From: Pempheris klunzingeri
Lineage: Eukaryota; Chordata; Actinopteri; Acropomatiformes; Pempheridae
DNA length: 64,000 nucleotides
Assembly (NCBI RefSeq): GCF_042242105.1
Contig: NC_092023.1
Location: forward strand, 15,884,433 to 15,948,432
Direction of reading: 5' to 3'
Shown: in pieces, positions 1-64,000 of the stretch
Layout of the letters: the number at the start of each line of letters is the position of its first letter
Numbering within the stretch: position 1 is the stretch's first letter
Notes under the pieces: generated by a model
The model's database searches: none
Seen by the model: the letters and a program-made list of their open reading frames with translations, nothing else
Told to the model about the DNA's origin: nothing
Translations under genes and position numbers: made by a program

Positions 1-1
1 C

Positions 2-3000
2 AGCTGCTCCACGGTGAGGAAGAGGACGGAGGGAGGGATTTAGAGACCGAATGTTAAATTGAAAGGATTAATTAGTTAGAGAGCGAGGAACTGGTTGTGT
101 TTGTTTCATAGTTTGTTCGTTCTGTGTTCAGTGGGGCCTGGGGGGGTAAAGGGGACTAACTGTGGGCAGTATGTGTGGGAATAGTGGGGGTGGATCTTTG
201 GAAGGAACAGGCTCTTAGCAGTGAATAGTCCCTTTGTCAGAACTCATCTCTCGCTCTTTGTTTCTGTCTTTCTCTTACATTTTGTCCCCTTTTTTCTGTG
301 CTTGTCATCTTGTTCCTCTGTGTTTCTGTTCCTTTATCTATCTCGCCTCATACAATATTTTCCTGTCTTCCACCCTCCCTCCCTCTTTCACCCCTGCAGC
401 CCAGCAGCCCAGGTGATTACTACAGCTCAGTGGAGAGCGACCTGAAGGTGGAGCTGACTGAGAAGCTGTTTGCTCTTGACACAGAGGGCAACGACAGTCC
501 TGGATATAAGGAGGTGTGTGTCCTTTTCTTCATCCCAAGAATATAATTATATCTAAAACTTTGCCTTGCTTATCACTCATTCATTTGACTTATGAGCCCT
601 TGTTTACTGTATCTGCCTGTCTGCGACTAATCTAAAAAAATAAGGGACAGATCAGTCTAATTTTATTTGCGCACATTTATGCCTGTGTGCTGAATAACCT
701 CTTGCAGCTGTAGTGGTTCACAAATTTAGAAAAACCTGCTTTATTTTTTCTAAAAAGAAAAAAAAACCATCCTGTAACAGCTACTTGTCTGAGCAGCAAG
801 ATAAAGCCACTGCAACAAACCATGTTCCACTTTTCCAGAGGGACTTGAGTGACTTAGACCTGGAGACTTTGGCTCCTTACATCCCGATGGATGGAGAGGA
901 CTTCCAGCTGAATCCTATCATCCAAGAGTCTGAGCCCCTGGAAGGAGGGCCAGCAGGATCCATGGGGAGCAACAGCAGCCTCACCCAAAAACAACAGGTC
1001 ACCCAGCAGAGCTTCAGCAACATTGCCAGCCTCTTCCAGCCCCTGTCCACCCCTCCTCAGCCCCAAGGCCAATACCAGCACCAGACGGCTGCCTCCTGGG
1101 CCGCAGGGGAGAAGAGAGGCTCCAGCCAGGGGACCATGGACCACCGTGCAGGCTCTTACATGATGGGGCACATGCGGAATCCCCCGTACCAGGCTCCAGC
1201 CAGCACCCCTCTGTCCTCCATGGGTGGCAGGCAGAATCTGCAGTGGCCACCGGACCCTCTGTTAACGTACCAACAACAAACGCGAGCCACCAAGGCCTGT
1301 CTGATGGACACTTTGTCAGAAGAGGGGCGCTTGTCCTGCCAACAGAACATGCCTCATCTCATGCAGAAACAGAGGTGATGTAACAATGAACATTTTACAG
1401 TCAAGTCACAAATATGAATGCACTTGAGAGATGTTTGTACCTTAAAGTATAGTGGAGTTTTTTCCACAAATGTGTACATTCTGTGATTCACAAAATTCTA
1501 ATGTCCTTGAGGGGCAACAATACATCATGCGCAACACAGCACAAGATTCATATCTCCACTACACTACACTTTACTCCACGCTGTCACCGAGAATCATGGG
1601 GAAAAAATTTTAAAAAGAAAAAAGACACAATGACATCCGAGTATATTGGATGTTTAAAGGGTCCAAAGGGGACGGAACATAGGACAGTCAGTATCTATTG
1701 GCACTTCCTCTGGGGAGACTGAACCTCCACCGCCAAGCATTGGAACTCAACATGCGATGGATGTCGAAGGTCCACAGTAATAGTCTGTGCCTTTGAGATG
1801 ATCCTCACGTCATACTGGTGCTGAAGGTCATTAACGGTGGCAGCAGAAATCTTACTACACAGCTTGATGAATTGGTATTCAACTGCCACACCAACAAATA
1901 AAAAAAAAAAAAGATAAAAAACAGACTCAATTAAACAAAATGAAAACATTTTCATCAGCGTCATATCCTCAGTAAAACTTTGTAACTTTCCTAAAAAGAA
2001 CAAGTGTCCATTTGCTTTTTTACATGTAGACAAAAACAATAAGGCACTTGAGAGAAGTTTTCAAAATACATGATCTCATTGCAGAATGGACTTTTTAAAA
2101 CATATTTACACATTCAGCAATGATTACGTAGCTATGAGTGCAAACTGATGAGGAAATATAAAAGAATACATTAAAACATTTCCATTTATTAAGTCTTATC
2201 CAGGAAGTAAATTGTAGCCGAACTTCCTATGACTTTAATGATGGTTTATATTTATGAATATTACTTATAATATTATTTATCCATGCTGTCGGTAGAACTG
2301 CTGCCAAAGAAAAGAGAAAAAAACAAACAGTTGTCTGTCTTGATATCAGATTTAAATGTTGTTGTGTGTGTCTACGTGTGTGTGTGTGTGTGTGTGTGTG
2401 TGCAGGTCCATTGACAATTTTGTACAAGCCTACAGAGACATGAGTCCAGCCAGAGTGGCCATGGCCAACAGTATCAAGCGCTCCTTCACCCAGATGACCG
2501 TGGTGAGTTTACCTAATGAATATACTATATTTATCATATCAGCTCTAGATCTTTTCTAGTATAACTGTCCATTAGTGGTAAGTTTGAGACTAGAATTGTC
2601 TTCATTTAGTTTAGCTTGTTCTAAAATAAGCAGCTTATTAATGAGAATTAATGGAGCAAGTACTGGTTGAATATTTTAGTGATGAAAGACAAAGCAGTAC
2701 CTCCTAAAACACAAATTTAAAGCTTTGTTAGTTTGTGTTTGTGTGAATTGTTTGGGGGGAATCCACTGTTTCTGTGGACAAGCTGCTAATTGAGCACCCA
2801 TGTGGTCGTGCTTCAGGGTGACAGTAAGCCTTCAGGAATCACCTGGAAGAAGATGAGGAATGACAGCTGTGTCAGCATGGATCGCTCCCTTAGCGCAGGA
2901 TCACTGGCAGGTATGAGCTCTCGGCCTGTGTGTGTGTGTGTGTGTGTGAAAAACATCTGGCATTATCTCCTCTACCCAACAAGGAAGAATATATAAGAAG

Positions 3001-3745
3001 TTTCTCTGTAATCTGTGCTTCAGAGTCAGGGATGGCGAGGATGACTCCAGGCACCATGTCTTCGTGTCTCCGCTCTCTGCAGCAGCACAGGAAGTCTCAG
3101 TTTCCAGGAAATGAGATAGGTGGTGCAAATGAGAAGCCCTTCACCCAAAAGAGCTACAACTACGCGGAGTATAACATGCTGCCTTCTAACAAGACTGAGG
3201 GTGAGCTGACCTGACTTAAATGTTTCAGCCGCCTAGAAAATCATCTGACATCATTGTCTAGACACCCACAGTAGTGGGACAGTATTGTCTGTAATTAACT
3301 AATTTAGGTTTTATTTTATTAAAACGAGAGAACAAACCTGCCATTGCTGTAAGAATATATTAGAATGTATCAGTCTTTCTAAATTTCTAAACAATTCTTG
3401 AAATAAGTTGCTGTCTGTTGAACACAGTCCAAAATATTCATACAGCTCTCACTGATTTTTGACTTGTTTTAAGAAAATAAGGTTTTTAGGTCTCAGTTAC
3501 AGCAGTTAATACAGTTACTATAGACTATAGGAAGTCAGTGTTTAGCTGTCTGCTTGTAGTGAATCACTGATTTCTTTTTCTGTCCTGTTCCAGGTATAGC
3601 CAGTCGGTTGCTGGGCCCTTCTTTTGAGTTTTCCTATCTGCCGGAGTTGACCCGTTACGACTGTGAGGTCAATGTCCCGCTGCAGGGCAACTTGCACCTC
3701 CTCCAGGGTTGTGACCTGCTGAGAGCCCTGGACCAGGCCACCTAG
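2..3745 (+). CDS. epas1: Endothelial PAS domain protein 1 (HIF-2 alpha), 3' part, last seven exons
   Basis: Oxygen-regulated bHLH-PAS transcription factor subunit that pairs with ARNT in the nucleus to drive hypoxia genes. Only the C-terminal ~393 residues are here. Exons are 2-13 (a tail ending at donor gtgagg), 400-513, 839-1374, 2406-2502, 2817-2910, 3024-3200 and 3594-3745 (stop TAG), and all phases agree. The exon at 839 encodes the C-terminal degradation motif [17 protein letters not shown], whose proline is the VHL-directing hydroxylation site. The same exon has [10 protein letters not shown] and QWPPDP, typical of EPAS1 rather than HIF1A. The last exon encodes the C-TAD with [20 protein letters not shown] followed by EVNVP, which contains the asparagine hydroxylated by FIH, and ends LLRALDQAT. 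The PAS domains and the N-terminal degradation motif lie upstream of the window. Teleosts can carry epas1a and epas1b; which this is cannot be told from the sequence alone. Confidence 0.96.
2376..2402. repeat. (GT)n microsatellite abutting an epas1 splice acceptor
   Basis: GT repeats run right up to the acceptor TGCAG that precedes the exon at 2406 and take the place of a polypyrimidine tract. Confidence 0.9.
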
Positions 3746-6700
3746 AGCCTCAGATTCAAACCCCCCCCCACCCCACCTACAGTCTAAGACTTAAGCCTTT
3801 ATTCACCTTCGTACCTTAGGGCCCCTGAGCACCCTGAGGATAAGCTACCTATAGGGAATGGTATTCGTAACCACATCCTGTCTTAATTAGGTTATTTGGC
3901 TCAGCCCCACGCTCAGTTCCCTGTCCCTTTACAGCTGTGTGCCCAGAGCATCTAAACAAGCTGAGATATCAGGGTCAAGCCACTTACATCCCTTATTCCC
4001 TAAGCTCTCAACTCAAATCAGATGAAGGCTGACCGCCAGTGTACAATGGTTCCCCTTGCATTGAGCCGCCCACACCAATAATATAACATGGCTCAGTTGG
4101 TGAAAAACGGTCAACGCGGGACAATTAACTAACAGAGTACAAAATGATTTAACACTCTGTGTGACCTGTGTCAAAATTTCCTGACACTGGGATTTATCTC
4201 CGAGTTCGGTGTGCACAAATCTCACAGAGTGAGCTTGGGTCTTTGTGAAAGGGGTATTAGTGGCCTGGGGTTCAAACATACAGTGTGCCTTTAAGGCCAG
4301 CTCTGCCCAAACATCTAAAGCCTTAAACCCCAACCAACTTGTGCTTTATCCAGACCCCGGTCTCTGTCACAGACCTGCACCCTGATATGAACTGCAGCTT
4401 AGTTCCCAGTCCTTCTACCTACCTTCTTTTTTATTAGTTAACTCATTTACTGTGGCTCAGAGGAGAGGATATACTACCTACACATTAACAGAGACACTGT
4501 GTTCTTTCACTTTGTGTATTTGACCAGCAATTAAACCCAGCCCACTTTTCTAGTTCCACTCAAAGCCTCAGGCAAGAGTTGGGTAACATGTTTAAAATTC
4601 TAAAAACCAACGATCCTTTACAAAACACGCTCTTTGATTCTGCTGATCGATCACCATGATCGACTTAAATGAAATAATGTTGAGTTTGTGATCTGTCATC
4701 TTTGTTTGCATTATCTCCCTAATCAGATAACACTAGCTTAGGACATCCAGCTCAAGTAAAAACGACATTGAACTTATACATTCTAAAATACAGAAAAGAC
4801 GACTTCTTTTCTTTCATTGTATCGTAAAAAACACTTCATCGTATATGTCACGTTTTTTTCTTCTTTCTTTCGTCATGTTTCATTTCCTTCTTAAAGGAAT
4901 AGCTATCAGGACAGGATGAGAATCAGAATCAACGTGCAGAATAAGAATTAAAACAATAATAATAACGACACCCAATATCTACATATACAGTACGGCACAC
5001 TTTGACAGACAGACAGTCATCAACTTGCCTCCTCTTGCCTGAATCCATCCCACTGGAGTCACTGTATCATCTGCTCTGTTTCAATAACAAAGTAGTGCAG
5101 TTTGTTCATTCTGGAGTCTCACAACATAAAGTGGTTCACAGTAGAATTAGATCTAAGTGGGTCAACCACTGTTATTTATGTTCTTATAATTAGTCTATTT
5201 TTCTAATAGTGAATTGAGACATTTTAGCTTTTATTAAATCTCCCCACATTATTTAATCCAAATCAACGAGACACTTTACCATATCAATAGGCTACTGCTT
5301 TGTTCCTTCTCTCATTTTTTTTTTTTTTAGGTTCTTATTCTACCTACCAGATTCATTTTTTGTGTCTAACTCACAGACACACTAATAAACATATATTGTA
5401 ATACATGTTACTCTACTGTAAGTTGAATATTCAAAGTTTAGTTTTTTCAGTTTTTCTTTTTTTTTTGTCTCTTCTTAAATCTGTCTTTGATTTTTCTAAA
5501 ATATTCTTTGTCTCATGCTGTTCTTTCTCTCATCTCTTTCTCAGTCAGGTAAGTAGCTTGTGTGACTACAGGGTTTGTTTTTTTTTTGTATTGTGCAATT
5601 ATTTCATTGAGCTAAAGCTCACAGAGTCAGCAACAAGGATAGCCTTATTCACCAAACTGATAGCTTGTACACACACATGCACTGTAAGTGGTCATGTGAT
5701 TATATATTGTAGCCCTACACACACTTCATGCAATACAGAATACCTTAAAAACCAGCGGTGTGCCCAGACTGTCTAAAGGTTGGGGGTGAGGATGAAACCA
5801 AGGCACCTGTACTGCATGGAAGGTTTATTTTTAGGTTTATATTTCTGCCTTTAAAAGACCACAGGAACATGGCTTGCAGAAGACGTAAAGTAAAGTAGGC
5901 GAGAATTGTAATAGATTGGCTAAAATTTGCAAAGTCTCTGTTAGCCTCTTTTAAGTTAAATGGAGGATATTTTAGGGGATTTGAGCCAATCCCAGGGGCT
6001 AATCAGAAGCACAAGGCTGATCAGAGTGCCACTTGAATAGCGTGAGTCGGTATTTCGGCTCATCAGAGCCAAAAAAACAGGTTACTTGAGCAGCGCCAGT
6101 AACCTCAACTGCCCCTTTGGTGTGATTTAGGCCAAAATGAAGCTTTAAAGTGTCCCATTAAAAAAGGCCACTTCAGCCTTTAGATCAAGAAGGGCAGTGG
6201 AGGTCGCTCGCCCACTACCTTTTCAAACCACTGCACTAACCAGATAGTGTAAGGTTGGATGACAGCAGCAACTGCGTGATTACCCAAACTCATTTAAACT
6301 ATACATATGTACATAGCGGCAGCAGCAGCCTTGGTTTCAGTGCAGTACAGCAGCCTGTGAAGTGACTTGAATGTGGAGTGTATGTATTATTATTCTTTAG
6401 GATTAGGACAAGGCCAGTTTTTCTTATAATTAATGACACTGAGTGGCTGCCACTATCGGAAAGCTTTGATTCAGAGTGTTATTACTTTAATACACATAGG
6501 ACTAAGAGCAAGGTCAAAATTTTTATTTTCAGTCTAGAAACTGTAATTTTCACCCAAATGATGTCAGTAATATCATCGACATTGTGCCTCTAGTGAGTAG
6601 ACGTTCACCATTTTTTAACAGTTCTCTCCTTTCCTGTACTGTAATCTCACTTTTCTCTCTTTTTTGAGGTAATTATCTTTGTGTGGTGACCACTTTTGAG

Positions 6701-7390
6701 TATCAATTATAGAGCTTTGTACACATATACGTTACGTATTTAAAAAGACAAAACTAATGTTGAAGATGGTGTTTTTAGTGTTTATTTGTCCTGGTACTTT
6801 GTCCTTATCTACCCTGTAGATGCAGATGGATCAGATCCCTCGCAGTGCTGTTTCCTCTTGTGCTGTTTCTGTGTTGTGGCAATTTCTTTTTTTTTTTTTT
6901 TTTTTCTAATATATCTATTGAATCTGTTGTCTGGGCAGTACTGTTCTTGTTCTTGCTTTAAGAAGATAAAAACAAAAAGAAAAAAAAAAAAAAACAGGAA
7001 AAAGTTCAGATTAAATATGAGTATCAGTTTCTAAGTTTTACTTTTCAAATATGTAGCATTTTGAATATTGTTAAGAAGGCTAAGTTGCCATAAAATTAAT
7101 CGCATAGTTTTCCAGCTGCATATATAAAAGCAATGGTGCTTCATTGACCATGTATGTGTCATTTTTAGAACTTTTATTACATCTCTTGGATCCACTAACA
7201 CTATATTTTGATGTTCTCTGCGTTATGCTGAAATTTTCTTTGAAGTTCATTCCCTTTCATATAATGTGCCTTATCATGACTTTATGGTTACATCTGCTAA
7301 GTTTGCCCTTCAAGTGCACAGTTTGTTTCCTGCAGCCTGTAGATGATTACTATCAATCCTGGGGGCTATTATTGAATAAAATCCTCACTT
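3746..7390 (+). other. Probable epas1 3' UTR and downstream flank
   Basis: Gene-free stretch directly after the epas1 stop codon. It is AT-rich, with ATTTA-like elements, T- and A-runs near 5313, 5456 and 6887, and no coding pattern. A candidate poly(A) signal AATAAA lies at about 7375, but earlier ATTAAA-type signals also exist, so the transcript end is not fixed by sequence. Confidence 0.35.
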
Positions 7391-10300
7391 GACATGAGAC
7401 TTATTTTAAAGTTAAATGTGAGAAAGCATAAATAACATAAAACTTCCTTTTGCTTTGAAACTTTATTTCAAATTTGCAAGTTAAACCTGAACTGTGTCAG
7501 CGTTTGTTGTCAGTTGAGAAACAGATAGCAGAGCCTGATATTAATGAGAATATAGTTGAAGATTTATATACAAGTTGACAGACTTTTTGTAATAATTGGA
7601 AAACATCCAAATTTAGGGGTACAACGTCACAGTTTGGCTAATTTTCATAATAACCCCTCAGGTTTTGTAGTCAACAGTTCCGTCTTAGCCTCCTCTGATA
7701 CATTCATTTAGATCCTGATAGAAACATCAGGGTAGACGCTTTCTTAGATTTAAATAGAACCCTAATAGAACCCATTGTAGATCCCCTGGTGATGATGGGT
7801 CAGAGTTTATTAAGGTTTATAAGGGAATGGATTCCCCAGCTCAATCAAACGACCTGACAGTCTGTTTGTTGATGGGGGGGCGGGGGGGAGGGGGGGGCTT
7901 CTAGGAAGTGAAAAAAGTTTTACTGCACAGTAGAAGTTCTCCTAGGAGGTCACAGGTCAGAGGACAGTTGTGTCACTGTGCAAACCAAATTTGAGAAACA
8001 GTGGCTCAGCAGGCTGCACAGTTTGCCTTAAAACTGCATGTGTCTTTTCATCCACAGTCAGTGTTCTGAGTGATGCTGACAGTGTGAAGTGGAGGTCACA
8101 AGCTGAATATTGTGAATTGTGAACAAACTTCAGTAGTTTGATCTTCCATGACATGGTCATGTAGATGGTAAAGTTTAAAATTAAAACTATTCAATGTCTA
8201 AATGAATGACCTTAGTGTATAGGAGAGATGTGAATGACATAAAACCCAGAGTAAAACTTTCACACCCATGTTTATATGCAGGCAGGAAAGACTCTTATCA
8301 CAGAAACTTTAAATTTTATTATTTTGCTAACTTATTTTCATGGTTTTTGGCCATTAATTCTATAGCCGTTACATTTTCTGGACCACCTTAACTGCTGAGA
8401 CACAGGACTAGGGTGCAATAAAGCAGAGCATGATAAATTATGATAATGATAATTCAGGTCTTTAGAAAGGTTATAACCAAATCCACAGTTTAAGTATATT
8501 AAAGTATCCAAACTGCTTTTTTTGGAAGTGACTGAAAAGACTTTAAAACTGTCTTGCGGTGACAAAAATATTATAATAACTGATGATAATAAAGTCCAAA
8601 TCTATGAAAATTAAATCCAGGTTGTAAAAATAGATTTTTTTGGCCTTTTATTTTTATGAATTCCGATTTTTGAGGGGATGTGGGCGACTGTTAGGAAGGG
8701 AGATATGTAAAGAAGTGATGTCGAGTTGAGTGACACATAGAGAGATACTTTCTGCTCAGTCTGCCCACTGACGCATATCTCTCAACTCCTCCACTCGGCA
8801 AATCACTCATCTGTTTCTCTCTTCCCTTTCTCTGACTCACAAGCCAATTTTTGTTTTCTCTCCTAAACTAAAGATGGTTAGATTAGGTGTCCAGAAAATG
8901 ACCATATAACATGTCAAAAGTATGTGTTTTAAAAAAATCATTATAATGACTTTTATGGCAGGTTTACAGTGTAATATAAAACATGTTCTTTAAGAGTCCA
9001 AGCTCTAACTGAATTCTTTGGAGACCAAAGAGGTTTTAGGACTCCATTAAATGTTCTAAAACATACACATGGAGAGCACCAACTGATAAGATCTGAACTA
9101 AATTGTGATAATGTATGTGGAAAGAGTTGGCCAGATGAAAGTCGATTTAGAAATACAAATCTAGGTAAAGAGGAAGCCCAACCCTTGTTTTGAGTTAGCT
9201 TCTGCTCCACTAGCTTTGGCCAGACAATTGTATTATTTTTTTTCTTATTGTTTAAAATTGTAGATGCACACCTAGTTATTTCAACCAAAATAAAACAAGT
9301 ATTATTATGTTAGCATTCAACAACTAGACCTCCGTTTGTCTCACTTTTTTAGGACATGTAGTTTTGTAAGCTAACATTGTTTTATCTGCGCTAAAATGAA
9401 GAAATATGAAAATTTTACTGTAAGTGTTAGAGATTTTAATTTATCGTAGAATATGGATAGAAAACAGGTGTCAGCCATACAGAAAGAATAAAAACAGCTC
9501 AGAGAGAAACCATAAAAAATGCAGATGCTAACCCAAATACAGGCCGGGCTTCAGCTTTATTTAAACCCTAGAAGGCTTATCACCAGTCCTAGAGCTTAAC
9601 ATACTGTGTTGCTTGAAGGGTTTTCCTCAAAAACAAAAGTGACGAAACGTTTCAGGAGTTAATCCACTCATTCATTGCATTTCCTCTTTGAAGACAATGT
9701 CAGCATTTTTACTTGTATCTCATGTAACAACAGGGTTTTTGTTTTTCCTTATGGGATCCATGTTCAGCTACTTGTATTCTATTTGTATTTTTGTTTATGT
9801 CATGCAGTATAGTTATATTAGATGATTCTGCAATTTTTTAATGTGCTAATAATACATATCGATCTTATTATTATCATATATTGTTATCATTGTTATTACT
9901 GTTATTATATGGGGAATTTAACCCAATAAGAAGTTTGTGTTTCTGCACTGATATCTTATTATTAAAGCATACTGATCTTACCCTCTTTAATCTGAATCAT
10001 GCGTGGTTTATTGTGGTTCATATTTTTGGAGGACATGTCTGATGTTGTATTTGTTGTGGAATGCATTTTTGTATTCTGTCAACATTAAAATTAAGGTTGG
10101 ATTTTATATTCTAAAAATCTGTCTAGAGCTTTCCCCAGCACAAAAATAAATAAATGTAAGACTAGCATATTAATAAATATCTTCAAAGTTTAAAATTCTG
10201 CCAAGATTAGTAATAAATAAAAGAGGTATCAGTACAGAGCCCTGTGGCACCCCTTTGCTAAACCCTATCTTTGCATCAAATTGCTACTGCTACTACAATT

Positions 10301-13300
10301 GCCCTGTTTTAGTTAATTGAAGGTTTACATGTTCCTGTACAATATGAGTTAATTCTCTGAAACTGTGTTTCCCAAAATTTGTTCCGAGCGCTCACTGCCC
10401 TGCATGTTATAGATGTTTCTCTTCTCCAACATACCTGATTCAAATGAATGGATCGTTATCAAGCTTCTGCAGAGCTTGATGACAAGTTGATAACGTACAT
10501 GTACCACAAAATTGTACTTCAGTAAATATACCTCATTACTTTTCACTTCTGGCTCCCAGCTGTGACCCATTTGCTTGAGCTAGTGCACTTTTCATCTTGT
10601 ACTTCATTTATCCACCTTAACAGGTGAGTTACTAGGAGACTCAAATTCACACAAGCAGGTGCGAGTGTGTGTGCATTTTATTGTTTGAGTTGTTCTTCAG
10701 CCAGCATCCAGTGGTCAGTTCAAGACTGTTCAGCAGATGCTAAATGAATAATATTCTGTCTGTGGTAGTTAACCATACGCTCCTCATTTTGTTTTTTCTC
10801 CCACAGTTTTTTTTCTCTCTTTGTGAAGAGTTTTTATACGTCCTAAGTGGGTTGTGGGACAAGACTTGAGGGTCTATGCAGATATACAGGTACAAATGTG
10901 CATCATTGTTTTTCTCTTTCTGAATTAATTCCAATATCAACTGCATAACAGCTGTACATGGAGGGGAAGTTAGGTCACAATCAACTCAAACAGTTTAATT
11001 ACTACAGTACAGCTGTGATATACTGGATTAACACCAAAACAATGTATAAACAATGTTTGTTTTTTTTTACATCAAAACCCCCAAGTTTTTGATCCCTCTT
11101 AAATAATAGTTAAGTAAATGTCTAAGGATTTTATAATTTAAGAAAAATATAATAAGCTGGTCGCACACAAGACTTCAGGGGAGACCAGGCCTGGTGTTAG
11201 AAACCAAGTTCATACTAATGATCTTTGAATCAATCACCGTTTACCTGTTTCAGGCATCATGTTCAGAAATTTTGAGGTGCTGGTATTGTTATATTTTGTA
11301 ATCATTTAGAATAAGGTGTGGAATAATATGTCGAAGTTTTAAAGGTCTTGGTATATGACCTCCATGTGGATGAAGTGAACCTTTTAACACCATCAGAATC
11401 ATGGCATCAATTTGAGTAGAGGAAAAGAAAAGCAGCACCAAGAAGTCCGTTTTTTCCCCCCAGTCTATAAAAGTCTGCCGGTGATTAAAAAAGCTTTCTG
11501 ATGAGAATCTGGTCTGCTTCCCTGTTGCATGGAAAACATATTTCAAAGCTCTAACTCCACCTTTGTATTGTGCTTGATGTTTTTGTTTTGGATTGTGACG
11601 CACATCCTCTATTTGATTTGGAGAGACAGACAGACAGATAGGCAAATAGGCCAAAACTGGCACAGAAACACAAAGACTCAATGTCTCCTTCCTTATACCT
11701 GCTCACTCAGGTTCTGCTGGTTCTGACATTTTGTTGACAAAACTTGAATTGAAGATAACCTACAACAAAACACAAAGATTTACCAACTTCCAGATAGGCG
11801 TAGACATTCATCATCGCAATGGAAACCCACTGCTGGGGGCCCTGGTACTCAAAACAACTATTTCATATAATCAGCACAGAGAAAAGCAGAGTGATAAAAC
11901 TATATTGCACTGCAAAGACCACAGCTAACAAGCTCACTGCCAATGTGCATATACACTATGATCTGCACTTGTATGAGGATAACTGTAGTCTGTATTCATA
12001 ATGGTCAGAGTATGGACTGGGAATTATGTCTGGGTGAAGGTTACTGCAGCAAACTATCTTTTGAAATTGCAATGGCATGGTTAATCTGTGGTGTTTTGCA
12101 TAACTAAGAAGAAAAGAAGCAAGTGAGAGTTCACTGGAAACTGCAATATGCAGCTGAATTTAGTGATTACTGGACTGAACAGGTAATCACAGAGCTGTTT
12201 GCTCCTATTGACACAAGTACAGATGACATCAATAAAGTAAAAAAATATATACAGTTTCCAACAACAGTGCAATTTATGTCTGTTGATGTGTGTGTGTGTT
12301 TATGTCTATGTAAAATGCTTTTGGGCTGGCAACCAAATTTACACTGATTTCCAGGATGAGAACAAAAGCTAAGGGCGTGCAGGTCAGAGGAGATCTGTTT
12401 GACAGTCCGTCCAACTTGAAAATGTTAGCTGACTGGTTTTATATCTCTACTTAACCATCACTAAACAAACAAGCTCAGCGTTCTGATGCTGCTAGTCAGG
12501 AAAGGCATGCACACCTTTCCTTCACTACCTTTTATGAACTGTTCATCAACCAACCAATTACAGGCTTCTGCTCCACATGCAAGTTATAGTACGCATGGTT
12601 TAAACCTAATAGTATGAACTGGTAAAATGCTTTATTTTCTGGAATCAAAAAGTGTGTGTAAATTTAAAAAAAACACAAGAATAATAACAGGACAAAACAC
12701 TCAATCAGTTCTGGTTAACATGGACCCCGACACTGAGAATGATGGGAAATCCGGAAAAACACTGGCAGAGTTTGTACAGCAGTAGTTTATAATCAGGCGC
12801 CAACAGATCTCGATGGCTCCTGCTGTCTGTTTATCAGCCAAAATACAGGAAAAAAAAAAACGTGGCTTTTTTGTGGGATTTTTTTGTGATTCTTCCTTCC
12901 TCTACAGGGAGACAGGAACCCAAACTTTATGGGCACACAAAAATGGGCATGTGAGACATTGGGTAGCAACACACACACACCACACACACGTCTTGCTGCC
13001 CTTTGTTCCAGCTGATTCACAGCTTTTTGCTTCCTTCAGGTTGGGAGTCAGGAAAACATGATGGAGGCAAAAATGGGAGGAACCAGATTCCCGGACCGAC
13101 CAGCTTCCTCTTGTTTCTGTCTTCCAAGGTGAATCAACAACATATTATAAAATGTGTAACACAAGACTGAACCTTTCAACTCTCCGTTAAGTAAAAATCA
13201 ACTGATCTAATTGTCGTTATATAATCATTCATAATAATTTCTAATAGAATGGAAATTATCAGGCTATGATCAGTTATTCAACACGATGTCAAACATCTGC

Positions 13301-13855
13301 GTCCACACACAGGCAGACACACATGAATGATGAAAAACAAGGAACACTATTCAAAAATATATTGCCTTATAAATTCCACATAATTAGTCTAATAGGTTCA
13401 GTGCACTGCTTTCCATTACCAAGCCTAAGCACAGCCCAACATGTGCATCAAGCCATCCATCTTGACTAACACAAAAATTCCAGTGAAAAGGGCTGGTGCA
13501 ACAATGGATCGGTCAGCTTTTGTATTTTTCTGTTTTTGTCATGGCTGTGTGGTAAAGTCGTACAGAAGCCTACATTAGACTGATGCTTTACCTGTTAAGA
13601 CTTGTCTTCTAGTGTCTTCGTTCATCATCTGTGGTGTGAAAATGTTCACATAGTCAGTAAAATAAAAAGTGTGTGTGATGGTCATAGTTCAGTTATAAAA
13701 TCTTTCAACACCTTGGAGGGTTTCCCCTGCATGGCTGATGACTGTACTGTCACCACAGAGTCAAATAACACTGGACAATAAAGGAGAGTGTATCAATTTC
13801 TCGTTCAAAAGTAGTTTAGGTAACTTCACTAACTCAGCAAAAAAAATGTATTTAT

Positions 13856-13990
13856 AGGATTCATTTAATCTTTATTTAGTGGGAAAGTCTCATGGAGATT
13901 AAGATCTCTTTTAGAACAGAAACCTAAGAACAAGCAACATTCGCAAAAACACGCAAAACAGACCGGGGACCTGGCATGCACAAGTCCACA
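13856..13990. repeat. Probable teleost dispersed repeat fragment
   Basis: The text around 'gggaaagtctcatggagattaa' and 'atctcttttagaacagaaacct' resembles, from memory, a sequence scattered in many fish genomes. The family is not named because no library search was possible. Confidence 0.4.
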
Positions 13991-14091
13991 AGCTGCCATG
14001 CTGCTGTCCCTCATTACTCTATGTATAATGACAAAGCAAAAAAAGAAAGGGAAGAAGAAGAAACTGACAAAATGAGAGTTCTCCTCCTTGG

Positions 14092-14122
14092 AAAATTTGG
14101 GAGCAGTGTGCTCCCAAATTTT
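14092..14122. repeat. Perfect 14-bp inverted repeat, 3-nt loop
   Basis: Arms AAAATTTGGGAGCA (14092-14105) and TGCTCCCAAATTTT (14109-14122) separated by GTG. It may be a stem-loop or the tip of a larger degraded palindromic element. Confidence 0.85.
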
Positions 14123-17100
14123 GGGAAGGCCGTTTCTTTTGTTAATGTGGTGTGAATGGTAACTAAACTATGGTTAAAACGACAGCTACAACGGTTGAGG
14201 TTATGGAAAAATCATGGTTATGACAGATAAACTATGGCGCTAAGGTTGATGTATAAAAGATTATCATTATGGCTTTAAAAAATCCAGCATTGACAGAACC
14301 CCCATGTTGTTATGACAAGACCCCCCCCCCAGTTGTTGTTGCCTTTTTCTTTCTTTTTTTTTATGCAATCCCACTGTCGATACTTTCCAGGAAAACTTTG
14401 AGCCTCTTTGAGCTTGAAATAGGCCGATAAAATACCTGCTATGTTACCACTGAGAAATACGGCCAGTCAAGAGACAGAAACCGTTCTGCTCACTCAGATG
14501 TCTGTCTGTCCTTCAGGACCTCAGCATGTCTCAGCACGAGTGCCCAACAAGCTTCTCCAGGGATGCTTTGTTTATGCTCTGGTCCAATCCCAGGACACTG
14601 AGCCCCCCAACGCAACTTAAACCTCAGTGTAAACAAACATCCAGTTTCCCATGTTAGAATCAGAGACTACTTGTGTTTGGATTCTTACTTGTGAGAGTAT
14701 AATCTTAGTATACAGTCTACTGTGTATTTATCTGATTAACATGAAAGTCATTGGGTCAGAAGTGTCTTGTCTTTTCTAGAAATATTTCTCCCAGCTAAAG
14801 TAAAAGTGGACAAGAACACTTCACCCGCCATCCACCCAAAACTATGGTCCATAGGAAGATATTCTCAATCCCCAGAGGAAGAACCTCTACAATTTTTAGG
14901 AACAAGCCCTCGGACAGATGGGCTTTTAGTTCATGGGGCGTTTTTTAGGACTATTGGGCACAATGGCACGGCACCCTCCTCCCTGTGGTAGGAGTGAGCT
15001 TTCCTTTTGGGTACTGGCAACAGGCAGAGATCAAACACCCGCCGAGAGAAATTACAGGAGTCCCCTCTCTGAGAGTTTCATTTTGTCCACCCTAATCATA
15101 TCAGTAAGAGCAGACAAAATATTACAACACCTGTCAGTATAACGCAAAACAATTCATCAGCACCACAAAAAAATTCATTGACCATGAAGTTGAATCATCA
15201 CCTCTCTGAAACAGCTTCAAGATCCATGAAGGTAGGATTTATTCCACAACTGCTGTATCAGACTGCATTAATTCCTGTAAGTCTTTCCAGAAGGCTAAAC
15301 AAGGACGCATCACATCTTTAGCCTTACTGTGATATAGTAACACAATGCATATCTTACATGATTTAAGTATTTACACAATGACTGTATTGGCCTTTTACCT
15401 TCTTATTGTAAAATATACGCTTAGTAACAGTTTTTTGTTTCACATACCATTACTGTCACTTACAAATCTAAACCCGCTGTATGTGTGCTTGCACAGTTCG
15501 GTGTGTTTTTTCGCTCTCGGATCCGAGAGAAACGTCATCTCATTTTGCCTGCACTACTGTTGTATGTAGAACTAAATGATGTTTGAGTTTGATACTGTAT
15601 CCATCCATATACCGTCATACCCATCTTCCTCATGTGTGTAATGTACATCCCATTTATTTCGGCATCTTTTCACTCTCCATCACTGCCCTACTGTCTTTCT
15701 TCACATCTTTTGTTATAGTTTTAACATATGTACTTTCACATGTATTTCGTATATTTACATTGTACGCACACAGTAAATGTGTATGCTTAAGTTAAATGTG
15801 TGTTTACTTCTTAACTTTGTTCAGCTTTGTTATTCTTGTTTCCCCGTTTGTCTATTTATCTGTAAGTACACGAGAGCAGTGGGAAAACTGATGTCGAATA
15901 CTTGGAGAATAAAGTTTGTTTTTCTGTGGGAATTCACCCGCAAATACAATTCTTGGCCAAATCCAGCCCAGAATTGTGTCTTCATCAATTGTTCTGATGT
16001 GGGAAGCACAAAGACAAAGAGTTTATGCAATGATTCTCCTTCATTGTTAGCCCGGTTTGGCTTGACCAGGAATAGAGACAAAAATAAACCTTTTGATGGG
16101 ATATGGTTGAGAGAGGTTCAGCGATTATCAATAAATACAGTAACACTACATTTAGAGAGAAAAGGACATCGGTCACAGATAGCAAATAAACAATATTTTT
16201 TCCAATAATTCAATTACTGTTAGTTGCTTTATCTATAAATTGGTAATTTCTTTTTAATTAACCAAAAGATGACCAGGGCAATAGCCATAAAAGTTATGAT
16301 TAAATCTATGCTCATGTATAACAAATCTGGCTGTCTGTGTCAGTAATAAGTTAAGCTTTACAGGTATGCTTTTTGATCAGAATGATTTATTTGCTGAGAT
16401 CATCCTTCATGACATAGTCAGACATTTCCAATTCATTTATTCCTCAAGCTGCTCTTTATTTTATCTAGAGGAATGGGAAGATACCCAGCGTCTCTCACTG
16501 ACAGTCTAGATTCTGCTAGTTCTAGTTCAAATTTTCACAGAAATCTTGATTTTGAATCAAAGTTTAAATTAAACCGCCATCTAGTGGTACTTTTAGGTAA
16601 ATTAATAGTCCACATTTATGTGCATGGTGGTCTGTTAGGTTCATGTGCTTTATGTTTTAAACAAAACACATGAGAGGTACAGACAGTCATATGAAATCTA
16701 TCCTTGAAAAAGCTTTATGTCTATTTGAATAAAAAGTAGAGGTCTGATGTAAGATTGTAGGCCCTCCAAACAGCTCCCTACGCTTAATAAAATAGACTCA
16801 CCAACCCCTATTCCAACAATGAAGCCTCTCATGTGTTGGTGTTATTACCCCTTTTGTTTTATTTCAGGCATCCTTTGTAAGTATTCTTACTTCACCAGCT
16901 GCAGGCAGGACGGTGTGAAATTGTTTCTGAGGCTTAGCTGAGAGCCAGGTTGTACAACATCTGCTGATGAGAAGGTGCATGGTCAGATAGACAAACTAAA
17001 ACTACAAAATATGAATTTATTTTATTTTTGAATTTATAAATGAATTCGCTTTTACCTCTCGTTCTTTAAATAGAATGTCGACATGTAATAAAGGCAAGTA

Positions 17101-17499
17101 TCTGATTGAGTCACAGTTAATTTGTAAGAACATGATTCACACAGTTTGAAGGATACCAAGCACACAGATGAGTAACAGCATGTGGATTCTGCTGCAGTAC
17201 TGAGTAGTTGAAGAAACGTCAATGGACGTTTTAATTTTTTTGCCATGAAGCAAGGCCACGTGAGAAACTGTCACACAGATAGATAGAGAGCTCATTGGTA
17301 CTAATCCCTTTGCAACCTTCCAGATCCACCAGAGGTCTCTATTTGCCAAGCCTGGCTGAGAGCTGAGTCTTTGTTGCTGCCACCAGAAACTCACCCAGCC
17401 CTGCTCAGTCACTGCTGTGGGAGTATGTCTGACCTCGCTCCCCTTAAGTTTTGCTGGAATTCTGTGGTTAAGTCTTTACCGTCAAGCAGAGATTTTAAC

Positions 17500-17695
17500 T
17501 TGACTTGCCATCAGTTTAGTAAGCATATTTTTGGCTCCTCCCTGCAACTGATCAAAGAAAAGTTTTGAAGAGATTCTGCCTTGTCTCTTGTATATTTCTG
17601 CACCTGGGTGATCATTCTCTGCAACTACTACAGGAAGCCATTCTAACTGTTTTGAAGATAAGCAGAATACAGCTGCCATTTCGAGCCTACAGGGA
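17500..17695 (+). other. Possible 5' UTR exon of the downstream GPCR
   Basis: Ends at a good donor (GGA followed by gtaagt at 17696), and the next plausible acceptor (ctctcatag, ending at 18545) lies 16 bases before the receptor ATG at 18561. No coding content is seen. This is a weak inference that transcript data would settle. Confidence 0.25.
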
Positions 17696-18560
17696 GTAAG
17701 TGTTTGATTATGCAAAGCAAAATCTTTTTTTCTGTCCTTTAAATGTGATTGATGTTAAGCTATTAGTGGAAGATGTTTGGTTAAAATATCTCTCGCAATA
17801 ATTATGTCTTTCTAAAGTGTACTACATATGCATGCTGTCTATTTTTGTGAATGCTGAAAAGATTGTGATTTTTTTTATTATGGATATCAGAGGAAGATGA
17901 GGACAGGATGAAACCATATAAGCACTCAATCTTTATAACAAGAAAGTACGATCTGATATCAGTTCAGAAGAGATGTAGATTAACAGGTGGTACTGTGTCA
18001 TTACTCTGTGTGGATACGGAGGACAAACCACCAGACTTTGGCAAAAACCCATTGTCGCAAACCTACACACCTTTGCTGTATGCCATGCAAATGTTAAAAC
18101 GAACGCTCAGTAATAACATTAATGCTGAATAGATTGTATGGGTTAGTGTTGTGCAGACATGGTTAATGGTGTAGGTTAATGGTGGTCTAGTTGTTGCATG
18201 TTGCTGGAAACAGTTTCCTCTTTAATGTTCATATTGCCACAAAACCATGATCTTGGTAATGATCCACAAATAAATTGGGATCTTAAAAATGAGTCTTTTG
18301 TTCCTAGGAAACAATGCAAACAATCTTCACATCACATTAAGTTGCTCATTACAGTCACATGAGACATGTCTACCTGCATTATGTTACTTAATTATAGAGA
18401 TTACCTAGATTTTCTAAATGTCATGTTTTGATTTGATTGTTGGTATACAGTATTTGTGTGAACTTGAACTTCACAGCTTCAGTGATATCACTGATCAATG
18501 TCAGATAGATATTAAAATCCCTTTTTATAACCTGATCTCTCATAGGTTTGATTCTGAAGA

Positions 18561-21016
18561 ATGGAAGATTTTAACTTTAACAGCCCCTTACAGGACAATA
18601 ACGACACCAACACCAACTCTGATTTCGAACGCGGTGGATTCATCATATATGTAATGACATGTGCAATCCCCTGTGTTGGCCTTCCTTTGACCCTTGGGGC
18701 CATCTATGCTCTCTATTGTCTGGTATGTATATTATGACCAAGATTTTTTTTTATTTTTTTTTTTAACTGTCTCCCACTTTCCCACTGTCTGTAAAAGATC
18801 TTCATCTGGCTTTGGTGCTCGGTGTCAAGACAGTGGGATGAAGTGTTTTAAGTACTTCAGGTCAAACATTGGTCCAATGCATGGACTGTATGGAAAAAGT
18901 GGATGTAGCTTTAAGGTCTGAAAAGTCAAGCCAGAGCTTAGGGGCCTTAAATGTGCATTATTTCTGATGGCCAGCATGGGCAACTCCACTGGCTCCAAAA
19001 GGAAGTCCAATTGTATATAAGTCAATGAGAAAATGACACTAATTCTCATCTGATGTATGACCTCAACAAATGCTTTCCTATTGAGTGTATAGTCTTAATT
19101 ACTAGTTTCAAGTGTTCTTCAGTACAGCATGATGTTCAATTTGGTAAATGATGTTCCCATTTAGGGTAAAACAGATAAATAAAGCAAGTTATGCTTTAGG
19201 ATCTTCGGAACTAGGCGGTCTTTGCTGAATGAATGAATGTCACTTCTGGCTCCAAGTTAAAAGAGCTGAAGAAGAGGCTGAGCTTTAGTACACAACTGCT
19301 AGCATAGCTGTAGACTATGCAGGTCAGATTTACTAAGAAAACAGAATTGTGCACATGTGCACTGCTGATTTCATTGAATTTGTGGCTGCAGTCTGGGGGT
19401 AATGAGACAGCTCATTAAGCAGTAAGCTTCTAGACTCCACCTGGTATTTCCCTCCAGATACAATCTGCAAATGAAGCAGAGCTAAGTAGATGCACTTCAA
19501 CAATTGGATTTCAATGAGATCAAGCCAGAAAAAAAGGTAGTGATGCAAGTTTCAAAATGTTTACTCTGATCAGCACTGTTCTCTCAGGGTTAACTTCAGT
19601 GAGACATCTCAAATAATGATAAAAACAAGACTAAAAGAAAAATTGCCCATGCTGAAATTCATTGCAGCAGGATGATTAGCCGAGCTGACAGAGCCTGTGC
19701 TTCTTAGTCACCAATGGCACAAAAAACATCGCTGGTTACCAGAAAGTACAACACATTTTGTAGCAAGAGAACTCCTTTTTCAATCAATATAGCACACACT
19801 TTATTTATTTCTTCAGTTTAATGCACATTTCTTTTCCCCACCACCAAACCTCCCTTTGACTCTTAAAAAGGGAGGTTTGGTAAATCTCTTCCAGAGGAAT
19901 ACATCATTAACTGTTAACATGTCATTATTTGTGTGATCTTCCCCGAAATGCATATGCATATGCATACGTGTTTGGACCCAAATGCAGCATAGCTGTGCCT
20001 GAAAACAGGTGCAAAAGCTGAGGGAAATCTGGCTTTCAGTCTTGTTACTCCAGTGATTGGCCAGTGTGTCATATCTGATATTTCTGACAGCAAATGAGGC
20101 TTTCATGAAAAAAGCTGAAAAGTCTCTGACTACAATTGCTAGACAAAACAGGATGGCAAATTTGGGAGAAGGTGGAGTTCACATCATGTTTACAACTGTG
20201 CGTTTACTTTTACTAATACTTTCCTGCAGGTGAGAAATGGCCATGTTGTTCCAGTCTACGTCATCAACCTCCTCATTTCCGACCTCATTCAGCTCTGCTG
20301 GATGATTGCTGAGGTGACACGACCTTTGACAGAGACGGACTATCTTTTTTACATCTATGGTCTTTTAGTCAGTGTTGGCTTCATGGTGTGTATCGCCCTG
20401 GAAAGGTAACTGTCTGTTCACTATGTGTGTGGCCACCTCTCTGTCTGACCATTATTTTACTATATAATGCTGAGGCTCCCCATAGACTTTGTCCATGTTG
20501 TATTACAGGTACTTGGTCATCGCCTGGCCTCTGTGGTACCGCTTCAGACGAACTATCAAGAGCTCCGTGGTGGTCTGTGTCATGGTCTGGGCCTTTCCTC
20601 TTGTTTATCTGCTCCCTTCCCATTTCTGGTTTGATTTTGAGGTCATTGAAATCATCTTTGCTGTTATCATCCTCGTTCCTTTCCCATTGCTCATATTCTT
20701 CCTGATCGGCACCCTGAAAGCCCTGTCTGCTGCTGACCGTGTTGCCTCTGATGAAAAACGACGAATTGTTGGAATTTTGGTCCTGGTGCTGCTTATTTAC
20801 ACACTACTGTTCCTGCCCTCTGTCATTTGGTTTCTGGCACAGAGAGCAAAAAAAAATTTTATCCTTGGTGGCCTGTCTTTCGTGTTCCTTAAGTTGAGTC
20901 CTCTTGCAGACTTGGCTCTGTATGTTTTCGTTAGGAAAGGGATCATAGACAAGCTGTTGGCCTCTCTCTGTCGTTGCAGAACAGACAGCAATGATATCAG
21001 CATTTCAGCAGTGTGA
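18561..21016 (+). CDS. Orphan class A (rhodopsin-like) G-protein-coupled receptor, short form
   Basis: Three coding exons: 18561-18722, 20230-20405 and 20509-21016 (stop TGA), joined in phases 0 and 2, giving 281 residues in the plasma membrane. Exon 1 has a short Asn/Asp-rich N-terminus with one NDT glycosylation site, then TM1. Exon 2 has TM2 (VYVINLLISDLIQL) and TM3. The third intron boundary splits the Arg of the ERY (DRY-type) motif. Exon 3 carries TM4-TM7. TM7 has SPLADLALYVF where most class A receptors have NPxxY, so the motif proline is missing. TM1 lacks the usual GN and has GLP. The loop between TM4 and TM5 is very short and shows no clear loop cysteine. Ligand and family name are unknown to me. 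The D-x-x-x-Y TM7 recalls the GPR4/P2Y side of class A. It resembles the receptor at 34864-36378. Confidence 0.85.
19844..19880. repeat. Perfect 14-bp inverted repeat, 9-nt loop
   Basis: Left arm CCAAACCTCCCTTT at 19844-19857 and right arm AAAGGGAGGTTTGG at 19867-19880, inside intron 1 of the upstream orphan GPCR. Too short for a typical miRNA precursor by itself. Confidence 0.8.
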
Positions 21017-24000
21017 ATGATGACAACATGCACACAGTCAGCTTCATGTAGGAGGAGAAAAAGAGAGAGGGAGAAAGGGGAGAAAAGAGAGGGAGCGATG
21101 TGGGCAAATGCGCAGTTATATGATTAAAACTGAAATGATTAAAACACCTTACTGTAGATATAAGCAAGACGCATTGGTCTGACTCTGCTGTGAGATCAGT
21201 GGCTGCTGAGAAAGGATTTGGTAAACCTGCTCTGGTTCACTGTGATGGCTTTAACAAATGGAAATATGTTTATGTTCATTTGCTAGCTGTAATTTAATGT
21301 CTATCATTATTATCCTTTAATCACAAAAGCAAACCAGATGTTATGTGTAACACAGGGAGAGCATCTTAACAGGTCTTAAGAATATTTTTATTTCTTTTCT
21401 GGTCTCATATACACAGTTTAATTTAGCTGGTTAGTTTTTCTCAGTCTCAGTGACTTTCATATTTGGTGTTTTAGTGGTAGGCATGCTAGTTTTTTAGGAT
21501 GCGGTTCAGAGCTGCCAATAGCAAACCAAGCTCTTTTAGTGGAAAAAAGTTATCCTTAAATGCTGTTTGGAGAACACATTAAAGTTTATGCATTTATGTC
21601 TTTACCCATGGGTTGAGGCATTTCATTAGCCGATCAACATGCCCTCTTGCCTTTGGGGAAATTCCTGTCACCATGGCGAGGGCCAGTCCATTTCTCCGGA
21701 AAATTCAAGTGAACTGTGTGAGATTGACCCTTTGAGGGCTGAGGGAGCAAGTCAATAAAGATGGTTAAGTCATCGAGTTGCTGATGTACAGTATTTAATA
21801 CAGATGTTTGTTCAGAGAGTCTTGTTCCAGATATTTGTTCCAATCACAAACGATCAACATCAAGTGTATTCAGTTTTTGTCATGCTGTGGGCTCCAATGA
21901 GGTCCTCTACATGCTTCTGAACTGGGTGTGTAGTGAGTTTTGCTTTATCTTGAATTAAAGTATCATTGAACCACTTACTATTTGTCATGTTGTCTTCATG
22001 TATTCATCATTTCCCATTTTATTTTGAACCTCATCTCTCAATTCAGAGTCTTGAGCCACCGTTGTGTTTTCCCCACCACTGCTGGTTGTTTTTACACCCC
22101 TTATTAGTTACACTTGTGTCTCATTACCTGCCAATTGTATTTACTGTTTCCTTCCTTCCTTCCTTCCTTCCTTCCATCTATGCCAGTTCATCTTTGTTCC
22201 TTTGTGACTAGTGTTCCAGCATTTTCTCCTTGCTTATGGTGTTCCTGGTTTGTTTGATCCCTGCTTGTTTCCATACTTTGTTACTTTGCCCAACCCTCAC
22301 TGGATTGTTTGCCTGATCTCTGCTGCTGCCTACAGGGTCACTTGCCTACAGGATCACTGCCATTATGACTGAAGAACAGTGAACACTGAACCATCAGTCA
22401 GGGAGCCAAACCATTATTCAGCCGGGGATGCTATACAAATCACATTTGGTGAAATGTCTCCGAACTCTGATGCTGTTGCTGTTTGTCCCTCTTGAGTTCA
22501 GGTTTGGTTCACTGCGGGACTGCAGGGAGGTCCCCAGGCTCCGGCCAGTCCACTCTCTTCATGATGTGAGCACTCAAGGTTTTATTTCAGGGGTCAAGAA
22601 AGGTGGGCGGCAGAGCTCCTAAAGTCTCACAGTCAAATAAAGCTTATCTCAGCATGACACCAACAAGCATGATTTCTCAGATGTGTCACATCAGTAACGT
22701 TACCACGGATCCTCTCATCTCCTTCTACTCACTCCCGAACCCACCAAACAAAAAACCTTTCATAAGAGGTAGAAATAGGTCTACCCTTAACACCGTTCTT
22801 GAATAAGATGTAAGATGTAAAGAGATAAAGATTATATTCATTTGCTTTTTAATTTTGCTGTTTTACAGAGGCTTAACAATTATGAGCGATGTGGTCACCC
22901 AGTCACCTAAAAGATAAGGTATCAGCCTCTGGAGCTGGGGATTATGGGTTAAAGTCCTACTTGGGTCATCATATAGAATAAGGTGCTGACCACAGTGTAA
23001 CGGTTCAATACACTTCCTCTAAGGAAGCAAATGGTATACTTTACAGTTTGAACTGAATTTTGAATTCACAACTTCTGTGTAACCAAACCGTGCTTCTTAA
23101 CCGGCCGAGCTGTCACGACTGCGTGAGATGCGCATTGGTGCCCCAATCAAGGTGGACTTTATACAAAGTCTATTGGTTTAAATTATTAATTATCTTTGAT
23201 AGTTATTAATTATTTCTAATAGCCAAATTGAACATACCATTTGTTAAACCCCAACACACAGCACAGCAGAACACATTCATTATAAAATGTACAGCAAATA
23301 AACATGAGTATATAGCACACTGAATAAAATTGATCATTTGAAAAAACAGAATTGCAGATGAGAACATCAGATCACTAGCAGAATAGTCCCGAAAGTTAAC
23401 TCAGACTGCAGGTGCCATTTCTACTCTTGGTGACTTTACTTACCTGACCTTTAATTGTTCTGCTCCCTGCCGGTTCTAATGTCAAGAATAACCTGCCAAT
23501 CCCAACATTTAAATTGAAGCTACAAAACCTGAAAATACAAAAGAATGTAGAGAACTTCCTGAGAACTTTTTTTTCTTGGCGCATTTCCATCCATTTCTCA
23601 ATCTGTCGTTTCATTTGAAATTAGTCACAGTTGAAGTCACAGCTTCTCACGCCCCTTCCCCTTTTCAAATCCACTGGCCTTCAGTCAGTTACATCTTTAC
23701 TGCATTCATCCATATGTCAGAGGAGTGTTGAATTCTGGTTAATGTTTTCCTTTTAGAATGGCGAAGAAATCATGCAAAGAACCTGCTCACCTAACAATCC
23801 CTTTTTTCAAGGCCTCACTTCAGCCTCTGAGGTTAAGCAGTTCAACACTGTCATGTCATGGTACCGTTGCAGTCATGGAAATATGTAATTTCCTTTTCAG
23901 TCTTGCTGAGGAAGTGAGCGAATGATTTACCATTCCAACTGCATAATGATGTTTTTTTTCAGTATGGTTTGCTGCTTGACATGGTTTGAGAAAAATAAAC

Positions 24001-24684
24001 TAAACTGTGGTCTCAAGTAAATAAGGTCGTAGACAGATTTTGTCTTTGACACTGACTGGAGGGAATAAAAGAGATTGTAGATTGTCTCTTTCGCTATATA
24101 CAGTGGACGTATTTTGTTTCTTTGGTTTTGTCATGTGTGTCATCTAACTCCTAAATACTGCCCTCAAAATGATTTGCACCCTCCCTCCTCCCTCCCTCCT
24201 CATGCAGAAGAACGTGCATGGGTTTGTGGGAACTAGACGGCATTAGGAGTTTTTCTGGTGAAACAGTTGTGAAAAAAAAAAAAAAAAGAGGCAACAACCA
24301 CAATGATGTTGTGTTTCTTTTTTGCAAGAACACAAATGATAATTAACCCCCCCCCAATAGCTGTTGTTATGCCTGTTAAACATGTACTATTGTGTTAAAT
24401 GTGTTATCTATTCCATAACTTTATGATGTCCAAAGGTGGTGCTGTGGGTTTAATAGAAAATTTGTCGTCGCCAAAACAAAACCGCGTGCTGAACAGGGAG
24501 AGCTCTGCACAGAAGAGCTTCTAATAGTGCAGCAGTCGTGCTTCAATCCTATGCAGTTTTCTCTTAATATATCTTTTATTTGTATTGACAAGCGGGCCGA
24601 GCTGTTGATTCATTTCCTGTTTTTCTTCTGTCAGCTTAAAGCAAGTCTAAATCTTTTCTATCACAAGCCAGAGGCACGGTGAAC
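21017..24684. other. Intergenic region between orphan GPCR and slc22a7
   Basis: Contains the probable GPCR 3' UTR (several ATTAAA-like signals), a TTCC microsatellite at about 22147-22175, CCCTCC-rich sequence near 24181, and A- and C-runs near 24273 and 24347. A stretch near 22890-22965 is faintly tRNA-like. No exon is recognised until the slc22a7 start. Confidence 0.5.
22147..22175. repeat. (TTCC)n microsatellite
   Basis: About seven tandem TTCC units. Confidence 0.9.
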
Positions 24685-27600
24685 ATGAAGTTTGAGACCA
24701 TCCTGGAGGAAATCGACGGGTTTGGGCCTTTCCAAATCATCATCATCGTCCTGATGTGCACCCCTCGAATAGTCCTGCCCTGTCACTTCTTACTGAACAA
24801 CTTCATCGCCGCTTCACCTCCTCACCGCTGTGACATCAGCAGCCTGGATGATGGAGGACTCTTTGAAAATTTAACACTGGGGCAGAGACTGACCGCCAGC
24901 ATACCTGTACAAGAAGATGGGGAGCCAAAGTCATGTGAAATGTTTGCGGAGCCTCAGTTGCAGCTCTTAGCCAACAGCTCCGACAGCGCCGACCTGCCAA
25001 CAGTTCAGTGTCAGAGTGGATGGGTTTATGATAACTCCACGTTTACTTCCACCCTGGCAACAGAGGTACAATACCTGTTATACCTATTAAACATTGGTTG
25101 TAGCTCAAAGATTTGTACAGTATACTGAAAGAGTTTTTAAATCAACCTTCTTCATATTAGATCAACTTAACAACAGCACACATAAATATCTTAATTTATA
25201 TTTTATAGCATGATATATTGTTAAAGGGTATCTGGTATTTTTAAACCTGGGCCCTATTTTTACATAGTCTGGTGTTTAAATGATCAATAGGTCCTAAGGT
25301 TTTGGAATCGGTCCAGTAGATCGCCTCAGCCATGAAACTGGCTGCAACTGCACCTGATCAAATTACGTCCACCAAAAGTATTTGTTTATGCCACTGACAG
25401 GCTCAGGTTGTTATTCTAAGTGTCTGACAACATAATGGAAAGGATCCCTACAGAGACAGACCTCTGTGTTAAAGAGTGATATACCTTTTGTTTAATCAGA
25501 AACAGCCGTTATCACGTATCACTCTCTTCAAAGACAGCAGACTCCACTGACAAAAAACAGTGATTTTTACCTTGAAGAAAATGGGAATTCGAGTGATTTT
25601 TGTGTTTTAAAGGGTTAGTTCAGACCAAAGTCAAACAATAACCTATCGTGGCAGCAGTGGACCACCAACTTCAGTATTCTGTTAGGTAAAATGACGATGT
25701 TTTTGTGGAGTGGAGTCTGCTGTCTTTAAAGAGAGCGAAATAAAGGATATTTCTGCTTAAACAAAAAAGATCTTTGTTTTTTATTGAGTCTTCTATTAGT
25801 CTTCTATTTTGAAACCAGTAACGTGATAATAGTTCATAAGCAACTGCCTGTTTCACAACTCCATTCTGTAAATTATTCCATTTTCACAATTCCTAATAAA
25901 ACATTTTATTTTCTCTCAAAAGGTAGGTTCTTTCACTGAGGAACATAACATAACATATTTTTTACGATTGCCTCTACGTTTCCCCCAAAAAGTTTGATTC
26001 GGTATTGTTGGTTAAATATAACAGGTACAATTCAGCTGATTCTCTGCAAACCACAGCGACTGTTGTGTTGTGTTGTTGTGTTTATGGTGCTACTATATAT
26101 CGGAGAAAACAGGCGCTTAGATAAATGATCTAATTACCTTTTCTCTATGATTTGCCTTTTTAGTGGGACCTCGTCTGTGACAGAAAAAGCCTGACAAAGA
26201 CGACCAGCACAATCTTCTTTTTTGGAGTGATGATGGGGGCCATAGCTTTTGGATACCTCTGCGATAGGTATGTGTATAAAACGTGTGTCTCCGGCATGCT
26301 GCATCATGGTGATTCTAATTTTAATTAGTTCAAGTATCAATCAAAATAACTCTTTGATTACAATACAATATGCTCAGTACATAATATAGTGCTATAGTAA
26401 TATAGAAACTCAGCTGTCGAGTGTTGAAAAAAAATCAACTAATGATATCTGTGATGGCTATCTTGAAAGACATTTGAAATCAATATGTTTTGAGTAAATT
26501 TTCCTATTTTTTTGCTCATTAGACTTTAGTAAAATCTCTTTTTTTATGCTTTACAAGAGTCTTCACTTGACAGTAAAATTATGTCACAAATTATACCGTC
26601 TTAAATGGAAGTCCCATTCTTATTTCCAGGTATGGCAGGAGAAACACTCTTCTGGCTTCGTACATCATGGCGATCGTGTTTGGCTTCTCCAGCACGTTTG
26701 CAAACTCCTATGTTCTGTTTGCAGTGCTGAGATTTCTCACCGGGTTCGGTCTGACAGGAATCAGCATCACCTCAATAGTTCTCAGTAAGCTAACAAGTTT
26801 ATAGCCATATCTACGGTGGCCGGGAGGTGCAAAACAATTTTACAATACGAGAAACACTTTTACAAAGCTGGAGACAATTTTACATTTTAGAAAACATTTT
26901 TACAAATCAGAAAACAAAATTACATTGCCATAACACATTTACAAGTCCTGAGACAAATTTACATTTGAGAAAACAAATTTACAAGAGACGAAACACTTTT
27001 ACAAACGCCGAGACAAATTTACAAGTAACTTTTTCAACCGGAAAGGGAATGTACCGCGTTAATCGGCTTATATGTTCGCCACAAAACGGGCAAAAGACCG
27101 CTTGACTGCCGTCCATCGTGTTGGTACATTCCCTTTCCGGTTGAAAAAGTTACTTGCGGCCGAAACAAATTTACAAGTAACTTTTTCAACCGGAAAGGGA
27201 ATGTACCAACTGTCGAGTAGAACCGGAAGTGATAAGGAGTTCATGGCGACCCACGATGGACGGCAGTCAAGCGGTCTTTTGCCCGTTTTGTGGCGAACAT
27301 ATAAGCCGATTAACGCGGTACATTCCCTTTCCGGTTGAAAAAGTTACTTGTAAATTTGTTTCGGCCACTTGTAAAAGTGTTTCACGTCTTGTAAATTTGT
27401 CTCGGCGTTTGTAAAAGTGTTTCACGTCTTGTGTTTCACATTTTCTCAAATGTAAATTTGTCTCAGTACTTGTAAATGTGTTATGGCAATGTAATTTTGT
27501 TTTCTGATTTGTAAAAATGTTTTCTAAAATGTAAATTTGTCTCCAGCTTTGTAAAAGTGTTTCTTGTATTGTAAAATTGTTTTGCACCTCCCGGCCACCG

Positions 27601-30600
27601 TACATATCGCCTTCATATGTCATTTGTTGTGTCACAGCCTGTTTCCTCCAAATGGCTGAAAAAGTTTTTTTTTTTTTTTAATCAAACAAGCATGTCTAAT
27701 CTGATGATTGTCATCCTCCCCACCTTGCAGGCATCGAGTGGGTCGACACAGGTCGTAGATCGTTTATCGGTGTGATTGGCAGCCTGGCCTGGTCTGTGGG
27801 GAACATGCTGCTGGCTGGGTTTGCCTTCCTGGTAAATGACTGGCGGACACTGATCATGACTGTTACAGCCCCACTAGGATTTGCAGTTTTGACCTGGTGG
27901 TAAGTGAAAGTGAATTCATATGTTATTGGTTTCCACAATATTAAGAAAAATTTACATTTCAGCATGAGTTCAAGTGCTTCTAAACATATTAATAATATAT
28001 AAGCACATGTAGTAGAGACAGATGATACCTTGTTGTTGTTTATTTAGTTTATTTAATAATCTATATTGTCGTATTTTTTCATATATCACATATTTAAAGA
28101 ATCATTTCATTTGTTTTTTAAAACAGCTACAAATACAGAATCTTTTAGAAGTTTTGGAAATGTTTCATCCTAATTACATTGCTCATGATAACTGCAGGTG
28201 GATTCCTGAATCTGCTCGATGGCTGTTAGCAAATGGCAAAGTAGAAAGGGCCCAGTTTTACCTTGACAGGTGTGCTAAGTTCAACAAAAGACCAAAGCTG
28301 TCATCTAAATTAAAACTGGAGGTAAGTTTCATGTTTAAAGCTAATATGTATATGTTTTTTATTTGTTTATATGATATATTATATGATTATGTGATTATAT
28401 AAGAAGGTTCCAGGTTCGAATCTCCTGGCCGGCAGGTTTGCAGTTTGAGCATTGAACCTTTCTGTGTAGAGTTTGCATGTTCTCCCAGTGTTTGCGTGGG
28501 TTCTCTCCTGGTACTCAGGCTTCCTCCCACGGTCCAAAGACATGCAGCTTAATTGATCACTCAATGGTTGTCTCTCTCTATGTGTTGGCCCTGTGATTGG
28601 CTGGCAACCAGTCCAGGGTGTGTAGGAACAAATAACTTCATAGCCAGTGACCAGTAACTCGTTCAATGTTCTCATGTAAGAAGCTTGACTTGAGAAAATG
28701 CGAACCTGTCCCTGAACATCACTCCTCTGCCTCTGTATAGACACTCTCCAGCATAGAGATCCGGGAAAAGTCACAGAAGAGCTTCACTTACCTCCACCTA
28801 ATCAAGACCCCGAAGATGAGACAGTTAACTCTACTGTCTGGGATTGTGTGGTGGGTGTCACCCTGAAAAATCCCATGAGACATAAAAATATATTTAAATT
28901 GCCTCTCTGCAATGCTACCAAAATTATGGTAATTCCATTTAAAATACTTATATTTTAAGTTAGAATATCTGGTTTAATCTCCGTCAGTAGAATACATAGA
29001 TATACCGTAGATATATGGAGGGGGACACAAGAATAAACAATGATTTGTTGTGTGTTGTACTCTGCAGGTACGGAGTCGCCTCCACATATTATGGAATCAG
29101 CTTGAACATCAGTGGATTTGGTTTGAACATGTACCTCACACACTTCATCTATGCCGCCATTGAAGTTCCTGCCAAGCTGATGATCTATTGTCTTCTGAAC
29201 ATCATTGGGCGGAGGAAGTGCCAAGCAGGCACGCTGCTACTGACAGGAGTCTGCATCGCCTTAAACATGTTCATTCCAAAAGGTTGGGAGGCACATCAGA
29301 CATCCATTCTGCTACACGTCCCAGAAATGATTTGAAGTCACGCAACGGTCGATTCCTGCTTCACTTTGTGTGCGTTAACTGTGAACTGGCAAAACAAAAT
29401 CAACGCAATCAGCGCACTCCTTTGGTTTAAGCTATTTTTTGTGCAGATGGAAGAATTAAAAAGCAGATTTTTACATGTTTTACATATTTTTCGCATATTT
29501 TTTAAACAGGACAACAGACCTGTGCCAGGACACATAATATTTCCTTAAGTACCACAGCATCTACAGTATTGCATCCCTGCAACAACACAATAGTGATTTT
29601 GAACTATAGTGTGGAACTACACATGGTCATCAGTCCATCACCAGACTTTGTAAACACTTTTCTTTCTTCAGTGGAAGCAGGACATGAGGCATAACATCCA
29701 AATTACTCACATCCTGAGTTCTATATTAACTAGTTAATAATATATGATAATAATATATTAATGAGATACCAAGTTTTTGTTGTGTTGGACTTAATGTCAC
29801 AGACAGTATTCAGTTTTTTAAGCCACTGATTTATATTTTGCGTGTCTCTTGATTTTTCATATGTGATATTTGCACATTCTGTCATAATTTATGAAGTGAC
29901 CGTAGCTGTAAAAGAGTTTGTATGCTCTACCTGTCTGCCTCAAGTTAAATGAATGTTTTCACACCCATCTTATGTGCATTACGTAATTACACTGTACTTG
30001 TTCTTTGTAGGTCTGTGGCATCTGCGGGCCGTTGTTGCCATTCTTGGAAAAGGCCTATCAGAGGCTTCCTTCACAACTATCTTCCTCTACACAACAGAGC
30101 TTTACCCCACAGTCATCAGGTCAGTTACTGCCATACAGCTGTGTTAAGCTGTGACAGAGACAGGGCCTTATATTGCTAACATAGTATTTCACCCTCCAGT
30201 TGCTCAGGCTATTTGCCCTACTCGACTTTTAGATGAATTTGTACAGGTAAAATATCATCATAACATTATATCAAAAGGAGAAATGACCCAAACTGTGTGA
30301 GCACAAGCTGGAGAAAGACGTGACTCGCCTCTAAATTAATACGGCTCTTCTAATTTAGGGTTTAGATCAGATGGTTAAAGGTCAAATCTTCTTTCTGTTT
30401 TTCTGTTTAGTTTTTAATTTCATAGGTAGAAACTGATCCTGTGTTGTGCTGTGTACGTCACTTCCTCAGTTAAGTTCACCAGTTATTACCAGTTAGCACT
30501 AATATTTCCACTATTTTTTTGTTGCAATTAATCCTTTTTGTCCACTTTTTTTGCACTGTTACACTGTTTTGGTCTAATAACGACTATACAATTCACTGCA

Positions 30601-31715
30601 ACAGATCGTTTTGTCATTATTAGTAATGAAATCAAAAAGAAATTGTGAGACAGCAGTAATATTTGATTTAATATTTTGCTTTAGCTCAACTGGTGCATAT
30701 GTTAACAAAAACAACACGTAGATATGGATCTATGAATGGTTAAAAAAAAAAAAGAAAAGAGATTATGAAATCCTGAACCTTTCCTGTCTGCAGAAGGGTC
30801 ACAGACATGGTTACATAATGACCCATTCATGAGGTCAGTTCTTCTGATTTACCCTCTGTCTCACCAGACAAAATGGTTTGGGCTACACCAGCTTCATGAG
30901 TCGTCTGGGAGTATCAGTGGCTCCGCTCATCCTGCTGCTGGAGGACGTGTGGACTCTTCTTCCTCAGATCATCATCTGCTCTGTGGCCATCGTTTCCGGC
31001 CTGGTGTCTCTGCTGCTTCCAGAGACACTGAATATGAGCCTGCCAGAGACAATTGATGACATAGAAAAGCCACGGTTGGTAAATGAATGCATTAAAGCAA
31101 CCTATGAAAATATGAGATTTTAAAATGTCTTTGGCACCTCGTTAGTACCATCTAGTGATAATATTGGGAATGACATGGAGACGCAGCAATAAGTGCTACA
31201 ATGCATTGCTCATCCTGGATTGGATTTCAGATCACATACACATTTACAAAAGATAATTACAAACCACTGTCACCCCACAGTCACCTTATCATTTTCAATG
31301 TAATATGTTGAAAAAATAATTTCAAGTCAAAATAAAATAGCTCTATCAGAGTTTTTTATTTTGAGAGTTTTAAGGAGACGTCAAAAGAAAACATTTTAAT
31401 GAAGAGTATCACTGAATAGCTGATGGAAACAATAACATGAGCAATCAAACACTTAATAATGTTGGCAATAATGTTAAATGTTGGTTTGACATTAAGTCAG
31501 AGATGTGTTGATTCAGCTCATTTCTGAAGGCCTTACTTCGAGGTGTCAGACTGCATTATGTTATTAGGCGTTCCTCAGCTCAGACAGAGCGTTATCAATA
31601 GAAATATTCAAACCACCGCTTGTTTCATTTCAGAAGAAATGATGCGTCCTCCCAGTCCGCTGAGCCTTCAGGTGTTTTCCTCCAACCGAAGAGCACAACA
31701 GACACTCCACAGTGA
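24685..31715 (+). CDS. slc22a7: Solute carrier family 22 member 7-type organic anion transporter (OAT2)
   Basis: Plasma-membrane major-facilitator carrier for organic anions. Known OAT2 substrates include cGMP and other small anions. Exons: 24685-25065, 26164-26267, 26630-26784, 27731-27899, 28198-28321, 28741-28850, 29068-29282, 30011-30119, 30868-31074 and 31634-31715. All phases match and give 551 residues, close to the mammalian OAT2 length. Exon 1 reads [17 protein letters not shown], then [11 protein letters not shown] and a glycosylated loop (NLT, NSS, NST). The MFS motif (GYLCDRYGRR) crosses the exon 2/3 junction. [10 protein letters not shown] and [13 protein letters not shown] are SLC22 hallmarks. 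ATG 24685 is preferred because the upstream in-frame codon is GTG. The last junction is uncertain: exon 9 may instead read on to a stop at 31121-31123 (540 residues). Teleosts have several slc22a7 copies, and which one this is was not resolved. Confidence 0.92.
25221..25650. repeat. Probable teleost dispersed repeat in slc22a7 intron 1
   Basis: Phrases such as 'ttttaaacctgggccctatt' and 'ggatccctacagagacagac' match, from memory, a sequence common in fish introns. Borders are approximate and the family is not named. Confidence 0.5.
26814..27600. mobile_element. Foldback (long inverted repeat) transposable element with nested palindrome
   Basis: Nearly perfect arms at 26814-27120 and 27252-27600 (right arm ~40 bp longer) begin CGGTGGCCGGGAGGTGCAAA and end in its complement. 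The element is bordered by TA on both sides (26812-26813, 27601-27602), a likely target duplication. Each arm is built of degenerate ~16-20 bp units such as GAGACAAATTTACAAG and GAAACACTTTTACAA. Inside, a 32-bp block (AGTAACTTTTTCAACCGGAA and on to GTACC) occurs four times: + at 27024-27055, - at 27123-27154, + at 27176-27207, - at 27317-27348. This makes a palindrome within the palindrome. It lies in slc22a7 intron 3 and codes for no recognisable protein, so it is non-autonomous. High arm identity suggests recent insertion or gene conversion. Confidence 0.88.
28402..28690 (+). mobile_element. tRNA-derived SINE-like fragment in slc22a7 intron 5
   Basis: A pol III B-box-like GGTTCGAATCT at 28413-28423 is followed by the very common teleost body containing 'gtttgcatgttctcccagtg', 'gtttgcgtgggttctctcc' and 'ttcctcccacggtcc'. 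The 5' end is truncated and borders are approximate. The B-box plus tail fits a SINE, but the family name is not asserted. Confidence 0.65.
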
Positions 31716-31876
31716 GGACACGAGCAGAACACGGACTTCATTTATGTGCTCATACACAGAAGTACCATAAACTTACTGCCTTTTGTAAATGTGAATGGTG
31801 GATGTGAGCACTCTGTTACGTACAGGACACTTTGTCTTCTCTGCTATCTGTAAATACATTCAGGTCAAAATCTTGA

Positions 31877-31882
31877 AATAAA
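31877..31882 (+). terminator. Candidate poly(A) signal of slc22a7
   Basis: AATAAA about 160 bases after the TGA at 31713-31715. Its position favours the model in which the transcript continues to the exon starting at 31634. Confidence 0.5.
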
Positions 31883-33046
31883 TGAGTGTTTGTACACTCA
31901 TACAGTCAAATACTGAAGATCATTTTTGTTATAAGGTACAAACTGAATAAATAACGCTTGTCAGTGGTTCACTTCCAGCTGGGATTTTTTGTTCTGAATG
32001 ATTTGAATATTTTTGTGTTTTTTCAGAAACTACTGAGTGTAGTGTGAAGGAATAATATGATAAAACATTGGCAAAATGTTATATTTTATTATGATTATAC
32101 TTTTCTGTGTGGACTTTGTGTCAGTGTTTGTCATTCATTCAAATGTCATGCACAACAGATGCAAATTCAAGTAATGAAAGTTACTGTGCTGTAAGTTAAT
32201 TCAGTAACAGAGTTACAGATGTCACGTCCTCAGGACCACAGTATAACTCTGACAAAACAACTTAGCATCAACATGATTAAAGGTTAAAGTGTATGGGTGC
32301 ATAACTGTCTGAATGCAATGAAATATTTGAGTAAAAAGAGCGAGGTAAAAGTAAAAAGAAAAAACAAAAAGATTTGTTTGTGCAATTTTACCAATCACAG
32401 CTGTTTTTCATTACCTGTGTGGAGGTAATAACTTGTGCATACATCATTTCATTAAAGTTTATTACAAAATAATACAATCTTTCTGGGCTTTGGGGGATCC
32501 ATTTTTATGAGCCAAAGTTGGAAGAAAAGTCAAGTCTCAGTGTATCAGTATCAGAGTTAACCTCCAGGCTCTTAAGCATCTTTAAAGTTAACAAAACTCA
32601 ATCATTTGTAGTCTCATAAATAATCATTTGGAGTTTGCTGGCTGCACTGCAGGACCTTATAGATCCAATGAAGTGCAAAAAAAAGATAGAACTTATCTTT
32701 TTGGCTAATTGGATGGTTTGCAGATTAAATTAAATTTTTGATGTTTATCTTTTTTTTTAATTGAAAAATACAATATAATTGTTAAAAAGTTGCTCTTGAT
32801 CTTAGAGAGACTTTTATGTTGTGTGAAATTGCTAAACTATAGCATTAGTTCAGGCAGAACACTGGCTCATTAATTAAAGTTTATTAAGCAGCTCATTGGC
32901 TACAACCTGACCGTTAACATCCAATCGTATTTGTGAAGGTGTGACCTGACATTGCTGATGTGCTCGTGTCAGTTCTGTCTGCTGCCAAAGTTCTCTCCAT
33001 CAGCCTAACCAACTGTCTCCTTACATGCCAAAATGTATCGTTCATA
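31883..33046. other. Intergenic, slc22a7 downstream flank
   Basis: AT-rich sequence without exon-like features or recognised repeats, ending at the TA that borders the Tc1 element. Confidence 0.5.
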
Positions 33047-34609
33047 CACTGTGTGCACAATTATTAGGCAAGTGATTATTTTGACCATATCATCATTTTA
33101 TCCATAATTTCCAACTCCAAGCTGTATAAACTTGAATGCTTATTGGATTTAATGCATATCAGGTGATGTGTATTTGTGTAACGAGGGAGGGTGTGGCCTA
33201 AGGAGATCAACACCCTATATCAAGGTGTGCATAATTATTAGGCAGATTCTTCTCCTCAGGAAAAATGGGCCAAAAAAGAGATTTAACTGACTCTGAAAAG
33301 TCAAATATTGTAAAAAGTCTTTCAGAGGGATGCAGCACTCTTGAAATATCTAAGATATTGGGGCGTGATCACAGAATCATCAAACGTTTTGTTGCAAATA
33401 GTCAGCAAGGTCGCAAGAAACGTGTCGAGAAGAAAAGACGCAAATTAACCACCAAAGATTTGAGAAGAATCAAACATGAAGCTACCAGGAACCCATTATC
33501 CTCCAGTGCTGCCATATTCCACAACTCCAACCTACCTGGAGTGTCAAGAAGTACAAGGTGTTCAGTTCTCAGAGACATGGCCAAGGTAAGAAAGGCTGAA
33601 ACCCGACCACCTCTGAACAAGACACATAAGTTGAAACGTCAAGAATGGGCCAAGAAATATCTGAAGACAGATTTTTCAAAGGTTTTGTGGACTGATGAGA
33701 TGAGAGTGACTCTTGACGGACCAGATGGATGGGTCCGTGGTTGGATCAGTAACGGACACAGAGCTCCACTTTGACTCAGACGCCAGCAAGGTGGAGGTGG
33801 GGTACTGGTATGGGCAGGTATTATTAAAGATGAGCTAGTTGGACCTTTTCGGGTTGAAAATGGACTCAAAATCAACTCTCAGACCTACTGCCAATTTCTA
33901 GAAGACACTTTCTTTAAGCAGTGGTACAGGAAAAAGTCTGCATCTTTCAAGAAGACTTTGATTTTTATGCAAGACAACGCTCCATCACACGCATCAAAGT
34001 ACTGCACTGCGTGGCTGGCCAGTAAAGGCCTTAAAGATGAAAAACTAATGACATGGCCCCCTTCTTCACCTGACTTAAACCCTATTGAGAACTTTTGGGC
34101 CCTTCTTAAGCAGGAAATTTACAGTGAAGGTAAACAGTACACCTCTCTGAACAGTGTCTGGGAGGCTGTGGTTGCGGCTGCACAAAAAGTTGATTCTGAC
34201 CAGATCAAGAAACTGACTGACTCCGTGAATGGAAGGCTTGTGACTGTTATTGAAAAGAAGGGTGGCTATATTGGTCACTGAGGGTTTTTTTTTTTTAAAT
34301 TTCAGAAATGTTTATTTGTAAATTTTGAGTTTGTTTATTATTCTCACTTTAACAGGTGAAAATAAACAAGTGAGATGGGAAAATCTTTGTTTTTCATTTA
34401 GTTGCCTAATAATTCTGCACACTAATAGTTGCCTAATAATGGTGTACGTATAGATATTCTCTTAAGAAAGCCAAAACTTCACTTTTACTACTTAAATGTT
34501 CAGGTTTGAGGGTTTGTTAACATTTTGGATTGACCAAGAGCACTGTAGTTGTACAATAACAAAATGTATCCTCAAAAATACAACTTGCCTAATAATTGTG
34601 CACGCAGTG
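33047..34609 (+). mobile_element. Tc1/mariner transposon, DD37E-type, nearly full length
   Basis: About 1.56 kb bordered by TA dinucleotides (33045-33046 and 34610-34611). The left end starts CACTGTGTGCACAATTATTA and the right end is its near-complement. Further copies of the end motif lie inside, at 33224-33244 (left) and near 34401-34422 and 34430-34448 (right), giving an IR/DR-like end structure. A single transposase frame fills the middle. Only one nonsense codon damages it, so the copy is young. Confidence 0.93.
33265..34281 (+). pseudogene. Tc1-like transposase broken by one in-frame TGA
   Basis: DNA-cutting and joining enzyme of the surrounding element. The frame of 338 sense positions runs from ATG 33265 to the stop at 34279-34281, with one internal TGA at 33772-33774, where a CGA (Arg) codon would fit, as expected from CpG decay. 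Domains in order: helix-turn-helix DNA-binding part (LTDSEKSNIVKSLSEGCSTL), basic nuclear-targeting stretch (GRKKRVEKKRRK), then a DDE domain with first Asp in VLWTDEM, second Asp in FMQDNAPSH and Glu in PDLNPIENFW. I count 37 residues between the second Asp and Glu, so the triad is DD37E rather than the DD34E of classic Tc1. After the stop the frame stays open and family-like. A DD37E group of Tc1-like elements (called TRT) is described in vertebrates and may be its family. Confidence 0.92.
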
Positions 34610-34617
34610 TATAAGTG

Positions 34618-34623
34618 TTTATT
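34618..34623 (-). terminator. Candidate poly(A) signal of the minus-strand GPCR
   Basis: TTTATT on + reads AATAAA on -, about 240 bases past the GPCR stop and only 7 bases outside the Tc1 right end. The transposon therefore sits immediately downstream of the receptor transcript end. Confidence 0.4.
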
Positions 34624-34863
34624 AAGGGGGGGTTAGGTTCTCACAGCACAATCCTTGTTGCTGCTCAGGTTCTTCATGGCTTCCATCTAAGAGCAGAGCC
34701 TTTTCTGCCAAATGTTGCTGTTATAGCTAAGTTCCTCAGCGTAAATGTCTCTGATTGGACATTTGTTTTGGCATTCGCTCCAAAAATCCAACAGGAGTAT
34801 GAACTGTCCCTAACAAGACTAATGAACGTGTTTGATTTGATTTTTTGATTTGATTTGTCCTCA

Positions 34864-36378
34864 TCAAAGTCTCGTCTCCACAGTCTCAGCCACAGTATCA
34901 ACAGTGTTTTCTTTCCTACTAGGTTTCTGACGACAGGGCAGCGCCTGCAGCACCTCTTTGAGCCCTTTGGTCATGAATATGTAGAGGAAGGGGTCCACCA
35001 GAGGGCTGAGGTAGAGAAGCAGCTGAGACACCAGGCCCAGGTAGGTCACCGTCTTCTTAAAGGACAGAGCCTGCAGGAGGACACTGAGGATGAAGGGGAC
35101 ATAGAGGAGGGTGTAATTGGCCCAGATCGCACTAATCCCCCACACCGCCTTCTTCCTCTCAAAGGATGGAGGGATAGATCGGGAGCAGAGCAGAACCCTC
35201 CAGGAGTCCACAGCAAAAAAGAGGAGGAAGGGGAAAGGAGTGAGCAGACACACTGCAAACCAGAGGTAGCACTGCAGCATAGCGAGGGCCAGGACGGCGA
35301 ACGGAGCAGCCCACGCCACTAAGGCGACCACAGGAGACCGTCTGATACTGCTGCAGCAGGCCAGACACTGTGGGTAGGCCACCAGGAGATGGCGCTCCTG
35401 GGCTATGTACAGCATGAGGGTGACATTGGAGATGACGCCAAAATAGAAGATGAAATTGAAGGCGCTGGGGGAGAGATGGGTCCCACTCTCCATGTTCTGG
35501 TCCACATGGGGACGGCCAAAGAAACTGATAACGTCAGAGACCAGGAGGAATATGACATGCATGGGAACTTTGTTCTCACCTGGAAAGTGAAAAGACACGA
35601 TCAATACTGGTGCTTCTCATGTCCTTGAGTGCTTGTGCATTTGTTTTGGGTGTCATTTGAAACTAATTGTCGTGGGAACTTACTGAAGCCTTCTTTCTCT
35701 GATGTAATTTGCACATTGCTTTTAAAAAACAAAATGTAAAATGTGCTGCTGCTGATACTGCGGCGATGACTTCCACTAATGCTATAGTTCAATTGTATGC
35801 ATTCGCACAGATACTACTAATTAACAGCTACTTTAGTGGTTCTGATACTGGGACTACTACTATAACTCATACTGATACTGCACTGATACTTCGACTTGAT
35901 ACCGTTCCTGGTGCTAATGATAAAGCTTCTGATATCCACACGTCTGTCTGATGTTTAGGGCTAAATAAAGCCATACTTTACTTGACACAACAATGTTTAT
36001 ATGAATCAAATATTTTCCAACCAGACAATGCCACTGAGCTATTTAGCACAGACTGAGCCAAACCCACTGACAGCTCCTCAGCCCACCTTGTGTGATTTTT
36101 TGATGTGTGTGGGAGGTGTTGGCATAGTTTGTACACTTTTGAATGACTTGTGTACGCATTAAGTTACAGGACGTGAAGCAGAGTGAGTGCAAACCTTTGG
36201 ACAGATTCTTGAGGGTGTAAATTGCCAGTCCGATGGTGGGCAGCCCGATGCTGAACGTCACCCAGCTGATCACATTGGCTACCCGGACAGCGGTGGGTGT
36301 GGTGGTGTTGCCGGTCAGGTTGCCAGTGACGCTGATGAGGACGGGGACAGTTGTTGTCACTGTGCTGCTGTCAGCCAT
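34864..36378 (-). CDS. Orphan class A G-protein-coupled receptor, relative of the 18561-21016 gene
   Basis: Two coding exons on the minus strand: 36378-36195 (ATG to donor gtttgc) and 35579-34864, joined in phase 1, giving 299 residues. The N-terminus is Thr-rich with glycosylation sites NLT and NTT. TM1 has GLPTIGLAIYTL, parallel to GLPLTLGAIYAL in the other receptor. TM2 is HVIFLLVSDV. The DRY position reads ERH. TM7 has LSPLVDPFLYIF, a DPxxY form. The loop between TM4 and TM5 is very short, as in the other receptor, and no ordinary ECL2 cysteine is evident. The intron after TM1 is shared in place, though not in phase, while the intron at the ERY motif of the other gene is absent. Membrane signalling role inferred; ligand unknown. 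It may be listed elsewhere under a GPR4-like or other orphan name, but I cannot confirm this. Confidence 0.85.
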
Positions 36379-36770
36379 TAGAGGCCACACTGAGGCTATT
36401 TATGTGTTCAGCTGTTCAGATTAGCATTGACATCCATCAGTGTGTGTCGCTCAGCTGATGCTGTGGATGCAGTGGGTTGTAATGAAGATCACCTCAGTCT
36501 AAACAAAGGGAAAAAAAAACAATCAAAACAAGCACAAAACAGTTGTTTGTGAGCCTTTTTCAGGATATTTTTTGCTCTGACGGCAGGCAGTCGAAGCCAA
36601 ATAAAAGAGTGCTTAGTTATCTGTCACCCATGAGCACTGATGTGTGAAGTCAGTACAAACTGGGCATAATGCCTCAGTCCATTTAATCTGGCACCTCTGG
36701 AGTGTCCCAGCTCTTTTTCCAAATTAGGCATAATGGTCTTCTTCTTGACATGACATCCACATTTCTTTTG

Positions 36771-36917
<147 letters not shown>

Positions 36918-38392
36918 AATGAAACCTCGTACATGCATTGGATGTAAAGCTCCAACTGTACCCTACCAACAGACTGGGGGAATCTAAGTGGTCAATAGTG
37001 AACATAATCAAGTACAACTATATTAAAATTAAACAAAGACATAATCCCAAATTGTTGTGAATCTCAAGAGCTGAACTTTGCTGTCAATAGCAAAGAGAAG
37101 CTGCTTCTGGTGGTGCTTCATGGACAAAAAGCATGAAGTATTGTATTTAGACATACTTTTGACAAAACTGTGAAACATACAGAGTGAAGAGATGGGCAGC
37201 AAGGAAGTGAATTATTCTGCAGGGCTTCTTTGCATTTTTATATCTAAAATTGGAAAAGTAGAGAAGCACTTTACAGTAACAGTAATCCGATTTTTTTTTT
37301 GGCCATTAGGGAGCAGATAACTTTCAAAACAAGCTGACAGACATACAGCCCTGATGTATTATAACTTCACAAAATATTATGTCATTGTATGTTAGCAAAC
37401 AGCTGCCTATTTACACACGTGCCATCTTTGCCACCAGTTGATTAATTAAATTGAATATTCACTCACTTTGTAGCTCTGGTTTGGTCTCCACCAAGTCTTC
37501 AGAGAAATAGCTTTCTCTTTAGGTGCAAACTGTTCCACTTTTTTCTGTCTGTCTGCTGCTTGGTGCCAGGAGTGTAGCATACTGTGGGTTTACCAAAGCT
37601 TGAGACTGAACCATCCTGGACCATAATAACAAACCTATCAGCAAAAAAAGGCTAAAAAGGACAACTGAACATTCTCAACAGCTGATTTCAGCACTATAAC
37701 AAATTGATGTTTTACATAATCATAATTTATATATTCCAAAAATAAAAAATGTAACATTACTAGTTTAGGTTTTGTGGTGTTTCCTGTTCAAGGGCCCCAT
37801 TTTCTTTAGTCTCTTTTAAATTTCCAAAGCATGTTAGTCATCTTGAATCATTATCTTACCTCTGATGAGATCTGAATCAATTTTCATCCAAAAAAAACCT
37901 CCTCAGTTGTCGTTCCAAACAGTTTTTAAAGGCATATCTGCTGAAAATCATGGTTTGAGATAAATGTCGAATCCTGTTTGGATATCTCAGTGCCCATTTT
38001 AGAGTGAGAGACAAGCTGTCTGCCTGAATATCAATGGACATGTATAGGTCCAGGTATGTGTGTTTGCATCAGGACTTTTTGGAAAGCATTTATTGCTGCA
38101 GCGCTGAGGCTCCTTATCACCACGAGCTCAGCTGGCTGCTTTGAATGAAGTCTAAATGTGCTGAATGTTTTTCACTGGTTTACATGTATGGCAATGATAA
38201 TGCAGGGAGTGAATATTTGCATGAAAGACTGAAGTCAATATGTTGCAACAGCTTTTATCTTACCTTTACACTTATTACTGTATGTTTGTGTGGCTCCACA
38301 CAAGGACTCAAGGACTGCCCCCGACCAACGATCTCCAAGTTTTATGACAAGGAGTCAATATTTATTTCTATTTATCATGATTTATTCAAAAA

Positions 38393-38580
38393 CATCACAC
38401 AACTTAGAAACCTTTAACGCCAGCACAATAATTTATAATGGGCCTTTAAAGTATACATTTTACCAGCATCTGGACGAAGCGAGCCACGGCGGCACTGGCA
38501 AAAGTTGTAGTTTTGTTGTAGTTATTTATTTCATCAAAGTATAACATCACACAACTTAAGAACTTGTAACACCAACACAA
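38393..38580. repeat. Pair of diverged direct repeats, 152 bp apart
   Basis: CATCACACAACTTA starts at 38393 and again at 38545. Each is followed by similar text (roughly GAAACCTTTAACGCCAGCAC versus AGAACTTGTAACACCAACAC). Origin unknown: an old tandem duplication or a repeat remnant. Confidence 0.6.
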
Positions 38581-41500
38581 AACCAAACCTTTACCCTCAT
38601 GAAATGATTCCACACTTTGGATTTCCTGTCCAACATAGAAACTGTAAATCTGTAAAATAACCACAGGGTTATGGCATTTAAATGCTAATGACTGAGTGTC
38701 GCTTCTTCCTATTTCCATCATTTCAAATTAAAAGCCCTTTAGCATTTCATGCACGGTCCGCCCATATAGATTTTGATGCAGCTCCAAAATGGAGTTTGAG
38801 TTTGTTGTTTTTCTTTCCAACCAACCAATGAAAACTTTGCCAGCTTCCTCTCACAAAACGGACACTCCACCAATTTTACACATGAAAATTAATTTACTTG
38901 TCATAAAGAGCAAAACATATTCAGTGAAGCAGCTATATGATGTCTTTTCTAGCTCTGGAAGACACCCTGATGAAATTAGCTTGATGATGTCATCGTGATG
39001 CCCTCTGGGTTATCATGGTTTGGCTTTTTTTAACAGAATTTTAAATAGAAAGCCTGTGTTACAAACTGGAGGTGTGGAGTTTGACAGACATAGAGCGTGG
39101 GTCCAATGAAAGAAAGACACCATTGAGTTGCATTATGGGAAATGTAGGATCCAGCAATTTTTTTTTTTTATTTATCTTGGCCAATTTCCTCATTACTCTA
39201 TTAACTCTTAACACATATACACACATCTAGTCATATTCATTTTCAAGAACTGAAATTCTCCATTGTGTAGAATAGCAAAGATAGCCTCTTCAAAATGGGA
39301 TGAGATTAGTGTTTGAACTTTGCTGTCATTTTCACACATGAAACTCATTGTCTTAACGGGCATTGCATCTTTAAGGTGATGGTGCTAGGGAGCAGTGTTT
39401 CGTCTAGTTTATACCCACTTGAATTGTATCATGCACTAGAGCGCACACGCACGGTTGCAGATGACATGATAAATATTCCTGCCATTGGTTTCATGCTATT
39501 TCAGTGATCAACAGTTGATGGCAGTAACGTGCAAAGAAAGGTAGTAATGCACCCGCAAAGGCAGTGATGAAGACTGCAAACTATCAAACATGGATGTAAA
39601 CAATTCACTAAAATGTCCATTCGAATATATATATACATATATGTATATATTGATGTATGTAATCACATTTGATCCAATTATTAGTCTTACACATTAACAA
39701 TTTTCATGGCCAAAATGCATTTTGGTGTCAGCATACATTTTGTTTGTTTACAAGGAAACTCCACAGTGCACCTTTAAATTTCATATAAACTGGACCCGCT
39801 GTGTTTTACACACTTTATTATGTAACAACCAAGTCTTAAAAAATGAAAAAGACAACAGGAAAAAAAAAAGGGAAACATTTCAAACTGCCTGTGACACTAG
39901 GATGCCGCTTTGTAATCTGAAGAATTTTGTAATCTGAAGAATGTGATACTAAGCAGAGTGTGGCGTTCCGCTGGTTAAGTACTGAAGGTGTCAACTTCAG
40001 TGTTTGGCAACTGAATCACTGAACACTGTCGGCCCCACAGTCTGAATTTATCGACCAAGGACAATAAATATAGAGCTGTTTTGTCTCGCTGACAGGGTCA
40101 CTCAGACACATGAACAATTTTTATGGCCACTAACATGCATAAAGTGTCCTCATGAACAATGGAAGGAAAACATACAGTACATAGCAGACTATATACAGTA
40201 TCTGTAAATACACATCCAGCAATGAATCATTATGAATGACAATTAAGACCGTATGGAAAATAAAAACCTATTTGAATCATTAGAAGATGAAATGTAGATT
40301 CAAAAAGATATGTCATAGTAATAGTACTCTGAAACTAAAGAATTCTACTCTCACCTGAAAACCATAAGTTTATTGCTTAGAACTTAAGGTGCATTTTCAA
40401 TTATGATATTCCATTCACCTCCACTGTATTGATGTTGAGCGAGAAAACTCTTGAATCAGATATCTCAAAGCCTTGACAAACCATTAACATGGCTACATAC
40501 CTGTAGAGTTTGAGAACTGGAAGGGTGAAGGGTGAACTATTTAAAGATTGAAGGCTTCGTAGTATCCAGTTAGTATTACAGTACGTATTGGTAGAGGAGA
40601 ACTTAAATGACCCCTATAGAGGCTAGACGGTAAAGATATGTACACTGACTTTATAGACGAGAATTTTAGTAGATTATGTTTGTTAATAAAGTTGTTACTG
40701 CCACCAGCTGGTTTGGATTAAGGCTACTGAGCAGATTTAAAAGTTTTTCCAGGAAGACACAGTCTGAGTCAGTGACACTGTAACCAGACTTCCTTAAACC
40801 CTCATTTGAGGCCAATAACTCTAAACATTTAACTATGTATTCTTATCATGGTGGGAAAATTACCTGAAATGACATGTACACCATCAAGTGACACAACACA
40901 TGTGATTATATGTGATGGAGGCTGTCTGCCAATAGAGCGTTTCTACATTAAGCTTCTTCTTAAAGATGATGAATATTCAGTTGATCAGTTCTTGAAAAAA
41001 GAAATTTCCTTGAGAGTTTCCCAGACTGGTTTTCTGTAGCTGTGATCAAGAACAGAACAGAAATTGGATGACTGGACTGACTGATATTTAGTCTAATGTG
41101 GCAGTGTAAGTATGCTAGTGACTATGAAAAATAGATAGAATTCATCCAAAACAGTAAATCTGCTTTGACAGGACTCCTGAAGTAGATAAATTCCTTAATG
41201 ATTGCTCTTGCATTGTCAGCCATGTTAAAAAAAAACACACCAGGGCTTCATCCTTCTGCTTCATTGTTCATTTGTTGAGCCGCGAGGAAACTTTAAAGTA
41301 CGTTGAACCCCCCTCGGCTCTTTTCAGTCTGTCTTTATAGATGATCTGTTCAGGTCCTCCTACAGTTGACCTGTGACCAGCAGGATGCTCAGAGACACTG
41401 TGAACAGAGCTATTGTTTCTGTGAAAAGGCTTGGGCATGTTGCATTGCATTATGGGAAATCAGCATGGTGTCAGTTGTGCTGCGGTTTGAATAACCTGCT

Positions 41501-42716
41501 GACAAAGTGAATCCTGCAGATCGTGTGTTTATTCTTATTTTAAGGTCATGTTTTTTTCGTTAGCTGATATATTTTCTTCTATTAAGGGCCTATTTTATTT
41601 TATTCAAAACCCACAATTATCAATAACACAATTTCTCCAAATATTATTATAGCCTGCAGTCCTATTGACACACTGTATTCATCAGCAGTTGTAGTGGCAG
41701 CTTTCTCACTCACCGTCCTCCAGCTCAGTGAGTGAGAAACCACATCAGTTCCTCCACACTGACAAAAATAAAAACCATAACAAGAGTCTGCGAGCTGAAA
41801 AAGTTTGGTGCCCATACAGTCTGGGTATGAAAGGATTTTATGAGATAGGGGAGATGTATCAACATATAACACAGGATGTATCTAATCCTTTGTGGTTTTC
41901 ACTAGACAGTGATGAATGTAGGCATGTTTAACCAGGGCCACAGCCAGGATTTTAGAAATACTGATGTCATGTTACTTTATGTTAAAGAGATATGTTGCCA
42001 ATTTTCCATGTGGGTAGTATATACAAATAACCAGTGTTTAGCTTTAGGTGTGGCCTGCGCAGAGAACTCGTCATCCAACTTGTTGTTCCCCAAATAGAAA
42101 TAATGTTATCACTGTTTATTTACTGTTAAAATTTCTTTATATGACAGTGAGAACATTAACATAGCACTAAACTGCTATTGGCTATGTAAAGATGCGGTGG
42201 GGTCATGGCGACCTGAACGGACAATGAAGCCACACTGACTCTGACTTCTTTCATTTGGTCCTTGTTACCGCCATGCATGCGAATCCTTCCCTGAGCGAAC
42301 CCTTTGCACAGTGAATCCGAGCTGAGGAACGCCAGAGCTGCTGCCCAGCGACAGACTCGGCTAAGCAACCGAGCTAACACAGCAGAGAGATGTACAGAAC
42401 CGTCGAGAACGACCAAGCGACAGCAGCATTCGGGTAGGGTGAGGCGCACGTGTGTTTTGGTCTGACATTATCTTATAGAGAAACTTAAAGTCAGTTAGTC
42501 ATCGAACAACAGCTGTAGAGCTGGTAAACGTTTTGTGTCATCTGGTGGACAGCGAGCTGGATGGGAGCTCTCGGTGAGGGCAACATGATTACACAACAGG
42601 TTAAACATTGTTCATTTGTATATACCACCCACATTGTAATGATACAATGCTGAGTGAAAGTATCCCTTTAAATAGGGACCATTACTGTGTTGACATCACT
42701 ATGTTGCCTCTGTCGC

Positions 42717-42890
42717 CTCCAACTACTTCAGAACGCAGCAGCAAGGCTTCTCACTGGTTAAAACAGACAACAGCACATCAGCCCAGTCCTGGCTTCTCCT
42801 CATTGGCTCCCTGTTTGTTTTAGAATCAATTTTAAGATTGCACTGATCACGTTTAAGGCACGTCCCCAAGCTACATTGAAGAAATGTTAA
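42717..42890 (+). mobile_element. L2-type non-LTR retrotransposon remnant (end of reverse transcriptase ORF)
   Basis: One frame reads LQLLQNAAARLLTG, stop, then HISPVLASPHWLPVCFRINF and KIALITFKARPQA. This is the conserved tail of L2/Maui-like ORF2 proteins. The in-frame stop and short length show a dead, 5'-truncated fragment. Confidence 0.75.
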
Positions 42891-43635
42891 CCCCACATGA
42901 GCACCTTTGCAAGCCTCCCACTCTCTCTCTCTCTCTCTCTCTCCTGCTTTTGTCTTTTCCTGTTTGCCTCTTGTTCGGCATTCATTGCGACCCCTTGCTT
43001 TTGTTTGGCCTCGCAGTTTTTGTTGAAAGGGTTTCAGGAAGGTGTAGGATCAACTGCACGTCCATTTTTTGAGGGCATAGTTTGCAGTGCTGCTGAACTG
43101 TTCTGTTCTGTGTTGTACTCGCAGGTGTTTTTCTATTTGGTTCACCCCAATTTGTATCATTGAGGGTGGGCTAAATAGCATAATGCAATACAGCTCAACA
43201 GCACCAAAAAACATTACATCCTGCAAACCGACCGTACAGCTGACCCTACACCTCTCTAAACACTTTAGATACAAAAAAGAACATTATAACCTTCATGAAG
43301 GAAGGATTTATTGCAGGACTGCATTATGTAATAACCTGGCGACTGAGTGTATGTGTGTACATATATATATGTACATACACACACACTCATATCTGCGCGT
43401 GTATGTGTGTGTGTGTGTGCATAAACATGTGACCGGGTGTATAGATGTGTGTCTCACCTTGACGGATGACTGCTGCGTGTTATGTGGGTTATGTGCAGTT
43501 CCAGCCGCCTCCACTGAGCTTCAGTGCATTTGCTCCACGACTCCTCATGCACCAGCAGGGAGGGATATGTTGTGTCATCCACGCAGTCAGCCCGGCAGAC
43601 GCTCAGTCATTCAGTAGGAATCCTGCAGCTCCATC

Positions 43636-44123
43636 ATGGCTCTCAACATCCCCGGAGTGGCCGTTATGATGCTCTTCTACCTGCTGGTTCTCGGGATCGG
43701 CATCTGGGCTTCCTTCAAGTCGAAAAAGGAAGCCAAGAAGGGCCAGGGGGATAAGACGGAGATGGCTCTGCTGGGCAACCGGGGCATCAACCTGGTTGTC
43801 GGCATCTTTACCATGACAGGCGAGTAAAGTCAGTGAAGGAGCGGACGACAACATGGAGTCATCTTTCTCTAAATATCACCTTCTGGTATTCTGGTATTGT
43901 TTTTTTTGTTTTTTTTTAAAGACCGTTTCAACAGTGTGCCCCAGCGATTTACATTATTTAACACGGAATCGATTTCTCCCTCTTAAAATGTCTTCAAATA
44001 TTTGTAAAAAAAATATAACATAACATATAAAATGTGCACTTGCGTCCAACGCAGTTTCACCGTTTTTGTTGTGAATCCTAACGTGCCAGAATAGAATTAT
44101 GAGGCTCCTAGAAATTACAATAT

Positions 44124-44198
<75 letters not shown>

Positions 44199-47100
44199 CT
44201 GAATATATATTACTGCCAATAATAAAGGATGGTGAAACAAGACTTTGATTTTCTCATGCATGGAGACAACAACCAGTGGAAATGGTTGTAAAATGGAAGC
44301 TAACCTATTGTTTGAAATAAGCTGAGTCAATATGAAATAAGCTGAGAAAACGGGTGAGTGCATATTTTCTTGTCAGTCTGCTTTGTCATTGTGCATGTCC
44401 ACTTCTGACTCTGAGTCCAGATCACTTGTTCCAGCTCAGATGGTGAAACACATATTCAGGACATGGGTGTTTTAAAGTAATTGGTCATTAAATTTACAGT
44501 CAATTCCTATTTAAATTTAATTTCCCATTAAAGTTACAGTAGAGAGGCCGGTTCCTGTTATCAGGTTACAGGCATGTGGAAGTTTGGCACAAGCAGCAGA
44601 AAACCTTCTTGTTCCGGTTCTCTGCCTGTGTGTGAATCTCTTTGTGTGTTTGTGTGTGTGTGTGTGATACAGCTACATGGGTTGGAGGTGGATTCATCGT
44701 GGGCACAGCAGAGGCAGTGTACAACCCCTCCATGGGACTGATCTGGGCAGTGATGCCAATAGCAGCAACCGTGTGTTTCGTCATCGGTGAGATTTCCTTT
44801 TAAAGTCCTGTAACAGTAACAAGGTAGAGCTGAGCACTTCAGGGTCAGTGGTTTTACTTTCACGGGGGATCACATGCATGAAAGAAAAAGTGCATAGTCA
44901 CACTAGTGGCTGTAACGCTTATTACACGGCACAGAGGATGGAGGAAAAATGGAGAGAAAACATTATCTTTAGATCCTCGTCACAAGTGGGGCAATAATAT
45001 AAAGTTTCTTCTGAAGGTCGACAACCCTTATTAGGAAAACAGCAGCATCTGCTTTTGGCTCAAATGATTAATATGACCTGGGGTTGTGTTTTTCCTCGTG
45101 CATGTGTGAACGCTGTCCTCTCTAAGAAGCAAAGGCAGGGGCACGGCTCAAGTCAGGACAACTTCAGATGAGTCAGAGATAAATCCGAGCAGTTTTGGCA
45201 CAGAGTGAAAACCAGGTCCAAAAAAAGACAAAAACGTACCCACTGAATATTCCTCATACTCATAAGACTGTTGTCTTACTGGTGATAATCAAAAGCGTCT
45301 CTGATCACTCAGTCCTCTGGATAGAAAACTACACATCTAAAATGAGGATGCTTGCTTGTTACGTGGCAAAAACATTACATGTAATAAGCATTACCTGACA
45401 AATAATTAAATAACCTAGAATAGAATAATAATACAAAAAATCCATAATAATTGAAAAAAATATAATAGCTAAAAATATAACAGCTAAGGACTACCAAGCC
45501 AATCTCCTACCAACAGTGAACAGTAGTTTCTTTTAGTCAATGCCACAACCTTTTCCTGACCTCAACCAAGTAGTTTTAGACACTTCCATTTATCCAGACC
45601 TCAAATATAAGGATGACAAAACACTCCTTTGAGTTGTCTTGGTGATAGTCAAATGTGCTATTTTGGAACATCCTAATGCCTTGTTGCTACCTAAATCAAA
45701 AGGGTCTATTGTCTGCGCTGTGGCACATTTAGGACGTCTCAGACTGTTATTCTGTCAGTATTACAGTACAGGCGAGGCTGACAGGATTCTCTGTCATAAG
45801 TTTCAGGGCTACTATATCAGAAATGTTTACAATGTATGGCTTCTGTTTCTCTGGAAACTGTTGAAAGGCCTCCTGGGAAACCACTTACTAAAGCAGTGGC
45901 GGACTCAGGCTGCCTGAGGGACAGGGGCAACAAAAGTAAAAAAGGCACCAGTGTGCACACAGTCATGATGCATTTATGGTAGAATTGTTCCACACCATTG
46001 TTAAGATTAAACTTAAAGGATAACTACTATACCTCTGTAATAAAAACACATAGAGAACTATTAACTATTTAGCCATTTAAAGGCACATTGAGGCCAACTC
46101 ATTGCCTAGCAGGGCAGTGCATCGCGTTTTCTCCACTGGAAGAGCACCATAGGGGCCACTTTATCATGTTTCCTTGCACACTGGGCCACTGTAGAGGGCA
46201 CTTTATGATGTTCTTTCTACCATAGGGGCACCCGAGAGTGCATGCAGTGTACTAAAATAAAGATAGACCATTCATGTAAAGAGATATTTCTGAACTTATG
46301 AAATGCATCACAAACCAATCAATCAATAAGTTATATTTTATATATTATTTTATCTATATAGCGCCAGTTCATAACAAATGTTATCTCAAGACACTTTTCA
46401 TAAAGGAGCAGGTCTACACCAGACTCTTTAATTAAGAGAGAGAGACCCAACGATTCAAAAATCCCCACATGGGTGAGCAATGCTGCCTATGAGCACACAG
46501 ACATAACACTTGAGGATGGATTTTTTTTTCCTTGATTATAAAAACTTTCAGGTTTTGTGTTATCTTTTGAGTGAAAACACGACAGGTTACACAAGTTCCC
46601 TCATGCCTGGAGATTAGCAGAGAAAAGCAACATTCCTTTTCCGCATGAAAATCACGAGAAAAGAAAGATTTATCCTCTTAAATCCTAATGAATGTATCCT
46701 TACATGAATATGTTTACCCATGACACAGTGACGTGTTTTCTTTTTTTTTATGTGAATACATATTCAGTATGTTAGCAGCGTTTCTTTCATTCATTTTCAT
46801 TCATTTTTTGTGCTTTATGAAATCAGACATTTATATGAAGGGTCAAAAAAGCAGAGTTACAACTTCTCTGCTCAATGTTAGTCAGTTAATACCATTTTCT
46901 AATCTAAAAGCTGCATGGTGGCCATAATAATAATATCATGCATTGACAACTGTTTAATGCATTCAGTAATAAATCGAAATCTTCCTATTTCTCTGTTCTG
47001 TCATTGAGGTGGCCTGTTCTTCGCCGAGCCGATGAGAAACAATAAATACGTGACAATGATGGATCCTTTCCAGATCAGATACGGAAAAGTACCGATGGCC

Positions 47101-50100
47101 GCTCTTTCGCTGGCTTCACTCATATCAGAGATTATGTGGGTGACAGGAACACTCATAGGATTAGGTAAGAATGTTTGTATGTGTGGGTGTGATGCATTCG
47201 ATACTGTGTGTTGACTGTGGCAGCGGAGCAGCTGTTTATCGCAGCTCTTTGCTGAAGTGTTGACTGAAAGACGAGCCTTTGTCTAATTGTGGTTGGTCTG
47301 AAATAACTCCATCAAGAGAACAAGACCTGAAATTGCATCAATAACCACAGGAGTGATGGGTCTGAGTCAGCAGCGATGTGGTGCTAGATATACAAACTAC
47401 ATTATAACAATTTAAGGGATCCTTTTCAAAAATGACTGTGCATGAGATGTGTTTGTGTAAAAAAATAAATAAATATCCGCTGATATATTGGTGTAATATC
47501 ATTGTAATCAGTTATATGTTTCTGTTCCAAGTAGCGCATGGTGGGTGCCACACACCAAGACTTGCAGGTGTGAATCTATTTAATTTGGTAATGTGCCTGC
47601 TGAAAAAGAATACAAGTTGTGAGCAAAACTTCCCTCAGCAAACAGATTAATATAAGTATTAGATAAACAGCCTCTATCTCGCCTTTTCAGTTAAACCAGT
47701 GATGTCCCAGATGGAGTTGGTTGGCGTATTTCTATCCAACTGTCCAAACAGAAAGCAGGTTTCAAGGATTTATTCATGGATTTAGTTTCTTTTGGTATAA
47801 ATTAACTTTTCATTAGAGAAAATATACAGGTTATAAACTTCTATCTTACTTTATCTTATCTTAAGTTTAGGTGACAAGTTGAGGTTAAACATTGGGAGCT
47901 TTGGTGTATAATAATAACTTCAAATAAGTTTGACCGTCAACATTAGGGTTTTACATCTTCACAACTATGTACGAGTAGTGTGTTTAAAATACTAATGTGT
48001 ATACAGGAGTAACCATGAGTGTGATCCTGGATTTGTCCTACACTGTGAGCATCTGGATCTCTGCTGCTGTGGCCATCACCTACACCCTGCTGGGAGGTCT
48101 CTACTCTGTGGCCTACACAGACATCATACAGCTCATCCTCATATTCATGAGCTTGGTGAGTCATTGTAATTCTTTCTCTCTCTGCTTTCTAATTTATTCC
48201 CTGGCTGTAGTGCAGGTCATGGATTTTGTCAAGAACACAATTCAACTATTAAGGGCATGTGCTTCCTTGCTTTCTTTCTGAGAATTCTATTAATACTACT
48301 CTGTCTGTGTGTTTAGCACGTACCTTGAGTCTGGAGGTGTTTAGCTAAGCTTAGCATAAAGAATGGGAATAGGGGAAAACAACCAGACTGGCTCTGTTCA
48401 AAATTAGGCCTGGCAACGCATTTAAAACTCAGTGGCTAACATGTTAACTCTCATTTGTTTGAACGCAAAAGTGACAATGTCAGTTTTTTGTTTTTTTAGG
48501 AGTGACATGCTGGAACTATTTCTTTTTGAACCTCAATTTATGCCCCAGTATCCCTGTACATCCGTGCAGCGTCTGTGATGGTTGCCTGACGAAAGAAGTC
48601 ACTGCAGCCAATTTGCCGTTTTCACATTTCTATTAGTGTTAGTGGGCATTAGAGGTGTTGGTAGGTCTATTTTTCTTCACTTTGGAGAGAGCCACTAACT
48701 GTTTCACTCTTTACGCTAACCTAGGCTTCCCCATGCTTACAGCTCCACTATGTAACATTTGAAAGTACAAATAACAGGTTTATTTTAGAAATAAAAAAAT
48801 GAGGAAGTCACACACACTGAAATACACTCTCGTTCACAGTACACTCATGAGTTACTTGGTTGGGTAAGACTATTGGAATTATTGAGTTAGTTCACCGACT
48901 TTTTGTGGCATTATTATTCTTTTAAGGATTGCTGTGAGCAGCTTTTGCCATTTCTTTTAAAAGTTTATATGTAGTTGTTAGCGTACTGAGGTTGTTTGCT
49001 GAAGGTCATTCCTTTTTCTCAGTGGCTGTGCGTCCCATTCGCCCTGATGAGCCCCGCTGTGTTGGACATCACTGAGACGGCCTACAACTACACCTTCCAG
49101 GCTCCGTGGGTCGGTACTCTGGAGGCAGACAGAGCCTGGAGGTGGATTGATAACTTTCTACTTCTGGTAAGACTGCAAAGGTTCTCATGGAAGGTTCCTT
49201 GTGTGTTTAAAGGTGAAGTTTTTTCCAAGGATGACAACTAGGCTGTCCTCTGCCTCAATGTTTTATTAAATAATGGACAGCATATCAAGTTTCCGACATG
49301 GACTGGGGAGGATCCAGATATGAGGCTGGGACCTATGCTTTGATGATATCTTTTTTTTTTTTTTTTTTTTCAATAGACTATGATCTCTTTGTGCAACGAA
49401 CTGGACCGCACTGCAGGTGTTACACAAACATTCTCCTAAGGTTTCATTTTTGCATAACACCCACAGAAATGTGAATTCCATGACTTTATGTAATTGTTAC
49501 ATGGGACTTTTACAGATTGCTACGTTTTCTAAAACTACACAAACCTGCAGCTGAGATCAGCAATGTTTTTATCTTTTGGTATTTATTATTAGAGAAAAAT
49601 AACTAGAAGAGACATATGAGATATGGCAATAAAGAGAAATAACGGGGGTTGACCTTTCGGCGGGCCCCAGGGATGAAGAGGCATCGGGGTAGAACTAGGA
49701 TACTTTCCTATTTTGTCTTCGCTGTCTTTGTGTTCTCCTGCTGTAGGCCGCCAACAGACCCGTAGGAGGTTGCTGGCCAGTTACCGGTCAGATCCCCTCT
49801 AGAACAGCTCCTTACAGGAGGGGTTATGTTCATTCGGGTCTGAAGAGCAACATTTTACTTGGCGGAGAACCACTGCCCTCTTTTACCATGCTGTCCCATA
49901 CTCGTCCACTTCCTCTAAGTCCCCCTAAGCCTAGTCAGAGGTGTAATAATAATAATGATAATAATAATAACAATAATAATAATAATAATAATACTCATCA
50001 TCATCATCCCTATGACACCCTTTTTGAGGTCACCTGCTCATCATGACACTCTGTAAGAAGGCCTAGCTAAACCTCTTAAAACGCTGGGATGGAGGAGACA

Positions 50101-52392
50101 GAAGGACTTTATTTCCCGGCATTCCTGAGAGCTCTTCAAGCGGAGCTGCCCCAGCTCCAGTTTGGGCCTCTTGTGTTTTGTTACATTTAGGTCACAGAGC
50201 CAGTCATTTGTTTTTGCCATTTCTGATGATTTTTTTCTAAAACCAAAGTTTTACTTGACATAATTTCGAAGGTATTTTCTGTATCATTCTCTGTTCATTT
50301 GCATCAAAAAATATTTTCTGATCGAAAACAAAGATGGTGGCCAAAAGCGCCATTTCAATTGTTTGATTTGTATGAATAGAAATGAATATATGAAAATATA
50401 AACCAATTATTCTACAAATATAAGCATAGAAAAATTAGTACAGGTATTTGCCATCGAGTATAATATTTGCCTTGAGATGATGATGAGATTTGAGATGTAG
50501 TGGAGTAGACGTTTTAGATAGCAGCAAATAGAAACACTCAAGTAAAGTTGTTCCATTCTTTTAGAATTAAAAAATGGAAGACAGCCTATTATGATCAGCC
50601 CATCATCTTTACAGCCATGCAAAATTAGCGTGACATCATCTGCGATCATCATCGTAGCGTGACCAAATCATGCACTGGTGCGGCCAACTGAGAAAGTTGG
50701 TTACACCAGTGCGACCAGTGGAAAAGTTAGACTAGAGCCTTGGCATCACTAGAGTCTTCCATTAAGCGAAACGAAGATACTCTAGCTAGTAAGCTACTCA
50801 AGGCAGAAACAGTGCAGCCAAAGTTTGAGTTGCTGCTCAGCGACAGACTCTTATGAGGTTTAACCAGCAAGCCTTTACCGGATTTATTTGTTAGACTGAC
50901 TCATCCTCCAGCGTCAGTGCTAGTTTCTTCAATTCTGCAGACCCTGCCTTTGATATAGATAAGTGCGCCTGATAATAATATTTTTTGTTAGGTAATACTT
51001 TGAACAAGTAGTTGCTGCTTTACCAATATTCTGATCTACCTCTCCTTCTTCATTTTCGTCTCTCTTTTGCTTTTCCTCCCATCTCTTCAAGGGTTTGGGG
51101 AACTTGGGTCTTCAGAACTTCCACCAGAGGACACTGTCAGCTGCGTCCTCAGCTACAGCCAAAATCACTTGCTTTGCTGCTGCCTTCATTGTTCCCACAT
51201 TAGGCATCCCTCCCATACTCCTCGGTGCAGTGGCTGCATCAACAAGTACGCTTCAGGAACACAGAATACAGCTGAACGTCTTTTGATGACGATGACATTG
51301 AAGACAATTGAAAAAAAAAAAAAAAAAAAAACTGAGGAGAATTTAACTTGTGTTGTCTTTCTCTGCGCTCACCTGTTTGCCAAACTGTCTTCATGCTCCT
51401 CAGACTGGAACTTGACTTCTTATGGTTCTCCGTCTCCATTTGAGCGCGGCGAGACAGGACTCGTCCTTCCGCTTGTCCTGCAACACCTTACCCCAACCTA
51501 CATCTCCATCATCGGTATCGGAGCGGTGGCCGCCGCTGTGATGTCATCCACCGACTCTGCCTTATTGTCTGCAGCCTCCATCTTCACCTCCAACATCTAT
51601 AAGAACATCCTGAGGACACAGGTGAGAGACAGTAGGGAAAGCCCCTCTCAACAATAAGCGGAAATTTTACTCATCCGTGCAGACATCTCTAGACCCTCTC
51701 ACATGTGCCATCTGATTGAATGTAGATTTAAAAAGAAGCGATTTAACAACGTGCTGCTGAACTGCACTATTTTTCACCAACCAATGTGCGACCATCAAAA
51801 AATTAAAACCACTGATCCTGATATGCTTTCCTCCCCTCAGGCATCAGAGAAAGAGATCCAGTGGGTGATCCGCTTCTCTGTGGTGGTGGTGGGCTTGGCT
51901 GGTACATCCCTCACCTTCCTGGACAACAGTGTCCTGATGATCTGGATCCTTCGATCCGACCTCACCTACACCCTCATGCTGCCACAGCTCGTCTGCGTCC
52001 TCTTCTTCAGGATCTCCAACGGTTACGGGGCCGTTCTGGGCTGCATTGTGGGCATGCTGCTGCGGGTGTTGTGTGGGGAGCCGCAGCTTGGGATACCACC
52101 TGTTATTAAATTCCCAGGATGCACTCTGGTAAATGGTGTTTACATCCAGCGCTCCCCAATCAGGACCATCTGCATGCTGTCCGCTGTGGTGTCCATCTTG
52201 TTGTTCTCCTACCTGGCGTCTATACTGTTCAACAGAGGCCTGATTCCTGAGAAATGGGATGTTTTTGATGTAAAAACTCAGTATTTAGCACACGTACAAG
52301 GTGGCACCAAATCCGACGCTAAGGATGAGAACTTAATAGAACCAAATGAGAACAATGAAGTGTGTGAACCTATGTTAGAATCAACATGTTAA
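43636..52392 (+). CDS. slc5a7: High-affinity choline transporter-like protein (SLC5A7 family)
   Basis: Sodium-coupled choline carrier of the SSS/SLC5 family; in cholinergic neurons the family supplies choline for acetylcholine synthesis. Exons: 43636-43819, 44673-44786, 47009-47164, 48007-48155, 49023-49166, 51092-51245, 51404-51621 and 51841-52392, all in phase, giving 556 residues (human CHT1 has 580). Diagnostic stretches are [11 protein letters not shown] across the exon 1/2 junction, [62 protein letters not shown], and a late EKWDVFD. The protein is clearly more diverged from CHT1 than expected for a plain orthologue: the segment after [10 protein letters not shown] and the helix ending in VTGTLIGLG differ, and the cytoplasmic tail is shorter. 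It may therefore be a teleost slc5a7 paralogue. Intron 1 starts with GC (AG|GCGAGT) and ends at a TG-repeat acceptor. Confidence 0.91.
44127..44196. repeat. (TA)n microsatellite in slc5a7 intron 1
   Basis: About 70 bases of nearly uninterrupted TA repeat. Confidence 0.97.
46311..46500. repeat. Probable teleost dispersed repeat fragment in slc5a7 intron 2
   Basis: The 'tatatagcgccagttcataa' and 'gttatctcaagacacttttc' phrases and the following 'gagagagacccaacgattca' recall a very common fish repeat. Upstream text at about 45890-46250 (GTGGCGGACTCAGGC and GGGCACTTTAT) may belong to another one. Borders approximate. Confidence 0.5.
48341..48640. repeat. Probable teleost dispersed repeat in slc5a7 intron 4
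   Basis: The 'gctaagcttagcataaagaa' and 'aaccagactggctctgttc' phrases are, from memory, hallmarks of an abundant fish repeat derived from a DNA transposon. Borders approximate and family name not asserted. Confidence 0.6.
49941..50015. repeat. ATA/ATG-type trinucleotide microsatellite in slc5a7 intron 5
   Basis: Irregular runs of AATAATAAT with GAT and CAT variants, ending in CATCATCATC. Confidence 0.85.
50673..50711. repeat. Interrupted inverted repeat in slc5a7 intron 5
   Basis: Outer arms CACTGGTG (50673-50680) and CACCAGTG (50704-50711), inner arms CCAACT (50684-50689) and AGTTGG (50695-50700), with symmetric 3-nt bulges. This is a well-formed stem with a 5-nt loop. Confidence 0.75.
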
Positions 52393-55300
52393 GTAAGACA
52401 TCTTATTTGAAACACATTTTTATACATTTCTTCATCACTATGGACGAGTTTAAGAGCAAATCTATGTAATGTGTAATGGCATACATAACAGAACAGTATA
52501 TTTTGAATTTTTGTATACTTTTATACTCAGCACAAATAGAAAAAAACATCACACCTATGCTCTTTGTTATTATAAGAGCTCAGCATTATCTCTGCAATTT
52601 TTTGCAGAAGTGACGAACTATAAGACCCCCAGACAAACATGTAAAAGGCATCCCACTCACCTTGACCAGGAACATGATGCTCACAGTGGTTTCACGACCC
52701 TCTGAGCAATATTTAGCAAGTTGACCATAACTCCAAAGTCCTTGCTGTTGATTGAACTTTTCTTTCCTGTTCATGGCGATGGAGGGCTGTTAAAAGGGAA
52801 ATTTCACCAAGCTTTTTAAACATAGTCAAGTGAAGCAATTAATACCTCAGTTCGTGCTATATTGTCCAAGAAAACGGAGTTCTCCTGCTGGTGGAGCTGT
52901 GCCGGCAATGCCTAAATGTACCTGCATGCTTTGCGCGTGGGCCCTCTTGCCATTGACGTCAGCTGTATGTGAGGCATTTCAAATACTGGTATTGGCATCA
53001 GAACAAGTATTCATAACATTCTCTGCAGTCATATTTTGGGATGGCATCTTTGCTGTTGGACTATGCACACGTCAAATAGCAGCTCAGGTGCTGAAGAGCA
53101 ACAAATTTTGCACTGGCAAGACTCCGATTTCTTTTCTTTTTTCATGAACTGAGGTATTTATTGCTGCAATTGATCACATTTACCATCAACACAAATTGGA
53201 CATCCGCGTAAAATGTGGCCAAATTTCTGTTTAAGCTCTTTTCAAAGCTTCCATATGCTGTATATTACACACACGTTATAGGTGAACACAATTTCAGAGG
53301 AAACCATTAAAGGAAGCCTGTGGCAGAGGTCATGATCTTCTTGAAAAGCTATGCAGCTGTCAAACATGCAATTCCTCATGTGGGCTTACTGTGCCCTTGG
53401 TATGTGCAGTGCAGCTCTATTATGGTGAAAAAAGAATTAAAAATGCTGCCACCTATCTGGGGCCGGTTCACGGAGGCAAGAAGGGAAGTTCAAATGTCCC
53501 TCTCCCTAACAATGCTGTCCAGGTCCTCCTGGAGGTTCCCGCGGTATTCCCAAACCACATGTGATATATAATCTCTCCAGCACGTTCAGGGTCCTATCAG
53601 CTGAACGTGCCAGAAAACCCAGCCCAGCCATGCTATGAAGGAAATTAATTTTAGAACAATTTTAAAAACAAATGATAATAAAAGCCTCTCAATACAGAGG
53701 TTCAGGCCAAGGGGCTCCACTAACCCCTTGGGTCTCTGCGCTTGTGCCTGATCGATTCGTGAGATAATCTATTCGTGCTTTAATGGTTAGTTTAAATTTG
53801 ATCACATTCAACTCTTCTGTTGCTCTAAATCCTGATTTCATAGCTGGCTGTCAGTAGCAGAATATTTGAAATGATGAATTCAAAAACGTGTAATAGCTAA
53901 TACTGCTGACATGCGGCACCACGAACGAACGAATACCGAGGAAAAACCGACTGGGCTACTTTACCAACCCACTGACAATGATTTCATTATGGTGTATTGA
54001 GGGCTGAGCAAAAACAGATTACATGAAGACGAAGGGGCTTCAGTGAACTGATTTTGTAAAATATAATCAGTAAATCTAAAATAAACCTGTCTTTGCCAAT
54101 CTTTTCTTTATGCGTGCACATCATTGTTTCATTGTCTTGAAATATAATTTCTTGTCAGACTGTGGTCAATGTGGTCTCATACTTTTGCACTTCAAGCGCA
54201 AACCCCCCCCCCACCACAATGTGATGGCTATTTACATCACTTTCAATGTTTTAAAATACAACCATAAACCTTAACTAACATGTCATGGACAAAGAACAAC
54301 TTAGTGAGCAGGATCAGGTCACATTACTCGGGGGAGGAAGCAAGAGCCTCCCTTCCTCTTTTTTATTCTACGTAAATCATGTAAAACCAAGGACATCACA
54401 AGGGACTACTCCCTGTCAGACGCTTTGCTTTCAATATCTTTACAGTGGAGATAAAAATAGGTCAGATCTAGGTTAAAGACCCACTCTTCTTCATTGACAG
54501 CTGGCATAATGAACCACTTATGCAAGTGGCTAAAGTGACAACCCCCCCCTAGTGTTTCTAAGTGGTATAACTGTTTGCCCACTGTAGCTTTCTCAGTTTG
54601 AACTAGAAACCCTAATCTCAATAATATGATATAGGCGGTGTAATGGGAAATTGCTGTATATGCTGACTGTGCCTTCGTCATGTGATAGAAGAGTACCAAC
54701 TGTATGTAACTACAAGTTCCTCCTCATTCCTACTCCACCTGTACTCATAAGAGAAGCTGTTTTGATATACGTCATGATGTTTCACCCCACGCACTGTGTG
54801 CTATAAATATTGTGCGTGTGAAACTCTCTGCAGCGCACACTTCTACAGAGACTGCTGTCTTGTACAAGAATAAAATACTTTGATGCTCTCAGTCTCACAG
54901 ACAGCAGATTAAAACATCCAGTAGTATTAATCGGTAGGTCACTTGTGTTGCTAGCTGTTCAAGTAGAAAGGAGCCAACTGAATGTCGTGTTTGGAACCAG
55001 AGGTCTCTCCATCAAGCGAACGCCACTATCCTGTACCTGCTTCAGGTCCGTGGAATGGTTGATGCATTTCCTTTGGGCCATAAAACAAGCCTCCATTTTC
55101 CTGAGAGGTCGTGCCCTTTGACAGACAGAATTGCATGGTGAAAACGAAGCTTATTGGGGACCAATCTTAATGGTCATGGTGTCATTTCTCTATAGCCATT
55201 ACACTGCCCAATCAACATTTACTTCACAACGATGAGTTAAAACAAAAAAGTTGTCTCCCTCTACTTTATTATTGACGTCTGAAGCAATTAAGACACTTGA

Positions 55301-58229
55301 CATTCATGTTTTAAGAAGCTTTGAAATTAAACCTTTTGCTGCGTTAGTCAACATGGCTACACCTGGCACCACGTCCTGTGAGCTTAAGATGACACGTAAA
55401 AATAACCACCCTCTGCTCGAACATGGGGCTGTGTGGCATGCCCGGGTTGTGACAGATGTCTGAGCGGTCCCCCCTCCCTCCTCCCCGATGACCACGTCAA
55501 TCTAAGTCAAGCAACAATATTGTGGCATCGTACGAGGTGACATCTCGCTCCTGACTTGTCTGTGTGCCAACAGCTCCGATGGAACAATCGTCCCGCAGGA
55601 CACAGTAGATAAAGGTCTTCTATAATAAGACTACACAAGCAAGTGTTGCTGTCAGAAGGACACGGCTGTGACTTCTTCCTGTGTCCTTTGTTTGAAGGCC
55701 AAGTTTGTTGATGAGGTTCAGATTGACAATTCTAAGTATGCAGAACAGGATAGTGAGTGTAGGGCAACTTAATATTGGATTAATGCAGCAATTTGCCAGT
55801 ATTTGAGTAAGCCATCTCTAACAACGCCTTGACCTTGAAATTAAACGTTTCTTTCTTTGCATATTACTTTCATTGTCATTTGAAAATTACTCTGGTCTAG
55901 GTCTTATGTTTTCCTAATTTTGCTCTTCCACCAAGTAAAAATTTTAGGACAAACTTCCTTCATGAGGTTCCTTTGCTTAGTCTGGACTGAGTGGGGAGTT
56001 TTAACTCTTAATGATGGTTTTAATACTATTTCAGAAGAAGTCCTACAAATCTTTTGGCACAACGGAGACCAAAGTGAAATGCATGCACATCAGGTAGGGA
56101 TGTAAAGAATTATCTGAGTACTTTCCCATTAAAACTTTGAATTTGCTGCAGAATAGAATGGGAAAAGATTCAATGTTAACGCCCCCATGAATGTTTCTAT
56201 ATTTTAGAATTAAAGACAAAGTGACATAGCGGCTAATAAATGCACACATTTTAAGTCTAGCTATTGTTGGGTCTGGACTGGCTGCACCATCCAAAGTTCT
56301 GTGTAGGTGTGACTGTCGACGCAACTTCCTCTCCAAAGAGGTGTAAAATACGTTGATACAGAAGGGAACAAACTTGGAGCAGAGGAACAATTTGGCTTCT
56401 GGTATCATTAAGAACACAGTTATTAAAGTGACTTTTGTTTTTGTTCTAGATCTGACTGAACACGAATGTCATTTGCTTCAAGTGATTTTCCACATCTCAC
56501 TTTCTTCATTGCTATTGGTGAAACTGGTCAAACTCACAGTGCAGGACTTGATAGATGGTGTCTCAGTGGAACGATCAGAAGATGGATGTAGTGACACCTG
56601 CTGGTCATCTGGGCCTATAACAACGCACCAAATAAGGTCAACATGATAGACATATTCAGCGAACTCATTTTCCCAGGATGACTTACACTTTATGTCACAT
56701 TCCCACATCTTTATCATTGCAACCAACTCAGTACGAGACGGTGAAAAAGTCAGAAAGCGGAGTGATAGTGCTGTGTGCACGGATCCCTTCCATGGTTTTA
56801 CAGAATGCTGAAAATTTAGTAGCACAGTCATGTTGTTCAGAAATTCAGAGAGCCATTGTGAGGAGACTGGTTTGAGTTGTTACGATTTCCTACCTGCAGC
56901 AGGTGGGAGTCAGGATCTTGCTCAAGGGTTCATTTCCTTAGTGGATAAAACTGTGGTGGTTTTCACAGCTCAGCTCTGCTCTATCCTCTAAAACAGACCT
57001 GCATAACTTTATATGAGGCAGCCACTAATGCGTATTCATCTGTAGTCTACTGATTTCTGTTTTGATAGACTAATATCTAGAAGACATACATGATAAAACA
57101 CGATACTTTACGTAAAATAACCATTTCAATTATGTTTTTTATACTGATTAGTTGAGGTGTGAAGGTAGAGCTACTTTTTCAGGGGGCAAAATGCAGATAC
57201 AAAAATGGTTTGCGATTTCAGAAAACATCCCAGACTGCACATGCTGTACACACGCGTACACAATTTATTTTCAACACATTTAACTTTTAAATACTAAATG
57301 ACAAAACTATCATGGTTTGAGGTGGAATTAAAGGCCGATTCAATACTTGAACACAGAGAGCTGCTGCTGCTCTGACTTTTGTGAGTAAAGACCACGAACA
57401 GTAAATAAAGACGGATGACCCCGCTTCCTCCCACTGTACAAATATGCCATCTTGCACTGGTGACGTCATCTGGAGCCAGAGTCTGAGCTGTAGTGATTGG
57501 AGCTGGAGCCGCGATCACTACTGCACGGACCTTGGCTCCAAATCCTCACGTTTTACCCAATCGCAGGTTAGAGTTGGGGCGATCTAGATGTTTTGGCTTC
57601 ACCTTAAGGGAGCTACGCCGTCGCTCATCTTTATGTACAATCTGTGTTTAAAACATTCAAGAATGCTCAACATCGGGCCGCGCCCTCATCAGTGATGTTA
57701 CAGCAGCTGTTTTGACTTTACCCTGGTGGCATTTGCATCCCAAACAAGTGCAATGTCCCGGGTTTGATTCCAGCTGGGGACATCTGTTGCGTGTCACCCC
57801 CCCCTCTGTGTGGACTCACCATTTAGCGGTTGATCGGTGCACAGAGCAAACTTTCAGACAGAAGAAAGAAGCACTGAAATCACAGCGTGTCCTGCATCAC
57901 AGGGTTTCAGGGAGGGAGAATTTCACGGGTAAATTAACATTCATCAAGTATTACACTTAAGCACTTTGTTCTCTCAGGATGTCTAACCAGAGAAGTAAGC
58001 TTCTAAAAGCTCGAGGAACCGCTTACTCTTCCGGCCAATACATTGGGGTCTGGAATACGACATGCAATGCTTTGGATTTGTTGTATTCTAAGTTCTCGGA
58101 CAAAAACAAAACAGTCACTGTGAATTTTAACTCCTTCCATCACTTGTGCAGTCAAAGTCAGTCTTTGAAGGACCATCTCTATTCCTCCCAGGCCTCACAA
58201 AGGGAGGGGAGGAATTTCAGTGCTGGAAG
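52393..58229. other. Intergenic region between slc5a7 and cox20
   Basis: Contains slc5a7 3' UTR sequence and the cox20 3' flank, with no exon recognised. A fragment at about 53510-53640 (CTCCTGGAGGTTCCC and CTCTCCAGCACGTTC) resembles a dispersed fish repeat. C-runs lie at 54204 and 54541. The 57720-57830 SINE-like piece is listed separately. Confidence 0.5.
57720..57830 (+). mobile_element. tRNA-derived SINE-like fragment
   Basis: B-box-like GGTTTGATTCC at 57761-57771, followed by CAGCTGGGGACATCTGTTGC and a C-rich CACCCCCCCCTCTG. This is the usual form of a common teleost tRNA-derived repeat. Borders approximate. Confidence 0.6.
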
Positions 58230-60272
58230 TCATGTGGGTCCTGATGATGTTGCTGCTCCAGGCCTGTTTGTGGGGTCTAGAGCCGTCCCTTCATACATGA
58301 GCTTTTTCTTCATGCCGTCCTGGATGATCCTCTGCTGCACACGAAGCCTAGCATTGTTCCACCTGCAGTAAAACCTGGACAGGGAGACATGGCGGGGTTT
58401 CTGTTACATGTAGGAGTAACTAGAGAAGGAAACCTCAGCAAATATTGATTACTGAATATATATAAAGGTTTCAAGTTCTTTTTCATGGTAGGTCTGGCCA
58501 AGAATGCAAGTGTCAGTTCTGATCAGCAAGTGAAGGACACACAAGAAAAGGATGGCGCGTCAGCCAACATAAAGACTCACCAGGACCCGAGTGTGGTGAG
58601 CATAAAGCCTGCAAGTCCAATGTCAAAAGACCTCTTCACCCGACCTGCGGAACACAGGAGAGACACTTTTCCTCACCACCAAACAACTTCAATCTGTCAC
58701 GGCCAGAAGAAGGAGGCAACATTTTGTATGTGCTATCTATTCCCAAATGAACCTGTTTGCAAATGTTTGTATCTTTCTCTAAAGTGGCTTGGGGGCTAAC
58801 TTGTTCAAGGCACAAAAATTTAATTCTGGAAATACAGAGCCTTGCAAAAGTTCAGACATAGGCCACCAAGAGTTTTTGCAAAGCTTGATGTGTAACAAAA
58901 TTATGTTGAATAAAATTTTCTTTGAGATCTGAGCATTTTCTTTAAATCCTACTTAGTTCACAGGTAGAGATTCTGCTGTGTCTGTTTCAAAGTTGCCCCT
59001 TAGTTTATCATATGAGGTACTTTCCCTCTCACATAAAGGAGCTGTTGTTATTAACTGTCCGGCTGATTCGCAAAATATCCTGTTTTGGCTGGACGGGTTC
59101 TTCAAGATTCTATGTGAGTGAATGAATCCAGCAAAAGTTGAGTGCCAAGTAAAACAATCACTAAATTAGCAAAGAGCAGAAACGCACAATAAGACTCACT
59201 TGTGGCCAGAAAGTGAAGCAGGCCGGCGGCTGCTGAGCCCCCAGCTCCATGCAGGATGGAGTCTCTGGCACACGGAGTGTTCTGGATATCCAGGATCCCC
59301 AGCAGCCTGAAACCCTGAAGGAAAAGCAGACAGGAAAGACCAAGAGACAGAAGTAGACCTTAAGAAAGAATGAACTGATACACCATCTGTAAATTCACAC
59401 TTTGTTTTTTATGTGGCATATAATGTTTATCTTGTAAGTCCTATGTGACACTGTGTGTGTTAGTAGGAGTGTAAACTGTGTATATGCTGTCCAGAAAGCA
59501 TCCAAGGTAATGTGTCTATCGAATGGAAATCAGTCCATGGTGTTTTAATGCACACAACAATGAGATATCCTGGAATTTTTGAAGCGTGACGCTTAATATA
59601 TCCCCATAGTTAAGTACTATGATTCAAGATTTTGACTATTACTTAAATAGTCGTAAACTGTCTACAGTCTACAGTTTCTACACCAAGCAAAACTCATTCT
59701 GATAAAGTGAAAAAAAAAAAGTGTGTGGGTTGAGACATGGAGACAGATCATTGTTTGATTGAACATTTGGTGAATTGGTGAAAGCTTCTAACTAAAACTA
59801 TCTATATATGTAAGCAAGTTTCGTTTTCTGGCACTATTTAGCCTTTAATTCTCACATTTTCGAAGGGGATCTGGTTCGACCACATTGCCTCTGATAACGG
59901 AGAGCTACTGACTAAATGAGCTTCTAATGTTATCGCTCGATTTAGTTGCGATACATGAATAAAGCTCACTGTAACTTGAGATACAGTTAAATTATGAGTG
60001 ATTAAATACACGTACACATTAGTGGCACTGTTGCATTTACTACAGTTCTCTGTGTTTGCAGCTTTAGGTTTTAGATTATCTGAAAAAGTAACACTACTGT
60101 GTATGGCCATGACTAACTGGGAGACCTTTATGAAGCAGTTTCTGAATGGGAACCTCTTCTGGTGACCTTCTAAACTCTAAAGTCTGGAGGATATCGAGTC
60201 TCTTCGATATAAAAAAAAATTTCTCGACGCTCTTACCTTCTTCTTGGTCTCATCTTCTTCTCCTCCAGACAT
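58230..60272 (-). CDS. cox20: Cytochrome c oxidase assembly protein COX20 (FAM36A)
   Basis: Mitochondrial inner-membrane chaperone that stabilises newly made COX2 during complex IV assembly. Four minus-strand exons: 60272-60237, 59314-59200, 58644-58581 and 58374-58230. All phases fit, giving 119 residues against 118 in human. It starts MSGGEEDETKKK. Exon 2 then gives GFRLLGILDIQNTPCARDS and the first membrane helix (AAAGLLHFLATS). Exon 3 gives RVKRSFDIGLAGFMLTTLGS, the second helix. Exon 4 gives FYCRWNNARLRVQQRI, the charged tail and KKKLMYEGTALDP. The motifs NTPCAR, RRSFD-like and KKKLMYEGT are family hallmarks. The plus-strand frame over exon 4 is only a shadow. An NRF-1-type site lies about 100 bases upstream of the start. 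Confidence 0.97.
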
Positions 60273-60374
60273 TTTCACTACACCTGTGTTTGTTTCTTTC
60301 AGCGAAGTTTGCATTCAGTTGTATCTTAAACCAGTCTGTCATGGAAAAGCCATTTTCGTAACCATATTTGCTTC

Positions 60375-60386
60375 TGCGCATGCGCT
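60375..60386. promoter_or_regulatory. NRF-1-type palindromic site upstream of cox20
   Basis: TGCGCATGCGCT fits the NRF-1 consensus YGCGCAYGCGCR except at the last base when read on this strand; the core GCGCATGCGC is a perfect palindrome. It lies ~103 bases upstream of the cox20 ATG, in line with the known control of many nuclear genes for oxidative phosphorylation by NRF-1. Confidence 0.65.
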
Positions 60387-61484
60387 CTACCCACTAGCCG
60401 GGTACGTCCACTTTTAATCGCCGACTCGAAAAGAACAAATTGTTCTATAGTTCCGACACGGTGCTGTTACGCATATTTAATATATTGCACGTTCATGTGG
60501 GGTTATAAAGGTGCGTCTAAGATTTTCATGTCTAATCTTAAAATGTCATAAAAGTAATTTACATTATGTTTGCTAGATAGGAATGTACTGTTTGTGTATA
60601 ACTGTACCGCCCCCCCCCCCCGCTATTCCTATTTCTATAGTTTATTCATTTATCTTTTAAAATTTGAATTATTTTATTAATTCATTCACTTTTTTATTAA
60701 TTTTACGTTAAGACAGTTAGGTTTTTTAGTTATTTTATATTCTGAATATAGACCGCGGTTGGGCTGCTGTGTTATTTATCTATTTATTTATGCTTCTGTA
60801 ACCAAAATTTCCACTCTGTCATCTACCAAGTTTTAAACTGATCCTGATGATAGATGTTGAAAAGAAGCAATTAATTAAATTGAAATCCCAAGGTTGAATC
60901 TCAGATGTCGGCTCTTTTATCCCAAACAACTAAATCAGCATGTCATCTTAACCCATTAAAAAAACACTTAATTGTCCAAACAACAGGATCAAAGTCATAA
61001 ATGATCCATGTAGGGAGGAAGTCAGCATGTCACAGTGATCCCATAGTGATAAACCAGGCTTATTTCACTAGCAGCGACAGATCAGACAGATTTCCACAAC
61101 AGTCTCCTCTAACAAATACAGAGTCTGTAGGATATATATTCAAACATTAGATTTAAACACTTGTAAATGCAATTCTTTAATCTATCTATCTATCTCACAC
61201 CACAGACACATTATTTATCTGCATTACTATGAACTGTCACTTTGTACTGCTTTACAATGATTCTCTCTACTGAGGCCTTGTTGGTTGTGATTCCAGTCGT
61301 AAACTTTGCAGTTCAGCCCAAAAGCCTCCAAAACTGACATGTGAGTTTAAACCTTCCTCCTTTAAAACCCACCACGATCTACCATGGCCTTGGGCAAGGC
61401 CCCAAACCCACCGCTGTCCCCTCTAATACTATGTAATTCGGGCAGTTATTATGAGTGTAACAGGATGTAAATGTGATAAGGACC
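60387..61484. other. Spacer between cox20 and lhb
   Basis: AT-rich spacer with a C-run near 60610-60621, a few TCTA repeats near 61183 and no exon-like sequence. Both promoters point away from it, so it is a divergent intergenic region. Confidence 0.5.
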
Positions 61485-61670
61485 GGGATTAATCCCCTTG
61501 GTAAATAAAGGTCAAAACTGTACCACGTTCCTTCCTTTTAAATAAAAACAGGTGACCAGGGTTGACATCCAATATGAGCATGTTTCATCCTGGATACCAG
61601 ACTCCTCTGTGCTGTATAAAGACTGAGCAGGACACCTGGCCTCAGCACACGGTCTGCAGACATCACAGAG
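61485..61670 (+). promoter_or_regulatory. lhb proximal promoter and non-coding first exon
   Basis: TATA box TATAAA at 61615-61620. The non-coding exon probably starts about 61645 and ends at 61670 before donor gtaagt. Upstream sit GGGATTAATCCC (61485-61496), a palindrome holding two TAATCC cores of the PITX/OTX type, and AAGGTCA (61508-61514), an NR5A1 (SF-1) half-site type. A TGACC half-site lies at 61553-61557. This arrangement matches known LH-beta control by PITX1 and SF-1. The site calls are by motif only. Confidence 0.6.
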
Positions 61671-62649
61671 GTAAGTCAGGCTCTTTAACACCTACAACCA
61701 CTATGCCGTTTTTTTGAATTTATCTGTATGATATTATCATTTTGATTTCTTAATCTGACTACAGTGTTGCAGAATAATTTAAGTAAATATTATAAAGTGT
61801 GCTGCTAAATTGTACTTTTTACATTCCAGTGTTATGAATAGAAATGAACAGCAGAGGTCAGGAAATATTAATATTAGTACAGCTGACACCACTTTACAAT
61901 AAGGTATAAGGTTTACAGTTTGCCACTAATGACTTTATTAATAGTTAATATATCATTGATTATTGCTTTTATGGTTAGATAGCCTGGTTGTGTCTTTTTA
62001 GTCTTTACAAGAGGCCATGAAGACTGCTGTTATCCATGTTGGTCATCATTTATTAGCTATTGGCTCAGATTCTTCCCAAAGGTCAGGCCTCAAACACTGC
62101 AGGCGCTAATTGATTAAGAGGCTCTTTCCTGATTAATTAAAGCAGAAAAGTGAAGGAAGATAGAAGATATAGACCAACCAAAAGGCACCCCATGTTTTCT
62201 CTACCCATAGAAAAATAACAGCTCGTTACTGCTACAACTAAAGCACAAGATATAAAACATTGTAACCCAGCTTGGAAAATACTTGCCATAGGCAGGATGA
62301 TGTCTGTCAAAAATATATTAGATATGACTGACGTTTTCAATTTGTTAGACAGATTTAATTTGTTGCTAAATCCTGATTGAGAGAAGAGCATAAAAATAAA
62401 AATGAAAAACATAAATAAATAAAAACAGAACTAACAATTAACCACCTGAAAGTATCATGTACAGAAGAATCAACCACTTTCAGCCATCTGTGCCCTCTGA
62501 GAGATTTACAACCAGCACCATGACTCACAAGGTTTATCACTGAATAACTGCCTTCCTCCATGATGGCTCACTAGTGGGAACACCTTGTAAATCACCAGAA
62601 TGACTAACTAAATAATTGATTAACCAACTAACTAACCCACTTCACCAGG

Positions 62650-63022
62650 ATGATGGCTGTAGAGGTCAGCAGAATGATCTTCCCCTTGATGTTGAGTTTG
62701 TTTCTGGCAACCTCATCTTCTACTTGGCTCCCGGCTCCAGCAGGTAAATAAAGCAAACAGACAATTTTAATTATATTGATCTGAGTTTTTGTTTTCCACA
62801 AATCATTCCAAATTTTCTTTTTGATAATCTGGATGTTTGTGACACAGCATGCCTTTGTGATATACAGTATTTGTACTAAACTGTAGCATCTTCAATCCAC
62901 CAGCGGCCTTCCAGCTGCCGCCCTGCCAGCTCATCAACCAGACAGTGTCTCTAGAGAAGGAGGGTTGTCCCAAGTGTCACCCAGTGGAAACTACCATCTG
63001 CAGTGGTCACTGCATCACCAAG
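62650..63022 (+). CDS. lhb: Luteinizing hormone beta subunit (gonadotropin II beta), 5' coding part
   Basis: Secreted pituitary cystine-knot hormone subunit that pairs with the common alpha chain to drive final gamete maturation. Two coding exons are visible, 62650-62743 (ATG ATG start, signal peptide, phase 1) and 62904-63022 (phase 0), giving 71 residues. The signal peptide has a hydrophobic core ([12 protein letters not shown]). The mature part reads [20 protein letters not shown] and then [18 protein letters not shown], with conserved cysteines, the NQT glycosylation site and the CSGHC knot motif of teleost LH-beta. The final exon, expected to encode PVYKSP-like sequence and the remaining cysteines, was not found before 64000, so the gene is cut by the window end. 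A second in-frame ATG at 62653 could also serve as start. Confidence 0.95.
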
Positions 63023-64000
63023 GTATTGTGGGTAATTTGAAAAGGAGCGTCATAGCTGTCTTCCTTCAATGATTTGACTTCTCATATCATTTATATAAAG
63101 TGACACGATACTTATTCACATAGCACGACAAAACGGTATAATGTATGAAAAATCTATAATAAATATATGACTCAATAGGAATTTGCAAGTCTGAGGAACA
63201 AAACATGAAATTAAAAAAGGCAGTAAATAGATCAACAGATATAGGTAAAAAAAAAAAAAAAAAGTAAATACCAAACTGAAAAGCTTTACGTTAAAATGAA
63301 TTCATGAATTCAGACACATGCTTATGTTCATAGAAACCACATTCTTCAAAGTAATCACAATCTCCTCTTTCTCTTCCAAGTATCACAGTAAGCCAGTGGC
63401 TTAATGGAACGTTGATGCAACCTAATGCAACTACAACCATTGCTCAGTTTAATCAATTTTAACGAAATTCAGTTCGGCTTTGTGGATCAATGGGTGTTTG
63501 ACAGTGTTGCAGAGGCAGTCAGTTGGCAACTTGTGATAATAACAAAAACAAAAGTTGTGAACATGTATAATTTTACTGTACTGCAGAATGTAGTAAGAGA
63601 ATAAAGACTCAAAGATAGTATTAACCCTGGAGAACCCAAGAACCCTTTTCTTCTTTGGAAAATTATGAACTATGCATTAAATGACTGCTATAAATTCACT
63701 GAACACCAACATATCCACTTTTTCAATTTTAACCCTTTATTCCCTAATTTAGGATTAGGGCCAAATTTGACCCATTGGGCTTTAGGCGTATCATTTCAAA
63801 GAATCACAATAACAAACACTGTCAGTGCAAACTATCTTAAACTTAGGAAAATAATCAGTTAACCACACAGCTACATTTAACAATGTTTTTTTTGCTTTAT
63901 TTGTTGCATGTTAGAACTGGATTTCAAATGTACAAACACACTTTGGCCAATGGAAACAAGAACACGAGGCCAAAAAACTAACAGCATGGGTCTTTGCTTA
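63023..64000 (+). other. Presumed lhb intron 2
   Basis: Starts with donor gtattg at 63023, is AT-rich with an A-run near 63248, and contains no recognisable continuation of the hormone. Confidence 0.5.

Follow-up and report, generated by a model that had tools for sequence, protein, structure and literature searches.

This locus raises the question of what kind of sequence forms the long palindrome in an intron of a transporter-like gene, and of how that palindrome came to have its nested form. Comparison of sequence within the window, by which we mean the whole 64,000-nucleotide stretch of DNA that was analysed, confirmed a palindrome of 791 bp at 26812-27602. The first-pass annotation had placed it at 26814-27600; the palindrome is there, and its ends had to be moved, as the bordering TA is terminal sequence of the element itself. 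The rest of that description of the palindrome stood: the arms are almost perfectly complementary (97% over 170 nt for the outer pair, 26804-26973/27441-27610, which includes a few flanking bases, and 99% over 114 nt for the inner pair, 27007-27120/27252-27365), and the 131-nt spacer between them (27121-27251) holds a second inverted repeat (27120-27156/27174-27210, 37 nt at 100%, with a 17-nt loop). One block is present four times in alternating orientations, at 34 nt where 32 bp had been given, and the degenerate short units of which the arms were said to be built are 20-bp tandem units (also scored as 40 bp) in both arms. The features are as follows.

26806-26811, unstranded: left target-site duplication CATATC, from flank comparison
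26812-27602, unstranded: probable non-autonomous IS3EU-type element in nested palindromic form, 791 bp, TACGGTGGCC...GGCCACCGTA
27603-27608, unstranded: right target-site duplication CATATC, from flank comparison
26812-27120, plus strand: left arm, from inverted repeats
27252-27602, minus strand: right arm, from inverted repeats
26831-27025, plus strand: degenerate 20-bp tandem units of the left arm, which may be sites where transposition proteins bind
27346-27583, minus strand: degenerate 20-bp tandem units of the right arm, from tandem-repeat analysis
27022-27055, plus strand: block B, copy 1, 34 bp, from repeat comparison
27123-27156, minus strand: block B, copy 2, inverted, from repeat comparison
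27174-27207, plus strand: block B, copy 3, from repeat comparison
27317-27350, minus strand: block B, copy 4, inverted, from repeat comparison
27157-27173, unstranded: 17-nt centre, whose orientation relative to block P varies between nested copies
27208-27251, plus strand: block P, 5' of the start codon, confined to a single half in each of the 10 nested-type copies examined
27252-27316, plus strand: block X, start of the zinc-ribbon frame with ATG at 27256, matching part of the terminal repeat of the long copy
27056-27120, minus strand: block X, inverted copy, in the half without P

The intron, as read from the sequence, spans 26785-27730 (946 bp), of which 149 bp would be left once the insertion and one of the duplications were removed; the element begins 27 nt past the upstream exon and stops 128 nt short of the next, again by our reading. 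When the exons on either side are joined, their translation matches SLC22 family transporters, with SLC22A6 as the best solved relative and with domain matches to Sugar_tr and MFS_1. The element is most likely a passenger of the intron, harmless by default. RNA from the intron could form a long hairpin, as had been proposed, since folding of the 791-nt strand as RNA predicts -588.5 kcal/mol (z -52 relative to 20 dinucleotide shuffles with a mean of -181.8 kcal/mol and a standard deviation of 7.8).

Many relatives of this element are dispersed in the host genome. The whole element gave at least 133 matches, both orientations counted, with 40 scored of 172 candidates, and its terminal 18-mer occurred with up to two mismatches at 158 forward and 155 reverse places, as against 13 (8 + 5) for the reversed control. 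By its end matches the family comprises about 160 copies, which bears out the suggestion of a mobile foldback element present many times. The comparisons below draw on 32 complete copies, in which both ends were recognised within 1,500 bp and from which duplicates were removed; this sample is biased, as eight matched the window copy best and others come from top protein hits or first contigs. The complete copies are 307-830 bp long, and they have the properties of MITEs, being short and numerous, with terminal repeats and no transposase gene. Two of them on C16, about 27 kb apart (L008 and L042), are both nested, have their left flank in common and both carry ACAAAG as the duplication; they may well be a single insertion that was later segmentally duplicated. 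Elsewhere, a 5,000-N assembly gap starts at position 329 of L060 (C8:2033500-2043000), within block B of a family copy, as though assembly had failed at the palindrome, and in L066 (C9:12771920-12775419) a family copy reaches N 104 bp from its end.

The ends of the complete copies bear directly on how the element was inserted. All 32 start with TAC and finish with TA, and 26 are flanked by identical 6-mers, which is the case for only 3 of 992 control pairs taken between different elements; flank identity at 4, 5, 7 or 8 bp occurs in none. Among the six copies without an identical 6-mer, three match at five of the six positions and the remaining three at four, two and one. The duplications have G or C at position 1 in 22 of the 32 copies and at position 6 in 26, and A or T is commonest between. 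Because the identical 6-mer lies outside the TA, the TA is terminal sequence, and the flanking TA previously taken as an insertion signature gives way to a 6-bp duplication, here CATATC. A model with TA as the target was rejected on these grounds, and the case illustrates that a bordering TA may be mistaken for a target duplication.

These features point to a class. According to PMC10045372, TA..TA termini are invariable in IS3EU families and 6-bp duplications are usual, and the ends of fungal IS3EU elements are given as TAYGG..CCRTA in PMC12730594. TA..TA termini are found in 32/32 complete copies and identical 6-bp duplications in 26/32; the ends TACGG..CCGTA, which agree with the form stated for fungal IS3EU, are those of the window copy and of the majority end, and some copies deviate, such as L046 (TACAG) and L010 (CTGTA). 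The sole candidate for an IS3EU transposase is an rva_4 fragment with two stops in one long copy, and we take the rva_4 domain to be tied to IS3EU transposases. We consider it very probable that this dispersed family consists of non-autonomous DNA transposons of the IS3EU type. The statement that the element matches nothing that could be named therefore does not hold: it fits the IS3EU description, and the family is a further member of a known, if little-known, kind. Among the papers listed by a literature search there was no report of an IS3EU miniature family in fish, which leaves room both for a report elsewhere and for an entry in Repbase.

Other classes account for parts of this picture. 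A foldback element of Tc1/mariner type, or another that targets TA, would explain the TA at both ends of every complete copy, but the TA is not the target duplication, given the identical 6-mers outside it in 26/32, and the long copy carries an integrase-core fragment; we regard such an origin as very improbable. Still less credible, and close to negligible, is a local inverted duplication in the intron without transposition: we found no point in its support, and the same architecture is found elsewhere in the genome, where the flanks differ and 6-bp duplications are present. Dada elements also make 6-bp duplications. The same is true of Polintons (PMC10045372), so another superfamily with duplications of this length has to be weighed, but the TA..TA termini fit IS3EU/GingerRoot instead, with which the rva_4 fragment is not in conflict, and we think assignment to Polinton or Dada improbable. 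ISL2EU, our first guess, was rejected, as the AT target duplication and the ends usually starting with GG that are described for it (PMC4482050) do not occur here. For Galileo of D. willistoni, in the P superfamily, 7- or 8-bp duplications are given in the part of PMC4168063 that concerns them; flanks identical at either length were found in 0/32 copies.

A longer relative with the same kind of termini, as had been anticipated, lies at C4:24313944-24317594 on the minus strand (3,651 bp). This long copy was reached from an end without a short partner. It has GATGAC on both sides, a perfect 6-bp duplication, and its right end, GGCCAGTGTA, is worn from the family's GGCCACCGTA. Its terminal repeats of about 424 bp are 91% identical over a 432-column alignment and contain the arm, B, P and X, with a further 37 bp on the left side. 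An element of this kind seems to have given rise to the short copies by internal deletion. In the left repeat begins a frame with a zinc-ribbon pattern, interrupted by one stop, with weak, below cut-off matches to double zinc ribbon and followed, in our own reading of the sequence, by further exon-like pieces. Two such pieces searched as protein gave three matches from five candidates, all at the same locus. A HECT-type gene as the identity of the zinc-ribbon protein was rejected, as the scanned pieces contained no such domain and a literature search gave no support. In the right repeat, on the opposite strand, a 104-aa open frame runs from a zinc-ribbon start into a match to the integrase core rva_4 (PF24764), which extends past the end of the frame across two stops. 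The match is above the cut-off, with 34.4 bits across the two stops and 32.2 bits for the stop-free part; over 48 aa, the stop-free part shares 69% identity with a different rva_4 copy of the same genome. The fragment comprises about 54 codons, is decayed and was found in one family copy only.

The interior of the long copy, searched as DNA, matched itself, one weak match in the same locus and otherwise its 44-bp edge sequence, a common repeat with at least 39 genome matches (40 scored of 53 candidates). This repeat lies at about 1290-1333 of L062, equivalent to position 2143 of the long copy, and a separate stretch starting TTAACCCTCTAAGCGCC at position 2200 looks like a TTAA-inserting element. 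DNA further on presumably resembles part of a piggyBac-type element; the domain scan gave no family match for it. There are four other rva_4 places in the genome. Two decayed loci on different chromosomes, L083/L089/L090 (C8:27012377-27021631) and L084/L087/L088 (C9:14282238-14291624), appear to share flanks and are possibly copies of one longer element or the product of a duplication; over about 9 kb each, neither a zinc-ribbon pattern nor terminal repeats that pair convincingly were seen. Further rva_4 loci lie at C1:21042322 and C1:28789018.

No intact transposase with family termini was found among the genome copies examined. Six candidates for autonomous copies (L011, L014, L031, L036, L064 and L065) were rejected because the second end was absent in the stretch read, the family sequence breaking off abruptly; L016 has a worn second end, and L061 and L063, in which each end is present, belong to the short copies. 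A 1,748-aa open frame at C8:2033675 was likewise rejected, being a run of 5,000 N within a copy. Lacking a transposase gene, the short copies would have depended on a transposase supplied from elsewhere; such a protein may have bound the ends, perhaps at the 20-bp units, after which the element would have been cut out and inserted with a 6-bp stagger.

How might the nested form have arisen? Ten of the 32 complete copies have a simple form, B>P>X><B, nine have the nested form, including the window copy when read in reverse, and two have the form B>X><B; the remaining 11 are single arrangements, among them L004. Two X blocks are present in 12/32 copies. The arrangement at L049 (C4:25211320-25214421), B>P>X*>B>X><B, departs from the nested form in that its two X blocks point the same way. 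At the junction of the simple form the left repeat, after X, is joined to the right repeat at B, with GGT common to both. We infer that in a long element, whose repeats of about 424 bp take in the region preceding a gene together with its first codons, the middle was deleted at this 3-bp microhomology, which would have given the simple form, arm-B-P-X-B'-arm'.

Judged from the sequences, the nested form consists of two halves of a short copy in inverted orientation, with a block of 42 or 44 nt missing from one half. In all nine nested copies one half can be aligned with the inverse of the other at 91-98% identity, gaps excluded; with L004, which has an extra block and halves that align, not cleanly, over only 264 positions, ten nested-type copies were examined. 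Block P lies in exactly one half in all ten; the copies were turned to put P on the left, so its side is uninformative. P is lost at a 42-nt junction in six (L001, L002, L003, L004, L006 and L007) and at a 44-nt junction in four (L005, L008, L032 and L042), and the 42-nt junction is also seen in L046 and L056, two simple copies that have no P. The two junctions led us to reject a single loss of P in one nested founder, and together with the P-less simple copies they indicate that more than one event took part. The 17-nt centre has one orientation relative to P in 7/10 copies and the other in 3/10. In a second step, two inverted simple-form halves, one without P, would have been joined around the 17-nt centre. 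This could have happened by copy-back of one half or by recombination of two copies in opposite orientation; the nested form would then have spread by transposition. Recombination between opposite simple elements, one with and one without P, would suit the common arms that simple copies have in both orientations and the presence of P in exactly one half of all ten copies, and L046 and L056 show that parents of both kinds were possible. However, the halves abut at an asymmetric 17-nt centre between perfect 37-bp repeats, as snap-back would leave, and the P-less simple copies could themselves derive from nested ones. We put recombination at slightly less than an even chance relative to copy-back. 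Hairpin-mediated foldback inversions have been described in yeast (PMC7467729).

Homogenisation between the arms was considered as a source of their near-perfect pairing. Over the outer 150 bp, median identity is 0.973 within an element and 0.9635 between elements, and the element's own opposite arm is the closest in 2/32 copies, with one tie. As an arm is not clearly more similar to its partner within the element than to the arms of other copies, homogenisation is unsupported, and the pairing points to youth rather than arm exchange. The ends differ from the majority by a mean of 2.1% over 60 bp in 61 of the 64 ends, the other three having been dropped as too different, probably through indels. 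Selection on the zinc-ribbon frame of the short copies is not clear either: variants fall 8, 8 and 31 by codon position, a bias largely due to one shared A/G variant, and the distinct events in 44 copies (25 nonsynonymous, 15 synonymous and two stop) stand against expected fractions of 0.70, 0.26 and 0.03.

We speculate that the 20-bp units may be binding sites for transposition proteins. A further idea, which we consider unlikely, is that the long terminal repeats serve as a shared expression cassette, each end supplying upstream sequence and a zinc-ribbon first exon; two converging genes, the transposase included, would then start with the same zinc-ribbon module, and the miniatures would keep the cassette and could make a truncated zinc-ribbon protein that binds the ends and restrains the transposon. 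If true, this would be a simple route for miniature copies to regulate their parent. The family shows plausible steps from a gene-carrying transposon to a gene-less miniature and on to a nested palindrome that is still mobile.

Compared with known systems, the family shares with IS3EU/GingerRoot the TA..TA termini, the TACGG..CCGTA ends and the 6-bp duplications, and its long copy likewise has an integrase-core fragment and two frames on opposite strands. It differs in that the short fish copies have no transposase gene and no intact autonomous copy was found, and in that the long fish copy has a zinc-ribbon frame, no alpha-kinase that we could see and terminal repeats of about 424 bp; in fungal IS3EU elements that carry TET/JBP genes, an alpha-kinase is found opposite the transposase (PMC12730594). 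With Galileo and Foldback-like elements of Drosophila it has in common long inverted repeats, tandem repeats in some copies, coding sequence in the terminal repeats and strong structural variation from copy to copy (PMC4168063, on Galileo). Galileo of D. willistoni has 7- or 8-bp duplications; the ends are different as well, and the fish family has an rva_4-type fragment. MITEs of other superfamilies, such as Angel of zebrafish, are, like the present family, short, gene-less, numerous and hairpin-forming; the present family differs from them in termini, target duplication and nested inverted halves.
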